64,000 nucleotides of DNA from an uncultured Clostridia bacterium (GTDB taxonomy: Bacteria; Bacillota; Clostridia; UMGS1883), in assembly GCA_947629005.1 (NCBI GenBank), contig CANRCD010000001.1, positions 62,001 to 126,000 on the forward strand. The letters run 5' to 3'. The notes under the pieces are model-generated. The model did not search any database. It was not told the origin of the DNA and saw nothing but the letters and a program-made list of their open reading frames with translations. How positions within the stretch are numbered: the stretch's first letter is position 1; each line of letters begins with the position of its first letter. Positions 1 through 64,000 of the stretch are shown piece after piece. The translations under genes were made by a program, and so were the position numbers.

Positions 1-260
1 AAAGGAGGCTTTATTTGTGATTTCTTAGCACTTTTTTTCTTTTTTTCTGTCCACTTTATTGACATTGATCCACATTAATCAAATATTTCTTCTTAAAAAT
101 TTTCTGTGCTGAATAGAAAACAATTCGGCGATTTATTCCTCGTCAGAGAGTTCCTATCATGTTCTCACTTGCTCGGAATAGAGCGGGAGGCTGTCTGTAT
201 CTGTTTTATTTAGTCTACTTCCCGTACACGAGATTAGCCTCGGGCTTATTTTACAACTGA
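1..260. other. AT-rich non-coding region downstream of the rhamnosidase gene
   Basis: This stretch lies beyond the 3' end of the minus-strand rhamnosidase gene. I see no convincing coding frame and no hairpin followed by a T-run that would make a clear terminator. A TTGACA is present at 59-64, but no good -10 hexamer sits 16-18 bp downstream of it. The function of the stretch is not evident. Confidence 0.4.
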
Positions 261-3200
261 TTATTCCGCCGCAGCGGGAGGCAGGGTAAGCGCCACAGCC
301 TCCGTCTCGGGAAAAATTTTGTCCTTTGTCCATAGCATGGCTTTGACGGTCCTGCCATCGGCCGCGGCGAGCGGGACGCTCGCGGTGAAGAAGCCCTTCG
401 CCGAGGCGGCGGTCAGAGCTTTTTCAAGCATATCTCCGTTATAGACCGCTATTGCTCCCATGTAACTGTCGCCTGCTATGTAGTCCTTCAGCAGCTCGGG
501 GCGGAAGAGAGCCCTTATTTCTTCGCCGCCCGTTTCCAAGGTTATGGGGCTCTCAGGAGTCTCGAAGCCCTCAGCCAAGGATACGGTGAGGAGGCCGTCC
601 GTCACGGCAAAGTCGAAGCTGCCGGACTCCAGCAAAAGTTTTGCCCTGAGCTGCCCGTTATGGTTCGTCATGCCGACATAGCTTACGCCTGCAATTTCCT
701 TAAAGCCGCGGAGACTTTCTGGCGGAACGGGAAGATAAAGCTCTGCGGTGGTGTTCGCGGGGACGACGGCATGGTATCCGGTGAGGTCGCCGCTTTCGTC
801 GGCCTTCCACTCGGAAATAACCGTACCGTAATAAGAGTCATAGCGGCCCGATACGCTTCTTATGCGCTCCTCATCGTTATACTGCGCTCCTGTGTCGGTT
901 GTGGGCTGGAGAATAATTTTTTTAAAGCCGTCGTCAGAGGTTATGCCTGCCATATATCGGTACATCCACTCGGCCACGGAGCCGTAGGCAAAGTGGTTGT
1001 AGGAGTTCATCTCGGCGTCGCCGAAGCCGTTTTCGGCGTCGTATGAGTTCCACCGCTCCCACACTGTAGTTGCTCCTGCCCTGACCTCAAACAGCCACGA
1101 TGGCATTTCAGAGCTGAGCAGCAGGTCATAGCTGATGTCGGGACGGCCTGCGTCGCTCAGCGTCGGCGTTATTATGTTCGAGCCCATGAAGCCGACTGCC
1201 AGCGTGTTTTTGGCGTAACCGGAGCGTACGCTGTCCTTGTCGGGGTTTTCGTTTTTGATGTTTTCGGCGAGCATAGCTATAGCCTCGTCGCGCATCTCGT
1301 CCGAGGAGTACCAGCCGAGCTTAAGCATCCACAGCAGGGACGTTTGAGAATTGTCCTCTATGACGCCCGCCTTGCCCGCGTTCGCCATGAACAGCCCGTC
1401 GTAGCCGTCGAGGGATGAATGAACCGTCAGGCTGTGAGCCTCGCCGGCGGTGGCGCTGTATTCGCCCACAGTGTGCCAGTCCGTTTTGTCGGCGGAAAGC
1501 TCAACGGTGAAGCGGCGCGGATGGTTGGGGCATACGCCCTCCTTCATGCTGTGCTCATATACGCGGCAGTATATATCGGCGCGGCTCACAATTCGCTCCA
1601 TACCAAGGTCAACGGTTACCGAAATCGGCGAAGAGCTGATTTCGCTGCTCGGGTTTATATTTGAGCTGTAGCCCGTTCCCAAATTGCCATCCGTAAGATT
1701 AGGCAGCGTCCAGCCGTAATTGTTGAAGTCGTTGTCAGATTCGGCGGTCTTGTTCAGGGCGTAGTTTTCACCGTCATCGCCGCTGACCTCGAGCTCCATT
1801 ATCTGAAGCCTGTGTTCTCCGTCGTCGCTGGTGCCCGGGCCCGTCTCGTATGCGGTTATGCGCAGATATCTGGCGGATTCGGGTTCAAAGCGGGCCGAAA
1901 GCGCCGGATTGTCAAACGTAGGCGCGGGCAGACGCGTAACCCCCTCCGAATTTGTGTAAGTCACATAGGTCTCAAGGAAGGTCTGCTTCTGCCGCTCAAA
2001 TTTTTCGCGGTATTCGGCTTCTTTCTCAACGTCTCCGAGGACGCGAGCCATTTCAGCCATAAGAGAAGTCACATAGCCGTAATAGCAGTCTGATATTATC
2101 CGATAGCCCGAGCCCTGAAAGGCCAGCCAGTCGCCATAGGCCCACTTGTCGGCGGCGGGAGCTTGGTCGGCGCCGCGCTCATGGCTTCGCAGATAGTCCA
2201 TATAGGCGTTCATGGCGGGCCAGTTTTTTTCGAGAAAGGCCCTGTCGCCGGTTTGGACGTAGTAAGAATAGGGATTTACAATCGCCGCGTCGCTCCATCC
2301 GGTGGCCCAATGCCTGAAATAGCCGCTAAGCGACAGTACCGCCGAGGGGAAGCCGTCCTTAAGGGTGTTTTCGCTGAGCATATCCTGATAACCGTCAAGG
2401 AAGGCGGCGCTGTCAAAGTTATACATTCCGGTTCTGGCAAAGGCCTGAATGTCTCCCGTCCACGCAAGGCGCTCATCACGCTGGGGGCAGTCGGTGGGTA
2501 TGGTGAAAAAGTTGCTGAGCTGGCCAAACAGGGCGTTTTTGAAAAGCCTGTTCACGTCGGCGTTGTTTGTTTCGATGAAGCCTGTCTGCCGGCTGACGGA
2601 GGAAAGCGCCAGCGAGCGCAGGCCGGTGATTTTAACATCGCCGCCGAGAGCCCTGAGCTCCACATACTGGTAGCCGAAAAAGCTCGTCGTCGGGCGGTAG
2701 ACTTCTTCGCCTGTTCCGGCAAAGGCGTAATGTACCTCGCTGCGGGCGTTGCGCAGACTTTTGGTGTATATGCTGCCCTTGGGACCGCTGGCCTGAGTTG
2801 CTCCGTTCCCCACAGGACTGCCGTCGTTGAGCATTTCGGCAAACTTCATGTAAAGGCGAACGCCCCTCGCCGCGCTGAACTTGATTTCGGGAATGGCGGT
2901 CAGGTTCTGGCCCATGTTTACCACCATTGTCTGTCCGTCCTTAAGAGTTATTCCGTCGTCAAACATTTCCGCGCCGCTGTATTCGGCCTCTACGTCTATC
3001 TCGCCGCCCAAATAGTCCGATTGGGCCTTTGTTCCGGTATATATTACGGCCGAGAGCGGGTTTTGAGAGAATTCGTCAACAATACGGCCCGACATACCGC
3101 CTGAGGGGCGTATCTCGCCCGCGTATTCCACAGCTTCGAGCTCATGGGGAAAGAGCACGCTGTTCCACACGTCGCCCGCTTTGCGGGCGGCAACGGTTTC

Positions 3201-4655
3201 CCAAAGCCTGCCGTCGTCGGATATCTGAATTTCAAAGGTTTTAGGGTAGTTGGGGCAGAGCTCGCCGCTGACGGATGCCTTTTCGGTGCGGCAGACTATG
3301 TTCACGGTTTTTATTTCCTCCGCGTTTTCAAAGGCAAAGTCAACCGTGACGGGTACAGCGGGGATGTAACTTAAGGCGCCGCCTCTGTTAGTGAAGTCGC
3401 GCGTGGTGTATCCGTTCGGCACGGAGGGCCCGTAGCTTCCGTCGTTTATATTGGATAGCAGCCACTGAGGGCCGGCCTCAAAATTTTCCGAGGCGGCGAC
3501 AGCGGCCCCGAGCGCACAGTTTATTCCCGAGGCATTCATCGCCTCAAGTTCCATTATCTGCAAACGGTTTTCCCTGTCCTCCGATATGGCGGGGCCGATT
3601 TCCGAAACCGACAGCCTCATATATCGCGCGGGGCGTGGATTTTCAATATCGGTACGGATTATGTATGGCGTTTCGCTGATTTCCGCGCCGCCCGTCCAGC
3701 CGTCGGCATTGTAGCCGACGCTCTGATAATCGCCCAACTCAAGCAGCTTTCCCGCGTCGTAATCCTCGCCGAGATAAACTCCGTTGGCGGTAATGGGGCC
3801 GTTAAGGGTGCCCTTCCATTCGGCGGTATTGGTCTTGAGCTTTACAACGCCCTGGTCGGTGTTTATCACGAGCATAGCCTTCACAGCGGGACTGCCGCTC
3901 AAAGCGCCGAGCACGCCCTCCGCCGAGCCGTTGTTCCAGCCTGTGCCGGCGGTGACGGTGACAACGGCCGCAGACTGACCTTTTAGCTGCTCGGTCACGT
4001 CGTATGTTTCGTATCCAATCGAGCGGTCGGCATTTCCGTAGCCGGGGTTCATGTGGTGGTAAACCTTTTTCCCGTTTTCCGTCTTATAGACCTCCTTGCC
4101 GTTTATCTGCGCGGAGTAGACGCCAAGAGCCGTTATATATAGCCTTGCCGAAATAACCTCGCCATTAAAGGCCTTTTCGGCCCTGAAAATAGGCGCGGCG
4201 GGAGAGTTGGGCATACGGATAAACTGTGCGCTTTCCCAGTCGGCGTCGTCCGCGAGAGCGGTCTCAAAGCCGGCCTCATCGCTTGTGGCCGTATCGCCGC
4301 TTTCGTCCCATACGGTTACGGTCCAGCCGTAGCGGGACGCGCTTTCAAGGGCGGGGCCCTCGTAGGGAATACCAACGGAAAGCCCGCTTTCAACCTTGCC
4401 CGAGCTCCATACGCTCGCTCCGTCCTTTGTGACGTTGATCTCGTAGGCTTCCTGCCTTGCGCCGACTGTGCGGGATGCCATTTTCCAGCCGAAGCGCAGT
4501 CCTTCGACGCCGACGCCAAGCGGCTCCGTCATATAATTCACCGTCAGCCCCTCAACAGAGGCGAAAGACTCCGCTGCGGCCGGCAGAGCCGCTCCAGCCG
4601 AGCTTATGAAATACGCAGCCGCCAACATTGCCACCGCCTTTCTGGTTTTTTTCAT
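261..4655 (-). CDS. Secreted alpha-L-rhamnosidase (GH78) with two inserted discoidin-like modules
   Basis: The 1464-residue product is predicted to release terminal alpha-L-rhamnose from plant or microbial polysaccharides outside the cell. A signal peptide spans about residues 1-29 and ends in LPAAAES. A GH78 N-terminal beta domain follows, and the (alpha/alpha)6 catalytic domain carries the family motif DCPQRDERLAWTGD near residue 720 and the TTVWERW motif near 1195. Two mutually similar F5/8-type (discoidin-like) segments lie at about 330-490 and 920-1085. Both contain ARY[ML]R, RLQIMELE and LCPN/VCPN landmarks, and the second interrupts the catalytic domain. This makes the protein longer than the usual 900-1000 residues. 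AGGAGG lies 7 nt before the ATG. No LPXTG or other anchor is visible. The divergent AraC-type regulator suggests sugar-dependent induction. The family call is firm; the substrate is inferred. Confidence 0.93.
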   Translation of the reverse strand: MKKTRKAVAMLAAAYFISSAGAALPAAAESFASVEGLTVNYMTEPLGVGVEGLRFGWKMASRTVGARQEAYEINVTKDGASVWSSGKVESGLSVGIPYEGPALESASRYGWTVTVWDESGDTATSDEAGFETALADDADWESAQFIRMPNSPAAPIFRAEKAFNGEVISARLYITALGVYSAQINGKEVYKTENGKKVYHHMNPGYGNADRSIGYETYDVTEQLKGQSAAVVTVTAGTGWNNGSAEGVLGALSGSPAVKAMLVINTDQGVVKLKTNTAEWKGTLNGPITANGVYLGEDYDAGKLLELGDYQSVGYNADGWTGGAEISETPYIIRTDIENPRPARYMRLSVSEIGPAISEDRENRLQIMELEAMNASGINCALGAAVAASENFEAGPQWLLSNINDGSYGPSVPNGYTTRDFTNRGGALSYIPAVPVTVDFAFENAEEIKTVNIVCRTEKASVSGELCPNYPKTFEIQISDDGRLWETVAARKAGDVWNSVLFPHELEAVEYAGEIRPSGGMSGRIVDEFSQNPLSAVIYTGTKAQSDYLGGEIDVEAEYSGAEMFDDGITLKDGQTMVVNMGQNLTAIPEIKFSAARGVRLYMKFAEMLNDGSPVGNGATQASGPKGSIYTKSLRNARSEVHYAFAGTGEEVYRPTTSFFGYQYVELRALGGDVKITGLRSLALSSVSRQTGFIETNNADVNRLFKNALFGQLSNFFTIPTDCPQRDERLAWTGDIQAFARTGMYNFDSAAFLDGYQDMLSENTLKDGFPSAVLSLSGYFRHWATGWSDAAIVNPYSYYVQTGDRAFLEKNWPAMNAYMDYLRSHERGADQAPAADKWAYGDWLAFQGSGYRIISDCYYGYVTSLMAEMARVLGDVEKEAEYREKFERQKQTFLETYVTYTNSEGVTRLPAPTFDNPALSARFEPESARYLRITAYETGPGTSDDGEHRLQIMELEVSGDDGENYALNKTAESDNDFNNYGWTLPNLTDGNLGTGYSSNINPSSEISSSPISVTVDLGMERIVSRADIYCRVYEHSMKEGVCPNHPRRFTVELSADKTDWHTVGEYSATAGEAHSLTVHSSLDGYDGLFMANAGKAGVIEDNSQTSLLWMLKLGWYSSDEMRDEAIAMLAENIKNENPDKDSVRSGYAKNTLAVGFMGSNIITPTLSDAGRPDISYDLLLSSEMPSWLFEVRAGATTVWERWNSYDAENGFGDAEMNSYNHFAYGSVAEWMYRYMAGITSDDGFKKIILQPTTDTGAQYNDEERIRSVSGRYDSYYGTVISEWKADESGDLTGYHAVVPANTTAELYLPVPPESLRGFKEIAGVSYVGMTNHNGQLRAKLLLESGSFDFAVTDGLLTVSLAEGFETPESPITLETGGEEIRALFRPELLKDYIAGDSYMGAIAVYNGDMLEKALTAASAKGFFTASVPLAAADGRTVKAMLWTKDKIFPETEAVALTLPPAAAE

Positions 4656-4681
4656 GCTTTTTCCTCCTATCGCCTTGACAA

Positions 4682-4760
4682 ATATGCTTTTTTATTCTAA
4701 AATCTATGTATGGACTATTAATTGCATTATACTTCATTAAAGGTTAAAAATATATGCTTT
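4682..4760. promoter_or_regulatory. Divergent control region between rhamnosidase and araC-type genes
   Basis: The AT-rich spacer holds a minus-strand TATAAT (complement of 4726-4731) about 70 bp before the rhamnosidase start, with no good -35 upstream of it. That pattern is typical of promoters needing an activator. The 9-mer ATATGCTTT occurs in direct orientation at 4682-4690 and 4752-4760, with a related ATGCCTTT further right. These could be AraC-family half-sites, but this is inference from repetition in AT-rich DNA. Confidence 0.4.
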
Positions 4761-4800
4761 ATGTAACAAATTTTATGCCTTTTCATGCAAGGAGGCCGCC

Positions 4801-5823
4801 ATGGAAAATCCGCTGAAGGACGAGATTGAGCGCATAACCGCCGAGGTTCGCCGCGATCCGGCGCACATCAGGCGCTGGCTGGAAAAGGAGAAGGAGCTTA
4901 AAAAAACTCCTGAGCTTTTCCTGCGGCATAGGAGCTTTTTCACCGAGGATTTTGTGTTCGAGCCGGACGAGGACATCACCGTCTACCCCGACTTTAACTA
5001 TCCTTTGCCGCCGCGCGCGAAGGACGAGCCGCCCGAGTTCAGCGAGCCGGTAATGCACAGCCACGAGTTTTTTGAAATGTTTTACGTTTACAGCGGCGTG
5101 TGCGAGTGCTATTACGAGGACAGCGTCTACACGCTGCGCCCCGGCTCGCTGTGCCTGCTTAATACCTGCTGCCGCCACAGGGTGCGCAACATAGGGGACG
5201 AGAGCCTGATTTACAATATTATGCTCCGCCGCAGCGTGCTTTTGGCCGAGCTTCTGCCGGTACTCGGCGAAAACGACCTGTTTTTCAGTTTCTTTCTCGA
5301 TTCGCTCCACAGTCCGGCCGCAGGGCCCAACATAATCCTTTTCTCTCTTGAGTCGGGCGAGGCGGCGGAGCGATGGATATTTAACCTTATCCGCGAGTAT
5401 CGCCTGCGCCTTCCCAACAGTCAGAGCATGATGAAGCTGATGTACGCTTCGCTGCTGGTAGAGCTCTCCCGCAAATATCAGAGCGGGCCGCCCGCCGCAC
5501 GGGGGCCGGACTTTGCCGGCATAGCTTCATACATAAGCGAACATTGGAACGCTGTTACGCTTAAGGGCCTCAGCGCGGAGTTCCACTTGTCTCAGAGTAG
5601 CCTTTCGCGCTTGTTCAGGCGGCGGGTGGGGGCGGATTTTTCCGATTATATCCGACGCTTCCGTATGGAGCGGGCCGCACGCCTGCTGCTGCGGACGGCT
5701 CTTCCCATTGAGGAGATAGCCGCGATTTGCGGCTACAGCCAGCGTTCCTCGTTTGAGAAGGAATTTAAGAAGTACGCCGCGAGCACGCCCAGCGCCTACC
5801 GCCGTGCCTGCGGAAAAAAATAA
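4801..5823 (+). CDS. AraC-family transcriptional regulator with N-terminal cupin
   Basis: The 340-residue protein has an N-terminal cupin-like sensor domain (about 75-155, including HSHEFFEMFYV and the following RPGS turn) and a C-terminal pair of helix-turn-helix motifs (about 235-335). The second HTH has the family signature ending GYSQRSSFEKEFKKY. Such proteins bind a sugar through the cupin and activate nearby catabolic genes. It is transcribed divergently from the rhamnosidase, which is its most likely target. GGAGG at 4791-4795 sits 5 nt before the ATG. The ligand (rhamnose or a rhamnoside) is inferred from context only. Confidence 0.9.
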   Translation: MENPLKDEIERITAEVRRDPAHIRRWLEKEKELKKTPELFLRHRSFFTEDFVFEPDEDITVYPDFNYPLPPRAKDEPPEFSEPVMHSHEFFEMFYVYSGVCECYYEDSVYTLRPGSLCLLNTCCRHRVRNIGDESLIYNIMLRRSVLLAELLPVLGENDLFFSFFLDSLHSPAAGPNIILFSLESGEAAERWIFNLIREYRLRLPNSQSMMKLMYASLLVELSRKYQSGPPAARGPDFAGIASYISEHWNAVTLKGLSAEFHLSQSSLSRLFRRRVGADFSDYIRRFRMERAARLLLRTALPIEEIAAICGYSQRSSFEKEFKKYAASTPSAYRRACGKK

Positions 5824-5843
5824 AAAATTTTTTAAAAAAACTA

Positions 5844-5872
5844 TTGACAAATGAGTAAGCGAGGTATATAAT
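5844..5872 (+). promoter_or_regulatory. Sigma-A promoter of the cysK operon
   Basis: TTGACA (5844-5849) and TATAAT (5867-5872) are separated by 17 bp, an exact match to the consensus. It lies 57 bp before the cysK start. The expected transcription start near 5879 falls inside a palindrome, so this strong promoter is probably held down by a repressor. Confidence 0.88.
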
Positions 5873-5875
5873 ACC

Positions 5876-5904
5876 AATAAACATATCGGAAAAGTATGTT
5901 TATT
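5876..5904. promoter_or_regulatory. 29-bp palindrome over the cysK transcription start, probable operator
   Basis: AATAAACATA (5876-5885) and its exact reverse complement TATGTTTATT (5895-5904) flank a 9-nt spacer. The site begins 3 bp after the -10 hexamer and ends before the ribosome binding site at about 5913-5919, the usual place for a repressor operator. The second gene of the operon encodes an Rrf2-family DNA-binding protein, the obvious candidate to bind here. The palindrome is seen directly; the pairing with the regulator is inference. Confidence 0.7.
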
Positions 5905-5928
5905 CAAAAAATAAAGGAGTCTGATACA

Positions 5929-6861
5929 ATGTCCAGAATTTACAAATCCGCCGGAGAGTTGATCGGCAAAACTCCGCTGCTTGAGCTCGTTGGCATTGAG
6001 AAGAAGTACGGCCTTAACGCGAGGCTGCTCGCCAAGCTTGAGTATTTCAATCCCGCAGGCAGCGTCAAGGACAGGATAGCCAAGGCCATGATAGACGACG
6101 CCGAGGCGAGCGGCAAGCTTGTGCCCGGGTCGGTCATCATCGAGCCGACAAGCGGCAACACCGGCATAGGCCTCGCCTCGGTGGCCGCCGCGAAGGGGTA
6201 TAGAATAATTATCGTTATGCCCGAGACCATGTCGGTCGAAAGGCGGCAGCTCATGAAGGCTTATGGGGCCGAGCTTGTGCTGACCGATGGAGCCAAGGGC
6301 ATGAAGGGCGCCATAGCCAAAGCCGACGAGCTTGCCGCGGAGATTGAGAACAGTTTTATCCCCGGCCAGTTCGTTAACCCCGCCAACCCCAAGGTTCACC
6401 GCGAGACTACCGGCCCTGAGATTTTCGAGGATACCGGCGGCGAGGTAGATATCTTTGTCGCCGGAGTGGGTACCGGCGGCACCATTACCGGCGTCGGCGA
6501 ATATCTCAAGAGTAAAAAGCCGGACGTTAAGATTGTCGCTGTTGAGCCCGAGTCTTCTCCCGTGCTTTCGGGCGGGGCCAGCGGGCCGCATAAGATTCAG
6601 GGCATAGGCGCGGGCTTTGTGCCCGAGGTCCTGAACACCTCTGTCTATGATGAAATTATACCCGTATCGAATGAAAACGCCTTTGCTCTCGGCAAAGAGA
6701 TGGGCCGCACCGAGGGCGTGCTTGTGGGCATATCGAGCGGAGCGGCGCTCTATGCGGCCGTTGAGCTCGCCAAGCGTCCCGAAAACGAGGGCAAGACCAT
6801 AGTGGCTCTGTTGCCCGACACCGGTGATCGTTATCTTTCCACGCCCATGTTCGCCGACTGA
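5929..6861 (+). CDS. cysK: Cysteine synthase A (O-acetylserine sulfhydrylase)
   Basis: The 310-residue PLP enzyme makes L-cysteine from O-acetylserine and sulfide. The PLP lysine is in NPAGSVKDR (about K47), the substrate-binding loop is TSGNTG (about 74-79), and the phosphate-binding loop is GTGGTITG (about 176-183). An upstream in-frame ATG at 5896 exists, but it falls inside the palindrome and lacks a ribosome binding site. AAAGGAG at 5913-5919 fits the ATG at 5929, and the product then starts as usual for the family ([17 protein letters not shown]). It is first in the operon with an Rrf2 regulator and metY. In Bacillus subtilis CysK also acts as a cysteine-sensing partner of the Rrf2 protein CymR, so a similar role is possible here. 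Confidence 0.96.
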
Positions 6862-6887
6862 CACATTTCCAAATCACGGAGGCTGAA

Positions 6888-7313
6888 ATGAAAATATCCA
6901 CAAAAGGACGCTACGCGCTTAGAGTTATGATTGACCTTGCGGAGCGGTGCGGCGACGGGTATATCAAGCTCACGGATATAGCCGAGCGTCAGGACATATC
7001 AGAAAAGTACCTTGAGGGTATACTCGCTTCCATGACAAAGGCGGGGCTCCTTCAAGGGCTGCGCGGCAAAGGCGGCGGCTACCGCCTTGCCCTTTCGCCC
7101 GACAGCATAACCGCCGGCCGCGTCATAAGAGAGGCCGAGGGGACGCTTGCTCCGGTGTCTTGTCTGGAGGCGAGCCCCAATAACTGCCCGAGAGCCGCCG
7201 ACTGCAAAACGCTGCCGCTTTGGCAGGGGCTCGAAAAAACGGTGAACGCCTATCTCGACAGCGTCACCATCGCCGACCTTGCCTGCGGCGGCGCGGATAA
7301 TTACTGTATATAA
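6888..7313 (+). CDS. Rrf2-family regulator with IscR-like cysteine triad
   Basis: The 141-residue protein has the Rrf2 winged-helix start MKISTKGRYALRVMIDLA and a wing with RGKGGGYRLA (about 59-68). C92, C100 and C106 form a C-x7-C-x5-C pattern where E. coli IscR has its Fe-S ligands C92, C98 and C104; the spacing differs by two residues and the IscR ligand H107 is not obvious. Further cysteines lie at 21, 133 and 140. CymR-type Rrf2 proteins control cysteine metabolism without a cluster, whereas IscR and NsrR types bind one. Its place between cysK and metY and the upstream palindrome suggest autoregulated control of sulfur assimilation. Rrf2 membership is firm; Fe-S binding is inferred. Confidence 0.9.
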   Translation: MKISTKGRYALRVMIDLAERCGDGYIKLTDIAERQDISEKYLEGILASMTKAGLLQGLRGKGGGYRLALSPDSITAGRVIREAEGTLAPVSCLEASPNNCPRAADCKTLPLWQGLEKTVNAYLDSVTIADLACGGADNYCI

Positions 7314-7333
7314 ATAAATAAAGGAGAAAAACA

Positions 7334-8620
7334 ATGGCAGACTATAAATTTGAAACCCTTCAGATTCACGCCGGTCAGGAAAAGCCGGACCCCGCGACAG
7401 ACGCCCGCGCTGTGCCGATTTACGCCACTACGTCCTACGTTTTTAAGGACAGCGCACAAGCGGCGGGCCGTTTTGCTCTGACAGAGGGCGGCAATATCTA
7501 TACCCGACTTCAAAATCCCACGACCTCGGTCTTTGAGGAGAGGATAGCGGCTCTCGAGGGCGGCGCGGGCGCGCTGGCCACGGCTTCCGGTTCGGCGGCG
7601 ATAACATACGCCGTGCAGAATATAGCCCTCGCCGGCGACCACATTGTGTCGTCAACCAACCTTTACGGAGGAACGCACAATCTTTTCGAGAATACTCTTA
7701 AGGAGCAGGGCCTCAGCGTCACCTTTGTCGATCCCTCCGCGCCCGAAAACTTTGAGAAGGCCATACGTCCGAACACCAAGCTTCTATATGCTGAAACCCT
7801 CGGCAACCCAAATTCTGATGTGTTCGACATCAGAGCCGTTGCCGATATCGCACATAAGCACGGCATACCGCTGATAGTTGATTCCACCTTCGCAACGCCC
7901 TATCTGCTGCGCCCCATTGAGTACGGCGCGGACGTTGTGGTGCACAGCGCCACCAAGTTCATTGGGGGCCACGGCACCGTGATGGGCGGCGTTATCGTGG
8001 ATTCAGGCAAGTTTGATTGGGCGGCGAGCGGCAAGTTCCCGGGACTGAGCGAGCCCAACCCTTCGTACCACGGCATTGTGTTCACCGAGGCCTGCGGAAA
8101 TCTTGCCTACATCATGAAGATACGCACCACTCTTATGCGCGACCAAGGCGCGACCATTTCCCCCTTTAATTCCTTCCTTCTGCTTCAAGGGCTCGAAACG
8201 CTGTCGCTCAGGGTGGAGCGGCACGTGGAAAATGCCCTAAAGGTTGTCGAATACCTTAACAATCACCCTCAGGTAGAGAAGGTCAACCATCCCTCGCTTG
8301 CCACGGGCCGCGCAAAGGATCTTTACGACGAGTATTTCAAAAACGGCGCGGGCTCGATTTTCACGTTTGAAATCAAGGGCGGCGCCGAGACGGCCAAAAA
8401 ATTCACCGAGAGTCTGGAGCTGTTTTCGCTGCTGGCCAATGTGGCCGACGTAAAATCGCTCGTCATCCACCCCGCCAGCACCACGCACTCTCAGCTTGAC
8501 GAAAGGGCGCTGCTCGAGGGCGGTATTAAGCCCAATACCATCCGCCTTTCCATCGGCGTGGAGCATATCGACGACATTATAGCCGATCTCGAAAACGGAT
8601 TTAAGGCGGTGCGGGGCTAA
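7334..8620 (+). CDS. metY: O-acetylhomoserine sulfhydrylase (Cys/Met metabolism PLP enzyme)
   Basis: The 428-residue type I PLP enzyme is predicted to make homocysteine from O-acetylhomoserine and sulfide, or to carry out closely related gamma-replacement. The length and the start (ETLQIHAGQ) are typical of MetY rather than of the shorter MetB/MetC branch. The PLP lysine is in [12 protein letters not shown] (about K208). Other landmarks are YTRLQNPT (about 56-63) and the [12 protein letters not shown] segment. AAAGGAG lies before the ATG. Its position after cysK and the Rrf2 gene puts both sulfide-fixing routes, to cysteine and to homocysteine, under one control. Confidence 0.93.
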
Positions 8621-9174
8621 TGATAACAAGGGACGAGGCATTTGAGCTTCTAAAAGAGTATAACAAGGAGCCCTTTCACATAAAACACGCGCTTACGGTA
8701 GAGGGAGTAATGCGCTATTTTGCGCGAGAGATGGGTTACGGCGATGAGGAGGAGCTATGGGGCATAGTTGGTCTGCTGCACGACTTGGACTTCGAGCTGT
8801 ATCCCGACGAGCACTGCGTAAAGGAGCAGGAGATAATGCGCGAGCGCGGCATTGACGAGCGCATTATCCGCGCCGCGGCCAGCCACGGCTATGGGATAAC
8901 AGTGGATATCAAGCCCGAGCATGAGATGGAAAAGGTTCTCTTTGCCGTCGACGAGCTCACCGGCCTAATCGGCGCGGTGGCGCTGATGCGACCGTCGAGA
9001 AGTGTGGATGACCTTGAACTGAAGTCGGTCAGGAAAAAGTTCAAAACCCCGAGCTTTGCCGCCGGCTGCTCCCGCGAGGTCATCACCAAGGGGGCGGAAA
9101 TGCTCGGCTGGGAGCTTGACGACCTTATCTCGCGCACGATACTCGCCATGCGAACGGTGGCTCTGCCCGAATAG
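8620..9174 (+). CDS. HD-domain phosphohydrolase-like protein
   Basis: The 184-residue protein has an HD-domain pattern: an early His (IKHALTVEG, about H24), the paired HD in VGLLHDLDFE (about 54-55), and SHGYG plus DELTG further on. Such proteins often hydrolyse nucleotides or phosphate esters with a metal. The start codon overlaps the metY stop by one base, so it is translationally coupled to the sulfur operon. Nothing in the sequence gives the substrate; a link to sulfur metabolism rests on position only. A strong terminator follows directly. Confidence 0.8.
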   Translation: MITRDEAFELLKEYNKEPFHIKHALTVEGVMRYFAREMGYGDEEELWGIVGLLHDLDFELYPDEHCVKEQEIMRERGIDERIIRAAASHGYGITVDIKPEHEMEKVLFAVDELTGLIGAVALMRPSRSVDDLELKSVRKKFKTPSFAAGCSREVITKGAEMLGWELDDLISRTILAMRTVALPE

Positions 9175-9213
9175 AAAAAACGGCCCGCGAAGGCTTTCGC
9201 GGGCCGTTTTTTT
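9175..9213. terminator. Bidirectional intrinsic terminator
   Basis: A perfect 11-bp stem (9181-9191 with 9196-9206, loop GGCT) is flanked by six A on the left and seven T on the right. It can end the cysK operon on the plus strand and the convergent stalk-protein gene on the minus strand. Confidence 0.95.
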
Positions 9214-9222
9214 CGGCTGAAA

Positions 9223-10746
9223 TTATTCCAAATCGGCCTTAAACAGCGTCGGTACGGCGAGGTTATCCTCGTTCGCGACGTACTGCGTCAGGTAGACCGC
9301 GCCGTCGGATACCGTTATTTGGCAAAGGTCGGGCGAGCAGCAGGCGAACACAACATCTCCGTTCGGCCCGATGACGATTGCCTCGGCGGGGAAACCAGCA
9401 GTGCAGTCGAAAAACGCTATTACGTAATCGCCCTCGCTGTAAAGGCGAGTCGGCTCGGCCCCGCCGAAGAGCGGCTTGTCCTCGCCCGCGCGGTAAAGGG
9501 CCATATCGGTGTCCGTCCGCTGCACCTCAGCGTGAATGGGGTGGTTATACCCGCCGTTTTTGTAATATATTCCCGATGGGTTGACGGCGAATGTACTCTC
9601 GTATTTGAACGATTGGTCGCTGACGGTCTCGATTTTGCTTAACTCGCCGGAAGCAAGGTCGTATTTCATCAGCGCGGAGCCGTTTTCGCCCTCGTCTCTT
9701 ATGGCGTAGACCGCGCCGCCCGAAAGCACAAATTCGCCGCCGATGTTATCGTGCTTTATGTTGGGGATAAGCCTTTCGCACTCCAGCGTTTCGATGTCCA
9801 CGGCGTAAACGCTGTCGGATGATACGTTGTCGTCGCCGGCCAAAAGCAGCCTGCCGTCATATACGTCAACGCTGAGCCGTCCGTTGATAAACGCGGGATA
9901 AAAATTCAAACCGGGAACGGTTCGGCCGTTTACGGTCATCGCGCCGGAGCCGTACAGATCCTCAAACCGCACCTCCGCGTCGCCGATATAGAGCGCGCCG
10001 TCCGCCGAAGATTTCACCGTTCCGTCGGGGAACACGGTGTGCATGGCGACGAGCGTGCTGTGGTAGTGATCGTCAAGGCTCATTTCGCGCAGATAATACC
10101 TGCCCGCGCCCACGCCGTCGCTAAAGCCGTTGCCCTCGGCCTCGATGAACGCCGTTTTGCCCTCGGGCGTGGTTATCCGAAAGCTTTGGCCCTCGTGCTC
10201 GATTATCCAGCCGTTCCACAGCGACGCCTCGCAGCCCGCGTCCTCGCCGCAAAGGCCGTGGTTCGTCACGGTCAGGCCGTTTTCGTTAAAGCTCGTCTCC
10301 CAGCCGAAAAGGTCGTGGACAAAGCGCCATGTCAGCGGGAAGTAGGTTATTCCGCCTATGTTCAAAAGCGGGTATTCCTCGGCGGAATTGTCGATGGAAA
10401 CGCCGTTCACCGTTATGGGGTAGGAAGGGAGGCTTATCTCAAGGCTGCCCGAGGGTCCGTTCTCGGGGCGGTAAACGCCGGAAGGGTTGGTTGAGGTTAC
10501 GCTCAGGCCGTCCGCTTCGGTAAACGAGGACTTAAGCCCCAGAAAGGCCGCGTCGTAATACGTCATTGGGAAATATGTTATATCGTTATAGACCGCCAGC
10601 GGGTACCGCCGCGAGGAATTATCGGCTTCAATGCCGTTGAGCCGCACCTCAAACGAGGGGAGCGCCGCCTTGCCGGCCGCGGAAGCCGATACCGGCAGCG
10701 CAAGCGCCGCCGCCGCGGCGAGAGCAATAAGCAATTTCTTTTTCAT
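9223..10746 (-). CDS. Secreted stalk-domain (copper amine oxidase N-like) protein with beta-propeller-like C-terminus
   Basis: The product is about 507 residues. A signal peptide (about 1-25, ending VSASAAG) is followed by two similar repeats of about 60 residues (near 35-90 and 110-165). Each has an NG..xDNS..YPL...ITYFP.T pattern like the copper amine oxidase N-terminal or stalk domains of Clostridia. The remainder has repeating DG, VY and LY strand patterns like the DUF5050 propeller-type proteins. No catalytic residues were recognised. AAAGGAG fits the second in-frame ATG (spacing 7) and is too close to the first, so the shorter start is preferred. The gene has its own promoter and is convergent with the cysteine operon. 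It is probably exposed at the cell surface; its role is unknown. Confidence 0.82.
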   Translation of the reverse strand: MKKKLLIALAAAAALALPVSASAAGKAALPSFEVRLNGIEADNSSRRYPLAVYNDITYFPMTYYDAAFLGLKSSFTEADGLSVTSTNPSGVYRPENGPSGSLEISLPSYPITVNGVSIDNSAEEYPLLNIGGITYFPLTWRFVHDLFGWETSFNENGLTVTNHGLCGEDAGCEASLWNGWIIEHEGQSFRITTPEGKTAFIEAEGNGFSDGVGAGRYYLREMSLDDHYHSTLVAMHTVFPDGTVKSSADGALYIGDAEVRFEDLYGSGAMTVNGRTVPGLNFYPAFINGRLSVDVYDGRLLLAGDDNVSSDSVYAVDIETLECERLIPNIKHDNIGGEFVLSGGAVYAIRDEGENGSALMKYDLASGELSKIETVSDQSFKYESTFAVNPSGIYYKNGGYNHPIHAEVQRTDTDMALYRAGEDKPLFGGAEPTRLYSEGDYVIAFFDCTAGFPAEAIVIGPNGDVVFACCSPDLCQITVSDGAVYLTQYVANEDNLAVPTLFKADLE

Positions 10747-10767
10747 GCACATTCTCCTTTCGCCTTT

Positions 10768-10796
10768 ATTCTAACATACCCGCCGCCCGATGTCAA
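10768..10796 (-). promoter_or_regulatory. Sigma-A promoter of the stalk-domain protein gene
   Basis: On the minus strand TTGACA (complement of 10791-10796) and TAGAAT (complement of 10768-10773) are 17 bp apart. It lies about 20 bp before the start codon, leaving a very short leader. It is divergent from the smc promoter. Confidence 0.8.
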
Positions 10797-10819
10797 CCGA
10801 CGCGATGTGTTAAGTTTTT

Positions 10820-10837
10820 CCGCCCGAGGAAGGGCGG
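10820..10837. other. GC-rich inverted repeat between divergent promoters
   Basis: CCGCCC and GGGCGG flank a 6-nt loop and the right arm is followed by CAAATTTTT. It lies between the two divergent promoters, so neither predicted transcript contains it. It may be a leftover terminator or a protein-binding site. Confidence 0.35.
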
Positions 10838-10858
10838 CAAATTTTTCTTGCCGTTTCC

Positions 10859-10887
10859 TTGACAAACGGGACGCAAAAATGTATAAT
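10859..10887 (+). promoter_or_regulatory. Sigma-A promoter of smc-ftsY
   Basis: TTGACA (10859-10864) and TATAAT (10882-10887) are 17 bp apart, an exact consensus match, 46 bp before the smc start codon. Confidence 0.88.
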
Positions 10888-10933
10888 AAAATGTAGTATT
10901 ATTTTCCTTGCGCGAATATTTGAGGTGAAAATT

Positions 10934-13900
10934 TTGTATCTTAAACGTATAGAGCTTCAGGGCTTCAAGTCCTTTGCCGAAAAAACCGTCATTGACGTTC
11001 ACAACGGCATAACGGCCATCGTAGGCCCCAACGGCAGCGGCAAAAGCAATATATCCGACGCGGTGCGCTGGGTAATGGGCGAGCAGAGCGCCAAGGCTCT
11101 GCGCGGCGGCAAAATGGAGGACGTCATTTTCAGCGGTACCGAAAAGCGCCGCCCGCTCGGTTATGCCGAGGTTTCGATGGTGTTCGACAATTCATCGGGC
11201 TTTCTGCCCAGCGTGTACGCCGAGGTCGAAATTGCCCGCCGAGTGTTCCGCAGCGGCGAAAGCGAATATTTGATAAACCGCAGTCCCTGCCGCCTGCGCG
11301 ATATCCACGAGCTTTTCATGGATACCGGCATGGGCCGCGACGGCTACTCCATAGTTGGGCAGGGCAAAATAGCCGAGATAGTTTCGCAGAAGGGAGAGGA
11401 ACGCCGCGGCGTGTTCGAGGAAGCCGCCGGCGTCAGCAAGTATCGCTACCGCAAGGAGGAGGCAGAGCGCAAGCTTGCGCATACAGAGGACAACCTCATC
11501 CGCGTGAAGGACATCCTGACAGAGCTTGAGGGCCGTGTGTGGCCGCTGGAAAAGCAGAGCGAAAAAGCCGTTAAATATCTGAATTTAAGGGAAGAATTAA
11601 AGGGAATAGAGGTCAGCGCTCTGCTTGACCTAATGGACGCGAAAAAACGTCAGCTTGCCGAAGCGGAGGAAGGTTACTTCGCCGCCGCGAGGCAGCTCGA
11701 GGAGGCTAAGGCTCGCTACGACGCGGCCAACCGCGAGAATGAGGCGCTTTTTGCCCTCTCGCGCGAGGCCGATTCCGCGCTTGAAGCCGCCCGCGCCGCC
11801 CTTTCCGAAGCCGAGGCCGAGGCCTCGGAGACAGCCAACGCCGCGCTCCTCGCCGAAAATAATATCAAAAACGCTGAGGAAAATAGAAGGCGTCTGGAAT
11901 ACGAGATAGATAACCATGAAAAACAGACCGAGGCCGTCCGCGCGGAGCTTGCCTCGGCGGAAGGGAGCGAACGCTCCGCCGTTGAGGGGCTGACAAGACT
12001 CAACGCCGCTCTCGCCCAGCTTGAGGGTGCGCTGCGTGAGGCCGTCCGCGCCGTTGCCGCGAAAAACAACGATCTTGAGGGGGCCCGCGCCCGTGTGGCC
12101 GAGCTTGAGCGTCTCAAGGCCGAGGCCAAGACGAGAATTGAAAGCATGGGCCTCCTCGAGGAGTCCTTCACCTCGCGGGCCGAATCGCTTAAAGCCGAGT
12201 CCGCCGGAGCAGAAGCCGAGCTGGACGGACACAGGGCGGAGCTCGCCGCCTTAGAAAACGGGGCGGGAGAAGTTGAAAAGTCCCGCGCCGCCGCAGCCGC
12301 CGCGTTCGAGGATAAGACTGCCGCCGAGGTGGAGCTCGCCCGCCTTATAGACCGAAAAAAGGACGAGTGCAACGCCCTCGTTTCGGCCTTAGGTGAAAAG
12401 CGGGCAAGGCTGAATATGCTCAAGGACATGGAGCGCCACCTCGAGGGCTACGCCCGCAGCGTGCGCGATCTCGTGAGCGATAAACGTTCCGGCAAATATC
12501 GGGGGCGTTTTGTGGGCGTTTTAAGCAAGCTTATTAATACCGACAGCGAATATCTAACCGCCGTTGAGATCGCCCTCGGCGGGGCCATGCAGAATATAGT
12601 GGTCGATACTGAGGACGACGCCAAGGAGGCCATTGAATACCTTAAGAGAAACAAGCTCGGCAGGGTCACCTTCCTGCCTATAACAACGCAGCGCGGCCGC
12701 CGCCTCGAAAACGAGGCGGGGCTGCTCAGGGAGAAGGGATCCGTGGCCGTGGCCGCCGACCTTGTGCGGCGCGAGGCCAAGCTTGACGCCGTTGTCGAGG
12801 CATTATTGGGCCGCACCCTTGTGGTGGACGGCATCGACAACGCCGTAAGGATTGCGAATGATAATAAGTACCGCTTCAAAATCGTCACCCTCGCCGGCGA
12901 GCTGCTCCAGACCGGCGGCAGCATAACCGGCGGCAGTGTGAATAAAAGTCAGGCGCTGCTGCGCCGCGGCGAGGAAATAGCCGTCCTTGAAAGGGAGTGC
13001 GCCGCTCTTGAAAAGAAGAACGCCGCCGCCGAGGACGAGATAGATACGCTGACGGACTCCCTTGGCGAACTAAAGGCCGAGGCCGAGGCCGCCCGCGCCG
13101 CCCTTGCCGCCGCCGAGACCGAGCTATCGCGCACAAGAGCCGAGGCTGAAATGAAGCGCGGACTTGTGGCAATGGATGAGGAGAGGATTATAAAAATCGA
13201 AGCCGAACGCTCCGAGCTTGAGAATCGGCGCCGTGGGGCGGCCGAAAGCCGCGGCGAGGCGGGCGAAAAGCTGAGCGGCGCCGACAGCCTTATCGCCGAG
13301 GCAGCCGTAGTGGCAGAAAACCGCCGCGCGGAGCTTGCCGCCGCTGAGGCCGCCCGCGATGAAGCCCTTGCCGCCGTTACGGCAAAGCGCGTCGAGATAG
13401 CCGCCGCCGAAAAGGACGTTGAGGCCGTTCGCGTCCGTGAGGACGAGCTGCGCTCGAGAATAGAGGGATCAGCCGCGATTTTCGCCGAAAAGCTCCGCCA
13501 GCGCGCCGAGGCCGATGGAAAGATAGCCGCGCTTAAGGCCGAGCTTGATTCGTTTGCCGCCGCGTCCAAGGCACAGACCGAGAGGGTGGCGGCGCTCCGC
13601 GCAGAGGCCGACACCCGCCTTGAGGAGAAAACAGGCTCCGCCGTGCGGCTCGAGGACATCAGTAAAAAAATAAAGGAGCTTAACGACGAGGTCTACGTCC
13701 TTCAGGAGGAGGCAATTCGTCTCGAGACTAAAAAATCTCGTCTTGACGCCGACTTTGAAAGCGCGTCCGCCCGTTTGTGGGACGATTACGAGCTGACATA
13801 CAACACCGCCCAGCCCTTTCGGAAGGACGTTGGCAGCGTGACTGCGGCGCAAAAAAGGGTGAGCGAGCTCAAAAACCGCATCAAGGCCCTTGGCCCCGTT

Positions 13901-14497
13901 AACGTGGGTGCGATAGAGGAATACAAGGAGGTACGTCAACGCTATGATTTTCTGAGCGCGCAGGTCACCGACCTTGAGGAAGGCAAGCGCAGTCTTGAAA
14001 AGCTGATAGGCGAGATGCTCTCCGTCATGCGTGAGCGTTTTGCCGAGCGGTTCAAAATCATAAACGAAAACTTTGGCAAAATCTTTACAGAACTGTTCGG
14101 CGGCGGACGAGCGTCGGTCTCCCTGTCCGATCCGGCTGACGTACTCGCGAGCAGCATCGAAATCGAGGTTCAGCCCCCGGGAAAGAAGCTGCAAAGCATA
14201 TCGCTGCTTTCGGGCGGCGAACACGCGCTGACAGCCATCGCTCTGCTGTTCGCGCTGCTTAAGGCCTCGCCCTCGCCGTTTATCATGCTGGACGAGATAG
14301 AAGCCGCGCTGGACGACGAAAATGTCTATCGCTTTGCCGATTATCTTAAAAACTATGACGACAATACCCAGTTTATAGTAATCACTCACCGCCGCGGCAC
14401 CATGGAGGCAGCCAATCTCCTTTACGGCGTGACAATGCAGGAAAAGGGCGTAAGCCGTCTGCTGGCAATGAACCTTGACGATATTGAAAATAATTGA
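10934..14497 (+). CDS. smc: Chromosome segregation ATPase SMC
   Basis: The 1187-residue product matches the usual length of bacterial SMC. It has the N-terminal Walker A GPNGSGKSN (about 32-40), a first long coiled coil (about 165-500), a hinge (about 520-640, starting near GRFVGVLSKLI), a second coiled coil (about 680-1010), and a C-terminal head with signature LSGGE and Walker B FIMLDEIEAALD. It forms the condensin core with ScpA and ScpB and organises the nucleoid. The start is a TTG preceded by GAGGTG, which gives the family start (M)YLKRIELQGFKSFA. Upstream in-frame codons lie inside the promoter and are not used. The coils are very rich in Ala and Glu. It is followed closely by ftsY, the usual order in Bacillota. 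Confidence 0.97.
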   Translation: MYLKRIELQGFKSFAEKTVIDVHNGITAIVGPNGSGKSNISDAVRWVMGEQSAKALRGGKMEDVIFSGTEKRRPLGYAEVSMVFDNSSGFLPSVYAEVEIARRVFRSGESEYLINRSPCRLRDIHELFMDTGMGRDGYSIVGQGKIAEIVSQKGEERRGVFEEAAGVSKYRYRKEEAERKLAHTEDNLIRVKDILTELEGRVWPLEKQSEKAVKYLNLREELKGIEVSALLDLMDAKKRQLAEAEEGYFAAARQLEEAKARYDAANRENEALFALSREADSALEAARAALSEAEAEASETANAALLAENNIKNAEENRRRLEYEIDNHEKQTEAVRAELASAEGSERSAVEGLTRLNAALAQLEGALREAVRAVAAKNNDLEGARARVAELERLKAEAKTRIESMGLLEESFTSRAESLKAESAGAEAELDGHRAELAALENGAGEVEKSRAAAAAAFEDKTAAEVELARLIDRKKDECNALVSALGEKRARLNMLKDMERHLEGYARSVRDLVSDKRSGKYRGRFVGVLSKLINTDSEYLTAVEIALGGAMQNIVVDTEDDAKEAIEYLKRNKLGRVTFLPITTQRGRRLENEAGLLREKGSVAVAADLVRREAKLDAVVEALLGRTLVVDGIDNAVRIANDNKYRFKIVTLAGELLQTGGSITGGSVNKSQALLRRGEEIAVLERECAALEKKNAAAEDEIDTLTDSLGELKAEAEAARAALAAAETELSRTRAEAEMKRGLVAMDEERIIKIEAERSELENRRRGAAESRGEAGEKLSGADSLIAEAAVVAENRRAELAAAEAARDEALAAVTAKRVEIAAAEKDVEAVRVREDELRSRIEGSAAIFAEKLRQRAEADGKIAALKAELDSFAAASKAQTERVAALRAEADTRLEEKTGSAVRLEDISKKIKELNDEVYVLQEEAIRLETKKSRLDADFESASARLWDDYELTYNTAQPFRKDVGSVTAAQKRVSELKNRIKALGPVNVGAIEEYKEVRQRYDFLSAQVTDLEEGKRSLEKLIGEMLSVMRERFAERFKIINENFGKIFTELFGGGRASVSLSDPADVLASSIEIEVQPPGKKLQSISLLSGGEHALTAIALLFALLKASPSPFIMLDEIEAALDDENVYRFADYLKNYDDNTQFIVITHRRGTMEAANLLYGVTMQEKGVSRLLAMNLDDIENN

Positions 14498-14520
14498 AGA
14501 ATAATTCGGAGGAACATAAA

Positions 14521-15663
14521 ATGGCGTTATTTGACATATTCAAGAAAAAGAAGGCGGATGGGCTTAATGAAGCTCTCGAAAGCGCAAAGCCCGCCCTCGA
14601 GGAGACGCTCGAGGATATGGAGCCCGCCGTTCGTGAGGAGACTCTCCCGCCGGAAGGGGCCTTTCTACCCGACGGGGACGAGCTTGAGGAGTTAAACAGC
14701 CTTGCAGACGAGCCTTCGGAGCCCGCTCCCGCTGCTGAAAAGCCAAAGGGAGGACTGTTCTCGCGGCTGGCGCAGGGGCTCGGAAAAACCAGAGCGGCCT
14801 TTACCGGAAGGGTGGACGAAGTTTTCCGCCCTTCCCGCAAAATCGACGACGACCTTTACGACGAGCTGGAGGAGGCCCTGATTATGGCCGACCTCGGCGG
14901 CTCGACCTCTATGGAGATAGTTGACGAGCTTCGCGAGCGAGTGAAGAGTAAGCATATTTCGGGGGCCGACGCGGCGCGCTGTGAGCTGCGCGAAATAATC
15001 ACCGAGATACTTTCCTCCGGCGACAGCGAGCTCCGCGTTGACACTACGCCCACGGTGGTGCTCGTTATCGGCGTGAACGGCGTCGGCAAAACGACAACCA
15101 TCGGCAAGCTGACGAACAAGCTCAAAAACGAGGGCAAGTCCGTAGTGCTGGCCGCCGCCGATACCTTCCGCGCCGCCGCCGCCGACCAGCTTGAAATCTG
15201 GGCCGAGCGCAACGACGTGCCTATAGTGCGCCTGACCGAAGGCGCCGACCCCGCCGCCGTAATTTTTGACGGGTGCGGAGCGGCTAAAAAGCGCGGGGCC
15301 GACGTGCTTATATGCGACACCGCCGGCAGGCTGCACAATAAGAAAAACCTCATGGAGGAGCTTAAAAAGATATACCGCGTCATCGAGCGCGAGCTGCCCG
15401 GCGCGCGCCGCGAGGTGCTGCTTGTACTGGACGCCACCACTGGCCAAAACGCCGTAAATCAAGCCGAGGAATTTAACAAGGCCGCCGAGCTCACCGGCAT
15501 AGTCCTCACAAAGCTCGACGGCACGGCCAAGGGCGGCGTTGTGATACAGATAATCCAAAAGCTCGGCGTGCCGGTCAAGTTTATCGGCGTGGGCGAGGGC
15601 ATAGACGACCTTCAGCCTTTTAACGCCGCCGGCTTCGCTGCGGCGCTGTTTGAGAATGAGTAA
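14521..15663 (+). CDS. ftsY: Signal recognition particle receptor FtsY
   Basis: The 380-residue SRP-type GTPase docks the SRP-ribosome complex at the membrane. An acidic N-terminal region (about 1-85) is followed by the N and G domains, with G1 GVNGVGKTTT, the DTFRAAAADQL segment, G3 DTAGR, G4 TKLDGTAKGG and the C-terminal GVGEGIDDLQPF, all typical of FtsY rather than Ffh. GGAGG at 14508-14512 lies 8 nt before this ATG; an earlier in-frame ATG at 14494 overlaps the end of smc and has no ribosome binding site. It is probably co-transcribed with smc. Confidence 0.96.
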   Translation: MALFDIFKKKKADGLNEALESAKPALEETLEDMEPAVREETLPPEGAFLPDGDELEELNSLADEPSEPAPAAEKPKGGLFSRLAQGLGKTRAAFTGRVDEVFRPSRKIDDDLYDELEEALIMADLGGSTSMEIVDELRERVKSKHISGADAARCELREIITEILSSGDSELRVDTTPTVVLVIGVNGVGKTTTIGKLTNKLKNEGKSVVLAAADTFRAAAADQLEIWAERNDVPIVRLTEGADPAAVIFDGCGAAKKRGADVLICDTAGRLHNKKNLMEELKKIYRVIERELPGARREVLLVLDATTGQNAVNQAEEFNKAAELTGIVLTKLDGTAKGGVVIQIIQKLGVPVKFIGVGEGIDDLQPFNAAGFAAALFENE

Positions 15664-15683
15664 ATTTTGACGGAGGTATGACC

Positions 15684-18392
15684 ATGTTTGAAAACATCAA
15701 CAATGGCGAGGGTCTGTTCCTTAAAGTTCTTAAGTGGATAGTGATAATTGCCGTTATTGCCGGCATTATCGCGGGCTTCGGAGTGTTCATGGAATACCTT
15801 AAGGTGCGCGAGGTGGGCGAGGAGTACGTGCCTGCGTTCATCGTACGCACCGTAACGAGGCTGTTGGCGGGAATTGTCCTGTTCCTGATAACCTTCGTCC
15901 TTTCGGCGCTTAACGGCTCCGTTATACGCAGGATTGCCTCAAGCAGGGGCTTGGTGTGGATAATGAAGCGCAAGGTTGTGCTGGCCGTCAGCGCGGGGTT
16001 TGGCGTGGCGGCTGCCGTGCTCTGCTCCAATGGCCTGGGCGAAAAATTCCTTCTTTTCAAGAACGCCGTGCCTTACGGCGAGGCCGACCCGCTTTTCGGC
16101 AAGGATATAAGCTATTTCTTCTTTCAGCGGGATTTTTACATGACCGCCATTGACATTCTTGTATTCGTGCTGATCTTTATTCTTGCCTACACCGTTTTCA
16201 ACTATTTTATGATGTGCGCCTCCGGCGGGATAGAGCTTGCCGATATACTGCACGACAAGGCGATATGCGGCCACTGCGCAGTGATAATCTTCATTCTCGG
16301 CGCGGTGAAGGCTCTGACCTACCGTTTCACGGCGGAGGGACTCGTGTACTCCACCGTAGCCGACGTTACGGGCGCGGGCTATACCGCCGTTAAGATATGG
16401 CGGCCCTTCTATACCGCCGCGCCATATATAATCTGCGCGCTAATCGCGCTGGCGCTGTTTTTCCTCTATAGGGGAAAAATCAAGCGTGTAATTGTGTGCG
16501 TTCTGGCCTTTCCGGCGATACTGCTTGCCGTAACGCTTGCTTCGGCTTTTACCCAGCATTTTATTGTCGCCCCGGAGGAGGTCGCCCTTGAGCAGCCATA
16601 TATTGAGAGCAACATGAAATATACTAAAATGGGCTTCGGCCTTGACAATGTGGAGGTTGTGACCTTCCCCGCCGAGGAGAATCTCACCGCCGCCGATATT
16701 GCGGATAATGAGGAGACCATCACCAATATCCGCGTGACGGACCTTGCCTCCACGCTTCTCACTTCGAATTCCGCGAAAAGCATAAGAAGCTACTATACCT
16801 TCACCGATTCCGATATCGTTCCTTACGAGGTGAACGGCAAAAAAACGGCCCTCAACATCGCTCCGCGCGAGCTTGACCAAGACCGTCTGCCCGAGGCCTC
16901 GAAGAATTATATCAACCGCCACCTGCGCTATACCCACGGTTACGGCGTTGTGGCCAATACCATCAACGAGACCGACAGCGAAGGGCAGCCGATATATGTT
17001 ATTGATAATATGCCCGTCGCAAGCGAGGACGGTTATCCTGTTATAAATCAGCCCCGTATTTACTACGGCGAAGAAAGCGACAGCTATGCTATTGTGAACA
17101 CCGGTTATGACGAGCTCGACTATGTCACCGATCAGGAACTTGCCGGCAAGGTCTACGACGCGGACAGCGGAATAAAGATGTCGCTGCTTAACCGCATATT
17201 GTTTGCTTTTGACAACCTCGACTACAAAATGCTTGTCTCGGGCTATATTAATTCCGACAGCCGCCTTCTAATCACTCGCAATATTTATGACCGCGTCGAA
17301 AAGGCCGTGCCTTTTATGCTTCAGGACAGCGACCCATATATCCTTGTGGATGAAAACGGCGGCCTTAAATGGGTGCTCGACCTTTACACCGCAACCGATA
17401 AAATGCCATACGGTGAAACGTACAGCGGTATCAACTATATCCGCAACAGCGCCAAAGCCGTGATAGACGCCTACAGCGGCGATGTGAAGGTCTATATCAC
17501 CGACGAAAGCGACCCCATTGTCCGCACCTATCAGAAAATCTATCCCAACGCTTTCGTCGAAGGCGGCCTCCCCGCCGATCTCGCGCCGCATATCCGCTGT
17601 CCGGAGGCTCTGTTTGACATTCAGTATCAAGTCTATCTGCGCTACCACATGACCGACGCGGCAAATTTCTATGGCAACAGCGATTTGTGGACTACCCCCA
17701 AGGAAAAATACATGAGCAACGACGCCACCGATATGGAGCCGTACTATAATTTTATGGAGCTCCAGAATTTTGGCAGCGAAACTGCCGAGCTTGTGCTTAT
17801 GCAGCCTTTTGTTCCGTCGAACCGCGAAAACCTTGTGGGCTGGCTTGCCTCCACCAGTACAGGCGATATGCTGCTCTACCGTTTCCCCACGGGCGAAACA
17901 GTGTACGGCCCGCTCCATATCGAGAACCGTATCGACTCCGACGCGGATATATCCCGCGAGATGTCGCTGTGGAACCAGAACGGCTCCCGAGTGATAAGGG
18001 GCAATCTGCTTGTGATACCTATTGAGGACAGCCTGCTCTACGTTGAGCCGGTATATATCAGCACCGAAAACGACGCCGCACTGCCTGAAGTCGCGAGGGT
18101 CATCGTGGCATACGGCGACGAGGTTGTTATGGATATGTCGCTCAGCGCCGCGCTCGACAGGATATTCGGCGGCGGGGAGACGGAGCCGCAGCCGGAGCAG
18201 CCTGCTGACGGCGGGTCGATATATATTAACCCCTCCGGCGATATGGAGGGCGTGGCCCGGGCCTTCGAGGCCGTGGAGGACGCCCGCAAAAACGGCAGCT
18301 GGGCCGATTACGGCGAGGCTATGGAGGAACTGAGAAAGGCTATATACGGCCGATACGCCGGAAGCGGGGAGAATGAAAATGAAGCTGAATAA
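15684..18392 (+). CDS. UPF0182 family membrane protein
   Basis: The protein is about 902 residues with several hydrophobic segments in the first 290 residues (near 14-34, 50-70, 98-115, 155-180, 200-225, 245-285). A long predominantly extracytoplasmic part follows, with many aromatic and Asp-rich stretches and landmarks such as NYIRNSAKAVIDAYSGDV and HIRCPEALFDIQ. These match the UPF0182 (PF03699) family found in Actinobacteria and Clostridia, whose function is unknown. GGAGG lies 7 nt before the second of two close ATGs, so that start is used. It overlaps the following lipoprotein gene by 14 bp, which suggests the two products are linked. Confidence 0.9.
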   Translation: MFENINNGEGLFLKVLKWIVIIAVIAGIIAGFGVFMEYLKVREVGEEYVPAFIVRTVTRLLAGIVLFLITFVLSALNGSVIRRIASSRGLVWIMKRKVVLAVSAGFGVAAAVLCSNGLGEKFLLFKNAVPYGEADPLFGKDISYFFFQRDFYMTAIDILVFVLIFILAYTVFNYFMMCASGGIELADILHDKAICGHCAVIIFILGAVKALTYRFTAEGLVYSTVADVTGAGYTAVKIWRPFYTAAPYIICALIALALFFLYRGKIKRVIVCVLAFPAILLAVTLASAFTQHFIVAPEEVALEQPYIESNMKYTKMGFGLDNVEVVTFPAEENLTAADIADNEETITNIRVTDLASTLLTSNSAKSIRSYYTFTDSDIVPYEVNGKKTALNIAPRELDQDRLPEASKNYINRHLRYTHGYGVVANTINETDSEGQPIYVIDNMPVASEDGYPVINQPRIYYGEESDSYAIVNTGYDELDYVTDQELAGKVYDADSGIKMSLLNRILFAFDNLDYKMLVSGYINSDSRLLITRNIYDRVEKAVPFMLQDSDPYILVDENGGLKWVLDLYTATDKMPYGETYSGINYIRNSAKAVIDAYSGDVKVYITDESDPIVRTYQKIYPNAFVEGGLPADLAPHIRCPEALFDIQYQVYLRYHMTDAANFYGNSDLWTTPKEKYMSNDATDMEPYYNFMELQNFGSETAELVLMQPFVPSNRENLVGWLASTSTGDMLLYRFPTGETVYGPLHIENRIDSDADISREMSLWNQNGSRVIRGNLLVIPIEDSLLYVEPVYISTENDAALPEVARVIVAYGDEVVMDMSLSAALDRIFGGGETEPQPEQPADGGSIYINPSGDMEGVARAFEAVEDARKNGSWADYGEAMEELRKAIYGRYAGSGENENEAE

Positions 18393-18906
18393 AATTCTGC
18401 CGCTCATCGCGGCGCTGGCGCTGCTGCTGTGCGGCTGCGGGGCGGATAAAGTTGACCCCGAGGCCGAGGTCAGCGGCAACGCCACGAGCCGCGTTACAGC
18501 TGGCGAAAACGAGTTTGAAATCAGCGGCGGCGTTATCACTATGAACGGCGAAACGCTGGCATCCAAAACCAACGCCGATGAGGATAAACTTTTTGTCCTC
18601 GGGGGCAGGGTGTATTTCAACACCGCTGAGGGAGCAAAGTACGTTTCCGTTAAAAACGGCAAAATAAAAAAGCTGGGCAAGGGCCGCTTGGTCTACGCTA
18701 AAGGGGAGTGGCTGTATTATAACAACGCCGACCTCTACATGATAAACGTCAACGACGGCCGTCAGCAGCTTTTGCACCAGCGCGACATCGCCGACGGGCA
18801 GCCGCTGCTTTCGTTCGACGGCGACGACGGCGAAAAAATATGGTTTACCGACGGTGAAAAACGGTTCTATATAAAGAAAAACGGCACGGCGTTGACAGAG
18901 GAATAA
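18379..18906 (+). CDS. Small lipoprotein with DUF5050-like repeats
   Basis: The product is about 175 residues. It starts with a lipoprotein signal (MKLNKILPLIAALALLLCGC) whose lipobox cysteine lies near residue 20. The mature part contains repeated KLFVLGGRVYFNT / EWLYYNNADLYMIN / KIWFTDGEKRFYI units, resembling the short strands of DUF5050 proteins. GGGGAG at 18366-18371 fits the second ATG with 7-nt spacing. The gene overlaps the end of the UPF0182 gene, so the two are translationally coupled. It may act as an outer-face partner of the UPF0182 protein; that is inference. Confidence 0.75.
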   Translation: MKLNKILPLIAALALLLCGCGADKVDPEAEVSGNATSRVTAGENEFEISGGVITMNGETLASKTNADEDKLFVLGGRVYFNTAEGAKYVSVKNGKIKKLGKGRLVYAKGEWLYYNNADLYMINVNDGRQQLLHQRDIADGQPLLSFDGDDGEKIWFTDGEKRFYIKKNGTALTEE

Positions 18907-18924
18907 AAAACGGAGGGAATAAAA

Positions 18925-19554
18925 ATGGAAAATTACATTATCACTGTGGCCCGCGGCTTCGGCAGCGGTGGAAAGCGTATAGGTATGCGCCTTGCGGGGG
19001 AACTGGGAATTCCCTGCTACGAAAATCAAATCCTCACCATGGCCTCGGATGAAAGCGGTATTAACCGCGAGCTGTTTGCCGAGGTGGACGAAAAGCTGCG
19101 CGGCAGCTATATCGTTAACCGGCTTAAGGGTCTGCCGTCGGAGTACATTATCGAGCCCAGCAAGAAGAATTTTGTCTCGGACGTCAATTTGTTCAATTTT
19201 CAAGCAAAGATAATCCGTGAACTCGACCGAACGCAGTCGTGCGTCATAATTGGCAAGTGCGCCGACTATATCCTGCGCGACGAGAAAAACGTGCTCAGCG
19301 TTTTTGTCAGCGCCCCGATGGAGTTCTGCGTCGCCACCGTCATGGATAAGCTTTGCGTCAGCGAGGCCGAGGCCGAGCGCATGGTTATAAAAACCGATAA
19401 GTACCGCGGCGACTACTACCGCTACTACTCTGGCGGCAAGGCGTGGAACGATCCCGCAAACTACGACCTTTGCCTTAACAGCGAACGCCTTGGAGACGAC
19501 GGCTGCATAGCCGCCATAAAAAATATGCTTACAATAAAAGGACTGAATACCTGA
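18925..19554 (+). CDS. Cytidylate kinase-like family protein
   Basis: The 209-residue protein resembles the cytidylate-kinase-like P-loop family (PF13189). It starts YIITVARGFGSGGKRIGMRLA, a loose P-loop, followed by LGIPCYENQIL and an arginine-rich lid region around SEAEAERMVIKTDKYRGDYYRYY. True CMP kinase (cmk) is encoded separately at 43231-43905, so this paralogue probably phosphorylates something else. GGAGGG precedes the ATG. It lies between the lipoprotein and MATE genes. Confidence 0.82.
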   Translation: MENYIITVARGFGSGGKRIGMRLAGELGIPCYENQILTMASDESGINRELFAEVDEKLRGSYIVNRLKGLPSEYIIEPSKKNFVSDVNLFNFQAKIIRELDRTQSCVIIGKCADYILRDEKNVLSVFVSAPMEFCVATVMDKLCVSEAEAERMVIKTDKYRGDYYRYYSGGKAWNDPANYDLCLNSERLGDDGCIAAIKNMLTIKGLNT

Positions 19555-19560
19555 TAGTTT

Positions 19561-20892
19561 ATGAAAATACAACTCAGCGAACACTTTACATATTCTAAGC
19601 TTTTGCGTTTTGTTCTGCCCCCGATACTCATGATGATCTTCACTTCTGTCTATTCCGTGGTGGACGGACTGTTTGTGTCGAATTATGTGGGCAAAACACC
19701 CTTTGCTGCGCTTAATCTTATTTATCCGTTCCTTATAGTGCTTGGCACCGCCGGCTTCATGGTAGGTACGGGCGGCAGCGCCATTGTGGCAAAGACCCTC
19801 GGCGAGGGTCGAAGAGAAAAGGCGTCGGAATACTTCACGATGCTCGTGCTGTCAGCCTTCGCGATAGGGCTTGTGTTCATGGCGCTTGGCGAGGTTTTTA
19901 TGGACCGCGTCGCGGTTTTGCTCGGCGCGGAGGGAGAGATGGTCGGCCTGTGCGCGGTATACGGCAGGATAATCGCGGCGGCGGTGCCCTTCTTCATGCT
20001 GCAAAGCGTGTTCCATAGCTTTCTTGTGGCGGCGGAGCGGCCAAAGCTCGGCCTTATTATAACCGTCGGAGCGGGCGTGACGAATATGGCGCTCGACTTC
20101 CTGTTTGTGGCGGTATTTGGCTGGGGCCTGCCCGGGGCGGCCCTCGCCACGGCCCTCAGCCAAACATTCGGCGGCCTCGCGCCAGTTGTATACTTTCTGA
20201 CCCACCGCCGTGAAACGCTGCGCTTTTCCAAAACCCGCTTTTACGGCGGCGTGCTGCTTAAGGCCTGCCTGAACGGCTCCTCCGAACTGATGACGAATAT
20301 CTCCGCCTCGGTGGTGAGTATGCTCTATAATTTTCAGCTCATGCGCCTTGCAGGCGAGGACGGCGTTTCGGCCTACGGCGTGATGATGTATTTGAACTTC
20401 GTTTTTGCCGCGACATTCATCGGATACTCCATCGGTTCCGCGCCGGTGGTCAGCTTCCACTACGGCGCGCGCGGAGCCGACGAGCTTAAAAATCTTTTCA
20501 AAAAAAGCCTTGTTCTGATGGGCGCGGGCGGCGCGGTGATGACGCTTTTGGCGGCCCTGCTCGCGACGCCGCTGTCGAACGTCTTTGTCGGGTACGACAC
20601 AGCCCTGCGCGACATGACGGCGCGCGGTATGCGGATTTTCTCGCTGTCTTTTCTGGTTTGCGGGTTTAATATATTCAGCTCCGCCTTTTTCACCGCGCTG
20701 AACAATGGCCTTGTTTCGGCGATAATATCCTTTATGCGCACCTTCGTTTTTCAGGTCATTGTCATTCTTATCCTGCCCGCGATATTTGGGCTTGACGGAG
20801 TGTGGTACGGTATAACCGCCGCCGAGATACTGGCCTTCGGCGTGTCGCTGTTTTTCTTTGTAAAGGAACGCCGCCGCTATAACTATGTCTGA
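19561..20892 (+). CDS. MATE family efflux transporter
   Basis: The 443-residue polytopic protein has about 12 hydrophobic segments arranged as two MatE halves. Landmarks are VVDGLFVSNYVG near the N-terminus, GTGGSAIVAKTLGEG in the first half, and SAPVVSFHYGARGADELK where the second half corresponds. MATE proteins export organic cations or drugs using sodium or proton gradients; the substrate here cannot be told. The ATG lies 6 bp after the previous stop and has only a weak ribosome binding site, so translational coupling is likely. Confidence 0.92.
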   Translation: MKIQLSEHFTYSKLLRFVLPPILMMIFTSVYSVVDGLFVSNYVGKTPFAALNLIYPFLIVLGTAGFMVGTGGSAIVAKTLGEGRREKASEYFTMLVLSAFAIGLVFMALGEVFMDRVAVLLGAEGEMVGLCAVYGRIIAAAVPFFMLQSVFHSFLVAAERPKLGLIITVGAGVTNMALDFLFVAVFGWGLPGAALATALSQTFGGLAPVVYFLTHRRETLRFSKTRFYGGVLLKACLNGSSELMTNISASVVSMLYNFQLMRLAGEDGVSAYGVMMYLNFVFAATFIGYSIGSAPVVSFHYGARGADELKNLFKKSLVLMGAGGAVMTLLAALLATPLSNVFVGYDTALRDMTARGMRIFSLSFLVCGFNIFSSAFFTALNNGLVSAIISFMRTFVFQVIVILILPAIFGLDGVWYGITAAEILAFGVSLFFFVKERRRYNYV

Positions 20893-20905
20893 AAGGAGTT
20901 AGACT

Positions 20906-21871
20906 ATGAATTGGCTTAAGGTAAGTATATACACCACCGCGGCCGGTGTGGATTCGGTATGCGGCAGACTGCTGGATTTGAATATAGGCGGCTTTGAAAT
21001 TGAAGACAGGGACGACTTTAACAGCTTCTTTGAAAACAACCGCCAATACTGGGACTATGTGGACGAAGAGCTTTACGCGTCACGTCAGGGTGAAACCCGC
21101 GTAATCGTTTATATTGCCGATAATGAGGACGGCGCAAAGCAGCTTATGAGCGTCAGGCAAGAAATAGCCGCCCTTAAGTCGCTGAATAAGGACGGCATTT
21201 TCGGTCGGCTTGAGATTAGCCTTGACGGCATCCGCGAGGAGGACTGGGAGGAAAACTGGAAACAGTATTTTCATCCCATTCCCGTGGGAGACAGGCTCAT
21301 TATAAAGCCTGAGTGGGAAACCCTTGATAATACTGATGGTAAAATCGTTTTCAACATCGACCCGGGAATGACCTTTGGCAGCGGCCAGCACGAGACCACT
21401 CGTCTGTGCGTGGATCAGCTTGACCGCCGTGTAAAGTCCGGCATGGACGTGCTCGACCTCGGCTGTGGCAGCGGTATACTTTCTATAATCTCGCTTATGC
21501 TTGGGGCCAAAAGGGCGTTTGCTGTGGATATCGACCCCAACTGCAAAAAAATTGCCTATTCCAACGCCGCGCTCAACGGCATAGGGGAGGACAGATACAC
21601 TGTCGAGGCCGGAAACGTGCTCCGCGACGAGGAGCTTAAACGCAAATACGAGGGCATAGGCTTTGACATAGTCGTCGCGAATATTGTGGCTGACGTGATA
21701 ATCCCGCTTTGCCGCGATGTACGCCGCTATATGAAAAAAGGCGCTGTGTTTATATGCTGCGGCATAATTGAGCCGCGCCTCGGCGAGGTTCTCGCGGCCC
21801 TTGAGGAAAACGGCTTTGAGGTTATCGAGCGTAAGAACGAAAACGACTGGTACTGTATTGCGGCGAGGTAA
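20906..21871 (+). CDS. prmA: Ribosomal protein L11 methyltransferase
   Basis: The 321-residue class I methyltransferase trimethylates ribosomal protein L11. The N-terminal substrate-recognition part is followed by FGSGQHETTRLCV, the SAM-binding loop DLGCGSGILSI, VDIDPN, and the ANIVADVI motif, all as in PrmA. AAGGAG lies before the ATG. Three bp separate it from rsmE; the two are often adjacent in Bacillota (near dnaJ, which is absent here). Confidence 0.95.
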   Translation: MNWLKVSIYTTAAGVDSVCGRLLDLNIGGFEIEDRDDFNSFFENNRQYWDYVDEELYASRQGETRVIVYIADNEDGAKQLMSVRQEIAALKSLNKDGIFGRLEISLDGIREEDWEENWKQYFHPIPVGDRLIIKPEWETLDNTDGKIVFNIDPGMTFGSGQHETTRLCVDQLDRRVKSGMDVLDLGCGSGILSIISLMLGAKRAFAVDIDPNCKKIAYSNAALNGIGEDRYTVEAGNVLRDEELKRKYEGIGFDIVVANIVADVIIPLCRDVRRYMKKGAVFICCGIIEPRLGEVLAALEENGFEVIERKNENDWYCIAAR

Positions 21872-21874
21872 AAT

Positions 21875-22591
21875 ATGGCAAATTTTCTGATTGACAAAAG
21901 CAGGATAAACGGCGCAGTGGCTAAGCTTGACGGCGAATTGCTGCGGCATATTAAGACAGTGCTCCGCATGGGCGAAGGAGCGGAGTTTACCCTTTGCGAC
22001 GGCGAGGGGACGTTTTACGACGCTGTGCTCGCTGCTGACGGTGAGGCAGCGATTAAGGCCGAATATCCGGCTCCAACAGAGCCAAAGCTCGGAATAACGC
22101 TGTTTCAGGCCATTCCTAAAAACCCCAAGCTGGAGTTTATCGTACAAAAGGCCACGGAGATAGGAGTAGCAAAAATCGTGCCTATGAACACCGAGCGCAT
22201 CGTGGCCCGCCTCGAAAAGGACTCCAAGCTCGAACGCCTGCGTAAAATTGCCCGCGAGGCCGCCGCTCAGAGCCGCAGGGGAATTGTGCCCGAGGTGGCC
22301 GCACCGGTCAGCTTCGCCCGTGCGGCGGAGCTTGCCGCCGAGGCTGACCTCGCCGTGATACCCTACGAGGACGAGCATAAGACGCCGCTCAGGGACTGCC
22401 TTCGCGGCAAAACGGCCCGTACCCTTTCGATAATGATAGGGCCGGAGGGCGGCTTTGCCGAGGGCGAAGTGGCCCTCGCGCGGGAACGCGGAATTTTGTC
22501 GGCCACTATGGGCCCGAGGATACTACGCACCGAAACGGCGGGGCTTGTCGCCTCGGCCATCGCGCTTTACGAGCTGGGTGAAATGGAATGA
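21875..22591 (+). CDS. rsmE: 16S rRNA m3U1498 methyltransferase
   Basis: The 238-residue SPOUT-family enzyme methylates U1498 of 16S rRNA. It has an N-terminal PUA-like part (LLRHIKTVLRMGEG) and a knotted C-terminal domain with IGPEGGFAEGEV and LRTETAGLVASA. The start is 3 bp after prmA; the stop overlaps the next start as ATGA. Confidence 0.95.
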   Translation: MANFLIDKSRINGAVAKLDGELLRHIKTVLRMGEGAEFTLCDGEGTFYDAVLAADGEAAIKAEYPAPTEPKLGITLFQAIPKNPKLEFIVQKATEIGVAKIVPMNTERIVARLEKDSKLERLRKIAREAAAQSRRGIVPEVAAPVSFARAAELAAEADLAVIPYEDEHKTPLRDCLRGKTARTLSIMIGPEGGFAEGEVALARERGILSATMGPRILRTETAGLVASAIALYELGEME

Positions 22592-23076
22592 TAAAGGCCT
22601 ATCTCACAAAGGGCATGGATAAGCGGGCCTTTGTGGAAAAGGCTCTTTCCGACTACTGCGGCAAAAGCGGCTTCGTTTTTGCCCGCCGCCCCACCGGCAA
22701 GCCCTACGCCGTGGGCGGCCCGTGCTTTTCCTTTTCCGACAGCCGCGGCTATATGCTCTGCGCCGTCAGCGACTATGAGATAGGAGCCGACCTTGAGCTA
22801 AAGCGCGATGCCTCAAAGTACATGGGCGTGGTTAAGCGCTTTTTCGCCCCCGACGAGGCCGCCGCCGCGACCGAGGACAATTTTTTTGATATATACACCG
22901 CCAAGGAGGCCTACGTAAAGTTTACCGAAATGGGCATTTTCAGCGGTATGGAAAGGTTTTCGACGCTCGGCGGCAGGGTCGGGAGCGTGAATATAATCCA
23001 TTTTTCCGACGGCTGCTGCGTATGTGCCGCCGCGTCGGAGCGCGAAAGCGAGGTAGAGATAAAATGGCTGTGCTGA
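22588..23076 (+). CDS. 4'-phosphopantetheinyl transferase superfamily protein
   Basis: The 162-residue protein has the two PPTase motifs: IGADLE (about 70-75) and FFDIYTAKEAYVK (about 97-109). It would transfer phosphopantetheine from CoA to a carrier-protein serine. It is shorter than Sfp (about 224 residues) and lies between an rRNA methylase and a peptidase, with no polyketide or peptide synthetase nearby, so the acyl carrier protein of fatty acid synthesis is a plausible substrate. The start overlaps rsmE by 4 bp. Confidence 0.85.
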   Translation: MIKAYLTKGMDKRAFVEKALSDYCGKSGFVFARRPTGKPYAVGGPCFSFSDSRGYMLCAVSDYEIGADLELKRDASKYMGVVKRFFAPDEAAAATEDNFFDIYTAKEAYVKFTEMGIFSGMERFSTLGGRVGSVNIIHFSDGCCVCAAASERESEVEIKWLC

Positions 23077-23582
23077 TAACCGCGTTCACGCCGTTCGGCG
23101 GCTCCGCCGAAAACACCTCGGCAAAGGTTTTGCGCCTTTTGCCCGAGGGCGTGGGCAGGCTGCTTTTGCCGACCTCGTATAAGCGTTCGTTTGAAATCCT
23201 CCGCGCGGAGCTGTGCGAGCACGAATATTCCGCCGTCGTTCTCACGGGCGAGGCCTCGCGGAGCAAAATCACCGTCGAGCGCGTGGCAATAAACGTCGCC
23301 GACGCTTCGCTCCCCGATAACGACGGCGCGGTTTTCACCGACGCTCCCCTCGAGGCGGGCGGCCCGGCGGCCTGCTTCGCCACTCTGCCGATAAAGAAAA
23401 TGGCCGAGGCGGGCGGGGCCGACGTCAGCAACACCGCCGGCACATACGTCTGCAACGCGCTGATGTATAGGGCTTTGCGCCTTGTCGGCGGAAGGATACC
23501 CTGCGGCTTTGTTCATTTGCCGAAAGGCGGCGACGCGGCGGAGCTTGCTGAAAAACTGATGAAAATGGTTGATGTGTTATGA
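23064..23582 (+). CDS. pcp: Pyroglutamyl-peptidase I (C15), short form
   Basis: The 172-residue peptidase removes N-terminal pyroglutamate from peptides. It has FTPFGG at the start, the catalytic Glu in TGEASRSKITVERVAIN, the catalytic Cys in NTAGTYVCNALMY and the catalytic His in CGFVHLPK. It is about 30 residues shorter than the usual 200, but all three catalytic residues are kept. The ATG at 23064 gives the family start MAVLITAFTPFGG and overlaps the preceding gene by 13 bp. Confidence 0.92.
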   Translation: MAVLITAFTPFGGSAENTSAKVLRLLPEGVGRLLLPTSYKRSFEILRAELCEHEYSAVVLTGEASRSKITVERVAINVADASLPDNDGAVFTDAPLEAGGPAACFATLPIKKMAEAGGADVSNTAGTYVCNALMYRALRLVGGRIPCGFVHLPKGGDAAELAEKLMKMVDVL

Positions 23583-24073
23583 AATACTGTGAGTATTGCC
23601 AATCCCCGCTCGGCCCGCTCACCCTCGAAAGCGACGGCGAGGCCCTGACTGGGCTGTGGTTCGGCGAAAGGGAGGGCGGGGCCGCAGCGGCCGACCTACG
23701 CGTATTCGCCGAGGCGGAGGACTGGCTTCGCAGATACTTTTCCGGCGAGCGGCCCCTGCCAAGCGAGCTGCCTCTTCGCCCGGAGGGAACGGACTTCCGC
23801 AGGCTCGTGTGGGGGCTGCTGCTCGAAATCCCCTACGGCGAAACGGCCTCGTATTCCGACATTGCGAAAAAGGCCGCCGCCATGATGAATAGGCCCGTCA
23901 TGTCCGCTCGGGCTGTCGGCGGCGCGGTGGGGCATAACCCAATCTCAATTATAATACCCTGCCACCGCGTCATAGGTAAGGACGGCTCGCTCACGGGCTT
24001 CGGCCTTGGCGCGAAAATGCTTGATAAAAAGGCGTTTTTGCTCCGCCTTGAGGGTCATGACGTAATTTTTTGA
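23579..24073 (+). CDS. ogt: Methylated-DNA--protein-cysteine methyltransferase
   Basis: The 164-residue suicide DNA-repair protein moves alkyl groups from O6-alkylguanine to its own cysteine. The active-site motif IPCHRVIG is present, followed by GSLTGFGLG. The N-terminal half includes PLGPLTLESDGEALTGLWFG. The start overlaps the pcp stop as ATGA. It is the last gene of the gene run; the sequence after it turns abruptly AT-rich. Confidence 0.94.
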   Translation: MKYCEYCQSPLGPLTLESDGEALTGLWFGEREGGAAAADLRVFAEAEDWLRRYFSGERPLPSELPLRPEGTDFRRLVWGLLLEIPYGETASYSDIAKKAAAMMNRPVMSARAVGGAVGHNPISIIIPCHRVIGKDGSLTGFGLGAKMLDKKAFLLRLEGHDVIF

Positions 24074-24077
24074 TTTT

Positions 24078-24102
24078 GCAAACGCGATAAATCGCTGTTT
24101 GC
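24078..24102. repeat. Imperfect inverted repeat downstream of ogt
   Basis: GCAAAC-GCGA and TCGC-T-GTTTGC form a 10-bp stem with one bulged T and a TAAA loop. No T-run follows directly, so it is a weak terminator at best. It marks the boundary to the AT-rich segment. Confidence 0.4.
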
Positions 24103-24112
24103 GGTAGATTTC

Positions 24113-24140
24113 TTCACAATTCGGGTATATAATATATAAT
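24113..24140 (+). promoter_or_regulatory. Possible promoter of the AT-rich membrane-protein gene
   Basis: TTCACA (24113-24118) and TATAAT (24135-24140) are 16 bp apart; a second TATAAT lies at 24128-24133. The region is AT-rich, so chance matches are more likely than elsewhere. Confidence 0.5.
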
Positions 24141-24189
24141 GTTGAGTGGGCGACTGTCAATAAATAGTAATTTGCAGAGGAGTATTGAT

Positions 24190-24816
24190 ATGAAAGATAT
24201 AAAATTAAGCCATACATTAAAGTCTTATAGTATAATGTTTTTAGTTGGTATATTTATAGGATGTATATGTAGATTGTTAGATTATTGCTCTTTAGACTCT
24301 TTGTGGGGATTTTCGTCAATTCAAACATTATTTGGATTTTGGATTATTACAAATACAATAATTGTTTTATTAAGCACTTCAAATAAATGTGCAGGTATTA
24401 GTTCATTCTTATATATGTTTGGAATGACATTGAGTTTCTACGGATTACAGGCAATATTAGGAATGTTTATCCCATTATTTTCAGGTGGATTCCGTAAATC
24501 TTTGTTTATACTATTTACTTTGCTTTCTATTCCATGTGCAATAGCAGCTTTTGTTTTATATTATTGGAATAAAGACAATGTTTTAAGTTCATTGTTGTAT
24601 TCTTTACCAGTAGGTGCATTAGTAGCAGAAATAATTGCGATTTTTTATAATATATTACAACACAATACATTTACATTCTTGTTTCAATTAATAATGGATA
24701 TTGTAGGAACTCTTGTATTTGGAATAGTATTTTTTAAAAGAGTTAAATATAAAAAAATCTATATTTTCGGAACTGTATTAAGTGCATTAATTTTTTATTT
24801 TATTTTTCCTTGGTAG
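24190..24816 (+). CDS. AT-rich orphan multi-pass membrane protein
   Basis: The product is 208 residues with about six or seven hydrophobic segments and few charges. I do not recognise a family. Its base composition is strikingly unlike its neighbours: codons end mostly in A or T (Ile as ATA/ATT, Leu as TTA) in a window where neighbours prefer G or C. AGAGGAG lies 7 nt before the ATG at 24190. It has its own likely promoter and a terminator downstream, so it is a self-contained unit inserted between ogt and groEL. It is probably acquired by transfer. No recombinase, repeat or attachment site was seen beside it. Confidence 0.8.
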   Translation: MKDIKLSHTLKSYSIMFLVGIFIGCICRLLDYCSLDSLWGFSSIQTLFGFWIITNTIIVLLSTSNKCAGISSFLYMFGMTLSFYGLQAILGMFIPLFSGGFRKSLFILFTLLSIPCAIAAFVLYYWNKDNVLSSLLYSLPVGALVAEIIAIFYNILQHNTFTFLFQLIMDIVGTLVFGIVFFKRVKYKKIYIFGTVLSALIFYFIFPW

Positions 24817-24877
24817 ATTATATTTACAAATTCAAATTTATCTGTCAGATGAGTTTTAAGTACGCGCTTCTATACAC

Positions 24878-24909
24878 AAAAAAGCAGACGATCTCTCGTC
24901 TGCTTTTTT
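24878..24909. terminator. Bidirectional intrinsic terminator
   Basis: An 8-bp stem (GCAGACGA 24884-24891 with TCGTCTGC 24896-24903, loop TCTC) has six A before it and six T after it. It can end both the orphan membrane gene (plus) and groEL (minus). Confidence 0.93.
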
Positions 24910-24958
24910 GCTTTATGCGGGCCGCCTGAATGCGGTTCCGTTTTTGGCTATTTGGGAA

Positions 24959-26605
<1,647 letters not shown>

Positions 26606-26618
26606 TCAATTAATAAGC

Positions 26619-26915
<297 letters not shown>

Positions 26916-26933
26916 CTAAAATAATTTACGGTG

Positions 26934-26960
26934 TTAGCACTCGCTTCTCTTGAGTGCTAA
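26934..26960. promoter_or_regulatory. CIRCE operator (HrcA binding site)
   Basis: TTAGCACTC (26934-26942) and GAGTGCTAA (26952-26960) are separated by 9 nt, an exact match to the known CIRCE consensus. It lies right after the -10 hexamer of groES. The repressor HrcA is not encoded in the window. Confidence 0.97.
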
Positions 26961-26964
26961 CAAT

Positions 26965-26993
26965 ATATTACTTCCATACAAAGCTTATAGCAA
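26965..26993 (-). promoter_or_regulatory. Sigma-A promoter of groES-groEL
   Basis: On the minus strand TTGCTA (complement of 26988-26993) and TAATAT (complement of 26965-26970) are 17 bp apart, directly upstream of CIRCE. A HrcA dimer bound at CIRCE would cover the transcription start. Confidence 0.8.
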
Positions 26994-27143
26994 CCCCAGT
27001 TTTTTCAAAAAAAAGCGGATTTTGCTTTCGTTTTTTAGATTATGCTCTTATTTTTGCCAATTATCTCAAGTTTCATAATTTTTGGCATTTATTTTTTTGG
27101 GCGGCATAACATGATAACAGTATATGGAAGGAGCGGGATAATA

Positions 27144-27755
27144 ATGCCAAAAAGAATAGAACTTGAGCCGCTTGCGGAGATAGGCAGGGCCTATGCCGTT
27201 ATCGACGACGGCCGCGTAGAGATACACGTCAGCGGGGTGATGGGCGTGCTTAAGGCATGGCTCGTGGGAGGCGAAAATCTGCCGTTGGGGAACATAGTAG
27301 GCGGGAGGCTTGTCCGAGAGGCCGACGTATCGGCCCACAACGGAGTGCTGATAACCCAGTCCGGCAGGCAGATGTTCTACGGCGGCTGGACGGAGGACGC
27401 CGAGGCTCCGGAGCCCATTCCCAAGCCCGAACCCAAACCCGAACCTGCGCCCGAACCCGAGCCTGCGCCTGCGCCCGAGCCTGCGGAGATGCAAAAAGAG
27501 GCGGATTACGCCCCTTTGCCGAATCTCGGCTGGGAAAAAATCACCGGCCTCAGCTACCCGACCATGGACGATCGTGTGCGGCTTGCACTCAGCACAAGGG
27601 CATTCTTCCATGCCTTCAAAAAGCACGGATTTTACCTTTTCGGCAAGGACGGCGGACGATTCGCTCTCGCCGTAAAGCGCGCGGAGCAGAGCTCGCCGTT
27701 TCCGAACGTGACGGGCGCGGAGGAGGCAGGAGACTATGTTTATGTGGTGCTGTGA
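27144..27755 (+). CDS. Unknown two-domain protein with proline-rich linker
   Basis: The 203-residue product has no signal peptide or membrane segment. Residues 1-90 form a compact-looking domain (AYAVIDDGRVEIHVSG, NGVLITQSGRQMFYGGW). Residues about 92-120 are a linker of alternating Pro, Glu, Lys and Ala. Residues about 125-203 form a second domain (LSTRAFFHAFKKHGFYLFG, ending GDYVYVVL). AAGGAG at 27128-27133 supports the ATG at 27144; earlier in-frame codons lie in AT-rich DNA. The family is not recognised. The gene is convergent with a glycosyltransferase gene, the stops being separated by one base. Confidence 0.72.
   Translation: MPKRIELEPLAEIGRAYAVIDDGRVEIHVSGVMGVLKAWLVGGENLPLGNIVGGRLVREADVSAHNGVLITQSGRQMFYGGWTEDAEAPEPIPKPEPKPEPAPEPEPAPAPEPAEMQKEADYAPLPNLGWEKITGLSYPTMDDRVRLALSTRAFFHAFKKHGFYLFGKDGGRFALAVKRAEQSSPFPNVTGAEEAGDYVYVVL
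27411..27488 (+). repeat. Proline/glutamate codon repeat within the unknown gene
   Basis: Repeated CCCGAACC / CCCGAGCC units encode alternating Pro-Glu, Pro-Lys and Pro-Ala. Such stretches are extended, rigid spacers. The unit is imperfect, so slippage may vary its length between strains. Confidence 0.8.
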
Positions 27756-27756
27756 T

Positions 27757-29193
27757 TTATTTTAATAATTCGTTTGAGAACTCTGTGAACTCAAACCGTC
27801 CGCGGTTCAGGCTATAAACCAGAGAGGGCCGCGCCTTAATGTAGAAATCTCCGGACAGAGGCTCGGACGCGTCGGCCGTTTCGGGCTCGGGCTCGTCCTC
27901 GGGGGCGAAAACCAGCCTGTCGTACAGCTTGTATATCTTCTGTTTAGTCAGCTTTTCAACGGAGAATCCGTTCATGCGGCAGAACTCAATGGCCAGTGCC
28001 CGCACCGCGCCGGTCAGGGCGCTTTCGCGCGCCATGGCCTCGGTGTATACCGCCAGCAGCTTTTTTGCTAAGTCGTCGGCCCCGCTTGAGCGCACAGAGC
28101 TGATGACGCTTTCGCTGAGGGCGGCGCGCTCCTCGGGCGTCATGTCCCGTATCTGGCGGAGACGGGCGGCCATCTGCTCTGCGTCGTCGAAAGAGTAGCC
28201 GTTTACGCCGTCCACCACTTGACCGGCATTGAGCGGGTCGGTGAGCTGGAGTACGGGCAGACCTCCGGCCATGCCCTCAAGCATGGAGATGGAGTTAGTG
28301 TCTGACAGAGAGGCGGTAACATATATGTCGCCGATAGCGATGTAGGGGGGCATATCGTCGTGTTCCACCCTGCCGGTGAAGATGACCTGCTCCCCAAGGC
28401 CGAGGTCTTTGGCCTGCGCCTCAAGCTCGGGACGCACCGGTCCGTCGCCAACGATGACGAGGCGTATGCGGTCCTCGGGAGTCACGGCCTCGTTCCAGAA
28501 GCCGAGCAGTACGTCAACGCTTTTCTCGCGTCCCAGCCGCCCCACGAACACGGCTACAGTTTCGCCTTGTTTTATGCCAAGCCGCGCCTTCAGCGCGGCT
28601 TTTTCGCTGTCGCTCACGCTGTCGGGGGCAAAGGAACTGAGCTCAGCGGCGTTGTTAATGACATTGACCGGCGTTTTTACTCCAATTTCCTTAAGATACT
28701 GCTCCACCTTGCGGCTGGGGCCGGTTATAGCGTCGGCGTTGTTCGCCACGTGCAGAAAGTACTGACGCGCAAGTTTTGTCGCCGGACGGGAGAGAGTTTT
28801 CGGCGCGATGTAATAAACGTACTCATCGTACATCGTGTGCATGGTGTATACCATGGGCACGTTAAGGTAGCGGGCCATCATTATGCCGCTTTGGCCGATG
28901 CTGAACTCGGTGTGAATGTGTATCACGTCCGGATCAAATTCCTTGATAAGACTGCGGCGATGGCGGCTTATGGGCGAAGCTATGGGATAGCCGTAAAGGC
29001 GTTTCACTCCCTTGGCGGCGGGGCAGTGCAGCACGCCGCGCCCGTCTATATAGTGGTGCTGGCAGTCCGAGTCGGCGGTTACGATAAGCACCTCGTGTCC
29101 GAGGTCGCGCAGCCCCTGTGAAAGCAGCTTTACGTGCGTAACCACGCCGTTTATATATGGCTCATATACCTCAACAAACATTGCGATTTTCAT
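27757..29193 (-). CDS. Glycosyltransferase family 4 (GT-B)
   Basis: The 478-residue enzyme has an N-terminal GT-B half (MKIAMFVEVYEPYINGV, HIHTEFSIGQSG) and a C-terminal nucleotide-sugar half (FVGRLGREKSVDVLL, VIVGDGPVRPELE, GRVEHDDMPPYIAIGD). The first acidic residue of the family E-x7-E motif appears to be Asp here (SDTNSISMLEGM). It resembles diacylglycerol alpha-glucosyltransferases that make membrane glycolipids, and has a C-terminal extension of about 90 residues. AAGGAG precedes the ATG. It follows the DUF4250 gene by 11 bp. The acceptor is inferred. Confidence 0.9.
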   Translation of the reverse strand: MKIAMFVEVYEPYINGVVTHVKLLSQGLRDLGHEVLIVTADSDCQHHYIDGRGVLHCPAAKGVKRLYGYPIASPISRHRRSLIKEFDPDVIHIHTEFSIGQSGIMMARYLNVPMVYTMHTMYDEYVYYIAPKTLSRPATKLARQYFLHVANNADAITGPSRKVEQYLKEIGVKTPVNVINNAAELSSFAPDSVSDSEKAALKARLGIKQGETVAVFVGRLGREKSVDVLLGFWNEAVTPEDRIRLVIVGDGPVRPELEAQAKDLGLGEQVIFTGRVEHDDMPPYIAIGDIYVTASLSDTNSISMLEGMAGGLPVLQLTDPLNAGQVVDGVNGYSFDDAEQMAARLRQIRDMTPEERAALSESVISSVRSSGADDLAKKLLAVYTEAMARESALTGAVRALAIEFCRMNGFSVEKLTKQKIYKLYDRLVFAPEDEPEPETADASEPLSGDFYIKARPSLVYSLNRGRFEFTEFSNELLK

Positions 29194-29204
29194 GACTGTT
29201 CTCC

Positions 29205-29396
29205 TTAATTTTCGTTCTTTACGGCCACAAAGGCGTTGAGCGGCTTATCGTAGCGGAAACCTATGACCGCAAGCGCGGCCTTTATCTCGTCCTCGTTTTC
29301 CCCTTCGGCGGCGCACAGCTCGGCGAGAGAGGAATATCTGTCGCGGAGCCAAGTGTTTATCAGGCTCAGCAGGATATTTGCGTCCTTTGGCAGCAT
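29205..29396 (-). CDS. DUF4250 domain-containing small protein
   Basis: The 63-residue product starts MLPKDANILLSLINTWLRD and has IGFRYDKPLNAFV near the end, matching the DUF4250 family of short cytoplasmic proteins of unknown function in Clostridia. GGAGG lies 8 nt before this ATG. Upstream in-frame ATGs lie in promoter DNA. It shares a promoter with the glycosyltransferase gene. Confidence 0.85.
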   Translation of the reverse strand: MLPKDANILLSLINTWLRDRYSSLAELCAAEGENEDEIKAALAVIGFRYDKPLNAFVAVKNEN

Positions 29397-29422
29397 AATT
29401 TTACCTCCGTAAGTTTTTCTAT

Positions 29423-29452
29423 ATTTTATCATAAGTATGGTAAAAATGTAAA
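29423..29452 (-). promoter_or_regulatory. Promoter of the DUF4250-glycosyltransferase operon
   Basis: On the minus strand TTTACA (complement of 29447-29452) and TAAAAT (complement of 29423-29428) are 18 bp apart. Confidence 0.6.
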
Positions 29453-29471
29453 GAGGGATTTCAAAAAAATG

Positions 29472-29500
29472 TTGATTTATCTAAAAAAGTGTAGTATAAT
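29472..29500 (+). promoter_or_regulatory. Sigma-A promoter of zapA
   Basis: TTGATT (29472-29477) and TATAAT (29495-29500) are 17 bp apart, 42 bp before the zapA start. Confidence 0.78.
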
Positions 29501-29542
29501 AAAATAAGTGTAATATGTGTGAATCAATACGAGGTGATAAAA

Positions 29543-29926
29543 ATGGCCGAAAAAACCAAGACTGTCGTTAAGATAAACAACGCTGAGTACGCCATATCCA
29601 GCAGCGCGCCCGAGGAATACGTGCGCAGCATATCCTATTACGTGGATAAAAAGATACAGGAGATATCGCAGGGCGACAGGCGGCTTTCCACGTCCATGGC
29701 CGCGGTGCTGGCCTGCGTGAACATTGCGGACGAGCTGTTTCAGGCCAAGGAGGAAAACGAAGGCCTTACAGCCAAAACCGTTGAGCTCGCCAACGACGCC
29801 GGTGAGGCGAGGCTTGCGCTCGAGAAAAAAAGCGCCGAGTGCACCAAGCTCACAAACGAAAATCAGGCCCTAAGGATAAATATAGCCCGACTTGAAACCA
29901 AGCTCGAGGGCACGCCCCGCAGGTGA
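29543..29926 (+). CDS. zapA: Cell division protein ZapA
   Basis: The 127-residue protein stabilises FtsZ filaments. The N-terminal globular part (TVVKINNAEYAISSSAPEEYVRSISYYVDKKI) and the long C-terminal coiled coil (about 60-122) match ZapA. GAGGTG at 29531-29536 fits the ATG at 29543. The stop overlaps the next start as TGATG. Confidence 0.92.
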   Translation: MAEKTKTVVKINNAEYAISSSAPEEYVRSISYYVDKKIQEISQGDRRLSTSMAAVLACVNIADELFQAKEENEGLTAKTVELANDAGEARLALEKKSAECTKLTNENQALRINIARLETKLEGTPRR

Positions 29927-31971
29927 TGACGGCGGAGCTGCTCTCTCCCGCGGGAGACGCGGAGTGCCTGCGCGCGGCGGCTCTCGCAGGCGCGGACGCG
30001 GTCTATATCGGCGAGAGAAATTTCAGCGCCAGAAAGGGCGCGAAAAACTTTACATGGGATGAAATAGCCGAGGCTTCGGCTTTCTGCCGCGAGCGCGGGG
30101 TAAAGCTGTATCTCGCGCTGAACACTCTCATCCGTTACGGCGAGGAGAAATCCGCTGCCGAAGCCGTGGCGCTTGCGGCAAAAAACGGCGTTGACGCACT
30201 GATAATTCAGGATTTGGGGCTTATGAAAATTGCGTCGGAAGTCTGCCCCTCGCTGCCTCTTCACGCGAGCACCCAGCTAGCCGCCCACACCGCAGGGGAT
30301 GTGCGGACGCTGATGAAGCTGGGCTTTTCACGTGTGGTATTAAGTCGTGAGCTGAGCCGCGATGAAATAGCGAAGATTTACGCCGAAACCGGCTGCGAGA
30401 TAGAGGCATTTGCCCACGGCGCGCTCTGCGTGTGCTTTTCGGGACGCTGCCTGATGAGCAGCTTTATCGGCGGGCGGAGCGGTAACCGCGGCTCTTGCGC
30501 GCAGCCGTGCCGCAAGCTTTACTCCGCCGAGGGAAAGAACGGCTTTTTCCTGAGCCCGCGCGACCTTTGCCTTGTGAAAAGGCTCGAGGATATGAAAAAA
30601 GCCGGCGTCGTCAGCTTCAAAATCGAAGGGCGCATGAAAAGCCCCGAGTACGTTGCCTTGGTAACCTCAATCTACCGCAGGGCCCTTGACGGCGAACCTC
30701 TGACAGAGGGCGATATGGCCGATCTGCGCGGGATATTCTCCCGCGGGGGAGAATTCACCGAGGGCTGGTTTTCCGGCAAAAACACGCCGGAAATGATGAA
30801 CTATGCCCTTTCAAACGATAATATCTCCGCTTCTGCCCCGAAGGAACTGCTTATCCGCGCCCGCGCCATCTACCGCGCCGGAGTGGAGCGGCAGTCCGTG
30901 GCTCTTCGCGCGGAACTCACCGCCAGAGAGGGAGAACCGCTTTGCCTTGCTGTCAGCGATGGCGAACATACCGCCGCCGCTCGGGGTAAGCCTCCCGAAA
31001 AGGCCGTGGGCGCGGCCCTGACGGCTGAAAAGGCCGAGGATAGATTGAAAAAAACCGGCGGAACGCCTTATTTTATAAGAAGCTTCGGCGCGGACATCGC
31101 CCCCGGGCTGTTCGTTCCGGCGGCGGAGCTTAACGCCCTGCGCCGCTCATGCTTCGGGGCTTTGGGCAAAATGCGCCGCGCCCTGCCCGAAAGGGAGGTT
31201 TTCCCCTTCTCTCCTCAGCCGGAGGTGAAAAAAGAGCCGCGCGAGGTTAGCCTTATAGCTGAGGTAACGACAAGGGAGCAGCTTTCGGCGGCCGTTGAAG
31301 CCGATAAGGTCATTGTGCCGCTTGCCCTTCTTGACAGCGCGGAATTAAAGAAAAATTACGCGGCGTCACTGCCGCAAATCATACTTGACGTGGCGTCCGT
31401 GCGGCGCCGTCTTGGCCGTTTGCCGAAGGGAACGGAGGTATATTCATCTACGCTCGGCGGCCTCGCCCTTATCCGCGAAGCGGGGCTCGCGCCCGCCGGC
31501 GATTTTGGTCTCAACGTCAGCAACGTGAGCTGTGCGCGGGTTCTGGCCGGCTTTGCGGAAAGGCTGACGCTCTCGCCCGAACTCAATCTGCGGGAAATAT
31601 CCGCAATTGCCGCGGCCTCACCCGTACCGCTCGAGGTCATAGCCTACGGGAGACAGAGGGTGATGGTCAGCCGAGCGTGTATCATACGCGGCGTCCGCGG
31701 TAAGTGCGGCTGTGAAAGCCCTCTCGTACTGCGTGATAAAACCGGCGCAGAGTTTACTGTCCTCGGCGACAGTGAAACTCACCTCAACACCGTGCTCAAT
31801 TCCCGTCCGACCTTTATGGCCGACAGGCTTGCCGAGCTGCGCCGCGCCGGCGCGGATATAAGGCTTTGCTTTACCACGGAGTCCGCCCGCGAGGCGCGCG
31901 GTGTAATACGTAAATACCGCCGCGGCGGCGAAGCCGAGGGCGAATTTACAAGAGGATATTTTTTCAAGTGA
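29926..31971 (+). CDS. U32 family protein with DUF3656 region (RlhA-like)
   Basis: The 681-residue protein starts with a TIM-barrel-like U32 domain (ELLSPAGDAECLRAA, VYIGERNFSARK) and has the U32 signature EAFAHGALCVCFSGRCLMSS (about 165-185) plus GSCAQPCRK, cysteines thought to bind an iron-sulfur cluster. The C-terminal half resembles DUF3656. U32 proteins of this length include the 23S rRNA hydroxylase RlhA, while shorter ones modify tRNA; a peptidase role is doubtful. It overlaps zapA by one base; coupling of these two genes is common in Clostridia. The RNA target is inferred. Confidence 0.87.
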   Translation: MTAELLSPAGDAECLRAAALAGADAVYIGERNFSARKGAKNFTWDEIAEASAFCRERGVKLYLALNTLIRYGEEKSAAEAVALAAKNGVDALIIQDLGLMKIASEVCPSLPLHASTQLAAHTAGDVRTLMKLGFSRVVLSRELSRDEIAKIYAETGCEIEAFAHGALCVCFSGRCLMSSFIGGRSGNRGSCAQPCRKLYSAEGKNGFFLSPRDLCLVKRLEDMKKAGVVSFKIEGRMKSPEYVALVTSIYRRALDGEPLTEGDMADLRGIFSRGGEFTEGWFSGKNTPEMMNYALSNDNISASAPKELLIRARAIYRAGVERQSVALRAELTAREGEPLCLAVSDGEHTAAARGKPPEKAVGAALTAEKAEDRLKKTGGTPYFIRSFGADIAPGLFVPAAELNALRRSCFGALGKMRRALPEREVFPFSPQPEVKKEPREVSLIAEVTTREQLSAAVEADKVIVPLALLDSAELKKNYAASLPQIILDVASVRRRLGRLPKGTEVYSSTLGGLALIREAGLAPAGDFGLNVSNVSCARVLAGFAERLTLSPELNLREISAIAAASPVPLEVIAYGRQRVMVSRACIIRGVRGKCGCESPLVLRDKTGAEFTVLGDSETHLNTVLNSRPTFMADRLAELRRAGADIRLCFTTESAREARGVIRKYRRGGEAEGEFTRGYFFK

Positions 31972-32001
31972 TTTCAAGTTATTAATATAGGAGGAATTAT
32001 T

Positions 32002-33351
32002 ATGGGTAAATTATTTGGCACCGACGGCGTGCGAGGAGTTGCTAACTCGGAACTCACCGCCGAGCTGGCGCTTAAAATCGGTCGGGCGGGGGCATACGTG
32101 CTTGGCAAGGAAAAAAAGGGCCGTGTGCGTATCCTCATCGGCATGGATACCCGCATAAGCGGCCAGATGCTTGAGGCCGCCCTTGTGGCCGGCGTGACGA
32201 GCATGGGCGCCGAGGCGATTTGTATCGGCGTGGCGCCGACTCCGGCCATCGCCTACATAACCCGCAAGCACGGCTACGACGCGGGCATCGTGGTTTCCGC
32301 GTCGCATAACAGCTATGAGTTCAACGGAATAAAGTTCTTCAACTCCAAGGGCTACAAGCTGCCCGATTCAACCGAGGAGGAAATAGAGGAGCTTGTTCTG
32401 AGTCCCGAGCCGAAAATGGAGCTTCCCACGCACGGGGGGCTCGGCACAATGCGCCGCGGCGAATATATGCTCCGTGAATACGTGGACTTTGCCGCCGAGA
32501 TCGTGCCGGTTGACCTGACGGGAATGAAAATTGCGCTCGACTGCGCCAACGGCGCGTCCTCGTCGTGCAGCCCCGCGGCCTTCCGCCGCCTTGGCGCGGA
32601 GGTGCTTGTTATCAATAACGACCCCAGCGGCGTCAACATCAATAACGGCTGCGGCTCAACGCATATAGAGGGGCTTCAGCGCTTTGTGGTAGATAACGGC
32701 TGCGACTTCGGATTTGCCTTCGACGGCGACGCCGACCGTGTTCTCGCCGTGGACAACAAGGGCGCCCTCATAGACGGCGACGTAATCATGGCTATATGCG
32801 GCGTTTATATGAAGAGGAAGGGAACCCTTCGCGGCAACACTATCGTCGCCACTGTAATGAGCAATCTTGGCCTGTTCCTAATGGGTGAGGAGCAGGATAT
32901 ACATATCCCCAGAACCAAGGTGGGCGACCGCTATGTGCTGGAGGAAATGCTCAAGAACGACTATGTGCTCGGCGGCGAGCAGAGCGGCCACATCATTTTC
33001 CGCGAATACAACACCACCGGCGACGGCCTTGTCAGCGCGCTAAATTTCGCCCGTGTGGTGAAAGAGAGCGGACAGACCGTCGAGGAGCTCCGCAAGGTAA
33101 TCAACATTCTTCCTCAAGTGCTTGAAAACGCCAAGGTGAAAAAGAGCGGCGATACGCGCTATGCCGATGATGAAGTAATCACCGCCGAAATAACGCGGCT
33201 TGAGGAAAAATTCAGCGGCAAGGGCCGCGTCCTGATACGCCCCAGCGGCACCGAGCCTTTGGTGCGCGTGATGATAGAGGGCGAAAACAGGGACGAGATT
33301 GCCGCCGACGCTAAGGCTCTGGCCGCACTTATTGAGGAACGGCTGGGCTGA
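32002..33351 (+). CDS. glmM: Phosphoglucosamine mutase
   Basis: The 449-residue enzyme converts glucosamine-6-phosphate to glucosamine-1-phosphate for UDP-GlcNAc and peptidoglycan. It has FGTDGVRG at the start, the phosphoserine loop VSASHN (about S101), the metal loop DGDADR (about 240-245), the sugar loop GGEQSGH and the phosphate loop RPSGTEPLVRVM. GGAGG fits the ATG. The stop overlaps the start of the acyltransferase gene. Confidence 0.97.
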   Translation: MGKLFGTDGVRGVANSELTAELALKIGRAGAYVLGKEKKGRVRILIGMDTRISGQMLEAALVAGVTSMGAEAICIGVAPTPAIAYITRKHGYDAGIVVSASHNSYEFNGIKFFNSKGYKLPDSTEEEIEELVLSPEPKMELPTHGGLGTMRRGEYMLREYVDFAAEIVPVDLTGMKIALDCANGASSSCSPAAFRRLGAEVLVINNDPSGVNINNGCGSTHIEGLQRFVVDNGCDFGFAFDGDADRVLAVDNKGALIDGDVIMAICGVYMKRKGTLRGNTIVATVMSNLGLFLMGEEQDIHIPRTKVGDRYVLEEMLKNDYVLGGEQSGHIIFREYNTTGDGLVSALNFARVVKESGQTVEELRKVINILPQVLENAKVKKSGDTRYADDEVITAEITRLEEKFSGKGRVLIRPSGTEPLVRVMIEGENRDEIAADAKALAALIEERLG

Positions 33352-34841
33352 TGGGCGGCTTTGACGGATATTTTGAAAAGGAAAACTACTTTCTCCCGTG
33401 GAATACCCTCTCCGACGCGCAAAAGGAGGAGCAGCGACTATGGCAGGCGGAGCTTTCCGCCCGACTTGGTCTTATGTGCGGCGACGGCTGCGTAATCTCG
33501 CCCGAGGCATATATTTACGAGGCCAAAATTGCGCTCGGCAGCGGAGTTAAGATTGCAAGCCACGCCCTGCTCCGAAGACTTGAGCTGACAATGGGCGACG
33601 ACTGCACGGTGAATTCCTTTGCTGTGCTCCACGGAAAAATCACCGTGGGCAGCCATGTAAGCATAGCTCCCGGGGCAAAACTTTTCGGAGAAAACCACGT
33701 TTTTGAGAGGAACGACATACCGTTTAAACAGCAGGGCTGCACCCGAAAGGGCATAATCATAGGCGATGATGTATGGATAGGCGCCGACGCAGTTATTGTT
33801 GACGGCGTGACAGTCGGCAGCCATGTTGTAATCGCCGCGGGAGCCGTCGTGACAAAGGATGTTCCCGACTACGTCCTTGCGGGCGGTAATCCGGCGCGGG
33901 TTATTCGCGACCGCAGGGCCGCCGAGGCCGGCGGAAGCGAGATGGGCCGCCTTATAGAAAGCTTCGGCAAAAGGGCGCGGTCACAATGGCGCTCCGCCGT
34001 TGAGAGCTGTGAGGGCGAGCTGATTGAAATCCGCCCTTGGTGCGACGCGGCTGAGATATCGGCCATGTTCGGCGAAGCTCCGCCATTCCTTTCGCGGGAG
34101 GACTATATAAAAAAGCTACACTCTATGGAGAGCGACAGGCACAGCTACGAGACCGTGCTCTCGGTGGGTTATGCCCTTAAGGCGCTGGGCGAAAGCCTTA
34201 ACGCGCCTTTCCGCTATGTGGAAAATATTGATATCTGCGGCTATCTTTCGTCCCTTCCATGGAATACCGACGCTTGGGACGCCGGTCACAACGTCGATAT
34301 TTTGGCCACTGCCATGTACTTCAACCGCACCGAATTTGGCCTTAAAATCTCGGAAAACGAGCTTTTTGGCTGGCTCAACACGCATATCTCTCCGCAGACG
34401 GGAATGTGGGGCAGGGGCAAAGACGGCTGCATGACGCTCCCCATAAACGGCTGGTACCGCGTGGCGCGTGGTTTGTACGGTCAGTTCGGAGCGCCGGCGC
34501 CGTTCGCGGAAATGACGATAGATACCGTCCTTGCGCACAGCGGCCCCGCCATGCCGCGGAGCGCCTGCTATACGCTTGACACGGTTTATCCGCTCTGGCT
34601 TTGTTCTCTCCAGACCAAGCGCCGCCTGACCGAGGGACAGGCATGGGCTGCGGAGCGTCTGCGCGAGATTATACCCGCATGGAAAAACGGCTTTGGCTTT
34701 GAGCTGGGCGGCGAGGTAAGCCTCAAGGGTACTGAAATGTGGCTCAGCATAATTTATAACCTCTGTAAGTACATCGGCAGGGAGGAACTCCTCGGTTATA
34801 GGCCGCGGGGGGTACATTTTATCGACAAATATTTTTGTTGA
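33351..34841 (+). CDS. Hexapeptide-repeat acyltransferase fused to an unrecognised C-terminal domain
   Basis: The product is 496 residues. Residues about 40-190 form a left-handed beta-helix acyltransferase with the likely catalytic His in GENHVF and the typical end IGDDVWIGADAVIVDGV...AGGNPARVIRDR. Residues about 200-496 do not look like part of that family: they contain repeated helix-rich, Trp- and Tyr-rich segments (NTDAWDAGHNVDILATAMYFN, LNTHISPQTGMWG, INGWYRVARGLYGQFG, TLDTVYPLWLCSLQ) reminiscent of an (alpha/alpha)6 barrel. It is coupled to glmM by a one-base overlap, which hints at an amino-sugar or cell-envelope substrate. No signal peptide. The acyltransferase half is firm; the other half is open. 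Confidence 0.82.
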   Translation: MGGFDGYFEKENYFLPWNTLSDAQKEEQRLWQAELSARLGLMCGDGCVISPEAYIYEAKIALGSGVKIASHALLRRLELTMGDDCTVNSFAVLHGKITVGSHVSIAPGAKLFGENHVFERNDIPFKQQGCTRKGIIIGDDVWIGADAVIVDGVTVGSHVVIAAGAVVTKDVPDYVLAGGNPARVIRDRRAAEAGGSEMGRLIESFGKRARSQWRSAVESCEGELIEIRPWCDAAEISAMFGEAPPFLSREDYIKKLHSMESDRHSYETVLSVGYALKALGESLNAPFRYVENIDICGYLSSLPWNTDAWDAGHNVDILATAMYFNRTEFGLKISENELFGWLNTHISPQTGMWGRGKDGCMTLPINGWYRVARGLYGQFGAPAPFAEMTIDTVLAHSGPAMPRSACYTLDTVYPLWLCSLQTKRRLTEGQAWAAERLREIIPAWKNGFGFELGGEVSLKGTEMWLSIIYNLCKYIGREELLGYRPRGVHFIDKYFC

Positions 34842-34865
34842 CATTTTTTAAAAATATGATATAAT
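34838..34865 (+). promoter_or_regulatory. Sigma-A promoter of rnj
   Basis: TTGACA (34838-34843) and TATAAT (34860-34865) are 16 bp apart. The -35 hexamer overlaps the stop codon of the upstream acyltransferase gene. Confidence 0.86.
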
Positions 34866-34916
34866 AGCTTCAATTGATGTGTTCGTGATATATATGGAAA
34901 ACTTTAGGAGGATTTT

Positions 34917-36584
34917 ATGGCAAAAAAATCAAAATTAAAAATTATCCCTCTTGGCGGAGTTCAGGAGATAGGCAAAAACCTCACCGTATTTGAATACGGC
35001 GGGGAAATTCTTGTGCTGGACTGCGGTATGGCTTTCCCTGACGACAGTATGTACGGCGTGGACAGCGTTATACCAGACATGACCTACCTTTTCAACAATA
35101 AGGACAAAGTGAAGGGCGTAGTTATCACCCACGGCCATGAGGACCATATCGGCAGCATACCTTATCTGCTTAAAACAATTAACGTGCCGGTCTACGCGAC
35201 AAGACTCACCATCGGCCTTATAGAGCACAAGCTCGCCGAGCACGGTATCCTGAGCGTTTCAAAGCTAAACAGCATACAGGCCGGAGACAGCGTTAAGATC
35301 GGCAAAAACTTCAAGGTTGAGTTTATCCGTGTGAACCATAGTATTAGCGACGCCGTCGGCATGGCTATCACCACACCGGTCGGCACCGTGGTTCACACCG
35401 GCGATTTTAAAATCGACTGCACGCCCATAATGGGCACAATGATAGATTTGGCGCGCTTCGGCGAGCTCGGCAAAAACGGCGTGCTCGCCCTCATGAGCGA
35501 CAGCACGAACGTGGAACGCCCCGGATACACGATGAGCGAGCGTACCGTCGGCGAAAAGTTTGAGGAAATTTTTAAAAATACCCGTCAGCGTATTTTTATC
35601 GCTACCTTTGCTTCCAATGTGGACAGGGTGCAGCAGATTATTGACGCCGCGGTGCATAACCGCCGTAAGGTGGCGGTTTCGGGCCGAAGCATGGTGAATA
35701 TTATCGAAACGGCGTCCCTGCTCGGTTACCTCAAAATACCCGAGGGTACGATGATTCCCATAGAGGATATCAAAAAGTATAACCCGCACCAGCTCGTCAT
35801 TGTAACAACCGGCAGTCAGGGCGAGCCGATGAGCGCCCTCACTCGGATTGCCTTCTCCGACCACAGGCAGATAGAAATTAACCGCGGCGACCTTGTCATT
35901 ATTTCCGCCTCGCCAATACCCGGCAACGAAAAGACGGTCTCAAACGTGATAAACGAGCTGTACAAAAAGGGCGCCGACGTGATACATCAATCCCTGACCG
36001 AGGTTCACGTGTCGGGCCACGCCCGCCGCGAGGAGCTTAAAATAATCCTCGGCCTTGTGAAGCCCAAATACTTTATTCCCGTTCACGGTGAGGAGCGTCA
36101 CCTCAAGCGCCACGCCGAGCTGGGCGTGGAGATGGGCATTGATAAAAAGCGCGTTTTCCGCATGGAGATAGGTCAGGTACTCGAGATGGACGCAGCCGGC
36201 GCGAAGATAACAGGCTCCGTGCAGAGCGGGGCCGTGCTGGTGGATGGTTACGGCGTGGGCGATGTGGGCAACATCGTCCTGCGCGACAGGAAGCACCTTG
36301 CCGAGGATGGTATAATCATGGTGGTTATGGCGATTAATGCCAAGACGAATACCCTTGTTTCCGGACCGGAGATAATCAGCCGAGGCTTTATCTATATGCG
36401 GGAGAACGAGGCCATCATGGAGGAGCTCCGCCGCGTGGCGCAGGTCAGCGTGCAGGACGCTCTTCGCCAGCGCCAGCGCGACTGGAACACCGTCAAGGCC
36501 GGCGTAAAGAGCGCTCTGTCAAACTGTATTTACGACGGCACTCACAGGAAGCCGATGATACTTCCCGTTATACTGGAAGCATAG
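34917..36584 (+). CDS. rnj: Ribonuclease J
   Basis: The 555-residue metallo-beta-lactamase/beta-CASP nuclease degrades and matures RNA with 5'-to-3' exonuclease and endonuclease activity. It has the zinc motif HGHEDHIG (about 67-74), TGDFKID, SDSTN, the beta-CASP segment, HVSGHA and the C-terminal domain starting near GYGVGDVGN. AGGAGG precedes the ATG. It has its own strong promoter and is followed by a structured region and terminator. Confidence 0.96.
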   Translation: MAKKSKLKIIPLGGVQEIGKNLTVFEYGGEILVLDCGMAFPDDSMYGVDSVIPDMTYLFNNKDKVKGVVITHGHEDHIGSIPYLLKTINVPVYATRLTIGLIEHKLAEHGILSVSKLNSIQAGDSVKIGKNFKVEFIRVNHSISDAVGMAITTPVGTVVHTGDFKIDCTPIMGTMIDLARFGELGKNGVLALMSDSTNVERPGYTMSERTVGEKFEEIFKNTRQRIFIATFASNVDRVQQIIDAAVHNRRKVAVSGRSMVNIIETASLLGYLKIPEGTMIPIEDIKKYNPHQLVIVTTGSQGEPMSALTRIAFSDHRQIEINRGDLVIISASPIPGNEKTVSNVINELYKKGADVIHQSLTEVHVSGHARREELKIILGLVKPKYFIPVHGEERHLKRHAELGVEMGIDKKRVFRMEIGQVLEMDAAGAKITGSVQSGAVLVDGYGVGDVGNIVLRDRKHLAEDGIIMVVMAINAKTNTLVSGPEIISRGFIYMRENEAIMEELRRVAQVSVQDALRQRQRDWNTVKAGVKSALSNCIYDGTHRKPMILPVILEA

Positions 36585-36588
36585 CTAA

Positions 36589-36666
36589 TTTAAGTCGGGC
36601 CGTGTAAAAGTTGCTCTGTAACTTGGCCGCACGGGGTTCGGCTACTCAATGCCCATGTGATTTAAG
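36589..36666 (+). ncRNA. Structured 3' region of rnj, possible RNA element
   Basis: The 78-nt stretch can fold with an outer helix (TTTAAGTC with GATTTAAG, one G-T pair at each of two places, plus GGGC 36597-36600 with GCCC 36651-36654) and an inner nested hairpin (CGTG 36601-36604 with CACG 36630-36633; AAGTT 36608-36612 with AACTT 36620-36624). About 40 nt (36603-36642) resemble 46562-46603 after the ispH-rpsA gene. It precedes a terminator. Whether it is an independent RNA or part of the rnj mRNA cannot be told. Confidence 0.4.
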
Positions 36667-36691
36667 GCGGCCGGAGGCCGCCTTATTTTTT
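36664..36691 (+). terminator. Intrinsic terminator of rnj
   Basis: AAGGCGGCC (36664-36672) and GGCCGCCTT (36676-36684) form a 9-bp stem with a GGA loop, followed by ATTTTTT. Confidence 0.92.
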
Positions 36692-36712
36692 GCAAAAATT
36701 GAAAATTTACTA

Positions 36713-36741
36713 TTGTAATTTAAAGAAAAATTTGGTATAAT
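36713..36741 (+). promoter_or_regulatory. Sigma-A promoter of mrnC
   Basis: TTGTAA (36713-36718) and TATAAT (36736-36741) are 17 bp apart, 31 bp before the start codon. More TATAAT-like matches follow in this AT-rich leader. Confidence 0.68.
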
Positions 36742-36772
36742 AAATATAATATAATCGCAAAGGACGCTTGCC

Positions 36773-37174
36773 ATGCTTTTTTCCAGCAAGAAAATGAATC
36801 CGAGGGACTACAATCCGCTCGCGCTGGCCTACATAGGAGATACCGTGTTTGATCTCTTTGTCCGTACAAAGCTCCTTGAGCGGGGCAACCGCCGTGTTAC
36901 CGACCTTCATAAAAGCGCGATTGCGCTTGTGCGGGCCGGCGCACAGGCCAAAATGGCGGAGGAGCTTACGGACGAGCTGACTGAGGACGAGCTCGGTGTT
37001 TTGAAATGGGGCAGAAACGCCAAGGTCAACACTCACCCCTCCGGAGCGACTATCGGTGAGTACCACATGGCTACGGGGCTTGAAACGCTTGTGGGTTTCC
37101 TCTATCTTGAGGGCGAGGACGGGCGGCTTTGCGAGTTGCTTGAAAAAGCCTATTCTATCTTTAATAAGGAGTGA
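36773..37174 (+). CDS. mrnC: Mini-ribonuclease III
   Basis: The 133-residue protein is the catalytic part of RNase III without a double-stranded RNA-binding domain. It has LALAYIGDTVFDLFVRT (catalytic Asp), GAQAKM and the family segment GRNAK followed by GEYHMATGLETLVGFLYL. It matures 23S rRNA in Bacillota. It is usually near cysS and rlmB, which are absent here; instead it leads the split transketolase genes. Confidence 0.95.
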   Translation: MLFSSKKMNPRDYNPLALAYIGDTVFDLFVRTKLLERGNRRVTDLHKSAIALVRAGAQAKMAEELTDELTEDELGVLKWGRNAKVNTHPSGATIGEYHMATGLETLVGFLYLEGEDGRLCELLEKAYSIFNKE

Positions 37175-37180
37175 TATTCA

Positions 37181-38011
37181 GTGAACAGGGAAACAGCTAT
37201 TCACGCCTATAAGGCGAGAAAACACGCGCTCACAGGTATCTACAACGCTCAGTCGGGCCACCCCGGCGGCAGCCTTTCCATTGCGGATATCCTTGCGGTG
37301 CTCTATTTTGAGGTGATGAACATTGACCCCAAGAATCCTAAAATGCCCGACCGCGACCGCTTTGTGCTTTCCAAGGGCCACTGCGCTCCCGCGCTTTACG
37401 GCATACTTGCCGAAAGGGGCTTCTTCCCCGCTGAGGACGTGGCGACACTTCGCCGTACCGACAGTTATATGCAGGGGCACCCCGATATGAAGGGTATTCC
37501 CGGCATAGATATGTCCACAGGCTCGCTCGGACAGGGGATAAGCGCCGCTAACGGCATGGCCCTCGCCGGAAAGCTCGCAGGCAAGGATTACCGCGTTTAT
37601 ACCATCCTCGGCGACGGCGAGCTTGAGGAGGGTCAGGTGTGGGAGGCCGCCATGTTCGCGGCTCACTACAAGCTTGACAATCTCACCGCCTTCGTTGATA
37701 ATAACGGCCTCCAGATAGACGGCAATATTGCCGACGTTATGAATTCCAACCCCATTGACAAGAAGTTCGAGGCCTTTAACTGGAATGTTATCACCATCGA
37801 CGCCCATGACTACGACGCCATTCTTGACGCTGTTAATAAGGCCAAGGCCGTGAAGGGCAAGCCAACCGTTATCATCGCTAAGAGCGTCAAGGGCAAGGGA
37901 GTTTCGTTCATGGAAAATCAAGCCGCGTGGCACGGCGCCGCTCCCAAGCAGGAGCAGTTTGAGCAGGCTATCGCGGAGTTGGACGCGAAAATAGCAGAAT
38001 TGGAGGCGTGA
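37181..38011 (+). CDS. Transketolase, N-terminal subunit
   Basis: The 276-residue protein is the thiamine-diphosphate-binding half of a split transketolase. It has SGHPGGSLS, DRFVLSKGH, STGSLGQG and GDGELEEGQVWEA...FVDNNGLQIDG, which together make the TPP and metal site. The start is GTG with AAGGAG 9 nt upstream. With the C-terminal subunit it moves two-carbon units in the non-oxidative pentose phosphate pathway. Confidence 0.95.
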   Translation: MNRETAIHAYKARKHALTGIYNAQSGHPGGSLSIADILAVLYFEVMNIDPKNPKMPDRDRFVLSKGHCAPALYGILAERGFFPAEDVATLRRTDSYMQGHPDMKGIPGIDMSTGSLGQGISAANGMALAGKLAGKDYRVYTILGDGELEEGQVWEAAMFAAHYKLDNLTAFVDNNGLQIDGNIADVMNSNPIDKKFEAFNWNVITIDAHDYDAILDAVNKAKAVKGKPTVIIAKSVKGKGVSFMENQAAWHGAAPKQEQFEQAIAELDAKIAELEA

Positions 38012-38014
38012 GAA

Positions 38015-38959
38015 ATGGCAATTGGTGATAAGAAGGCAACCCGAGAGAGCTACGGCATAGCTCTGGCCGAGCTGGGTGAAAAGTACGATATTCTGGTTAT
38101 GGACGCGGATCTTTCCAAGTCTACAAAGACCGATACCTTTAAGAAAAAATTCCCCGAAAGGTTCATCAATACCGGCATTGCCGAGGGCAACATGATGGCT
38201 ACAGCCGCGGGTATAGCGTCTACGGGCAGGGTTGTTTTCGCAAGCTCGTTCGCGATGTTCGCCGCCGGCCGCGCCTTTGAGCAGGTGCGCAACAGCATAG
38301 CTTACCCGAAACTCAATGTTAAAATCGGCGCAACGCACGCCGGTATATCCGTCGGCGAGGACGGAGCGAGCCATCAGTGCCTCGAGGATATAGGCATTAT
38401 GCGCACCATTCCCAACATGGTCATCATCAATCCGGCCGACCATGTGGAGGCTATGGCCGCAGTTGAGGCCGCCATTCTTCACGACGGCCCTGTTTACCTG
38501 CGTTTCGGGCGGCTTCCCGTACCGCAGATATTCGGCGACGACTATAAGTTTGAACTGGGCAAGGGCGTTACCATAGCCGAGGGCAGCGACGCCACAATAG
38601 TCGCCACAGGCCTTATGGTGCCATACGCCATCGAGGCCCGTGAACTGCTGCTCAAAGAGGGCATTGACGCGGGCGTTATCAACATACACACCATCAAGCC
38701 CATAGATACCGAGCTTTTGACGGCCGCCGCCCAAAAGACCGGCGCCATCGTAACGGCCGAGGAGCACAACATCATCGGCGGTCTTGGCGGAGCCGTGGCC
38801 GAGGCGCTCAGCGAGACCTGCCCCGTGCCCGTGATGCGTGTGGGAACGCGCGACGTATTTGGCAGGAGCGGAAAGCCATACGAGCTTATGGAGCTTTACG
38901 GCCTTACAGCCGAAAACATTGCCGCTAAAGTTAAGGCAGCCATAGCGCTCAAGAAATAA
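38015..38959 (+). CDS. Transketolase, C-terminal subunit
   Basis: The 314-residue protein holds the pyrimidine-binding and C-terminal domains of transketolase (TRESYGIALAELG, FINTGIAEGNMMATAAGIA, EDGASHQCLEDIGIMRTIPN, VTAEEHNIIGGLGGAVAE). GGAGG lies 8 nt before the ATG. It starts 3 bp after its partner subunit. The split form is common in Clostridia and archaea. Confidence 0.95.
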   Translation: MAIGDKKATRESYGIALAELGEKYDILVMDADLSKSTKTDTFKKKFPERFINTGIAEGNMMATAAGIASTGRVVFASSFAMFAAGRAFEQVRNSIAYPKLNVKIGATHAGISVGEDGASHQCLEDIGIMRTIPNMVIINPADHVEAMAAVEAAILHDGPVYLRFGRLPVPQIFGDDYKFELGKGVTIAEGSDATIVATGLMVPYAIEARELLLKEGIDAGVINIHTIKPIDTELLTAAAQKTGAIVTAEEHNIIGGLGGAVAEALSETCPVPVMRVGTRDVFGRSGKPYELMELYGLTAENIAAKVKAAIALKK

Positions 38960-38988
38960 AACAGATTATATCCGAAACAGGAAGCTTT

Positions 38989-41190
38989 ATGAACGAAGAA
39001 ATCTTAACTCAGCTTAACCCCCCTCAGCGCGAGGCGGTGGAGACCACCGAAGGACCTCTGCTTGTCCTCGCCGGAGCGGGGAGCGGCAAGACGCGGGTGC
39101 TTACATACCGCATCGCCAACCTGATTGAAAACCGAGGCGTGGCGCCGTGGAATATACTTGCCATAACCTTCACCAATAAGGCCGCAAAGGAAATGGCCGA
39201 AAGGGTGGAGGCTCTTGTCGGCTCCGCCGTGAACGATATGTGGGTGCGCACCTTCCATTCGGCCTGCGTGCGGATTTTGCGCAGGAATATCGAGCTTTTG
39301 GGCTATTCCTCAAACTTTAATATTATTGACGCCGACGATCAGAAGGCCCTTGTGAAGGAGTGCCTGCGCGAGCTGCGGCTCTCCGATGAGGAGTTTCCCG
39401 TCAAGGTCGTACTTAACGAAATTTCGGGTGCAAAGGATAAGCTGCTCAGTCCCGCGGACTACGTAAAGGAATATGGCGAGGAGTACCGTCTGTCGCAGAT
39501 AGGCCGCATATATGCCCTCTATCAGCGCAAACTGAGGAACGCCAACGATCTTGACTTTGACGACCTCATCATGCTGACGGTGCGCCTTTTTGAGGACAAT
39601 CCGGAGGTTCTGGATTTTTACAGGAAAAAATTCCTCTATATTCTTGTGGACGAGTATCAGGACACCAACCGCGCTCAGAACAAGCTGATACTCCAGCTTG
39701 CGGGCGAGCACGGCAACATCTGCGTAGTCGGAGACGACGACCAGAGCATATACCGCTTTCGCGGGGCGGACGTCACCAATATACTGGAGTTTGAGCGCCA
39801 TTTTCCCGAGGTTAAGACGATACGACTCGAACAGAACTACCGCTCCACTCAGAACATTCTTGACGCCGCCAACAGCGTAATCAAAAACAACAGCGGCCGA
39901 AAGGGCAAAAATCTATGGACGGACGCGGGCTCGGGCGCGCCCATTGAGGTTTACCGCGCAAACAATGATTTTGACGAAGGCGACTATGTAGTCAACACCA
40001 TTAGCTCGCTTGTGGACGAGGGCTATAAGTACGGAGATATAGCCCTGCTTTTTCGGGCCCGCTCATCCTCAAAGGTGATAGAAGATATTTTCATGCGCGC
40101 CGCCGTGCCGTACCGTGTGCTATCCGGCCTTCGCTTCTACGACCGCAAAGAGATACGCGATATGGTGGCCTATCTGCGTCTTGTGAAAAACCCCGACGAC
40201 GACATCAGCCTCCGCCGCGTCATTAATGTTCCGTCAAGGAAGATCGGCAAGGTCACGATGGACACTATTACCTCCGTGGCCTCGCGCGAGGGCGTCAGCC
40301 TGTATAAGGCCATCGAGGATCACGTCGGAGAGTTCAAGGGCGGCGTGGCGGATTTCTACGGGATAATGCAAAGGCTCCGCGCTCTTGTGGGCACAACGCC
40401 TATCGACGAGCTTCTCTCCGCCGTTTATAGGGAGAGCGGCTACGAGGCATTCCTTGAAAAGGACGATAAGGCCGCGGAAAGAATGGAAAACGTGGGCGAG
40501 CTCATCAGTGGAGCGCGCCACTATATCGAGACCGTGGAGGAGCCGGATTTTGACGATTACATGGACAATCTTGTCCTTGTCAGCGACGTTGACAATTACG
40601 ACGAGGAGCTTGACGCCGTGACAATGATGACCATGCACGCCGCCAAAGGACTGGAGTTTCCGGTGGTGTTTATCTGCGGCTTTGACGAGGGTGTTTTCCC
40701 CGGGATGCAAAGTATTTATGGAGGGCCGGATGAGATTCAGGAAGAACGCCGCCTCTGCTACGTGGCGCTCACCAGAGCCAAAAAACGCCTTTACCTTACG
40801 GGCTCACACAGCCGCATGACATTCGGTAAAACCTCGTCCTACAGGCCGTCGCGCTTTCTTTCGGAAATACCGGAGGAACTCATGGAGACGACTGACGCGA
40901 GGGAGGAGCAGCGACTGCGCCGCGAACGGCTCAGAGAGCAGCTTCCCGACTCCGTCAGGAAGCCTAAGCCCGTCGCGCCCGGCCTTACCGTAACGGCGGG
41001 GGAGGGCTTTGCGCCAAAGGGCGACCTTACGCTCAAGGCCGGCGATACCGTCCGTCACGCAAAATTTGGCGAGGGCGTCATAATTTCCGCCGAGCCGGTG
41101 GGCAACGACGTGCACTACAAAATCAGCTTTTCCGGCGTTGGCGAAAAGAACCTTCTTGGCCTATATGCCAAGCTTACAAAAATTAACTGA
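38989..41190 (+). CDS. pcrA: ATP-dependent DNA helicase PcrA/UvrD
   Basis: The 733-residue superfamily 1A helicase has LNPPQREAVETTEGPLLVLAGAGSGKT-type motif I (split here: Q motif about 8-14, Walker A AGAGSGKT), motif Ia ITFTNKAAKEM, Walker B DEYQDTN, VVGDDDQSIYRFRGA, LEQNYRS and the C-terminal TMHAAKGLEF and VALTRAKKRL. The tail (about 680-733) matches the RNA-polymerase-contacting Tudor-like region. It unwinds DNA in repair and plasmid replication. A ligase gene, often next to pcrA, is absent. Confidence 0.96.
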   Translation: MNEEILTQLNPPQREAVETTEGPLLVLAGAGSGKTRVLTYRIANLIENRGVAPWNILAITFTNKAAKEMAERVEALVGSAVNDMWVRTFHSACVRILRRNIELLGYSSNFNIIDADDQKALVKECLRELRLSDEEFPVKVVLNEISGAKDKLLSPADYVKEYGEEYRLSQIGRIYALYQRKLRNANDLDFDDLIMLTVRLFEDNPEVLDFYRKKFLYILVDEYQDTNRAQNKLILQLAGEHGNICVVGDDDQSIYRFRGADVTNILEFERHFPEVKTIRLEQNYRSTQNILDAANSVIKNNSGRKGKNLWTDAGSGAPIEVYRANNDFDEGDYVVNTISSLVDEGYKYGDIALLFRARSSSKVIEDIFMRAAVPYRVLSGLRFYDRKEIRDMVAYLRLVKNPDDDISLRRVINVPSRKIGKVTMDTITSVASREGVSLYKAIEDHVGEFKGGVADFYGIMQRLRALVGTTPIDELLSAVYRESGYEAFLEKDDKAAERMENVGELISGARHYIETVEEPDFDDYMDNLVLVSDVDNYDEELDAVTMMTMHAAKGLEFPVVFICGFDEGVFPGMQSIYGGPDEIQEERRLCYVALTRAKKRLYLTGSHSRMTFGKTSSYRPSRFLSEIPEELMETTDAREEQRLRRERLREQLPDSVRKPKPVAPGLTVTAGEGFAPKGDLTLKAGDTVRHAKFGEGVIISAEPVGNDVHYKISFSGVGEKNLLGLYAKLTKIN

Positions 41191-41205
41191 TAAACATAAT
41201 TTTCA

Positions 41206-41234
41206 TTGACAATCAAAAAAATATGTGATATAAT
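41206..41234 (+). promoter_or_regulatory. Sigma-A promoter of the methyltransferase-to-rpsA operon
   Basis: TTGACA (41206-41211) and TATAAT (41229-41234) are 17 bp apart, an exact consensus match, 34 bp before the methyltransferase start. The next five genes overlap or nearly touch, so one transcript to 46763 is likely. Confidence 0.87.
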
Positions 41235-41268
41235 ATTAAAGCTAAAGCTTAAAATGCGGAGGAAGGAT

Positions 41269-42015
41269 ATGTACGGCGGTTTTGCCCGTCTTTACGACGG
41301 GCTCATGGCCGATGTGCCATACGAAAAATGGGTAGATTATTATTTTGATATCTTCCGCCGTTTCGGCTGCAAAACCAATCTGGGGCTCGACCTCGGCTGC
41401 GGCACCGGCAGCGTCACGCTGGAGCTGGCCCGCCGCGGCTGTGATATGATAGGCGCGGATATTTCCGCGGAGATGCTCGCGGTTGCCCGCGAAAAGGCCG
41501 CCCGCGAGGGGCTGAATGTTCTGCTTCTCAATCAGGACATGGCCGAATTTGAGCTTTACGGTACAGTGGATTTTATCGTCAGCAGTCTCGACTGCATAAA
41601 TTATATCACGGATAAAAACCGTCTTAAGCGGGTTTTCAAGCTTGTAAATAACTATCTCGAGCCCGACGGGCTGTTTGTATTTGACGTGAACACCGAATAC
41701 AAGCTTTCGGCCATTCTGGGAGACAACGCCTTTGTTGGCGGCGGCGATGAGGTTTTTTACACTTGGCAGAACAGCTACGACAGGAGAAGCCGCACCTGTG
41801 ATTTTTATCTGTCATTTTTTGAAAAGGGCGCGGACGGGCGCTATTCCCGTTTTGATGAGATCCACACCGAAAGGGCCTACAGCGAGGAAGAGCTTCGCTC
41901 CATGCTCGCGGCGGCGGGCCTTAAGCTCGAGGGCGTGTTCCATGAGCTGACATTTCAAAAACCTAAAAAAACCAGCGAACGGCTGTTTTTCGTCGCAAGG
42001 GAGCAGGGAAAATGA
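41269..42015 (+). CDS. Class I SAM-dependent methyltransferase
   Basis: The 248-residue protein starts MYGGFARLYDGLMADVPY and has the SAM loop LDLGCGTGSVTLELA (about 44-58), GADISAEML and a long variable C-terminal half. The family is widespread in Clostridia but the substrate is not known. GGAGGAAGG precedes the ATG at 41269; upstream in-frame codons lie in the promoter. The stop overlaps the next start as ATGA. Confidence 0.88.
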   Translation: MYGGFARLYDGLMADVPYEKWVDYYFDIFRRFGCKTNLGLDLGCGTGSVTLELARRGCDMIGADISAEMLAVAREKAAREGLNVLLLNQDMAEFELYGTVDFIVSSLDCINYITDKNRLKRVFKLVNNYLEPDGLFVFDVNTEYKLSAILGDNAFVGGGDEVFYTWQNSYDRRSRTCDFYLSFFEKGADGRYSRFDEIHTERAYSEEELRSMLAAAGLKLEGVFHELTFQKPKKTSERLFFVAREQGK

Positions 42016-43220
42016 AGGTCGTAATCGGCGCCGGTCCGGCCGGCATGATGGCCGCGATTGCGGCGGCTGAGGACGGCAAAAGGGTTCTGCTTATTGAAAA
42101 AAACGAAAAGCCCGGCCGCAAGCTTGCCATAACGGGCAAGGGACGCTGTAACGTCACCAATGCCCGCGATATAAGCGAATTTTTCGACAATATACCCACC
42201 AATCCGAGCTTTCTCTACAGTGCGCTCTACGGCTTTACAAACGTAGACGTTATGCGCTTTTTCGAAGAAAACGGCGTTCCGCTCAAGGTCGAGCGCGGCG
42301 AGAGGGTCTTTCCTCAGAGCGACAGGGCCTTTGATATTGTGGACGCTCTTAAAAACCGAATTCGCGCTTTGGGCGTGAGGCTCGTCCGCGACGAGGCCGC
42401 GGCTATTGAGGCCGTTGGCGGCGCGGTCACCGCGGTTTGCGGAAAAAACGGCGTTTACCCATGCGACGGAGTTGTGATAGCGACCGGAGGCCTCAGCTAT
42501 GCGCAGACGGGTTCCACCGGAGACGGATACCGCTTTGCGAAGGCTCTGGGCCACGGCGTAACGCCGCCGCGCCCGTCACTTGTGCCGGTAGTTACGCGGG
42601 AGGATGTTTCCGCTCTTCAGGGGCTAAGTCTCAGAAATTCCGGCCTCGTTGTCACTGACGCAAAGGGCAGAACTGTCTACAGCGGTATGGGCGAAATGCT
42701 CTTTACACATTACGGCCTATCCGGCCCGCTTGTGCTTACGGCAACCGGCCATATCGGCGCAGAGCCCGCGGGCTTCCGCTTCTCAATAGACCTTAAGCCC
42801 GCGCTTGATGAGGACAAGCTCGACGAGCGGGTACTGAGAGACTTTTCGGCGGAGAAAAATCGGGACTTTGCCAATGCTTTGGGGGCTTTGCTGCCCGCGA
42901 AAATAATCCCGTATATTGTGGAAAAATCCGAAATTCCTCCTCGCGCCAAGGTAAATTCCGTGACGAGGGAGCAGCGGCGCCGCTTTGTGTCCCTGCTTAA
43001 AAATTTGGAGTTCATTGCCGAAGCCTACCGCCCGATAAACGAGGCGATTGTGACCTCAGGCGGAGTGAAAGTAAGGGAGATAAATCCCTCCACAATGGAG
43101 AGCAGGCTCGTAAAGGGGCTGTTCTTTGCCGGCGAGGTCATTGACTGCGACGCCTGCACCGGCGGCTTTAATCTGCAAATCGCGTTCTCGACCGGCCATC
43201 TCGCCGGAATGAATGTTTAG
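42012..43220 (+). CDS. HI0933/YhiN-family FAD-dependent oxidoreductase
   Basis: The 402-residue flavoprotein has an N-terminal dinucleotide-binding motif GAGPAGMMAA, the family hallmark GRKLAITGKGRCNVTN (about 35-50), ATGGLSYAQTGSTGDGY and a C-terminal FAGEVIDCDACTGGFNLQ. Its physiological substrate is unsettled. In Clostridia this gene often precedes cmk, as here. Confidence 0.92.
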   Translation: MKVVIGAGPAGMMAAIAAAEDGKRVLLIEKNEKPGRKLAITGKGRCNVTNARDISEFFDNIPTNPSFLYSALYGFTNVDVMRFFEENGVPLKVERGERVFPQSDRAFDIVDALKNRIRALGVRLVRDEAAAIEAVGGAVTAVCGKNGVYPCDGVVIATGGLSYAQTGSTGDGYRFAKALGHGVTPPRPSLVPVVTREDVSALQGLSLRNSGLVVTDAKGRTVYSGMGEMLFTHYGLSGPLVLTATGHIGAEPAGFRFSIDLKPALDEDKLDERVLRDFSAEKNRDFANALGALLPAKIIPYIVEKSEIPPRAKVNSVTREQRRRFVSLLKNLEFIAEAYRPINEAIVTSGGVKVREINPSTMESRLVKGLFFAGEVIDCDACTGGFNLQIAFSTGHLAGMNV

Positions 43221-43230
43221 GAGAAAATAC

Positions 43231-43905
43231 ATGGACAAGAAAAACGTTTGCGTTGCCATTGACGGCCCTGCCGGAGCCGGCAAAAGCACCATTGCCCGCG
43301 CCGCCGCGGCGCGGCTGGGTCTCACGCATATTGACACCGGCGCCATGTACCGCGCCGCCGCCCTCGAGGCCGTCCGCCGTGGGATTTCGCTTGACGATGG
43401 GCCCGCCCTCGGTAAAATGATGGGCGATATGGACCTGAGAATTGAGTTCACCGGCGGCGTTCAGCGCGTTTTTATTGGGGACGAGGATGTTTCCGAGGCC
43501 ATACGCACCTCCGAGATATCGGCCGCGTCAAGCCGCGTTTCGGCACGGCCCGAGGTTCGCGAGTCCCTTGTACGGCTACAGCGGGAGTTGGCGAAAAGGG
43601 GCGGCTCGGTGATGGACGGCCGTGATATATGTACCCATGTCCTGCCCGACGCAGACGTGAAAATTTTTCTTACAGCTTCGCTTGACGTGCGCGCCAAGCG
43701 CCGTCTTGACGAGCTTCTTGAAAAGGGCGAGAACGCGTCCTTCGAGGATGTTCGCGCCGATATGGAGCGGCGCGATTATAACGATTCGCACCGTGAGTTT
43801 TCCCCGCTTATCAGGGCGCCAGAGGCAACGCTGATTGATACCTCGGATATGACTCTTGACGAGGCTATAGAGGCAGTCGTTTCCCATATAAAGGAGAAGG
43901 CGTGA
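43231..43905 (+). CDS. cmk: Cytidylate kinase
   Basis: The 224-residue kinase phosphorylates CMP and dCMP. It has the P-loop IDGPAGAGKST, LTHIDTGAMYRAAALEA, and RREYND-like RRDYNDSHR near the C-terminus. AGGAG precedes the ATG at 43231; an ATG six codons earlier overlaps the previous gene. It is followed by plsC and ispH-rpsA, a well-known order in Bacillota. Confidence 0.96.
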   Translation: MDKKNVCVAIDGPAGAGKSTIARAAAARLGLTHIDTGAMYRAAALEAVRRGISLDDGPALGKMMGDMDLRIEFTGGVQRVFIGDEDVSEAIRTSEISAASSRVSARPEVRESLVRLQRELAKRGGSVMDGRDICTHVLPDADVKIFLTASLDVRAKRRLDELLEKGENASFEDVRADMERRDYNDSHREFSPLIRAPEATLIDTSDMTLDEAIEAVVSHIKEKA

Positions 43906-44504
43906 TGTTTTACAAAATTGCTTCCACGGCTGTTCGGCTGTTTTTCAAGCTTTTTTTCCGCATGAAGGTGATCGGGGCCGAAAACGTACCCGCTGAGGGC
44001 GGCGTGCTGCTTTGCACAAACCACACCAGCTACTGGGACCCGCCGGCCGTTGCGTCGGCCTTTCCCAGAAGGCTTTCCATAATGGCGAAGGAGGAGCTTT
44101 TTCACAACCCTCTTTTCGCCAAGCTTATAACCTCGCTCGGGGCATTCCCGATTAGGCGCGGCAAGGGCGACGCGGGCGCCGTCATGGCGGCGCTTAAAAT
44201 CCTTGCAGGCGGAGGAGCGACTCTTGTATTCCCCGAGGGAACCCGCGTGCGCACCGGAGAAGCCGGCGAGATAAACCCCGGCATAATCCGTATCGCTATC
44301 AAGGCCAGAACGCCAATAGTTCCCGGCTATACAAACGGTAAATACAATCTTTTTGGCGGACTTAAGGTATACATAGGCAAGCCGATAAGCTATGAGGAAT
44401 ATTACGACGCCGCCCCCGATAAGGAAACGCTGCGCCGCCTTGCCGAAGAGCTTATGGCCGCGATATATTCCTTTGCAAAGGAAGATAAAGAGGAAAATAA
44501 ATGA
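43905..44504 (+). CDS. plsC: 1-acyl-sn-glycerol-3-phosphate acyltransferase
   Basis: The 199-residue membrane-bound acyltransferase makes phosphatidic acid. It has the catalytic NHTSYWD (H-x4-D) and FPEGTR motifs, and an N-terminal hydrophobic stretch. The ATG at 43905 overlaps the cmk stop by one base and has AAGGAG 8 nt upstream; a GTG one codon earlier is the alternative. Confidence 0.94.
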   Translation: MFYKIASTAVRLFFKLFFRMKVIGAENVPAEGGVLLCTNHTSYWDPPAVASAFPRRLSIMAKEELFHNPLFAKLITSLGAFPIRRGKGDAGAVMAALKILAGGGATLVFPEGTRVRTGEAGEINPGIIRIAIKARTPIVPGYTNGKYNLFGGLKVYIGKPISYEEYYDAAPDKETLRRLAEELMAAIYSFAKEDKEENK

Positions 44505-46546
44505 GAACCGTCAAAATTGCCGACCGCGCGGGCTTTTGCTTCGGCGTCAGCCGCGCCATAAAGCTGGTTGAGGATGGCCTCGCGAGGCATATCTCAATTG
44601 CGACGCTCGGCCCTATAATACACAACAGTCAGGTGGTGCAGCGCCTTCAAGATATGGGCGTGCGCATAATTAATTCTCCCGAGGAGGCTCGGGAGGGCGA
44701 AACGGCGGTCATACGCAGCCACGGCCTTCCGCGGGAGGACGAGGAGCGCCTCAAGGCGCTGGGAGTGAATTACATTGACGCCACCTGTCCCTTCGTAAAA
44801 AAAATCCATAACATTGTTATGGAAAACCATTCCCTTGGGAAAAACATCATTATAGCGGGCGATAAATCTCACCCCGAGGTCATCGGTATTAATGGCTGGT
44901 GCGGCAATTCCGCAGTTGTTATAGCTTCGCTCGAGGAGTGCGAGGCTTTGCCGCAAGAGCTGCTTGAAAACGCCTGCGTGGTGTCGCAGACGACCTTTGA
45001 AAGAGAAATTTGGGAAAAAATCACAAAATTTATAAAAAACACTTGCAAAACCACCCTCATTTTTGATACAATATGCAGTGCGACAAACGAGCGGCAGAAA
45101 TCCGCCGCCGAGCTGGCCGAAAAAAGCGACAGCTTTATCGTCATTGGCGGCAAGAGCAGCTCAAACACAAAAAAGCTTTACGACATAGCCCGCCGCCGCT
45201 GCCCGAGCACCTTTCTGGTGGAGGGAGCGTGGGAACTTCCCGCCCATGAAATAAAAGGGGACTTGATTGGTATAACCGCCGGGGCTTCAACTCCGGATTG
45301 GATAATTAAGGAGGTTTACGTAATGGTAGACGAACAGGAAAAAAACATCAATAATGAGAAAGGAGACCAATCCTTCGCTGAGGCTTTCGAGCAATCGCTT
45401 GTATCGCTCAACACCGGTGATATAAAGGTAGGTAAGGTAGTCAGCGTAACGCCCACTGAGGTTTATGTTGACTTGGGCTACAAGATGGAAGGCGTCATTC
45501 CGGCCGATGAGTTGGCCGACGATACCGACGTTGATCCGGCCAGCGTTTGCAGCGTGGGCGACGAAATTGAGGTTTTCGTTGTCCGCGTAAGCGACATGGA
45601 CGGCGTTAAGCTTTCCAAGAAGAAGATTGACGCCATTAAGGGCTGGAAGACGGTTGAAGCCGCTTATGAGTCCGGCAAGGTTCTTGAGGGCAAGGTAGTG
45701 GAGGCCGTTAACCGCGGTATTATCGTAGTCACAAACGGCTGCCGCGTATTTGTGCCCGCTTCTCTGGCCAGCGAGCGCTTCACCAGCGACCTCTCATCCC
45801 TTGTGGGCAACGAGGTACGCTTTAAGATTGTGAACATTCGTGAGGATCGCCGTGGAAAGAAGGCCATAGGCTCCATCAAGGAAGTTGCTGTTGAGGAACG
45901 CAAGGCCAAGGCCGAGGAATTCTGGGCCAATGTTGAGGAAGGCAAGCATTATACCGGCGTTGTAAAGACGCTCACTAAGTTTGGCGCTTTTGTTGATATC
46001 GGAGGTGTGGACGGCCTTATCCATATTACCCAGCTCAGCTGGCAGCGGATAAAGGACCCTTCCGAGGTTGTCAAGGTTGGCGATGTTGTTGACGTTTACA
46101 TCATCAAGGCTAACCGTGAAACGAATAAGGTTTCTCTTGGCTTCAGGAAGGTTGAGGACGACCCGTGGGTAATCGCTAAGAGCAGGTTCGACGTTGGCAG
46201 CGTTGTGAATGTTAAGGTGGTTCGTCTCGTTCCCTTTGGCGCTTTCGTTGAAATAATCCCCGGTATCGACGGCCTTGTTCACATTTCCCAGATTGCCAAC
46301 AAGCGCGTCAACAAGCCCGAGGACGAGCTGACTGTCGGCCAGATGGTGGACGCTAAGATAACCGACATCGACTGGGAGAAGAAGAAGATAGGTCTTTCCA
46401 TTCGCGCGCTTCTCACCCCCGAGGCGCCCGCTCCCAAGGCTGAGGCTCCTACCGAGGATGTTGCCGACGAAACTGTTTACGAGGACGCTCCCGCCGAAGA
46501 TGCGCCCGCTGAGGAAGCTCCTTCCGAGGCCGCTTCTGAGGAATAA
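44501..46546 (+). CDS. ispH: Fused HMBPP reductase (IspH) and ribosomal protein S1
   Basis: The 681-residue protein joins two functions. Residues 1-274 are IspH, the last enzyme of the MEP isoprenoid pathway, with its three cluster cysteines at C13 (GFCFGVSRA), C94 (DATCPF) and C190 (DTICSATNERQ) and SHPEVIG. Residues about 275-660 are ribosomal protein S1 with four S1 RNA-binding domains (starting near 300, 390, 470 and 560), and an acidic Ala/Pro/Glu tail. This fusion is known in Clostridia. A perfect ribosome binding site and in-frame ATG at codon 275 could also give free S1. Confidence 0.95.
   Translation: MRTVKIADRAGFCFGVSRAIKLVEDGLARHISIATLGPIIHNSQVVQRLQDMGVRIINSPEEAREGETAVIRSHGLPREDEERLKALGVNYIDATCPFVKKIHNIVMENHSLGKNIIIAGDKSHPEVIGINGWCGNSAVVIASLEECEALPQELLENACVVSQTTFEREIWEKITKFIKNTCKTTLIFDTICSATNERQKSAAELAEKSDSFIVIGGKSSSNTKKLYDIARRRCPSTFLVEGAWELPAHEIKGDLIGITAGASTPDWIIKEVYVMVDEQEKNINNEKGDQSFAEAFEQSLVSLNTGDIKVGKVVSVTPTEVYVDLGYKMEGVIPADELADDTDVDPASVCSVGDEIEVFVVRVSDMDGVKLSKKKIDAIKGWKTVEAAYESGKVLEGKVVEAVNRGIIVVTNGCRVFVPASLASERFTSDLSSLVGNEVRFKIVNIREDRRGKKAIGSIKEVAVEERKAKAEEFWANVEEGKHYTGVVKTLTKFGAFVDIGGVDGLIHITQLSWQRIKDPSEVVKVGDVVDVYIIKANRETNKVSLGFRKVEDDPWVIAKSRFDVGSVVNVKVVRLVPFGAFVEIIPGIDGLVHISQIANKRVNKPEDELTVGQMVDAKITDIDWEKKKIGLSIRALLTPEAPAPKAEAPTEDVADETVYEDAPAEDAPAEEAPSEAASEE
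45308..45325 (+). promoter_or_regulatory. Internal ribosome binding site and start codon at the IspH/S1 boundary
   Basis: AAGGAGG (45308-45314) is followed 8 nt later by an in-frame ATG (45323-45325, codon 275). The product would begin MVDEQEKN and contain only the S1 part. The AAGGAGGTT bases also encode the conserved Lys-Glu-Val at the end of IspH, so chance cannot be excluded. Confidence 0.55.
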
Positions 46547-46620
46547 GTTAAAACAAGGCGATGTAAAAAAATCGCTATGTAACTTGGCTGCGCGTGGGAC
46601 GGCCGAAAAAATTGTGCAGA

Positions 46621-46713
46621 ACGGACGAAAATCAGCTTGCGCAGGCGGCTTTTGCCGTGGAACAAGCCCTCCCTACGGCGTATACAGGTACGCCGAGGAT
46701 GATTTTTGTTCGT
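46621..46713. ncRNA. Predicted three-way-junction element after ispH-rpsA
   Basis: Three helices can be drawn by hand. P1 pairs 46621-46634 with 46700-46713 (14 bp, two G-T pairs). P2 pairs GCTTG 46635-46639 with CAAGC 46663-46667 and contains a small hairpin (45649-type tetraloop TTTT, stem 46645-46649 with 46654-46658). P3 pairs CCT 46672-46674 and CGGCGTA 46676-46682 with TACGCCG 46689-46695 and AGG 46696-46698, with one bulged A. Nearly all bases are used. The element has no convincing reading frame and lies between a coding end and a terminator. It may be a small RNA, a 3'UTR element, or a small mobile DNA element; the strand is uncertain. Confidence 0.5.
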
Positions 46714-46734
46714 AGTTTAAGGTCATAGAATAAG

Positions 46735-46763
46735 AAAATCCGCTCATACGAGCGGATTTTTTT
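46735..46763. terminator. Bidirectional intrinsic terminator
   Basis: AAAATCCGCTC (46735-46745) and GAGCGGATTTT (46750-46760) form an 11-bp stem with loop ATAC, followed by more T. It separates the ispH-rpsA operon from the convergent dprA gene. Confidence 0.93.
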
Positions 46764-46796
46764 ATATCAATGTATAATTTCATTTAAATTAACTGA

Positions 46797-47945
46797 TTAA
46801 GAACATTTTCCAACAGTCTTATATCCGTTATACTCACGTACAATAAGGCCCTTGAGCTCCATCATAATAAGAGCGGGAGCGGCGGAGGCTTCGTTAAGCC
46901 CTGCGGCGGCGGCTATGGCGTCGGGGGTGGAGGCGCCGTTTTCAATAGCTTTAATTATGGCCTTTTCGTCGGCTGTAAGGCCATCGGGAGGATTTTTAAC
47001 GACTGCCCTTTCAGCCGTGCGCGGCTCTTCGTTTTTAGGCGTGGGAGCGAGGGGCGTGAACAGCGAAGGCTTTCCGGCCGGCTCCGCCTTCTTTTCATGC
47101 GCGGACCGGCTTTCGCTTTTAAACGAGAGCAGCACCTTAAGCTCAGCCGCAACCTGAAGGCCGTTTTCAGCGAGGATAGCGCCGGTTTTTATCAGGTGGT
47201 TAGCGCCGGTGCTTCCGCGGGAGTTAATGTTCCCCGGTACTGCGAACAGGGGGCGGCGGAGGTCGGCGGCGAGATTCGCCGTGATAAGAGAGCCGCTTCT
47301 AAGTCCCGCCTCGGTTACGACGCAGGCGTCGGCAAGGGCGGCAATTATGCGGTTCCGCCGCGGAAACAGCGCGGCCAGAGGCTGTGTGCCGAAGTGGTAT
47401 TCGGTTATCACAGCTCCGCCCGAGGAGGCGATTTCATCAAAGAGCTTCGCGTTTTCGGCGGGATAGCACACATCGGCTCCGCTGCCGAGCACGGCCACGG
47501 TTTTACCGCCGAATTTCAGCATGGTCTTTGCGGCGGCGCTGTCAACTCCGCGTGCACCGCCGGAGATGACCGTCAGCCCCGCCTCGCAGAAGTCACGGCA
47601 GAAATCCGCCGTCACCGTCAGTCCGTAGGCCGAAGCGTCGCGGCTGCCTACAACGGCCACGCTGTTGCCGGTAAGAGCTTCGGCGCTGCCGCGCAGATAT
47701 AGCTGAGCGGGCGGCTCGGGCAGGTTTTTCAGTTTTTCGGGATATTCTCTGTCGGTGTAGCAAATCAGGCTCACATCTTTGGCGGGCGGGCGCTCGAGCG
47801 AGACCAAAAGGGCGTGGGCCGAGGGCGTAGTAAGGCGGGGATCGTCGTCGCGTATATCCTTATATATCAGAGCAAGATGATCCAGCGCGTACTTTTTGCC
47901 CGTAGTTTCCGCCGCAAGGATTATCCACTTGTGCTTGTCGTTCAT
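46797..47945 (-). CDS. dprA: DNA-processing protein DprA
   Basis: The 382-residue protein loads RecA on incoming single-stranded DNA during transformation. It has the Rossmann-fold landmarks VGSRDASAYG, ISGGARGVDSAA, GTQPLAALFPRRNRIIAALAD and FAVPGNINSRGSTG, and a C-terminal winged helix (about 310-378). GAGGTT precedes the ATG. It is alone on the minus strand with its own promoter. Its presence does not by itself show natural competence. Confidence 0.95.
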   Translation of the reverse strand: MNDKHKWIILAAETTGKKYALDHLALIYKDIRDDDPRLTTPSAHALLVSLERPPAKDVSLICYTDREYPEKLKNLPEPPAQLYLRGSAEALTGNSVAVVGSRDASAYGLTVTADFCRDFCEAGLTVISGGARGVDSAAAKTMLKFGGKTVAVLGSGADVCYPAENAKLFDEIASSGGAVITEYHFGTQPLAALFPRRNRIIAALADACVVTEAGLRSGSLITANLAADLRRPLFAVPGNINSRGSTGANHLIKTGAILAENGLQVAAELKVLLSFKSESRSAHEKKAEPAGKPSLFTPLAPTPKNEEPRTAERAVVKNPPDGLTADEKAIIKAIENGASTPDAIAAAAGLNEASAAPALIMMELKGLIVREYNGYKTVGKCS

Positions 47946-47968
47946 ATAACAACCTCATTTCACAATTA

Positions 47969-47997
47969 ATTTTACCACCTTTCATATTTTTTGTCTA
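47969..47997 (-). promoter_or_regulatory. Promoter of dprA
   Basis: On the minus strand TAGACA (complement of 47992-47997) and TAAAAT (complement of 47969-47974) are 17 bp apart, 23 bp before the start codon. Confidence 0.62.
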
Positions 47998-48058
47998 TAG
48001 ATTTATATAAAAATTTGTGAATAATTTGTGCAATATGTATTAAAATTTGCTCCAAAGG

Positions 48059-48087
48059 TTGACTTCATTTTCCGAAAATGGTATAAT
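48059..48087 (+). promoter_or_regulatory. Promoter of the yicC-to-thiN cluster with palindrome in the spacer
   Basis: TTGACT (48059-48064) and TATAAT (48082-48087) are 17 bp apart. Between them CATTTTC and GAAAATG (48066-48072 and 48074-48080) form a perfect 7-bp inverted repeat around one base. The placement suits a repressor site, though a cognate regulator is not known. Confidence 0.75.
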
Positions 48088-48134
48088 AATATACAATACA
48101 TAGGTGTGTAAATCCGTGTTAGAGGGTGATTTTT

Positions 48135-49013
48135 TTGATAAAAAGCATGACGGGCTACGGCAGCGGTACAGCTCGGGCCGAAGGCAAAACCTTCACTGTG
48201 GAGGTTCGCTCCGTAAACCACCGCTATAGTGACTTCAACATTAAATATCCCCGCGTTTACGCCTACGTCGAAGAAGCCGTGAAAAAAGCCGCGGCTGAAG
48301 TTATAAAGCGCGGCAAGGTGGACGTTTTCGTGAATGTTGAAAACGACGGCGCACAGGGCGGCGTTGTAACCGTAGATACGGAGCTTGCCCGAGGCTATCA
48401 CGAGGGGATGCTCGCGCTCTCGCGGGAGCTTAATGTTTCCGGCGAGCTTCGAGCGGCGGACTTTCTGCGCGTGCCGGACGTATTTACGGTGCAAAAGGCC
48501 GAGGACGACGACGAGGCCATTTTGGCGGCTATAACCGAGGCCCTTGGCGAGGCTCTTGAGGGCTTTGACGAAATGCGGCGCGCCGAGGGAAAACGCCTTT
48601 ACGATGACATGAATGGACGTCTTGACGAGGTTGAGCGGCTGACCATTGAGATTGAGACCCGCGCTCCCTCCATTGTCGAGGAGTACCGCGCGCGGATAAC
48701 CGCCCGAGTGCGCGAGCTTATGGCCGAAGCACCGTATGACGAGGGACGACTGTTGACCGAGGTCGCCGTTTTTGCCGACAAGGTGGACGTGAACGAGGAG
48801 ATTGTTCGGCTTAAGAGCCATATTTCTCAGATGCGCTCCATGCTTGAGAGCGGCGAGCCCGTTGGCCGAAAGCTGGACTTTCTGATACAGGAAATGAACA
48901 GGGAAATCAACACCACCGGCAGCAAGAGCAGTGACCTTTTAACCGCCCGTCTCGTCATTGACGTGAAGGCGGAGCTTGAGAAGCTTCGCGAGCAGTGCCA
49001 GAATGTGGAATAG
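48135..49013 (+). CDS. yicC: YicC-family endoribonuclease
   Basis: The 292-residue protein belongs to the YicC/YloC family of RNA endonucleases. The start is taken as a TTG that gives the family N-terminus (M)IKSMTGYGSG, with AGGGTG 6 nt upstream; a GTG at 48126 is less likely. The C-terminus REINTTGSKSSDLLTARLVIDVKAELEKLREQ is highly characteristic. It leads the conserved cluster yicC-remA-gmk-rpoZ-coaBC-priA. Confidence 0.93.
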   Translation: MIKSMTGYGSGTARAEGKTFTVEVRSVNHRYSDFNIKYPRVYAYVEEAVKKAAAEVIKRGKVDVFVNVENDGAQGGVVTVDTELARGYHEGMLALSRELNVSGELRAADFLRVPDVFTVQKAEDDDEAILAAITEALGEALEGFDEMRRAEGKRLYDDMNGRLDEVERLTIEIETRAPSIVEEYRARITARVRELMAEAPYDEGRLLTEVAVFADKVDVNEEIVRLKSHISQMRSMLESGEPVGRKLDFLIQEMNREINTTGSKSSDLLTARLVIDVKAELEKLREQCQNVE

Positions 49014-49022
49014 AGGTGCGGT

Positions 49023-49289
49023 ATGAGGCTTATAAACATCGGTTACGGCAATATGATATCCGATCTTAGGCTCGTTTCAGTGGTTGCGCCGGACAGCGCC
49101 CCCATAAAGCGGCTTATTCAGGAAAGCCGTGAAAAGGGCTTGCTTGTGGATGCGACTTACGGCAGAAAGACGCGCAGCGTAGTTATAATGGACAGCGGCC
49201 ACGTGATTCTTTCCGCCATTCAGCCCGAAACCATTGCCTCGCGTCACGAGGGAAAGACAGTCATAGTTGAGGAGGATGAGGAAGAATGA
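49023..49289 (+). CDS. remA: RemA-like DNA-binding regulator (DUF370)
   Basis: The 88-residue protein matches Rem[31 protein letters not shown]-like [30 protein letters not shown]. In B. subtilis RemA activates matrix genes and osmolyte uptake. The gene is usually found here between yicC and gmk. The stop overlaps the gmk start as ATGA. Confidence 0.93.
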
Positions 49290-49888
49290 AAAAGGGCAAC
49301 CTGTTTGTAGTTTCCGGCCCAAGCGGCGCCGGAAAGGGTACTATCTGCGCGGCCTATATGAATAAGCATCCCGAGGCGTTCCTCTCGGTTTCGGCCACCA
49401 CCCGCGAGCCTCGGGAGGGCGAAATCGAAGGAGTACATTACCACTTTATCGGTGAGGACGAGTTTAAAGACAGGCTCAGCCGCGGAGGCTTTTTAGAGCA
49501 TACGGTATACTGCGGACACTACTACGGCACTCCCAGCGACGCGGCAATGGAGGCGCTTGAAAGCGGGCGCGACGTGATTCTTGAAATTGAGAGCGACGGC
49601 GCCATGCAGGTGCGCTCTCATTATCCGGAAGGCGTTTTTATCTTTGTTTGTCCTCCGTCAATGGAAGCGCTTGAAGCCCGTCTGCGCGGCCGCGGCACAG
49701 AGCCGGATGAAGTAATAGCCCAGCGGCTTGAGAAAGCCGTGCAGGAGCTTGGACGGGCGCACAAATATAACTATCTTCTGCTGAACGACGACGTAGAGGC
49801 CGCCGTGCGCCGGCTGGAGGCCATAATCGACGCCGAGCGCTGCTATATGCCGAGAAACATTGGTTTTGTAAACGATTTTATTAAATAA
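49286..49888 (+). CDS. gmk: Guanylate kinase
   Basis: The 200-residue kinase phosphorylates GMP. It has the P-loop [11 protein letters not shown], the GMP-binding [13 protein letters not shown] and HYHFI segments, and [14 protein letters not shown] in the lid. It starts within the remA stop codon. Confidence 0.97.
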
Positions 49889-49900
49889 GGAGAAATAGAT

Positions 49901-50086
49901 ATGCTTTACCCTGAAATCAAAACCCTTATGAAGGAGTTCGACTCCCGCTATTCCCTTGTGGTGGCCGCCAGCAAAAGGGCCCGCCAGTTGGCCGCCGCAG
50001 GCGACTGCGACAAGTCCGTTTCAATGGCTATAAAGGAGATAGCCGAGGGATACGTTCATCCCATCATTCCAAAGGACGCCGAGTAA
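49901..50086 (+). CDS. rpoZ: RNA polymerase omega subunit
   Basis: The 61-residue product has the omega core: YSLVVAASKRARQL...KSVSMAIKEIAEGYV. It is a short form typical of Clostridia. AAGGAG precedes the ATG. The position after gmk is conserved across Bacillota. Confidence 0.94.
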   Translation: MLYPEIKTLMKEFDSRYSLVVAASKRARQLAAAGDCDKSVSMAIKEIAEGYVHPIIPKDAE

Positions 50087-50119
50087 AAACGGCGCGGAAC
50101 AAAAAAGGAGGCGAGGGCC

Positions 50120-51334
50120 GTGCTTAAAGGGAAAAACATTGTTCTGTGCGTCAGCGGAGGCATAGCGGCCTATAAGGCCGCGGGTGTGGCCAGCTCCCTT
50201 GTGAAGCTTGGCGCGCGGGTTGACGTTATAATGACGCGGCACGCCTGTGAGTTTGTCGCGCCGCTGACCTTCCGCTCGATTACGAAAACTCCTGTAGTTA
50301 CCGATATGTTTGCCGAGCCTATGACCTTAGAGATAGAGCATATCTCTCTGGCACAGCGTGCCGACGCCTTTGTCATCGCGCCCGCTACGGCCAACGTCAT
50401 CGGCAAAATCGCCGGCGGCATTGCCGATGATATGCTCTCGACAACGGTAATGGCTACCCGTGCGCCCGTTATCATCGCGCCGGCCATGAATACAAATATG
50501 TACGAAAACCCGATTGTGCAGGAAAACATTAAAAAGCTGAGCTCTCTGGGATATATTTTCATCGAACCCGACAGCGGCCGCCTCGCCTGCGGCGCGGACG
50601 GCAAGGGCCGTCTGCCCGAGCCGGAGGCTATTGTGGAGCGCGTCTGCCTTGAAATTGCCCGTGAAAAGGATCTTGCGGGACTGAAGGTGCTTGTGACTGC
50701 CGGCCCTACACGGGAAGCCATTGATCCTGTGCGCTTCATTAGCAATTATTCCACCGGCAAAATGGGCTATGCCGTCGCGCGTATGGCGTCCCTGCGCGGG
50801 GCTGAGGTAACGCTTGTGAGCGGGCCCACCGCCCTGTCGGCTCCCATGGGGGTCAAACTTGTCAGGGTCAATTCCGCCGAGGATATGTACACGGCAGTGA
50901 CCGACTTCTCACGGGAGGCGGACATAATCGTCAAGACCGCCGCCGTGGCAGACTTTCGTCCGGCCGCAGCAAATGAAAATAAAATCAAAAAGGACGGCTC
51001 CGTCCCCGAAATAAAGCTTGAAAAAACCCGAGATATTTTGGCCGAGCTGGGGAAAAATAAGCCCGCGGGACAGGCGCTTGTCGGCTTTTGTATGGAAACG
51101 GAGGAGCTTATTGCCTCAGCCGAAAAAAAGCTTAAGAGTAAAAACCTTGATATTATTGCGGCAAACGACCTGAATACCCCCAATGTGGGCTTTGCCGCCG
51201 ATACAAACACCGTCGCGCTGCTCTTTGCGGACGGAAGCAGGAGCTACACAGTGTCCGGCAAAAAGGAACACGTGGCCGACACTATTCTCTCCGAGGCCCT
51301 GCGCGTTTGGAAGGATAAGAGGGGGGAGGCCTGA
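50120..51334 (+). CDS. coaBC: Bifunctional phosphopantothenoylcysteine synthetase/decarboxylase
   Basis: The 404-residue enzyme makes phosphopantetheine for CoA. The N-terminal CoaC flavoprotein part has the catalytic His in EHISLAQ and PAMNTNMYENP; the C-terminal CoaB part has TAGPTREAIDPVRFISNYSTGKMG and KTAAVADFRP. The start is GTG with GGAGG 8 nt upstream. The stop overlaps priA by one base. Confidence 0.96.
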   Translation: MLKGKNIVLCVSGGIAAYKAAGVASSLVKLGARVDVIMTRHACEFVAPLTFRSITKTPVVTDMFAEPMTLEIEHISLAQRADAFVIAPATANVIGKIAGGIADDMLSTTVMATRAPVIIAPAMNTNMYENPIVQENIKKLSSLGYIFIEPDSGRLACGADGKGRLPEPEAIVERVCLEIAREKDLAGLKVLVTAGPTREAIDPVRFISNYSTGKMGYAVARMASLRGAEVTLVSGPTALSAPMGVKLVRVNSAEDMYTAVTDFSREADIIVKTAAVADFRPAAANENKIKKDGSVPEIKLEKTRDILAELGKNKPAGQALVGFCMETEELIASAEKKLKSKNLDIIAANDLNTPNVGFAADTNTVALLFADGSRSYTVSGKKEHVADTILSEALRVWKDKRGEA

Positions 51335-53781
51335 TGGCGTCGGTCATTCAGGTCTATATCAACAGCCTAACGCCTTCGCTCGACAGGGAGTTCCATTACC
51401 GCACGCCGGATAAGCTTGAGGGGCTTGTCCGCGTAGGGATGCGCGTCAAGGTGCCATTCGGCGTGGCAGATAAGCAGATGGAGGCCTTTGTTACCGATAT
51501 TTTGGAGGAAACGGACTATCCCCACCTCAAGGAGATTATTCGTATAATAGACGACGAGCCCGTGCTCTCAGCCGAGAGCATTGCCCTGAGCAGGTATATA
51601 AGCGAATACTGCTTCTGCCCCTTTGTGGCGGCGGCAAAGCTGTTTCTGCCGCCGGGCCTTGAGATGAAGTTCCTCGAAAGCGTGGCGCTCGCCCCAAAGG
51701 CGGAGACTCCCGAGGGCGAGGCATTTGTGGCAAAGAGCGAAAAGCGCCGCCGCGTAGCCGCACTCATAAAGGATAACGGCGGCTCGTGCGAGCTGGAGCA
51801 GATACGAGCTGAGCTTGGCAAGGGCGCGGGTAATGTAGTCTCCGCAATGATAAAAAACGGTATTCTTGAAAAAAGCGTTAAAGAAAGGCAGAGGGCCGGA
51901 GAAAAATATATCAGAGTGGTCAGCTATACCGGCGGCGAAAATCCCTACGATCTCAGCCGCCGACTGGGAATAAAGGCTCCGGCACAGGCAGCGGTGATAG
52001 ATTTGCTTGCCGAGGGCGGAGAATACACGCTTGCAGACATAGAGAATACGGTGGGCGTCAGCCGCTCCGCCGTAGAGGCTCTGGCCGAAAAGGGCTATGT
52101 GACCGTGCGGCGGGTCGAGGTTCTGCGCCGCCCCACCGATGGTCTCAGCCTCGGCAGCGAACCCTCTGCGACGTTGACAGACGGGCAGGAGGCCGCGGCA
52201 AAGGCGATACTTGAGCATGAAAGCGCTGTCTTTCTGCTGCACGGCGTGACAGGCAGCGGCAAGACGGAAGTGTATATGCGCCTTGCCGAAGAGGTGATTG
52301 CCAAGGGTAAGCAGGTTATTCTGCTCGCTCCGGAAATCGCCCTCACCTCTCAGCTTACCGACAGGCTCTACCGCCGCTTCGGCGATGTGGTGGCCGTTAT
52401 GCACAGCGCGCTTTCCGTAGGCGAAAGACTGGACGAATGGCGCAGAATAAAAAGCGGCGAGGCTAAAATCATTGTCGGCGCGCGCAGCGCTGTGTTTGCT
52501 CCTTGCCCAAGCCTTGGCCTTATAATAGTTGACGAGGAGCATGACCTCTCTTATAAATCCGAAACCAGTCCCCGTTATCATGCGAAAAATATCGCTCTCA
52601 TGCGGGGTAGAATAAATAAATGCAAGGTGGTGCTCGCCTCGGCTACTCCTGCGATAGAGACCTATCGCATGGCCGAGACAGGCGTGTGCGAGCTTGTGGA
52701 GCTCACGGACAGATTCAACGAGAACCCCCTGCCCGAGGTCGAGATAGTTGATATGCGCAAGGAGCTTGCCGAGGGAAACCGTACTGTGCTTAGCCGCCGC
52801 CTTGTGGCGGAGCTCAGTGAAAACCTTAACAGGGGCGAGCAGAGCATTCTGCTCCTTAACCGGAGGGGATATTCAACCTTCGTTTCATGCCGAAGCTGCG
52901 GCTATGTGTTCACCTGTCCGGATTGCAGCGTGTCGATGACGTATCACCTTACGGGCCACAGCATGGTCTGCCACCTCTGCGGACGGACTGCTCCGCCGCC
53001 GGCGGTATGTCCCAACTGCGGCAGCGCCAGCGTCAAAGACTTTGGCAAGGGAACCCAGAAGGCCGAGGCGCAGCTTAACGACATATTCCCCGACGCTTCG
53101 GTCATCCGTATGGATATGGATACCACCTCGGGTAAGCGTGCCCACGAAAAAATTGTCGAAAGCTTTCGCCGCCATGACGCGGATATCCTCCTCGGCACTC
53201 AAATGGTGGCCAAGGGACTGGATTTTGAAAACGTCACCCTTGTGGGCGTGCTTTCGGCGGATTCCTCGCTTAATATGAACGACTTCCGCGCGGCGGAGCG
53301 CACCTTTAACCTGATAACTCAGGTCTGCGGCAGGGCAGGCAGGGCCGAAAGGCCCGGCAGAGCCATAGTGCAGACTTACTCGCCCGATAATTCCACCATA
53401 CGTCTTGCGGCAAAGCACGACTACAAGGCTTTTTACCGCGAGGAGATAGAGTACCGCCGAATTTTCATGTATCCGCCCTTCTGCAAGCTGGTGAACATCA
53501 TTTTCAGCTCGTCCGATGGAGATAGGGCGGCCGCTGCGGCCTCCTCCGCGCTTGACGAGATAAAAACCGCGATCGCCCGCGAGGGCCTGCACGCTGCGGT
53601 ATACGGCGGGGGAGAGGCCCCAATTGCAAAAATTCAGGGCCGCCGCCGATGCAGAGTGTGGCTGAAATGCGCCACTATTGGCGAGATTATGCCGCTTCTT
53701 AACAGACTGGCACGGAAAAGCCGTGCCGGAGGCTCGGATTTAAGCGTAGCGATAGATATAAATCCAAACAGCATGAATTAG
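51334..53781 (+). CDS. priA: Primosomal protein N' (replication restart helicase PriA)
   Basis: The 815-residue superfamily 2 helicase reloads the replisome at stalled forks. An N-terminal 3'-end-binding domain is followed by Walker A GVTGSGKTEVY, DEEH box VDEEHDLSYK, the zinc-binding region with paired cysteines (CRSCGYVFTCPDC, CHLCG, CPNCGS) and motif VCGRAGRAERPG. It begins in the coaBC stop codon. Confidence 0.96.
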   Translation: MASVIQVYINSLTPSLDREFHYRTPDKLEGLVRVGMRVKVPFGVADKQMEAFVTDILEETDYPHLKEIIRIIDDEPVLSAESIALSRYISEYCFCPFVAAAKLFLPPGLEMKFLESVALAPKAETPEGEAFVAKSEKRRRVAALIKDNGGSCELEQIRAELGKGAGNVVSAMIKNGILEKSVKERQRAGEKYIRVVSYTGGENPYDLSRRLGIKAPAQAAVIDLLAEGGEYTLADIENTVGVSRSAVEALAEKGYVTVRRVEVLRRPTDGLSLGSEPSATLTDGQEAAAKAILEHESAVFLLHGVTGSGKTEVYMRLAEEVIAKGKQVILLAPEIALTSQLTDRLYRRFGDVVAVMHSALSVGERLDEWRRIKSGEAKIIVGARSAVFAPCPSLGLIIVDEEHDLSYKSETSPRYHAKNIALMRGRINKCKVVLASATPAIETYRMAETGVCELVELTDRFNENPLPEVEIVDMRKELAEGNRTVLSRRLVAELSENLNRGEQSILLLNRRGYSTFVSCRSCGYVFTCPDCSVSMTYHLTGHSMVCHLCGRTAPPPAVCPNCGSASVKDFGKGTQKAEAQLNDIFPDASVIRMDMDTTSGKRAHEKIVESFRRHDADILLGTQMVAKGLDFENVTLVGVLSADSSLNMNDFRAAERTFNLITQVCGRAGRAERPGRAIVQTYSPDNSTIRLAAKHDYKAFYREEIEYRRIFMYPPFCKLVNIIFSSSDGDRAAAAASSALDEIKTAIAREGLHAAVYGGGEAPIAKIQGRRRCRVWLKCATIGEIMPLLNRLARKSRAGGSDLSVAIDINPNSMN

Positions 53782-53797
53782 GAAAGGACTGAACGAT

Positions 53798-54259
53798 TTG
53801 GCATACAGAAAAATCAGAGAGATAGGCGACCCCTGCCTCAAAAAGAAATGCCGCCCCGTAGCCGAGTTTGACAGCAGACTCCACAGCCTGCTCGACGACA
53901 TGAAGGAAACTCTCCGCATGGCCGACGGCGCGGGCCTTGCCGCCCCGCAGGTTGGTATACTCAAGCGCGCCGTCGTCATAAACCTCGGAGACAATAAAAT
54001 GCTCGAGCTTGTGAATCCTACTATAATCAAAACCGAGGGCAGCGCCATAGAGGCCGAAGCCTGCCTCAGCGTGCCGGGGAAGGCCGGCGAGGTAGAGCGT
54101 CCGACTAAAGTTACGGTAATCGCCTACGACCGTGACGGCAAGCGTTTTGAATACACCGGCGAGGGCCTTTACGCCCGCTGCCTTTGCCACGAGTGCGACC
54201 ACCTCGACGGCATACTTTATGTGGAAAAGGTCATCCGATTCGTGGACATTGAGGAGTAA
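53798..54259 (+). CDS. def: Peptide deformylase
   Basis: The 153-residue metalloenzyme removes formyl groups from new proteins. Its three motifs are present: GAGLAAPQVG, EACLSVPG and HECDHLDG. The start is taken as a TTG giving (M)AYRKIREIGDPCL; AAAGGA lies 9 nt upstream. It precedes fmt, so the two opposing formyl steps are encoded together. Confidence 0.95.
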   Translation: MAYRKIREIGDPCLKKKCRPVAEFDSRLHSLLDDMKETLRMADGAGLAAPQVGILKRAVVINLGDNKMLELVNPTIIKTEGSAIEAEACLSVPGKAGEVERPTKVTVIAYDRDGKRFEYTGEGLYARCLCHECDHLDGILYVEKVIRFVDIEE

Positions 54260-54263
54260 GCCG

Positions 54264-55193
54264 ATGAAAATACTGTTTATGGGCACGCCGGACTTTGCCC
54301 GAACCTGTCTTGAGACGCTTTTTGAGGCCGGCCGCGATGAGATAGTCGGCGTTATATCTCAGCCCGATAAGCCGCAGGGTAGGCACATGGAGCTGCGCCC
54401 CACTCCTGTTAAGGAATACGCGCTTGGGAAAGGACTGAGGGTATTCCAGCCGGAGACCCTTAAGGATAACGCCATTCTGCCTCTGCTTCGCGAGCTTATG
54501 CCGGAGCTCATAGTCGTTGTGGCCTACGGCAGGATATTGCCGGAATATGTGCTGAGCTTTCCCAAATACCGCTGCGTTAATATCCATGCCTCACTGCTTC
54601 CGCGCTTTCGCGGGGCCGCGCCGATACAGCGGGCCGTCATGGCCGGCGACAGCGTAAGCGGCGTGACGTCAATGTATATGGAAAAGGGCCTTGACGTGGG
54701 CGATATGATACTTCGCGAAGAAGTGCCGGTAGGACCCGACGAGACCGCAGGCGAGCTGCACGACGCCTTGGCCGCAGCGGGCGGGAGGGTGTTGCTAAAG
54801 ACAGTCGAGCGATTCAGAAACGGCGATTTCTCCGCCGAAAAGCAGGACGAAGCTCTTGCCTGCTATGCCGGTATGCTCACCAAGGCCGAGGGAGAGATAG
54901 ACTGGTCCTTGCCCGCTGAGGAGATAAAAAACCGTGTCCGCGGTTTAAATCCATGGCCCATGGCCTTTACCTTTATTGGCGGAAGGCGCGTCGTTATTGA
55001 TAAGGTTTTTCCGGCCGAGGGAGGAGGAGAGTCCGCAACGGTGATACGGGCGGACGGTGAGGGCCTTTTGGTGGCCTGCGGCGATGGAGCGATACTGATA
55101 AAAGAATTTAAGCCAGAGGGAAAGAAAAAAATGCCTGTTTCCGAGTACCTCAGAGGACATAAAATAGAGAAGGGCACAAAGCTCGGAATATAA
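54264..55193 (+). CDS. fmt: Methionyl-tRNA formyltransferase
   Basis: The 309-residue enzyme formylates initiator Met-tRNA. It has MKILFMGTPDFA at the start, the catalytic HASLLPRFRGAAPIQRA segment (about 108-124), and a C-terminal OB-fold domain (about 205-309). GAGGAG precedes the ATG at 54264. Earlier in-frame codons overlap def in another frame. Confidence 0.96.
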   Translation: MKILFMGTPDFARTCLETLFEAGRDEIVGVISQPDKPQGRHMELRPTPVKEYALGKGLRVFQPETLKDNAILPLLRELMPELIVVVAYGRILPEYVLSFPKYRCVNIHASLLPRFRGAAPIQRAVMAGDSVSGVTSMYMEKGLDVGDMILREEVPVGPDETAGELHDALAAAGGRVLLKTVERFRNGDFSAEKQDEALACYAGMLTKAEGEIDWSLPAEEIKNRVRGLNPWPMAFTFIGGRRVVIDKVFPAEGGGESATVIRADGEGLLVACGDGAILIKEFKPEGKKKMPVSEYLRGHKIEKGTKLGI

Positions 55194-55214
55194 TCCTGTT
55201 AAAGGAGGTAATGA

Positions 55215-55907
55215 ATGATGTATTTTATGCTTGTTATCATAGCCGCTATTTTCTCAATGTGGGCCGGCGCAAAGGTCAATTCCACCTTCAAGCGCTACTC
55301 TGCGGTGACGACACGGCGCGGCCTTACGGCGTCGCAGGCCGCCAGAATGATACTTGACGAAAACGGTCTGCAAAACGTGCGCATAGAGCCGATTTCCGGC
55401 AGCCTGACCGACCACTATGATCCCCGAGAAAATGTTATCCGCCTGTCGGATTCCGTCCGCGATTCGGCGTCCGTGGCAGCGGTGGGCGTAGCTGCGCATG
55501 AGGCCGGCCACGCCGTGCAGTACGCCAAAAATTATCTGCCCATTAAGCTGCGCAACGCCATTGTTCCGGCGGCCAATATCGGCTGCCGCTTCGGCCCGTA
55601 CCTTATTATTCTCGGTATCACGCTTTACGCTTTGGGAACTATCAGTAACGTAATAATGAACATCGGCCTTATCTTTTTTGCGGCCAGCGTTCTGTTCCAG
55701 ATTGTGACGCTGCCGGTCGAGCTCAACGCCTCGGGCCGCGCTATAAGCATACTCGGCGGCAGCGGATACCTTGACAGCGACGAGATACCAATGGTAAAAA
55801 GCGTTCTTGGCAGCGCCGCCATGACCTACGTGGCCGCTGCGGCCGTGTCGGTGGCGAATTTGCTGCGTTTTATGGCTATAGCCAACAGCGGCAGAAGAAG
55901 GAATTGA
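55215..55907 (+). CDS. YugP-like zinc metallopeptidase, membrane-bound
   Basis: The 230-residue protein has an N-terminal membrane segment, the zinc motif VAAHEAGHAVQ (HExxH, about 92-102), and two or three hydrophobic stretches in the second half (about 125-175 and 195-220). This matches the YugP/PF04298 family of neutral zinc metallopeptidases, whose substrates are unknown. Its place between fmt and rsmB recurs in Clostridia. AAAGGAGG precedes the ATG. Confidence 0.9.
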   Translation: MMYFMLVIIAAIFSMWAGAKVNSTFKRYSAVTTRRGLTASQAARMILDENGLQNVRIEPISGSLTDHYDPRENVIRLSDSVRDSASVAAVGVAAHEAGHAVQYAKNYLPIKLRNAIVPAANIGCRFGPYLIILGITLYALGTISNVIMNIGLIFFAASVLFQIVTLPVELNASGRAISILGGSGYLDSDEIPMVKSVLGSAAMTYVAAAAVSVANLLRFMAIANSGRRRN

Positions 55908-55908
55908 T

Positions 55909-57174
55909 ATGGCCCTCTCAAAGCCGCGCGAAACCGCGCTTAAGGCGCTCGTCAGCGTTGAGCGGGACGGCGCCTATCTGAACCTCGCCCTCGAAAACGC
56001 CCTTGCCGCAGCCGGTATGGACGGCCGCGACGCTGCCCTTGCCTCAAGGCTTGCCCTTGGCGTGGAGCGCAACAGGGGTTACATCGATCATATCATTATG
56101 TCCCTTTCGTCGGTGAGGCTTAAAAAGCTTTCGGTATATATTCTGAATATCCTGCGAATAGGCGTTTTCAGCTTGCGCTTTATGGATAAGATACCCGCCG
56201 GAGCTACGGTGAACGAATGTGTGAGCCTTGCCCGACGCTACGGTCACACTTCGTCGGCGGGCTATGTGAACGCCCTGCTCAGGAGAGCCGTCGGGAGCGG
56301 CGACTTCCTTGAAGGGCTCAGCGGGGCGAGGCTACTCGCGGTGAAATATTCCGCGCCGTTGTGGCTGGTTGAAAAGTGGCAGCGTGAACAGCCGGAGCCT
56401 GAATCCCTGCTCGCCGTGATGAATTCCGAGCCAGAAACTTTTTGCCGTCTTAATGCGGCTGAGGCGCCTGAGGGCTTTGAACGGACCGATATCAGCCCTT
56501 ACACGCTGCTCTGGCGCGGAGAAGGTTCCGTTACGGCGGGAGAGGCGTACAAAAATGGCCTCGTTACTGTTCAGGACAGCGCCTCGCAGTTATGCGTGCT
56601 GGCTCTTGACGTCAGGAAAGGAGATCGCGTGCTTGACCTTTGCGCCGCGCCTGGCGGCAAGGCCGTATTCGCGGCCTTCCTTGGCGGGCGGGTGACAGCC
56701 CTTGACCTTCACGAGCACCGCGTGGAGCTGATAAAATCCAACGCCGCGAGGCTCGGCATGAGCCTTGAGGCAGGGATCGGCGACGCCCTTGTCTTTGACC
56801 CGAAGCTTGAGAGCGCCTTTGACCGCGTCCTTGCCGACGTGCCCTGCTCGGGCCTTGGCATAATACGCCGACGCCCTGACATAAAATGGACTAAGACCGA
56901 GGAGGACAGCTCCTCCCTCGCCGAGGTGCAGCAGGGCATACTTAACAACGCCGCGCGTTACGTAAAGTCCGGCGGCAGGCTGCTTTATTCCACCTGCACC
57001 ATTAGCCGTGCGGAAAACGAGGGAATTGCGAAGTGGTTCCTTAAAAAGCACACGGATTTTGTTCCCGCCCCATTAGGCATAAAATATGCGGGCGAGGCAT
57101 CCGAACTCCAGCTCCGGCCTGACAGGCACCCAACCGACGGCTTTTTCATGGCCGCTTTTGAGCGGAGGAAATGA
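55909..57174 (+). CDS. rsmB: 16S rRNA m5C967 methyltransferase
   Basis: The 421-residue enzyme methylates C967 of 16S rRNA. A NusB-like RNA-binding N-terminal domain (about 1-135) is followed by the catalytic domain with DLCAAPGGKA, the Pro-Cys motif DVPCSGLGIIRRRPDIKW and the second catalytic Cys in YSTCTISRAEN. It starts one base after the metallopeptidase stop. Confidence 0.96.
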   Translation: MALSKPRETALKALVSVERDGAYLNLALENALAAAGMDGRDAALASRLALGVERNRGYIDHIIMSLSSVRLKKLSVYILNILRIGVFSLRFMDKIPAGATVNECVSLARRYGHTSSAGYVNALLRRAVGSGDFLEGLSGARLLAVKYSAPLWLVEKWQREQPEPESLLAVMNSEPETFCRLNAAEAPEGFERTDISPYTLLWRGEGSVTAGEAYKNGLVTVQDSASQLCVLALDVRKGDRVLDLCAAPGGKAVFAAFLGGRVTALDLHEHRVELIKSNAARLGMSLEAGIGDALVFDPKLESAFDRVLADVPCSGLGIIRRRPDIKWTKTEEDSSSLAEVQQGILNNAARYVKSGGRLLYSTCTISRAENEGIAKWFLKKHTDFVPAPLGIKYAGEASELQLRPDRHPTDGFFMAAFERRK

Positions 57175-57175
57175 T

Positions 57176-58210
57176 ATGATAAACTTAGCCGACCTTACTT
57201 ATGACGAACTCGCGGATTACGTTAAGTCCATCGGCGAAAGCGCATTCCGCGCCGGACAGATATTCAGGCGGATAGCCGCCGGAGCGGAGTGCCTTGACGA
57301 ATGTACCGAGCTCAGCAAGGCTTTGCGGGAGAGGCTTTCCTCGGAGGCGGAGATACGCCTCCCCCAAATCAGGCGGAAGCTTGTTTCGGAGATAGACGGC
57401 ACGGTGAAGTACCTTTTTACCCTCGCCGACGGCAATCTTGTCGAAACCGTAGTTATGCGCTACCGCTATGGACTGTCGATATGTGTGTCGTCGCAGGTGG
57501 GCTGCCGCATGGGCTGTCGGTTCTGCGCCTCCACGTTGAACGGTCTTGTACGCAGCCTCACCGCCGGCGAGATTGCCGGCCAGATAATCGCCGCCCAAAA
57601 GGATATGGGCGAAAGGATAGGCAGCGTGGTTATAATGGGCATTGGCGAGCCCTTTGACAACTATGATAATTTTGTGAAATTTCTTAAAATAGCAAACGAC
57701 CCGCGGGGTCTCGGTATAGGGTGGAGGCATTTTACCGTTTCCACCTGCGGGCTCGCGGATAAGATAGAGCGCTTTGCCGGCGAGGGTATGCCGATAAATC
57801 TTGCCGTGTCGCTTCACGCGCCTACTGACGAACAGCGCCGTGAGCTCATGCCGGTGGCGAAGCGGTTCACAATAGCCGAGATTCTTTCAGCCTGCGACAT
57901 CTATTTTGAAAAAACCGGCCGCAGGGTGTCGTTCGAATATGCTTTGGCCGAGGGCAAAAACAGCGACCTCGCTTCCGCTGCGGCTCTTGTGCGGCTGCTG
58001 CGCGGGAGGAACTGCCATGTGAACCTTATCCCCGTGAATCCGGTAAAGGAGCGCAACCTTATTCGAGGCAGCCGCAAAAGCGTTGCGGCCTTCATGGATT
58101 ACCTCAATAATAACGGCATTAACGCTACGCTCCGCCGTGAGCTTGGCAGCGATATAAACGCCTCCTGCGGGCAGCTTCGCAACTCGGAGGAGAACAGAAA
58201 AGAGGGATAA
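57176..58210 (+). CDS. rlmN: 23S rRNA (A2503-C2) / tRNA methyltransferase RlmN
   Basis: The 344-residue radical-SAM enzyme methylates A2503 of 23S rRNA and A37 of some tRNAs. The cluster motif is CRMGCRFC; MGIGEPFDNYDN is the family's GEP motif region; the C-terminal acceptor cysteine is in NASCGQLR. AGGA precedes the ATG, which lies one base after the rsmB stop. Confidence 0.96.
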   Translation: MINLADLTYDELADYVKSIGESAFRAGQIFRRIAAGAECLDECTELSKALRERLSSEAEIRLPQIRRKLVSEIDGTVKYLFTLADGNLVETVVMRYRYGLSICVSSQVGCRMGCRFCASTLNGLVRSLTAGEIAGQIIAAQKDMGERIGSVVIMGIGEPFDNYDNFVKFLKIANDPRGLGIGWRHFTVSTCGLADKIERFAGEGMPINLAVSLHAPTDEQRRELMPVAKRFTIAEILSACDIYFEKTGRRVSFEYALAEGKNSDLASAAALVRLLRGRNCHVNLIPVNPVKERNLIRGSRKSVAAFMDYLNNNGINATLRRELGSDINASCGQLRNSEENRKEG

Positions 58211-58211
58211 A

Positions 58212-58934
58212 ATGGAACATTTTGAATTGTCCGACAAGGGCAGAGTGCGCGAGATAAATCAGGACGCCTGCCTTGTTGACGCCGAGGGCAAGCCCCCCGT
58301 GTTCGTTCTATGCGACGGAATGGGCGGTCACCGCGCCGGCGAGATAGCCAGCTCCGAGGCGGCGGCCGACATAGCAGCCACCCTCCGCGAGCTCCTTGAC
58401 GAGGACGGCGGCGATATATTTGCAAAAATCGTTTCCGCGGTAAACCACGCCAACAGCCATGTTTACTCTATGTCTCTGGAAAATGAGACCTACAGCGGCA
58501 TGGGCACTACCTGCGACGTGTGCGTCATAACGGACGACGGAGCGCATATCGGCCATGTGGGCGACAGCAGAATATACATATATTCCTCGGGCGGCCTGTT
58601 TCAGATAACGCGCGATCACTCCTTAGTGGAGGAGATGGTAGAAAGCGGCCGTATCACTCGCGACGAGGCCCGCTCCTATCGGCAGAAAAACTACATCACA
58701 CGCGCCCTCGGCACGCAGGAGGGCGTTCGGGTTGACACATACCTCGCGGCTTTCAGACCGGGAGATGTTATGCTGATGTGCAGCGACGGGCTGACGAATA
58801 TGGTGCCCGAGATTGACATAGCATATATACTCAGCGGGAAAATGACTCTCGAGGACATGGGAAAACGGCTTGTGGAGCTGGCCAACGACGCCGGCGGCGC
58901 TGATAATATAACCGTTGTCCTCATTAGAAGGTAG
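58212..58934 (+). CDS. PP2C-type serine/threonine phosphatase (PrpC/Stp)
   Basis: The 240-residue metal-dependent phosphatase has NQDACLVD, CDGMGGHRAGEIAS, GMGTTCDVCVI, HVGDSRIYIY and a C-terminal NDAGGADNITVVLI. It reverses the activity of the PASTA kinase encoded next. It lies one base after the rlmN stop. Confidence 0.95.
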   Translation: MEHFELSDKGRVREINQDACLVDAEGKPPVFVLCDGMGGHRAGEIASSEAAADIAATLRELLDEDGGDIFAKIVSAVNHANSHVYSMSLENETYSGMGTTCDVCVITDDGAHIGHVGDSRIYIYSSGGLFQITRDHSLVEEMVESGRITRDEARSYRQKNYITRALGTQEGVRVDTYLAAFRPGDVMLMCSDGLTNMVPEIDIAYILSGKMTLEDMGKRLVELANDAGGADNITVVLIRR

Positions 58935-58942
58935 GTGAGAGA

Positions 58943-60952
58943 ATGATTGGAAAAGTGCTTGGCAACAGATATGAAATACTTGAAAAGGTCGGCAGCGGAG
59001 GTATGGCAAATGTTTACAAGGCTAAGGACCGTATGCTGAACCGTTTTGTCGCGGTAAAGGTCCTCCACAGCGAATTCAAGGAGGATGAGGAATTCATCCG
59101 CCGCTTTAATATCGAATCACAGGCGGCGGCCAGCCTCTCTCACCAGAATATCGTTCAGATATACGATGTGGGCGAGGAGGACGGCGTACAGTATATCGTC
59201 ATGGAATACCTTAACGGCCAAACGCTTAAGGACTATATCAAAAGCAAGCAGGGCGGCCTTTACTGGAAGGAAGCGCTGGATTATTCCATGCAGATATGCC
59301 GTGCGTTGGAGCACGCTCATCAGAAGCACATAATACACAGGGACATAAAGCCCCAGAATATAATGATTACCACCGACGGTATAATTAAGGTGATGGATTT
59401 CGGCATTGCCCGCGCCGCCAATAACAACACCACAAAAATGAACAGCGCCGCCATCGGCAGCGCGCACTACCTTTCGCCCGAGCAGGCCCGCGGCGGCTAC
59501 ACCGACCAGCGCAGCGATATCTATTCCCTCGGCGTGGTTATGTACGAGCTTTTCACCGGCGAGCTTCCTTTCGACGCCGAGGCCCCCGTGGCTGTGGCGA
59601 TGAAACATATTCAGGAGGAGCCCATTCCTCCCTCAAAGCTGAATCCCACCATATCGAAGGGCATTGAACAGGTCATTCTTAAGGCCATGAGCAAGGAGGT
59701 TCGCCTGCGATACAGCAGCGCGGAGGAGCTGCTGGAGGATCTTAAGAAGCTGTATGTGGACGCCAATACCGTTATTATGCCCGAAAAGAATGAGGAGCCT
59801 GAAAAGCCCCGTCACAGCACGGCGGAGCAGCGCCGCGGCGAGGACGTTCCCCGCCGGAGAAAGGTTAGGAAAAAGAACGCCTCACTCGCGGCAATAATCG
59901 CTATTTCGCTTGCCTTGCTTGTTGTGCTTGTGTTAGGGCTTTCATTGGCGCTCAGCTCCATGGCAGATAAGGAAAAGGTCGAGCTGTCCGTGCCCGATTT
60001 GAAAGGTCTCACCGTCGAGGGTGCGGAGGAGGAGCTTGAACGACTCGGCGATGATTATAAGGGCTTCACCGTGACGGTTGAATTTTACGAAAACAGCAGC
60101 GCGGAAAAGGATACCATTATATCCCAGTCGCCCGAGGCCGAGACCATCCTGGACAGCCCTCAGGAAATAAAGGTCGTTGTCAGCAGCGGCTCGGGAATGG
60201 TTGTTCTGGGTAATTACAGGGGGGAAAGCTTCGCTTCTATAGAGAGCTACCTTAAGGAAAAAGGGCTTGAAGTCGTGCGTGAGGAGGAGAGCAGCGATAA
60301 CTTTCCGTCCGGCATAATCGTAAGGCAAGAGCCCGAATCCGGCACGAGCCTGCTCACGGGCGAAACCGTTACGCTTTACGTTTCCCGCGGCAGCGCTAAT
60401 GCAATTGTGCCGAACGTCGTCGGCCAGTCCGAGGCTAACGCACGCGCCGCCATCGAGCGCGCAGGCCTCGCCGTGGGCGAGGTCGTGCGTGAGGAAAACG
60501 AAACCTACGTTCGCGGCCTCGTATATGACCAAGGCTATACCGCATATACCAAGGTGCCGGAGGGGACAAAGGTTGATATCTTTGTCAGCAACGGTTCTTC
60601 TCGGAGCGGCGGAGGCGACAGCAGCGGCAGCGATAAGGATGAAACGCCGCCCTCGTCTGACTCATCCGGCGGCGAAGCGGCCGCCGAGCCGCAGCAGCCT
60701 TCTCAGCCAGAGATTGTTGACGATCCGTCCACTATAGAGGAAATGAAAACCACATATCTTGGGCTTAAGCTGCCTACAGACAGGCCAAGGGTAACGATCA
60801 AGCTTGTCTGCGACGGCAAGGTCATATACGAAAAGGAGCACAATACTGACGGCGGCCGCGCGGATATCAGCCTCAAGAGCAGGGGCGTGAAGAATGTGGA
60901 CATATACATCGACGGTAAGCTCGAGGAGACAAGAGAGGTTCACTTTAATTGA
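58943..60952 (+). CDS. prkC: PASTA-domain serine/threonine protein kinase (PrkC/Stk1)
   Basis: The 669-residue membrane kinase senses cell-wall fragments and controls growth and envelope processes. The cytoplasmic kinase domain (about 10-270) has GSGGMANVYKA, HRDIKPQN and DFGIA. A basic juxtamembrane segment leads to one membrane span (about 311-335). Outside are three PASTA repeats (about 345-415, 415-485, 485-550), a Ser/Gly/Asp-rich linker, and a final domain of about 75 residues (about 595-669). The last domain is an addition to the standard PrkC layout. Confidence 0.95.
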   Translation: MIGKVLGNRYEILEKVGSGGMANVYKAKDRMLNRFVAVKVLHSEFKEDEEFIRRFNIESQAAASLSHQNIVQIYDVGEEDGVQYIVMEYLNGQTLKDYIKSKQGGLYWKEALDYSMQICRALEHAHQKHIIHRDIKPQNIMITTDGIIKVMDFGIARAANNNTTKMNSAAIGSAHYLSPEQARGGYTDQRSDIYSLGVVMYELFTGELPFDAEAPVAVAMKHIQEEPIPPSKLNPTISKGIEQVILKAMSKEVRLRYSSAEELLEDLKKLYVDANTVIMPEKNEEPEKPRHSTAEQRRGEDVPRRRKVRKKNASLAAIIAISLALLVVLVLGLSLALSSMADKEKVELSVPDLKGLTVEGAEEELERLGDDYKGFTVTVEFYENSSAEKDTIISQSPEAETILDSPQEIKVVVSSGSGMVVLGNYRGESFASIESYLKEKGLEVVREEESSDNFPSGIIVRQEPESGTSLLTGETVTLYVSRGSANAIVPNVVGQSEANARAAIERAGLAVGEVVREENETYVRGLVYDQGYTAYTKVPEGTKVDIFVSNGSSRSGGGDSSGSDKDETPPSSDSSGGEAAAEPQQPSQPEIVDDPSTIEEMKTTYLGLKLPTDRPRVTIKLVCDGKVIYEKEHNTDGGRADISLKSRGVKNVDIYIDGKLEETREVHFN

Positions 60953-61824
60953 GTACAATCACCGGAACCATAATCAAAGGAATCGGCGGGTTTTACTATG
61001 TGGATACCGGCGGCGGGGTCATTGAGTGCCGCGCCCGAGGAAAATTCCGCAAGACAAACGAGCTGCCCATGGTGGGCGACGTTGTTGATATCGACGCCGG
61101 AAGCGACGGAGCCAGCGTCGTGGCCATACACCCGCGACGCAGCTTCCTTGCGCGGCCCAGCGTGGCTAATCTTGACCTTTTGGTTGTCGTGTCCGCCGCG
61201 GCGACTCCCGAGCCGGACTGTTTTCTGACCGATAAGCTGCTTGTGGCGGCCGCGCAAAAGGGGCTGGACGCTGTAGTTTGCCTAAATAAGACCGACCTTA
61301 TAACGGCGGAAGGGGCCGATAGCTTCCTTTCGATATATAGGAGGGCCGGCTATAAAACCGTCGCTGTCTGCGCCGCAGAGGGCGGCGGCGTGGATGAACT
61401 CGCCGACATGATATCCGGCAAAACGGCAGCTTTTGCGGGGTTGAGCGGCGTGGGCAAAAGCAGCCTTTTAAGCCTTATCACAGGCCGCAGTTTGCCCGTG
61501 GGCAGCGTCAGCAGGATAGAGCGCGGCAGACATACTACCCGCCATGTGGAACTTATACCTACGGGCAGCGGCTATATTTTTGATACTCCGGGCTTCTCAA
61601 GGCTTGAGATTGAGGACGTTAAGGCCGACGAGCTCAGACTGCTTTTTCCCGAAATGGCAAGGCTGGAGGGGAACTGCCGCTTTCGCGGCTGTCGCCACAT
61701 AGCCGAGCCGGGCTGCGCCGTACTCGATGCCGTGGCCTCAGGAGATATCGCCGAAAGCCGCCACAAAAGCTATACGGAGCTATACGAAATTCTGAAAAAT
61801 ATAAGGGAATGGGAACAGAAATAA
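60949..61824 (+). CDS. rsgA: Small ribosomal subunit biogenesis GTPase RsgA
   Basis: The 291-residue circularly permuted GTPase checks 30S assembly. Order of motifs is G4 NKTDL, G1 GLSGVGKSSLL, G3 DTPGF, as expected, after an N-terminal OB fold. The C-terminal zinc ligands are in NCRFRGCRHIAEPGC. The start is a TTG overlapping the prkC stop (TTGA), with GAGG about 10 nt upstream. Confidence 0.96.
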   Translation: MSTITGTIIKGIGGFYYVDTGGGVIECRARGKFRKTNELPMVGDVVDIDAGSDGASVVAIHPRRSFLARPSVANLDLLVVVSAAATPEPDCFLTDKLLVAAAQKGLDAVVCLNKTDLITAEGADSFLSIYRRAGYKTVAVCAAEGGGVDELADMISGKTAAFAGLSGVGKSSLLSLITGRSLPVGSVSRIERGRHTTRHVELIPTGSGYIFDTPGFSRLEIEDVKADELRLLFPEMARLEGNCRFRGCRHIAEPGCAVLDAVASGDIAESRHKSYTELYEILKNIREWEQK

Positions 61825-61836
61825 GGAGGAATGAGA

Positions 61837-62487
61837 ATGGAAATAAAGCTCTCTCCGTCCATACTGGCCGCCGACTACGGAGCTCTTCGCGAAAGCGTGC
61901 GGCTTGTGGAGCGGGCCGGAGCGGACTACCTTCATATTGATGTGATGGACGGCTGCTTTGTGCCAAATATTACGATTGGCCCGCCTGTGGTGAAGGCTCT
62001 TAGGGCTGCCTCATCGCTGATTTTTGACTGCCATCTTATGATAGCTGAGCCCGACAAATACGTTGACGCCTTTGCCGAGGCGGGGGCGGACATAATAACC
62101 GTTCACGCCGAGGCCGCGCCGCACCTTCAACGCACGCTGAGCCATATCCGCTCCCTCGGCAAAAGGGCCGGAGCGGCCCTCAATCCCGCCACGGATATCA
62201 GTGCGCTTCGTTATGTGCTTGACGACCTTGACATGGCTCTCATTATGACGGTGAATCCCGGCTTTGGCGGGCAGAAGTTTATTCCCGCGATGACGAAAAA
62301 AGTTGCCGACCTCCGCGCAATGCTCGGGGAAAGAAACGTGGACATTGAGGTCGACGGCGGCATTACGCTCGATAACCTCGGTAAAATAACCTCCGCCGGA
62401 GCAAACGTCATCGTCGCGGGCAGCGCCGTGTATAGGGCCGAGGATCCCTACCTTGCGGTGCGCAGATTCAAGGGGCTTGAGCTATGA
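61837..62487 (+). CDS. rpe: Ribulose-phosphate 3-epimerase
   Basis: The 216-residue TIM-barrel enzyme interconverts ribulose-5-phosphate and xylulose-5-phosphate. It has LSPSILAADYG, HIDVMDGCFVPN, FDCHLMI, VNPGFGGQKF and VDGGI. AAGGAGG lies 7 nt before the second of two close ATGs, which is chosen. Its product feeds the split transketolase encoded at 37-39 kb. Confidence 0.96.
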   Translation: MEIKLSPSILAADYGALRESVRLVERAGADYLHIDVMDGCFVPNITIGPPVVKALRAASSLIFDCHLMIAEPDKYVDAFAEAGADIITVHAEAAPHLQRTLSHIRSLGKRAGAALNPATDISALRYVLDDLDMALIMTVNPGFGGQKFIPAMTKKVADLRAMLGERNVDIEVDGGITLDNLGKITSAGANVIVAGSAVYRAEDPYLAVRRFKGLEL

Positions 62488-63104
62488 TGGAAAAGGCTGT
62501 TATAATCTGCGCCGGAACGGTGGATGACTATGCCTCCGCTGCCCGTATGGCGGCGGACAGATATGTTATATGCGCCGACGGCGGCCTCGCTCACGCCGAA
62601 AAAATGGGCCTCACGCCGGACCTCATCGTGGGTGATTTTGACTCCTTCACGGGCGAAACGCCAAAAGGGGAAAACGTCGTCGCCCTCCCGAGGGAGAAGG
62701 ATTACAGCGATACATATACCGCCGCGCTGGAGGCGCATGAGCGCGGCTATGACGATTTGCTTTTCCTCGGCGCCACCGGTACGAGGCTCGACCACGTCAT
62801 GGCTAACCTAGGTATGCTCGAGCCGCTGCGCCGTCTGGGCGTCCGTGCCGTTATCGCCGACGGCCATAACACGCTTTACCTCGCCGAAAACGGCGAAAAA
62901 ATAAGCGGCCCGTCGGGTCGCACCGTTTCGCTCGTTCCGCTTTCGCCCGTGGAGGGCCTGACGCTGCGCGGCTTTAAGTACCCGCTTGAAAACGCCAAAA
63001 TCGAGCTTTTCCGCCCGATTTGGATAAGCAATGAGCTCGCAGATGAGGTCGGCGAGATAACCTTTGACAGCGGCGTGCTGCTTGTGGATCTGCCGGTAGA
63101 CTGA
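62484..63104 (+). CDS. thiN: Thiamine diphosphokinase
   Basis: The 206-residue enzyme converts thiamine to thiamine diphosphate. It has CADGGLAHA, VGDFDSF, a KDYSDTYTAALEA segment and GATGTRLDHVMANLGML, all typical. The start overlaps rpe as ATGA. It is the last gene of the conserved yicC-thiN block; its product is the cofactor of transketolase. Confidence 0.94.
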   Translation: MMEKAVIICAGTVDDYASAARMAADRYVICADGGLAHAEKMGLTPDLIVGDFDSFTGETPKGENVVALPREKDYSDTYTAALEAHERGYDDLLFLGATGTRLDHVMANLGMLEPLRRLGVRAVIADGHNTLYLAENGEKISGPSGRTVSLVPLSPVEGLTLRGFKYPLENAKIELFRPIWISNELADEVGEITFDSGVLLVDLPVD

Positions 63105-63118
63105 AAGGGGGCGCGGCC

Positions 63119-63520
63119 ATGAGCAGACGCAGGGCGGCGTACATTGCCGTGTTCGCTATTCTGATACTGCTCTGCTCCTGCCCGAGAAGGGGCGATTACA
63201 TAGGAACCTTTGATATGAGCCACTACTGCCTTGAAAAGTGGGACGGCGAGCATATTTGCGGTAATTCCGAGTACGGAGCGGGCGGCGATAGGCTGATTCC
63301 CGAACATTCGCTGGCGGTTCCGGCCTCAGTGCTGGAAAAGTATCCTTTGGGCACAAAGGTGCTGGCCGTATATCCGAACGGCGGCAGCGATACACTTGTG
63401 ATACAGGATACCGGCAGCGCTCTTGAGGAGCTTGGCCGCATAGATCTTGCCGTACGGACGCATAAAAAGGCTCTCGAGCTCGGCGTAATTGAGGGAGTAA
63501 AGCTTTACACGCTGAAATGA
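63119..63520 (+). CDS. Small lipoprotein with a 3D/RlpA-like domain
   Basis: The 133-residue product has a basic start and hydrophobic stretch ending in a lipobox-like LLCSC (Cys about 20). The mature part ends with VIQDTGSALEELGRIDLAVRTHKKAL, which resembles the 3D or double-psi beta-barrel end found in lytic transglycosylase-like proteins (Asp in QDTG and in RIDL). It may act on peptidoglycan; no activity can be claimed. AAGGGGG lies just upstream of the ATG. Confidence 0.72.
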   Translation: MSRRRAAYIAVFAILILLCSCPRRGDYIGTFDMSHYCLEKWDGEHICGNSEYGAGGDRLIPEHSLAVPASVLEKYPLGTKVLAVYPNGGSDTLVIQDTGSALEELGRIDLAVRTHKKALELGVIEGVKLYTLK

Positions 63521-63521
63521 A

Positions 63522-63632
63522 GCAAATGAAATTTGCGCGGCCATGAGGCCGCGCAGGTTAACCGTATTTATTTTGTAACGGTCAGAAGGCGGCCTGACCC
63601 GCATAAGAGTTTATCCGACTAAGCGTCTTGAG
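63522..63632. other. Intergenic region with several hairpins between convergent genes
   Basis: Stems seen are GCAAAT/ATTTGC (63522-63527, 63531-63536), GCGCGGCC/GGCCGCGC (63535-63542, 63547-63554), ACCGT/ACGGT (63561-63565, 63578-63582) and GGTCAG/CTGACC (63580-63585, 63594-63599). Some overlap and so exclude each other. None is followed at once by a clear T-run, so the terminator function for either gene is uncertain. Confidence 0.45.
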
Positions 63633-64000
63633 TCAAACTCGGGCCGCTTTTTTTGCGATGTGTTTTTCAAGCAAATCGGCTAATTTTCCCACCCCAAGCG
63701 TGCAGAGAACCCCAATCAGCGCGCCGGCAATAACGTCGGTAGGGAAGTGGACGTAAAGGTAGACGCGGCTGAAGGATATCAGCGCCGCCAAAACCAGCGC
63801 CGGAACTCCCCAACGCCCGCCGCGGAGCGCTATCCCCGTAGCCGCGGCAAACGAGGTTATACTGTGTGACGAAGGGAAGGAATAGCGGTCGAGCGGGGGA
63901 GTTATGAGCAGGTCGCGCATGGTGAAAATCGCCGCAGGTGAATTGAAAGGCCGCTCCCTGATAACAAGGTGCTTCAGCACGACAGAGCCGAGCAAAAGCC
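63633..64000 (-). CDS. PAP2-family phosphatase, 5' end outside the window
   Basis: The C-terminal 122 or so residues of a membrane phosphatase are visible. All three PAP2 motifs are present: KHLVIRERP, PSSHS and SRVYLYVHFPTD. Such enzymes remove phosphate from undecaprenyl pyrophosphate or phosphatidate. The open frame continues past the window edge; a TTG near 63995 is in frame but lies inside the family domain, so the gene is truncated by the window rather than short. Confidence 0.9.
   Translation of the reverse strand, partial: LLLGSVVLKHLVIRERPFNSPAAIFTMRDLLITPPLDRYSFPSSHSITSFAAATGIALRGGRWGVPALVLAALISFSRVYLYVHFPTDVIAGALIGVLCTLGVGKLADLLEKHIAKKAARV

Follow-up and report, generated by a model that had tools for sequence, protein, structure and literature searches.

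A predicted autoregulatory Rrf2 operator in the cysteine operon of an uncultured Clostridia bacterium

In an uncultured Clostridia bacterium, a 29-bp palindrome that directly follows the exact-consensus promoter of a cysteine operon is predicted to be the operator of the Rrf2-type regulator encoded by the second gene of the same operon. The stretch of DNA analysed, 64,000 nucleotides long, is called the window here, and positions refer to it unless a contig or locus is named. Comparison with related genomes lends good support to autoregulation by Rrf2 and to a small sulfur regulon under its control. Judged from its sequence, this gut-type bacterium appears to use a single small regulator to switch both its cysteine genes and a methionine-type importer, and variant forms of the predicted DNA site are common to many relatives. 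The regulator itself is more interesting than the first-pass annotation of this DNA had seen, combining a cysteine triad like that of IscR with a C-terminal tail, DNYCI, that resembles the terminal-isoleucine tails of CysE and CymR.

Results

Promoter, palindrome and operon

A sigma-70-type promoter of exact consensus (12 of 12 matches) spans 5844..5872 of the forward strand, with TTGACA at 5844-5849, a 17-bp spacer and TATAAT at 5867-5872. Three bases, ACC, separate the -10 box from the palindrome AATAAACATA-N9-TATGTTTATT at 5876..5904, the predicted operator. Its left arm AATAAACATA occupies 5876-5885 and its right arm TATGTTTATT 5895-5904, with TCGGAAAAG as the spacer and AAACATA-N9-TATGTTT (5879-5901) as the core. 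The start codon of cysK lies 24 bp further on. Direct reading bears out the first-pass annotation in that an exact-consensus promoter is followed, 3 bp later, by a 29-bp palindrome in a cysteine operon. The palindrome had also been placed over the transcription start, and this agrees with the end of the -10 box at 5872: the start is expected near 5879, inside the palindrome, so that a bound dimer would block initiation.

An exact-consensus promoter by itself is not rare in the window, where TTGACA-17-TATAAT occurs three times, always on the + strand (at 5844, 10859 and 41206). The 29-bp pattern, allowing up to three mismatches, occurs once in the window and not at all in 100 dinucleotide shuffles, and the palindrome is present as a single copy in the whole genome (2,039,511 bases, 2.04 Mb). 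Its prediction as an operator draws on this uniqueness, on its conservation and on its rank under a motif matrix.

The gene order downstream of the palindrome is cysK-rrf2-metY, followed by a small HD-domain gene, with the regulator as the second gene, as the first-pass annotation had it. These genes, the Shine-Dalgarno sequence and the terminator all lie on the + strand. The Shine-Dalgarno sequence of cysK, AAAGGAG, is at 5913..5919. The cysK gene (5929..6861) encodes an O-acetylserine sulfhydrylase (cysteine synthase A; TIGR01139, 453 bits, cut-off 351), rrf2 (6888..7313) a winged-helix regulator of 141 amino acids and metY (7334..8620) an O-acetylhomoserine/O-acetylserine sulfhydrylase (TIGR01326, 649 bits, cut-off 495). 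The HD-domain gene (8620..9174; PF01966, 22.4 bits, cut-off 22), whose ATG overlaps the metY stop codon, is probably the last of the operon. An intrinsic terminator, consisting of a GC-rich hairpin plus a T run, follows at 9180..9213. No Rfam match was found within 5700-9400.

Structure and family of the regulator

The regulator belongs to the Rrf2 superfamily, with 128 bits for TIGR00738 (cut-off 73) and 129 bits for PF02082 (cut-off 30). It scores below the cut-off of the CymR equivalog NF047409 (112.3 bits, cut-off 195) and also below that of the IscR equivalog TIGR02010 (118.4 bits, cut-off 207.55). The AlphaFold2 model has a mean pLDDT of 91.6; its best match in the PDB is CymR (2y75, 41% identity) and the next is IscR of T. 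potens. The regulator is a single match in its own genome.

The triad C92-X7-C100-X5-C106 (codons 7161..7205, + strand) corresponds to the three cysteines that ligate the [2Fe-2S] cluster in IscR. It is invariant in alignments A1 and A2 (the latter of 69 sequences), and the pattern C-X(4-9)-C-X5-C is present in 101 of the 103 homologs with a readable end. The fourth ligand of IscR we take to be a histidine three residues after the third cysteine. That place is taken in the regulator by Leu109, which is conserved to at least 90% in A2; no histidine is present. Traits normally assigned either to CymR or to IscR occur together in this protein. Its most probable role is that of a repressor of CymR-like type linked to CysK, which may respond to an Fe-S cluster as well.

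A motif learned outside the family

Motif discovery used upstream regions, each at most 203 bases long, of rrf2 genes and of cysK where it runs in the same direction, taken from GTDB genomes and from the order. A palindromic search over all 120 regions yielded tAAaCCTAt-N7-aTAGGtTTa, with an occupancy of about 0.79. The 98 regions from outside the taxonomic family gave AAACCTA-N9-TAGGTTT (occupancy 0.80) with a log-likelihood of 432.7, the best models on six dinucleotide-shuffled sets reaching 69-89; the training regions contain one identical pair (L049 and L108) and one near-copy pair (L077 and L080). Under this outside-family matrix, 5878-5902 ranks first in the 64-kb window with 19.1 bits, the next place scoring 12.1. 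Simulation puts the expected number of 19-bit places per 2.04 Mb at 0.000 for the composition of the window and at 0.41 for an AT-rich upstream composition. Its top rank under a matrix from outside the family makes the palindrome a member of the motif of the regulator's relatives, and its assignment as the operator of an Rrf2-type protein is, on this comparison, well supported.

The window site differs from the family motif by an A for C at one position per half (CATA versus CCTA). Glu43 of the regulator never varies in A1, and its conservation in A2 is 90% or more. According to the available parts of the published IscR work, Glu43 contacts the exocyclic amines of both CC and CA in the type 2 site (PMC10783083, PMC8561392), and the C7'A8' half in hya is among the contacted sequences (PMC10783083). 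Acceptance of CC and CA bases by Glu43 renders the C-to-A change compatible with the same reading. No helix residue could be assigned to the change, CATA and CCTA sites sharing the same recognition-helix residues.

The motif search also returned a second dyad register, CCTATTAAAC-N5-GTTTAATAGG (CCTATtAaac-N5-gttTaATAGG), upstream of many rrf2 loci. At a width of 25 its likelihood exceeds that of the AAACCTA register (459.3 versus 432.7); at a width of 23 the AAACCTA register is better (373.1 versus 347.9). The second register possibly reflects overlapping sites, or a -10 box.

Conservation within the taxonomic family

The regulator is present in 13 of the 21 genomes of the taxonomic family. 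The order cysK-rrf2-metY is shared by three genomes of the genus, namely the bacterium's own, the sister species G005 and G001. In G005, whose proteins are close to those of the window (CysK 94%, Rrf2 87%), all 29 palindrome positions are the same as in the window, and the promoter spacer is changed at 6 of 17. The palindrome footprint for this gene order rests on G005, since the G001 contig ends inside cysK and its cysK promoter cannot be read. Phylogenetic footprinting had been proposed in the first-pass annotation as a check on the palindrome, and the identical copy in a relative with the same gene order speaks in its favour.

Related sites accompany the regulator in other genera. Under the outside-family matrix, CAATAACATA-N9-TATGTTTATC upstream of the regulator gene L008, from a second genus, scores 15.9 bits. 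In a third genus (L005-L007), AAACCTA-TTGACAAAG-TAGGTTT is located upstream of cysK, overlaps the -35 box and reaches 22.0-22.5 bits; the rrf2 genes of these loci have no good site of their own under the same matrix.

A different Rrf2, with about 52% identity, is found in the other five species of the genus. AATCATA-N9-TATGATT precedes the gene of this different Rrf2 at L009 and L011, and an imperfect form does so at L010 and L012. With the outside-family matrix, the sites of L009-L011 score 14.7-17.1 bits, and L012 and L013 give just 8.2 and 4.2 bits. These five species have a separate metY-cysK operon with weaker sites right after the -10 box, which score 11.5-18.7 bits when the family is included in the matrix. 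At L013, an insert of about 50 bp, with inverted ends and a tRNA T-arm-like stretch, splits the presumed operator some 30-90 bp 5' of rrf2.

A second predicted site upstream of metQ-metN

The genome was searched for further copies of the site. Neither the half-site, with up to three mismatches (103 places forward, 115 in the reversed control), nor a degenerate pattern (28 places, 59 in the reversed control) was enriched, and inspection of nine of the twelve two-mismatch places (L019-L027) revealed none upstream of an evident sulfur gene. Matrix scoring covered 15 of the 28 degenerate-search places, the window's own and 14 new ones (L159-L172). Among these 15 there is one other high scorer, TCAACCTATAGGAATAGTATGTTAA (16.7 bits), upstream of genes for a MetQ/NlpA lipoprotein and then a MetN-like ATPase. 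It directly follows a TTGACA-17-TATAAT promoter, a layout the same as at cysK. By chance, 2.04 Mb would contain 0.41 places with its score if composed like the window and 3.26 if AT-rich like upstream regions, so the score alone lacks genome-wide significance. As the 28 places are fewer than the 59 of the control, their number alone is uninformative, and the weight of the metQ site lies in its position and conservation.

The metQ site is kept in three species. It is identical in G005; in G001, the most distant of them, the version ACAACCTACAAAAAAAGTATGTTTT retains the half-sites and the same promoter position, with a changed N9 spacer. The metQ ortholog of G012 (67% identical) has no site, nor is there one upstream of nifS or the cysE-like gene of the bacterium's own genome (2.2 and 3.6 bits). 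The search for copies at sulfur genes, which the first-pass annotation had suggested, therefore delivered one, that at metQ-metN. Together with the G005 footprint, this conserved site lends comparative support to the autoregulatory sulfur circuit that the annotation had envisaged. The sites predicted for the control of cysteine synthesis and of sulfur uptake are those at cysK-rrf2-metY and at metQ-metN.

Two features of the metQ locus may be recorded here. A second consensus-like promoter is present upstream of metQ at L161:1540-1600, and in the same place in L177 and L178, with a single half-site, AACATA, after its -10 box; this arrangement is kept in three species. The MetQ/NlpA lipoprotein (L161:1627-2481, G000:C1:32885-33739) looks circularly permuted, its residues 28-166 matching the second half of PF03180 (96-234). 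In G009:C37:2134-2895 and G020:C24:35563-36291, the two PF03180 halves are in the other order compared with the L161 protein.

The C-terminal tail and CysK

The regulator ends in DNYCI (codons 7296..7310, + strand), a proposed CysK-docking peptide that follows a low-confidence linker; the two final blocks of the model have pLDDT values of about 44-66. The tails of 103 homologs end in isoleucine in 84 cases and fit [YFH]xI in 80, with tyrosine at -3 in 78 and D, N or E at -4 in 81; positions -7 to -12 are variable. DNYCI has the C-terminal isoleucine motif with which CymR is reported to engage CysK, and the CysE-like protein of the same genome ends in NDWEI. In the available parts of PMC12895370 and PMC4961446, CysK grips CysE and CdiA-CT by their terminal isoleucine; docking through such tails is reported for both CysE and CymR, and B. 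subtilis CymR is listed among the proteins with a C-terminal isoleucine motif (PMC12895370). By inspection, the peptide-binding residues of CysK (T, S and T of the TSGNT loop, plus a glutamine) are present in the CysK of the window.

The tail and CysK are not always found together. A tail of the [YFH]xI type is present at 42 of 47 loci with cysK and at 37 of 55 without (Fisher p = 0.009; 102 loci, one duplicate dropped), a test that ignores phylogeny and in which absence of cysK partly reflects short contigs. With 37 of 55 such loci, the tail is common also where no cysK is nearby, as would be expected if CysK merely had to be in the cell, or if there were another partner. Five loci near cysK (L016, L017, L074, L096 and L098) have no [YFH]xI tail. 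The tail at L005-L007, DNYVI, belongs to an operon rrf2-cysK-iscS. Their relative L008 (G008), grouped with them at 97 SH-aLRT in a quick tree that leaves 50 of its 97 inner branches open, has an rrf2-iscS-iscU operon and has lost the tail; no CysK was detected in this 96% complete genome at E 1e-3. This contrast speaks for docking on CysK; against it, a second, more distant Rrf2 of G008 (L015) ends in SNYVI, though the genome is without detected CysK. The operon of L005-L007 unites cysteine synthesis and Fe-S assembly.

Discussion

Proposed mechanism

Sequence comparison supplies the predicted operator with its conservation, its link to this family of regulators and its second copy at metQ-metN, besides the tail and the triad. 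From these we infer, as the probable course of events, binding, repression, docking on CysK and a signal of cysteine supply. An Rrf2 dimer on 5876-5904 would cover the transcription start of the strong promoter and block initiation, so that the cysK-rrf2-metY(-HD) operon would be repressed by its own second-gene product; the metQ-metN uptake operon would be repressed via its equivalent site. Cysteine supply probably sets the level of repression. At low O-acetylserine, CysK from the same operon would dock on the isoleucine tail and stabilise the DNA-bound regulator; when cysteine or sulfide runs short, O-acetylserine would rise, the tail would be freed and the operons derepressed. Such stabilisation is reported for B. 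subtilis CymR, and repression by CymR with CysK at low O-acetylserine is a published model, as given in the available parts of PMC3828012, PMC2940859 and PMC4961446; the tail and the neighbouring genes are our grounds for applying it to this regulator.

Several other explanations have to be weighed against this. The regulator might chiefly be an IscR-like Fe-S sensor, with a cluster on the triad alone setting DNA binding and an isoleucine tail that is no CysK peptide. The near-universal cysteine pattern of the homologs and its invariance in A2 would fit, as would the relatives in the family with rrf2-cysK-iscS or rrf2-iscS-iscU operons and the resemblance of the site to the IscR type 2 motif, as far as the available part of PMC4055776 gives it. 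However, the conservation of a tail after a variable linker (isoleucine at -1 in 84/103, tyrosine at -3 in 78/103) would then need another reason, the TIGR02010 score (118 bits) is well short of 208, the place of the histidine is taken by the conserved Leu109 and nifS of the same genome has no upstream site. We regard this explanation as rather unlikely, though much more probable than the three that follow.

Some other regulator could use the palindrome, for instance the AraC-type protein whose gene (4801-5823) adjoins it upstream on the same strand. Yet G005 has the identical site with no AraC-type match in the 551 bp before cysK, and the same motif occurs upstream of Rrf2-family genes in many genomes, which makes such a user very improbable. 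A hairpin in the leader RNA, in place of a DNA operator, can be drawn from the full repeat (-7.0 kcal/mol, z -2.04), but the start is expected inside the left arm, and a transcript beginning at 5879 is not predicted to form the hairpin any more (z -1.52). Considering also that the metQ site has an uncompensated stem mismatch in all three species (AACCTA/TATGTT) and that Rfam gives no match in 5700-9400, we attach hardly any weight to an RNA element. Chance, with the palindrome preserved merely through short divergence time, is suggested by the closeness of the sole same-order relative with a readable promoter (CysK 94%, Rrf2 87%); against it, 6 of 17 spacer positions have changed where all 29 palindrome bases stayed, and a matrix from outside the family ranks the palindrome first in the window. 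A coincidence of this kind is scarcely credible.

Relation to known systems

The preferred reading, an autoregulated Rrf2 operator, is close to what is known of CymR, the Rrf2 family cysteine repressor of Bacillus subtilis and Staphylococcus aureus that acts with CysK. Shared with CymR are the Rrf2 fold, with 2y75 as best structural match, and the C-terminal isoleucine motif; cysK and sulfur uptake, which CymR controls, are predicted targets here. Unlike CymR, the window regulator scores under the CymR cut-off, is encoded between cysK and metY and has two targets seen; unlike B. subtilis CymR, stated in the available part of PMC9338935 to bind no cluster, it has the cysteine triad. With IscR it shares three cysteines at the corresponding place and Glu43, whereas the fourth-ligand histidine is absent, the operon is without isc genes and the score is under the IscR cut-off. 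Clostridial Rrf2 proteins in comparable settings are the predicted CymR of Clostridium acetobutylicum, CAC2236, which adjoins cysK (CAC2235) as here, and Cpe1786 of C. perfringens, which adjoins isc genes and is raised on cysteine limitation (PMC3828012, PMC2940859).

The IscR type 2 motif is WWWWCCxYA-x7-TRxGGWWWW in the available part of PMC4055776. The window site resembles it in C at -8, G at +8, A/T flanks and spacing. The family consensus tAAaCCTAt-N7-aTAGGtTTa keeps WWWWCC but has TA for xYA, and in the window site both halves have CA where the motif has CC. The available parts of PMC3828012 and PMC2940859 note that the IscR and CymR motifs are similar, and say nothing of the present operator, of the tail or of tail and triad combined. 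Among the papers listed by literature searches, which covered few subscription journals and no RegPrecise motif pages, none describes the operator or this combination in its title or opening abstract. The first-pass annotation suggested that the operator may not be described in this lineage; the palindrome is a variant of the known, IscR type 2-like Rrf2 operator and no new kind. The observation is real, and ordinary in kind as an Rrf2 operator.

Uncultured gut Clostridia gain from this a concrete, testable cysteine regulon, with a predicted operator, regulator and two targets. Beyond it, there is some chance, tentatively put, that a widespread clostridial Rrf2 subgroup acts as a two-input sensor, reading cysteine via a CysK-docked isoleucine peptide and Fe-S status via the triad. 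Such proteins would stand between CymR and IscR, couple cysteine synthesis to cluster assembly and lose the tail with the neighbouring cysK. If tail and triad both work, one repressor would read cysteine synthesis and Fe-S assembly, both of which use cysteine as sulfur source, and this would help to clarify how the CymR and IscR families are related.

Among the clostridial rrf2 genes there are five (L066, L073, L079, L092 and L098) whose records are titled otherwise, as Alistipes, gamma proteobacterium, Myxococcales, Treponema and Paludibacteraceae; these are possibly mis-binned contigs or cases of transfer.

Follow-up and report, generated by a model that had tools for sequence, protein, structure and literature searches.

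A dispersed, structured and probably mobile intergenic repeat of Clostridia, present as a truncated copy downstream of an IspH-S1 gene

Downstream of a gene for an IspH-S1 fusion protein, in the 64,000-nucleotide stretch of Clostridia DNA analysed here (the window), lies a compact RNA-like element that is probably a 3′-truncated copy of a dispersed, structured and non-autonomous mobile repeat, built from an outer stem (P0) and two arms (A and B). We put the probability of this reading at roughly 0.6. The repeat reaches tens of copies per genome, occurs in about one sixth of the genomes sampled from a major class of gut bacteria and is missing from the public library of RNA families. The initial annotation had offered three readings of the element, namely a small RNA made from the operon's 3′ end, an mRNA stability element and a small non-autonomous mobile element. 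The last of these is the best supported, being favoured by the dispersed copies, by copies that appear identical, by two pairs of occupied and unoccupied sites and by a placement at gene 3′ ends that is neutral as to orientation.

The element first reported corresponds to arm A (Table 1), a three-way junction with a minimum free energy (MFE) of -46.5 kcal/mol. Not one of 200 dinucleotide-shuffled sequences folds as low (0/200), their energy being -26.2 +/- 3.1 (z = -6.58). The element thereby passes the comparison with shuffled sequences that the initial annotation had proposed. The closing helix drawn by hand recurs unchanged in the MFE fold, as does the second helix, GCTTG/CAAGC around an inner 5-bp hairpin with a TTTT loop. 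The third helix does contain the bulged A and is 11 bp long (3+8) instead of the 10 bp given; 4 nt separate it from the second helix, to which it had been described as directly adjacent; and the computed fold pairs about 77% of the 93 bases, close to the estimate of about 80%. The statement that no reading frame explains the element needs a small correction, since an 85-aa ORF (46458-46715) technically overlaps it, but this ORF is an alternative frame over the S1 C-terminus and has no sign of being a real gene. A terminator scan also recovers the terminator already noted, as a hairpin that begins 21 nt past arm A.

The repeat in the window is larger than the reported element. Its conservation with other copies starts near position 46560, several copies matching from query positions 1-7 of 46560-46760, and continues through the terminator. 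The stop codon of the IspH-S1 gene immediately precedes it, the end of a DprA-like gene adjoins its 3′ side, and a sequence scan found no promoter-like site just upstream. The 3′ partner of P0 (TCTGCGC in other copies) is absent downstream of this copy, as is the 3′ partner of arm B, GCCCTTGAA. Because it keeps the P0 5′ strand, arm A, the arm B 5′ strand and the terminator without these two 3′ strands, we consider it truncated.

Table 1. Parts of the repeat copy in the window and its two neighbouring genes (positions are those of the window).
Feature	Positions	Strand	Basis
Upstream gene, IspH-S1 fusion, 681 aa, single ORF	44501..46546	+	name from the initial annotation, domains not scanned
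Genus-specific 5′ segment, would supply outer part of P0	46560..46613	+	similarity to copies
P0 5′ strand GTGCAGA	46614..46620	+	P0 helix present in 64 full copies
Arm A, three-way junction (P1, P2, P3)	46621..46713	+	fold, covariation
P1 5′ strand, partner 46700-46713, 14 bp, two G-U	46621..46634	+	fold, covariation
P2 hairpin GCTTG...CAAGC, inner GCGGC-TTTT-GCCGT; varies among copies	46635..46667	+	fold, covariation
P3 hairpin, conserved tip, consensus CCCGAMGGCGTACNNNGGTACGYCGAG	46672..46698	+	fold, sequence conservation
Arm B helix 5′ strand TTTAAGGTC (TTCAAGGGC in relatives)	46716..46724	+	copies compared
Intrinsic terminator hairpin AAAATCCGCTC/GAGCGGATTTT and T run	46735..46763	.	sequence, scan, other copies
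DprA-like gene, 382 aa, convergent	46797..47945	-	name inferred from sequence

Complete copies measure ~210-330 bp, with the outer stem P0 opening into arm A and arm B. P0 pairs GTGCAGA with TCTGCGC and has a variable extension (read past the terminator in relatives). Arm A combines P1 with a P2 whose length varies and with the sequence-conserved P3 tip. The predicted structure of the tip has GA pairs in two internal loops. The helix of arm B differs in sequence from copy to copy (the pairs seen are TTCAAGGGC/GCCCTTGAA, CATAAAGCA/TGCTTTATG, CAAAAAGGC/GCCTTTTTG, CTTATGGGC/GCCCATAAG and others) and surrounds the terminator hairpin. Since this hairpin is palindromic, it should be usable from either side. 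The junction sequences are AACGGAC, GTTCGTAG and CGGTCTG. Relatives in other genera have this common core with differing helix sequences, and complete copies from those genera fold unaided into P0, arm A and arm B (z of -8.7 and -11.4). The sequence upstream of the copies differs among genera and often includes an extra terminator directly upstream.

Parts of the repeat are also found in other combinations. Loci L018 and L028 miss arm A and keep what lies on either side, as though this arm formed an independent module, and loci L014, L017, L019 and L022-L024 are mosaics with other palindromic segments in its place (e.g. TTTAGGTTTTTTCAAAACCTAAACC and CCCCGCAAAGACGGC blocks). Many stand-alone terminators in the genome of the window carry the arm B hairpin sequence (matches to query 173-201), so that the terminators themselves look repeated.

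Copies of the repeat were located by search. With 46560-46760 as the query, the genome of the window yields some fifteen more complete copies, 71-86% identical to it, plus many partial ones, and a covariance model finds 15 copies there at E<1e-6. At E<=0.001, the model finds 34 copies in G003, 19 in G006, 42 in G007, 49 in G023, 34 in G078, 54 in G137 and 12 in G304. Each of the seven further genomes of the genus of the window has 14 or more matches. Across the class sample, the covariance model detects the repeat in 65 of 391 genomes and 39 of 223 genera, the copies per genome being at least the number listed in most of the 65 positives. Among named records, the repeat occurs chiefly in MAGs of Clostridia from gut and rumen. 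Groups of equal-scoring, apparently identical arm A copies are found at separate loci in G007 and G078. Tandem arrays are also observed, on four contigs of G023 (C22, C23, C27 and C28, with a unit of ~240 bp) and at loci L052, L042 and L178 (~154 bp compact copies).

The fold is preserved through compensatory changes. For arm A, an alignment of 19 diverse sequences (A2) has double changes in 16 of 26 pairs and a covariation score of 0.365 compared to 0.143 when shuffled (0/500). A larger alignment of 98 covariance-model matches (A3), which was fitted to the model and hence leans towards it, forms 94.0% of its pair cells and contains 282 double-change cells for 90.9 expected (0/500 shuffles). 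The initial annotation had suggested looking for compensatory changes in homologues, and its helices are indeed kept in them. P0 and arm B lie outside the covariance model and were anchored by a consensus motif: in 64 full copies they are 97.3% paired and have 183 double-change cells, where shuffles of entire partner strands gave no more than 91. Because this anchor includes part of the 3′ strand of P0, cleaner evidence comes from the pairs of arm B. The copies were recovered partly by similarity and are therefore not independent, and the strand-level shuffle together with the diversity of arm B makes relatedness alone an unlikely cause of the covariation. Finally, wobble cells in P0 and arm B are G-U in 90 cases and A-C in 11, which identifies the sense strand as the one that folds.

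The repeat has a preferred position relative to genes. Among 70 copies with both neighbours resolved (assigned by a simple longest-ORF rule), 37 are convergent, 20 are (-,-), 12 are (+,+) and a single one is divergent. Relative to the window, convergent regions are enriched (p = 0.0003) and divergent regions avoided (p = 0.0007), and the orientation bias between (+,+) and (-,-) is not significant (p = 0.22). Taken together, these results fit a strand-neutral insertion at gene 3′ ends and do not fit an element tied to the upstream mRNA. For 20 of the 70 copies, just one neighbouring gene turns its 3′ end to the repeat, and the repeat is antisense to it; accordingly, neither of the other two readings of the initial annotation, a small RNA derived from the operon's 3′ end or an mRNA stability element, is supported as a general function. 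No recurrent neighbour was found among 123 neighbouring proteins, the commonest Pfam family, SLH, accounting for 6 of them (25 families listed). One locus (L039) has a 6S RNA gene on its minus strand (1688-1876; RF00013 in Rfam, with 75.6 bits) that is convergent with a copy of the repeat.

Related genomes contain the same sites without the repeat. In the sister genome G004, whose S1 and DprA are 95.5% and 83% identical to those of the window, the S1/DprA junction has a terminator alone, and the repeat is likewise absent from this junction in the more distant G005. At a second site (L007), the genome of the window has a whole repeat and G004 an ordinary terminator. The plain terminators at the unoccupied sites of G004 are ~27 nt long. 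The search for flanking genes in G004 and G005 covered 7 of the 10 prepared sites, and among the other flanking genes located, only those of L289 are adjoined by the repeat. For the S1/DprA site, a gain in the lineage of the window is a simpler reading than a loss in G004. The terminator of G004 at this junction resembles the arm B hairpin and, judging from its sequence, could be a remnant of the repeat; with two unoccupied sites having both flanks, a deletion that retained the terminator is also possible. No clear target-site duplication was seen by eye in the flanks of recent copies or at the two unoccupied sites, where the ends of the repeat are placed only approximately.

We propose that the repeat spreads as mobile DNA to intergenic 3′ ends, where it would settle beside terminators or replace them and would be tolerated because it carries its own bidirectional terminator. 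The inverted-repeat ends would form P0, and a putative trans-acting enzyme would recognise the folded strand, most likely via the P3 tip and the junction sequences. Regarding such an enzyme, no recurrent transposase is found among the 123 neighbouring proteins (25 families listed). Y1_Tnp (PF01797) is absent from the genome of the window and from G006, G007, G023 and G078. Its presence shows no association with carriage of the repeat (29 of 65 carriers compared to 159 of 326 other genomes, p = 0.59). Missing from copy-rich carriers and without association, it leaves a mobilisation of the RAYT/IS200 type unsupported. Mobilisation by a reverse transcriptase was also rejected, RVT_1 being missing from the genome of the window, G023, G078 and G137. 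Against mobility stands the internal fold, which is conserved more strongly than mobility alone demands.

A different explanation is that selection maintains the repeat as a bidirectional terminator or insulator at convergent gene ends and that recombination has spread it. The terminator hairpin within arm B of complete copies, the prevalence of convergent over divergent positions (37 and 1 of 70) and the additional terminator often found directly upstream of a copy are all in line with such a role. Nonetheless we regard it as unlikely, given that at these sites G004 has nothing more than an ordinary terminator of ~27 nt, that a terminator needs neither arm A, P0 nor a sequence-conserved P3 tip, and that the repeat forms tandem arrays. 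The wobble bias towards the sense strand, the compensatory changes and the sense orientation of the left neighbour in 49 of 70 copies could also be explained by a cis-acting, protein-bound RNA element in the 3′ UTR that would act on the stability or localisation of the upstream gene's mRNA. This is in our view rather improbable: (+,+) copies are not in excess of (-,-) copies, the latter offer their sole adjacent 3′ UTR the antisense strand, the neighbours have no function in common, and sites are gained or lost between species.

A compact fold followed by a terminator also resembles a small RNA gene, and the copies might thus form a family of stand-alone small RNAs, each with its own promoter. 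The window copy has no promoter-like site directly before it, the upstream sequence varies among genera and often contains a terminator, and a genome has tens of redundant copies, all of which makes this very improbable.

Outside the Clostridia, the pattern of the P3 tip is found in 6 of 112 Bifidobacterium genomes, including Bifidobacterium leontopitheci (L180; also L277-L281). These tip hairpins lie at gene ends and have a constant core and an outer stem that differs by copy yet stays complementary. A Helicobacteraceae MAG (GH11) has six tip hairpins at gene ends (L185, L269, L273-L276) in a third arrangement, with the outer stem AAAAGTTTCAG...CTGGAACTTTT. It is the only one among 200 Campylobacterales genomes to carry the tip, so contamination or recent transfer is possible for this MAG. 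About 23 specified tip bases are matched exactly, several times, compared to zero matches for a reversed control pattern, which makes chance unlikely; convergence on a short motif is a possible source of the sharing. Carriage of the tip by phages or plasmids was considered and rejected: the Bifidobacterium tip has no match in annotated phages or plasmids, and IMG/VR holds the tip in 4 stretches only, three of which are one locus. As a tentative and somewhat doubtful suggestion, the P3 tip CCCGAMGGCGTACNNNGGTACGYCGAG in its stem may serve as the module through which an undescribed trans-acting system, common to distant bacteria, recognises the repeats. The tip would then cap differently built gene-end hairpin repeats in Clostridia, Bifidobacterium and the Helicobacteraceae MAG, and the tip-bearing repeats would be branches of a new class of structured elements, mobile or recognised as RNA by protein, which uses neither Y1 transposases nor reverse transcriptases.

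Many genes have 3′ ends shaped by the repeat, which also hampers genome assembly, as with the copies at contig ends in G078. Copy-rich genomes lack the hairpin transposase and the reverse transcriptase usual for such elements, which raises the question of what enzyme mobilises or binds the repeat. A tip common to several phyla, if confirmed, would point to undescribed recognition machinery.

As far as could be checked, both the repeat family and its architecture are new. Over the whole window, no Rfam 15 family attains its gathering score, and a search of seven loci to E=10 gave no credible family for the element, which rules out a known Rfam RNA, although the repeat likewise has a conserved secondary structure with covariation. 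Nothing was found in the accessible parts of the literature on intergenic repeats of Clostridia, and a paper on structured RNAs in human microbiomes (PMC8040213) may list the repeat; literature matched by sequence strings gave results that look like chance primer matches. A riboswitch or leader attenuator was rejected, as the neighbour in the window is convergent and a co-directional downstream gene is found in only 13 of 70 copies. Integron attC sites (core boxes RYYYAAC / GTTRRRY) were also rejected: the edge GTTCGTAG is unlike GTTRRRY, and the copies are dispersed at the ends of genes and not in the gene-cassette arrays typical of integrons.

Repeats of the ERIC/bcr1 type are intergenic, one to three hundred bp long, with inverted-repeat ends, an RNA-like fold and a presumed non-autonomous mobility. 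Our repeat is similarly intergenic, with inverted-repeat ends and a conserved RNA-like fold, and is presumed non-autonomous; by description, it differs from them in its nested junction, its conserved tip and its spread across many families within one class, where theirs is limited to a single species group. Terminal inverted repeats, a trait of the MITEs derived from DDE transposons (family reference for MITEs and ERIC/bcr1-type structured intergenic repeats: PMC2267715), are present as GGGGCCG..TGCAGA / TCTGCGC..CGGCCCC and equivalents. REP/BIME palindromes are GTAG- and CGTC-tagged and mobilised by RAYTs, REPs being 20-40 bp palindromes with the unpaired tag at one end (PMC3733652). Like them, the repeat is dispersed, extragenic and likely non-autonomous, lies mostly downstream of genes, between ORFs that are convergent or unidirectional, and has a GTAG, at the 3′ edge of arm A. 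Unlike a REP, it is a nested three-way structure of ~210-330 bp with three nested arms, and unlike the REP/RAYT system, it has no Y1 transposase in the genome of the window or in several copy-rich carriers and no association with one. In kind, the repeat is not unusual: it belongs with the dispersed and structured repeats of intergenic regions and is probably mobile. It is best read as REP-, ERIC- and bcr1-like in behaviour (the last two compared by description) and unrelated to them in architecture.
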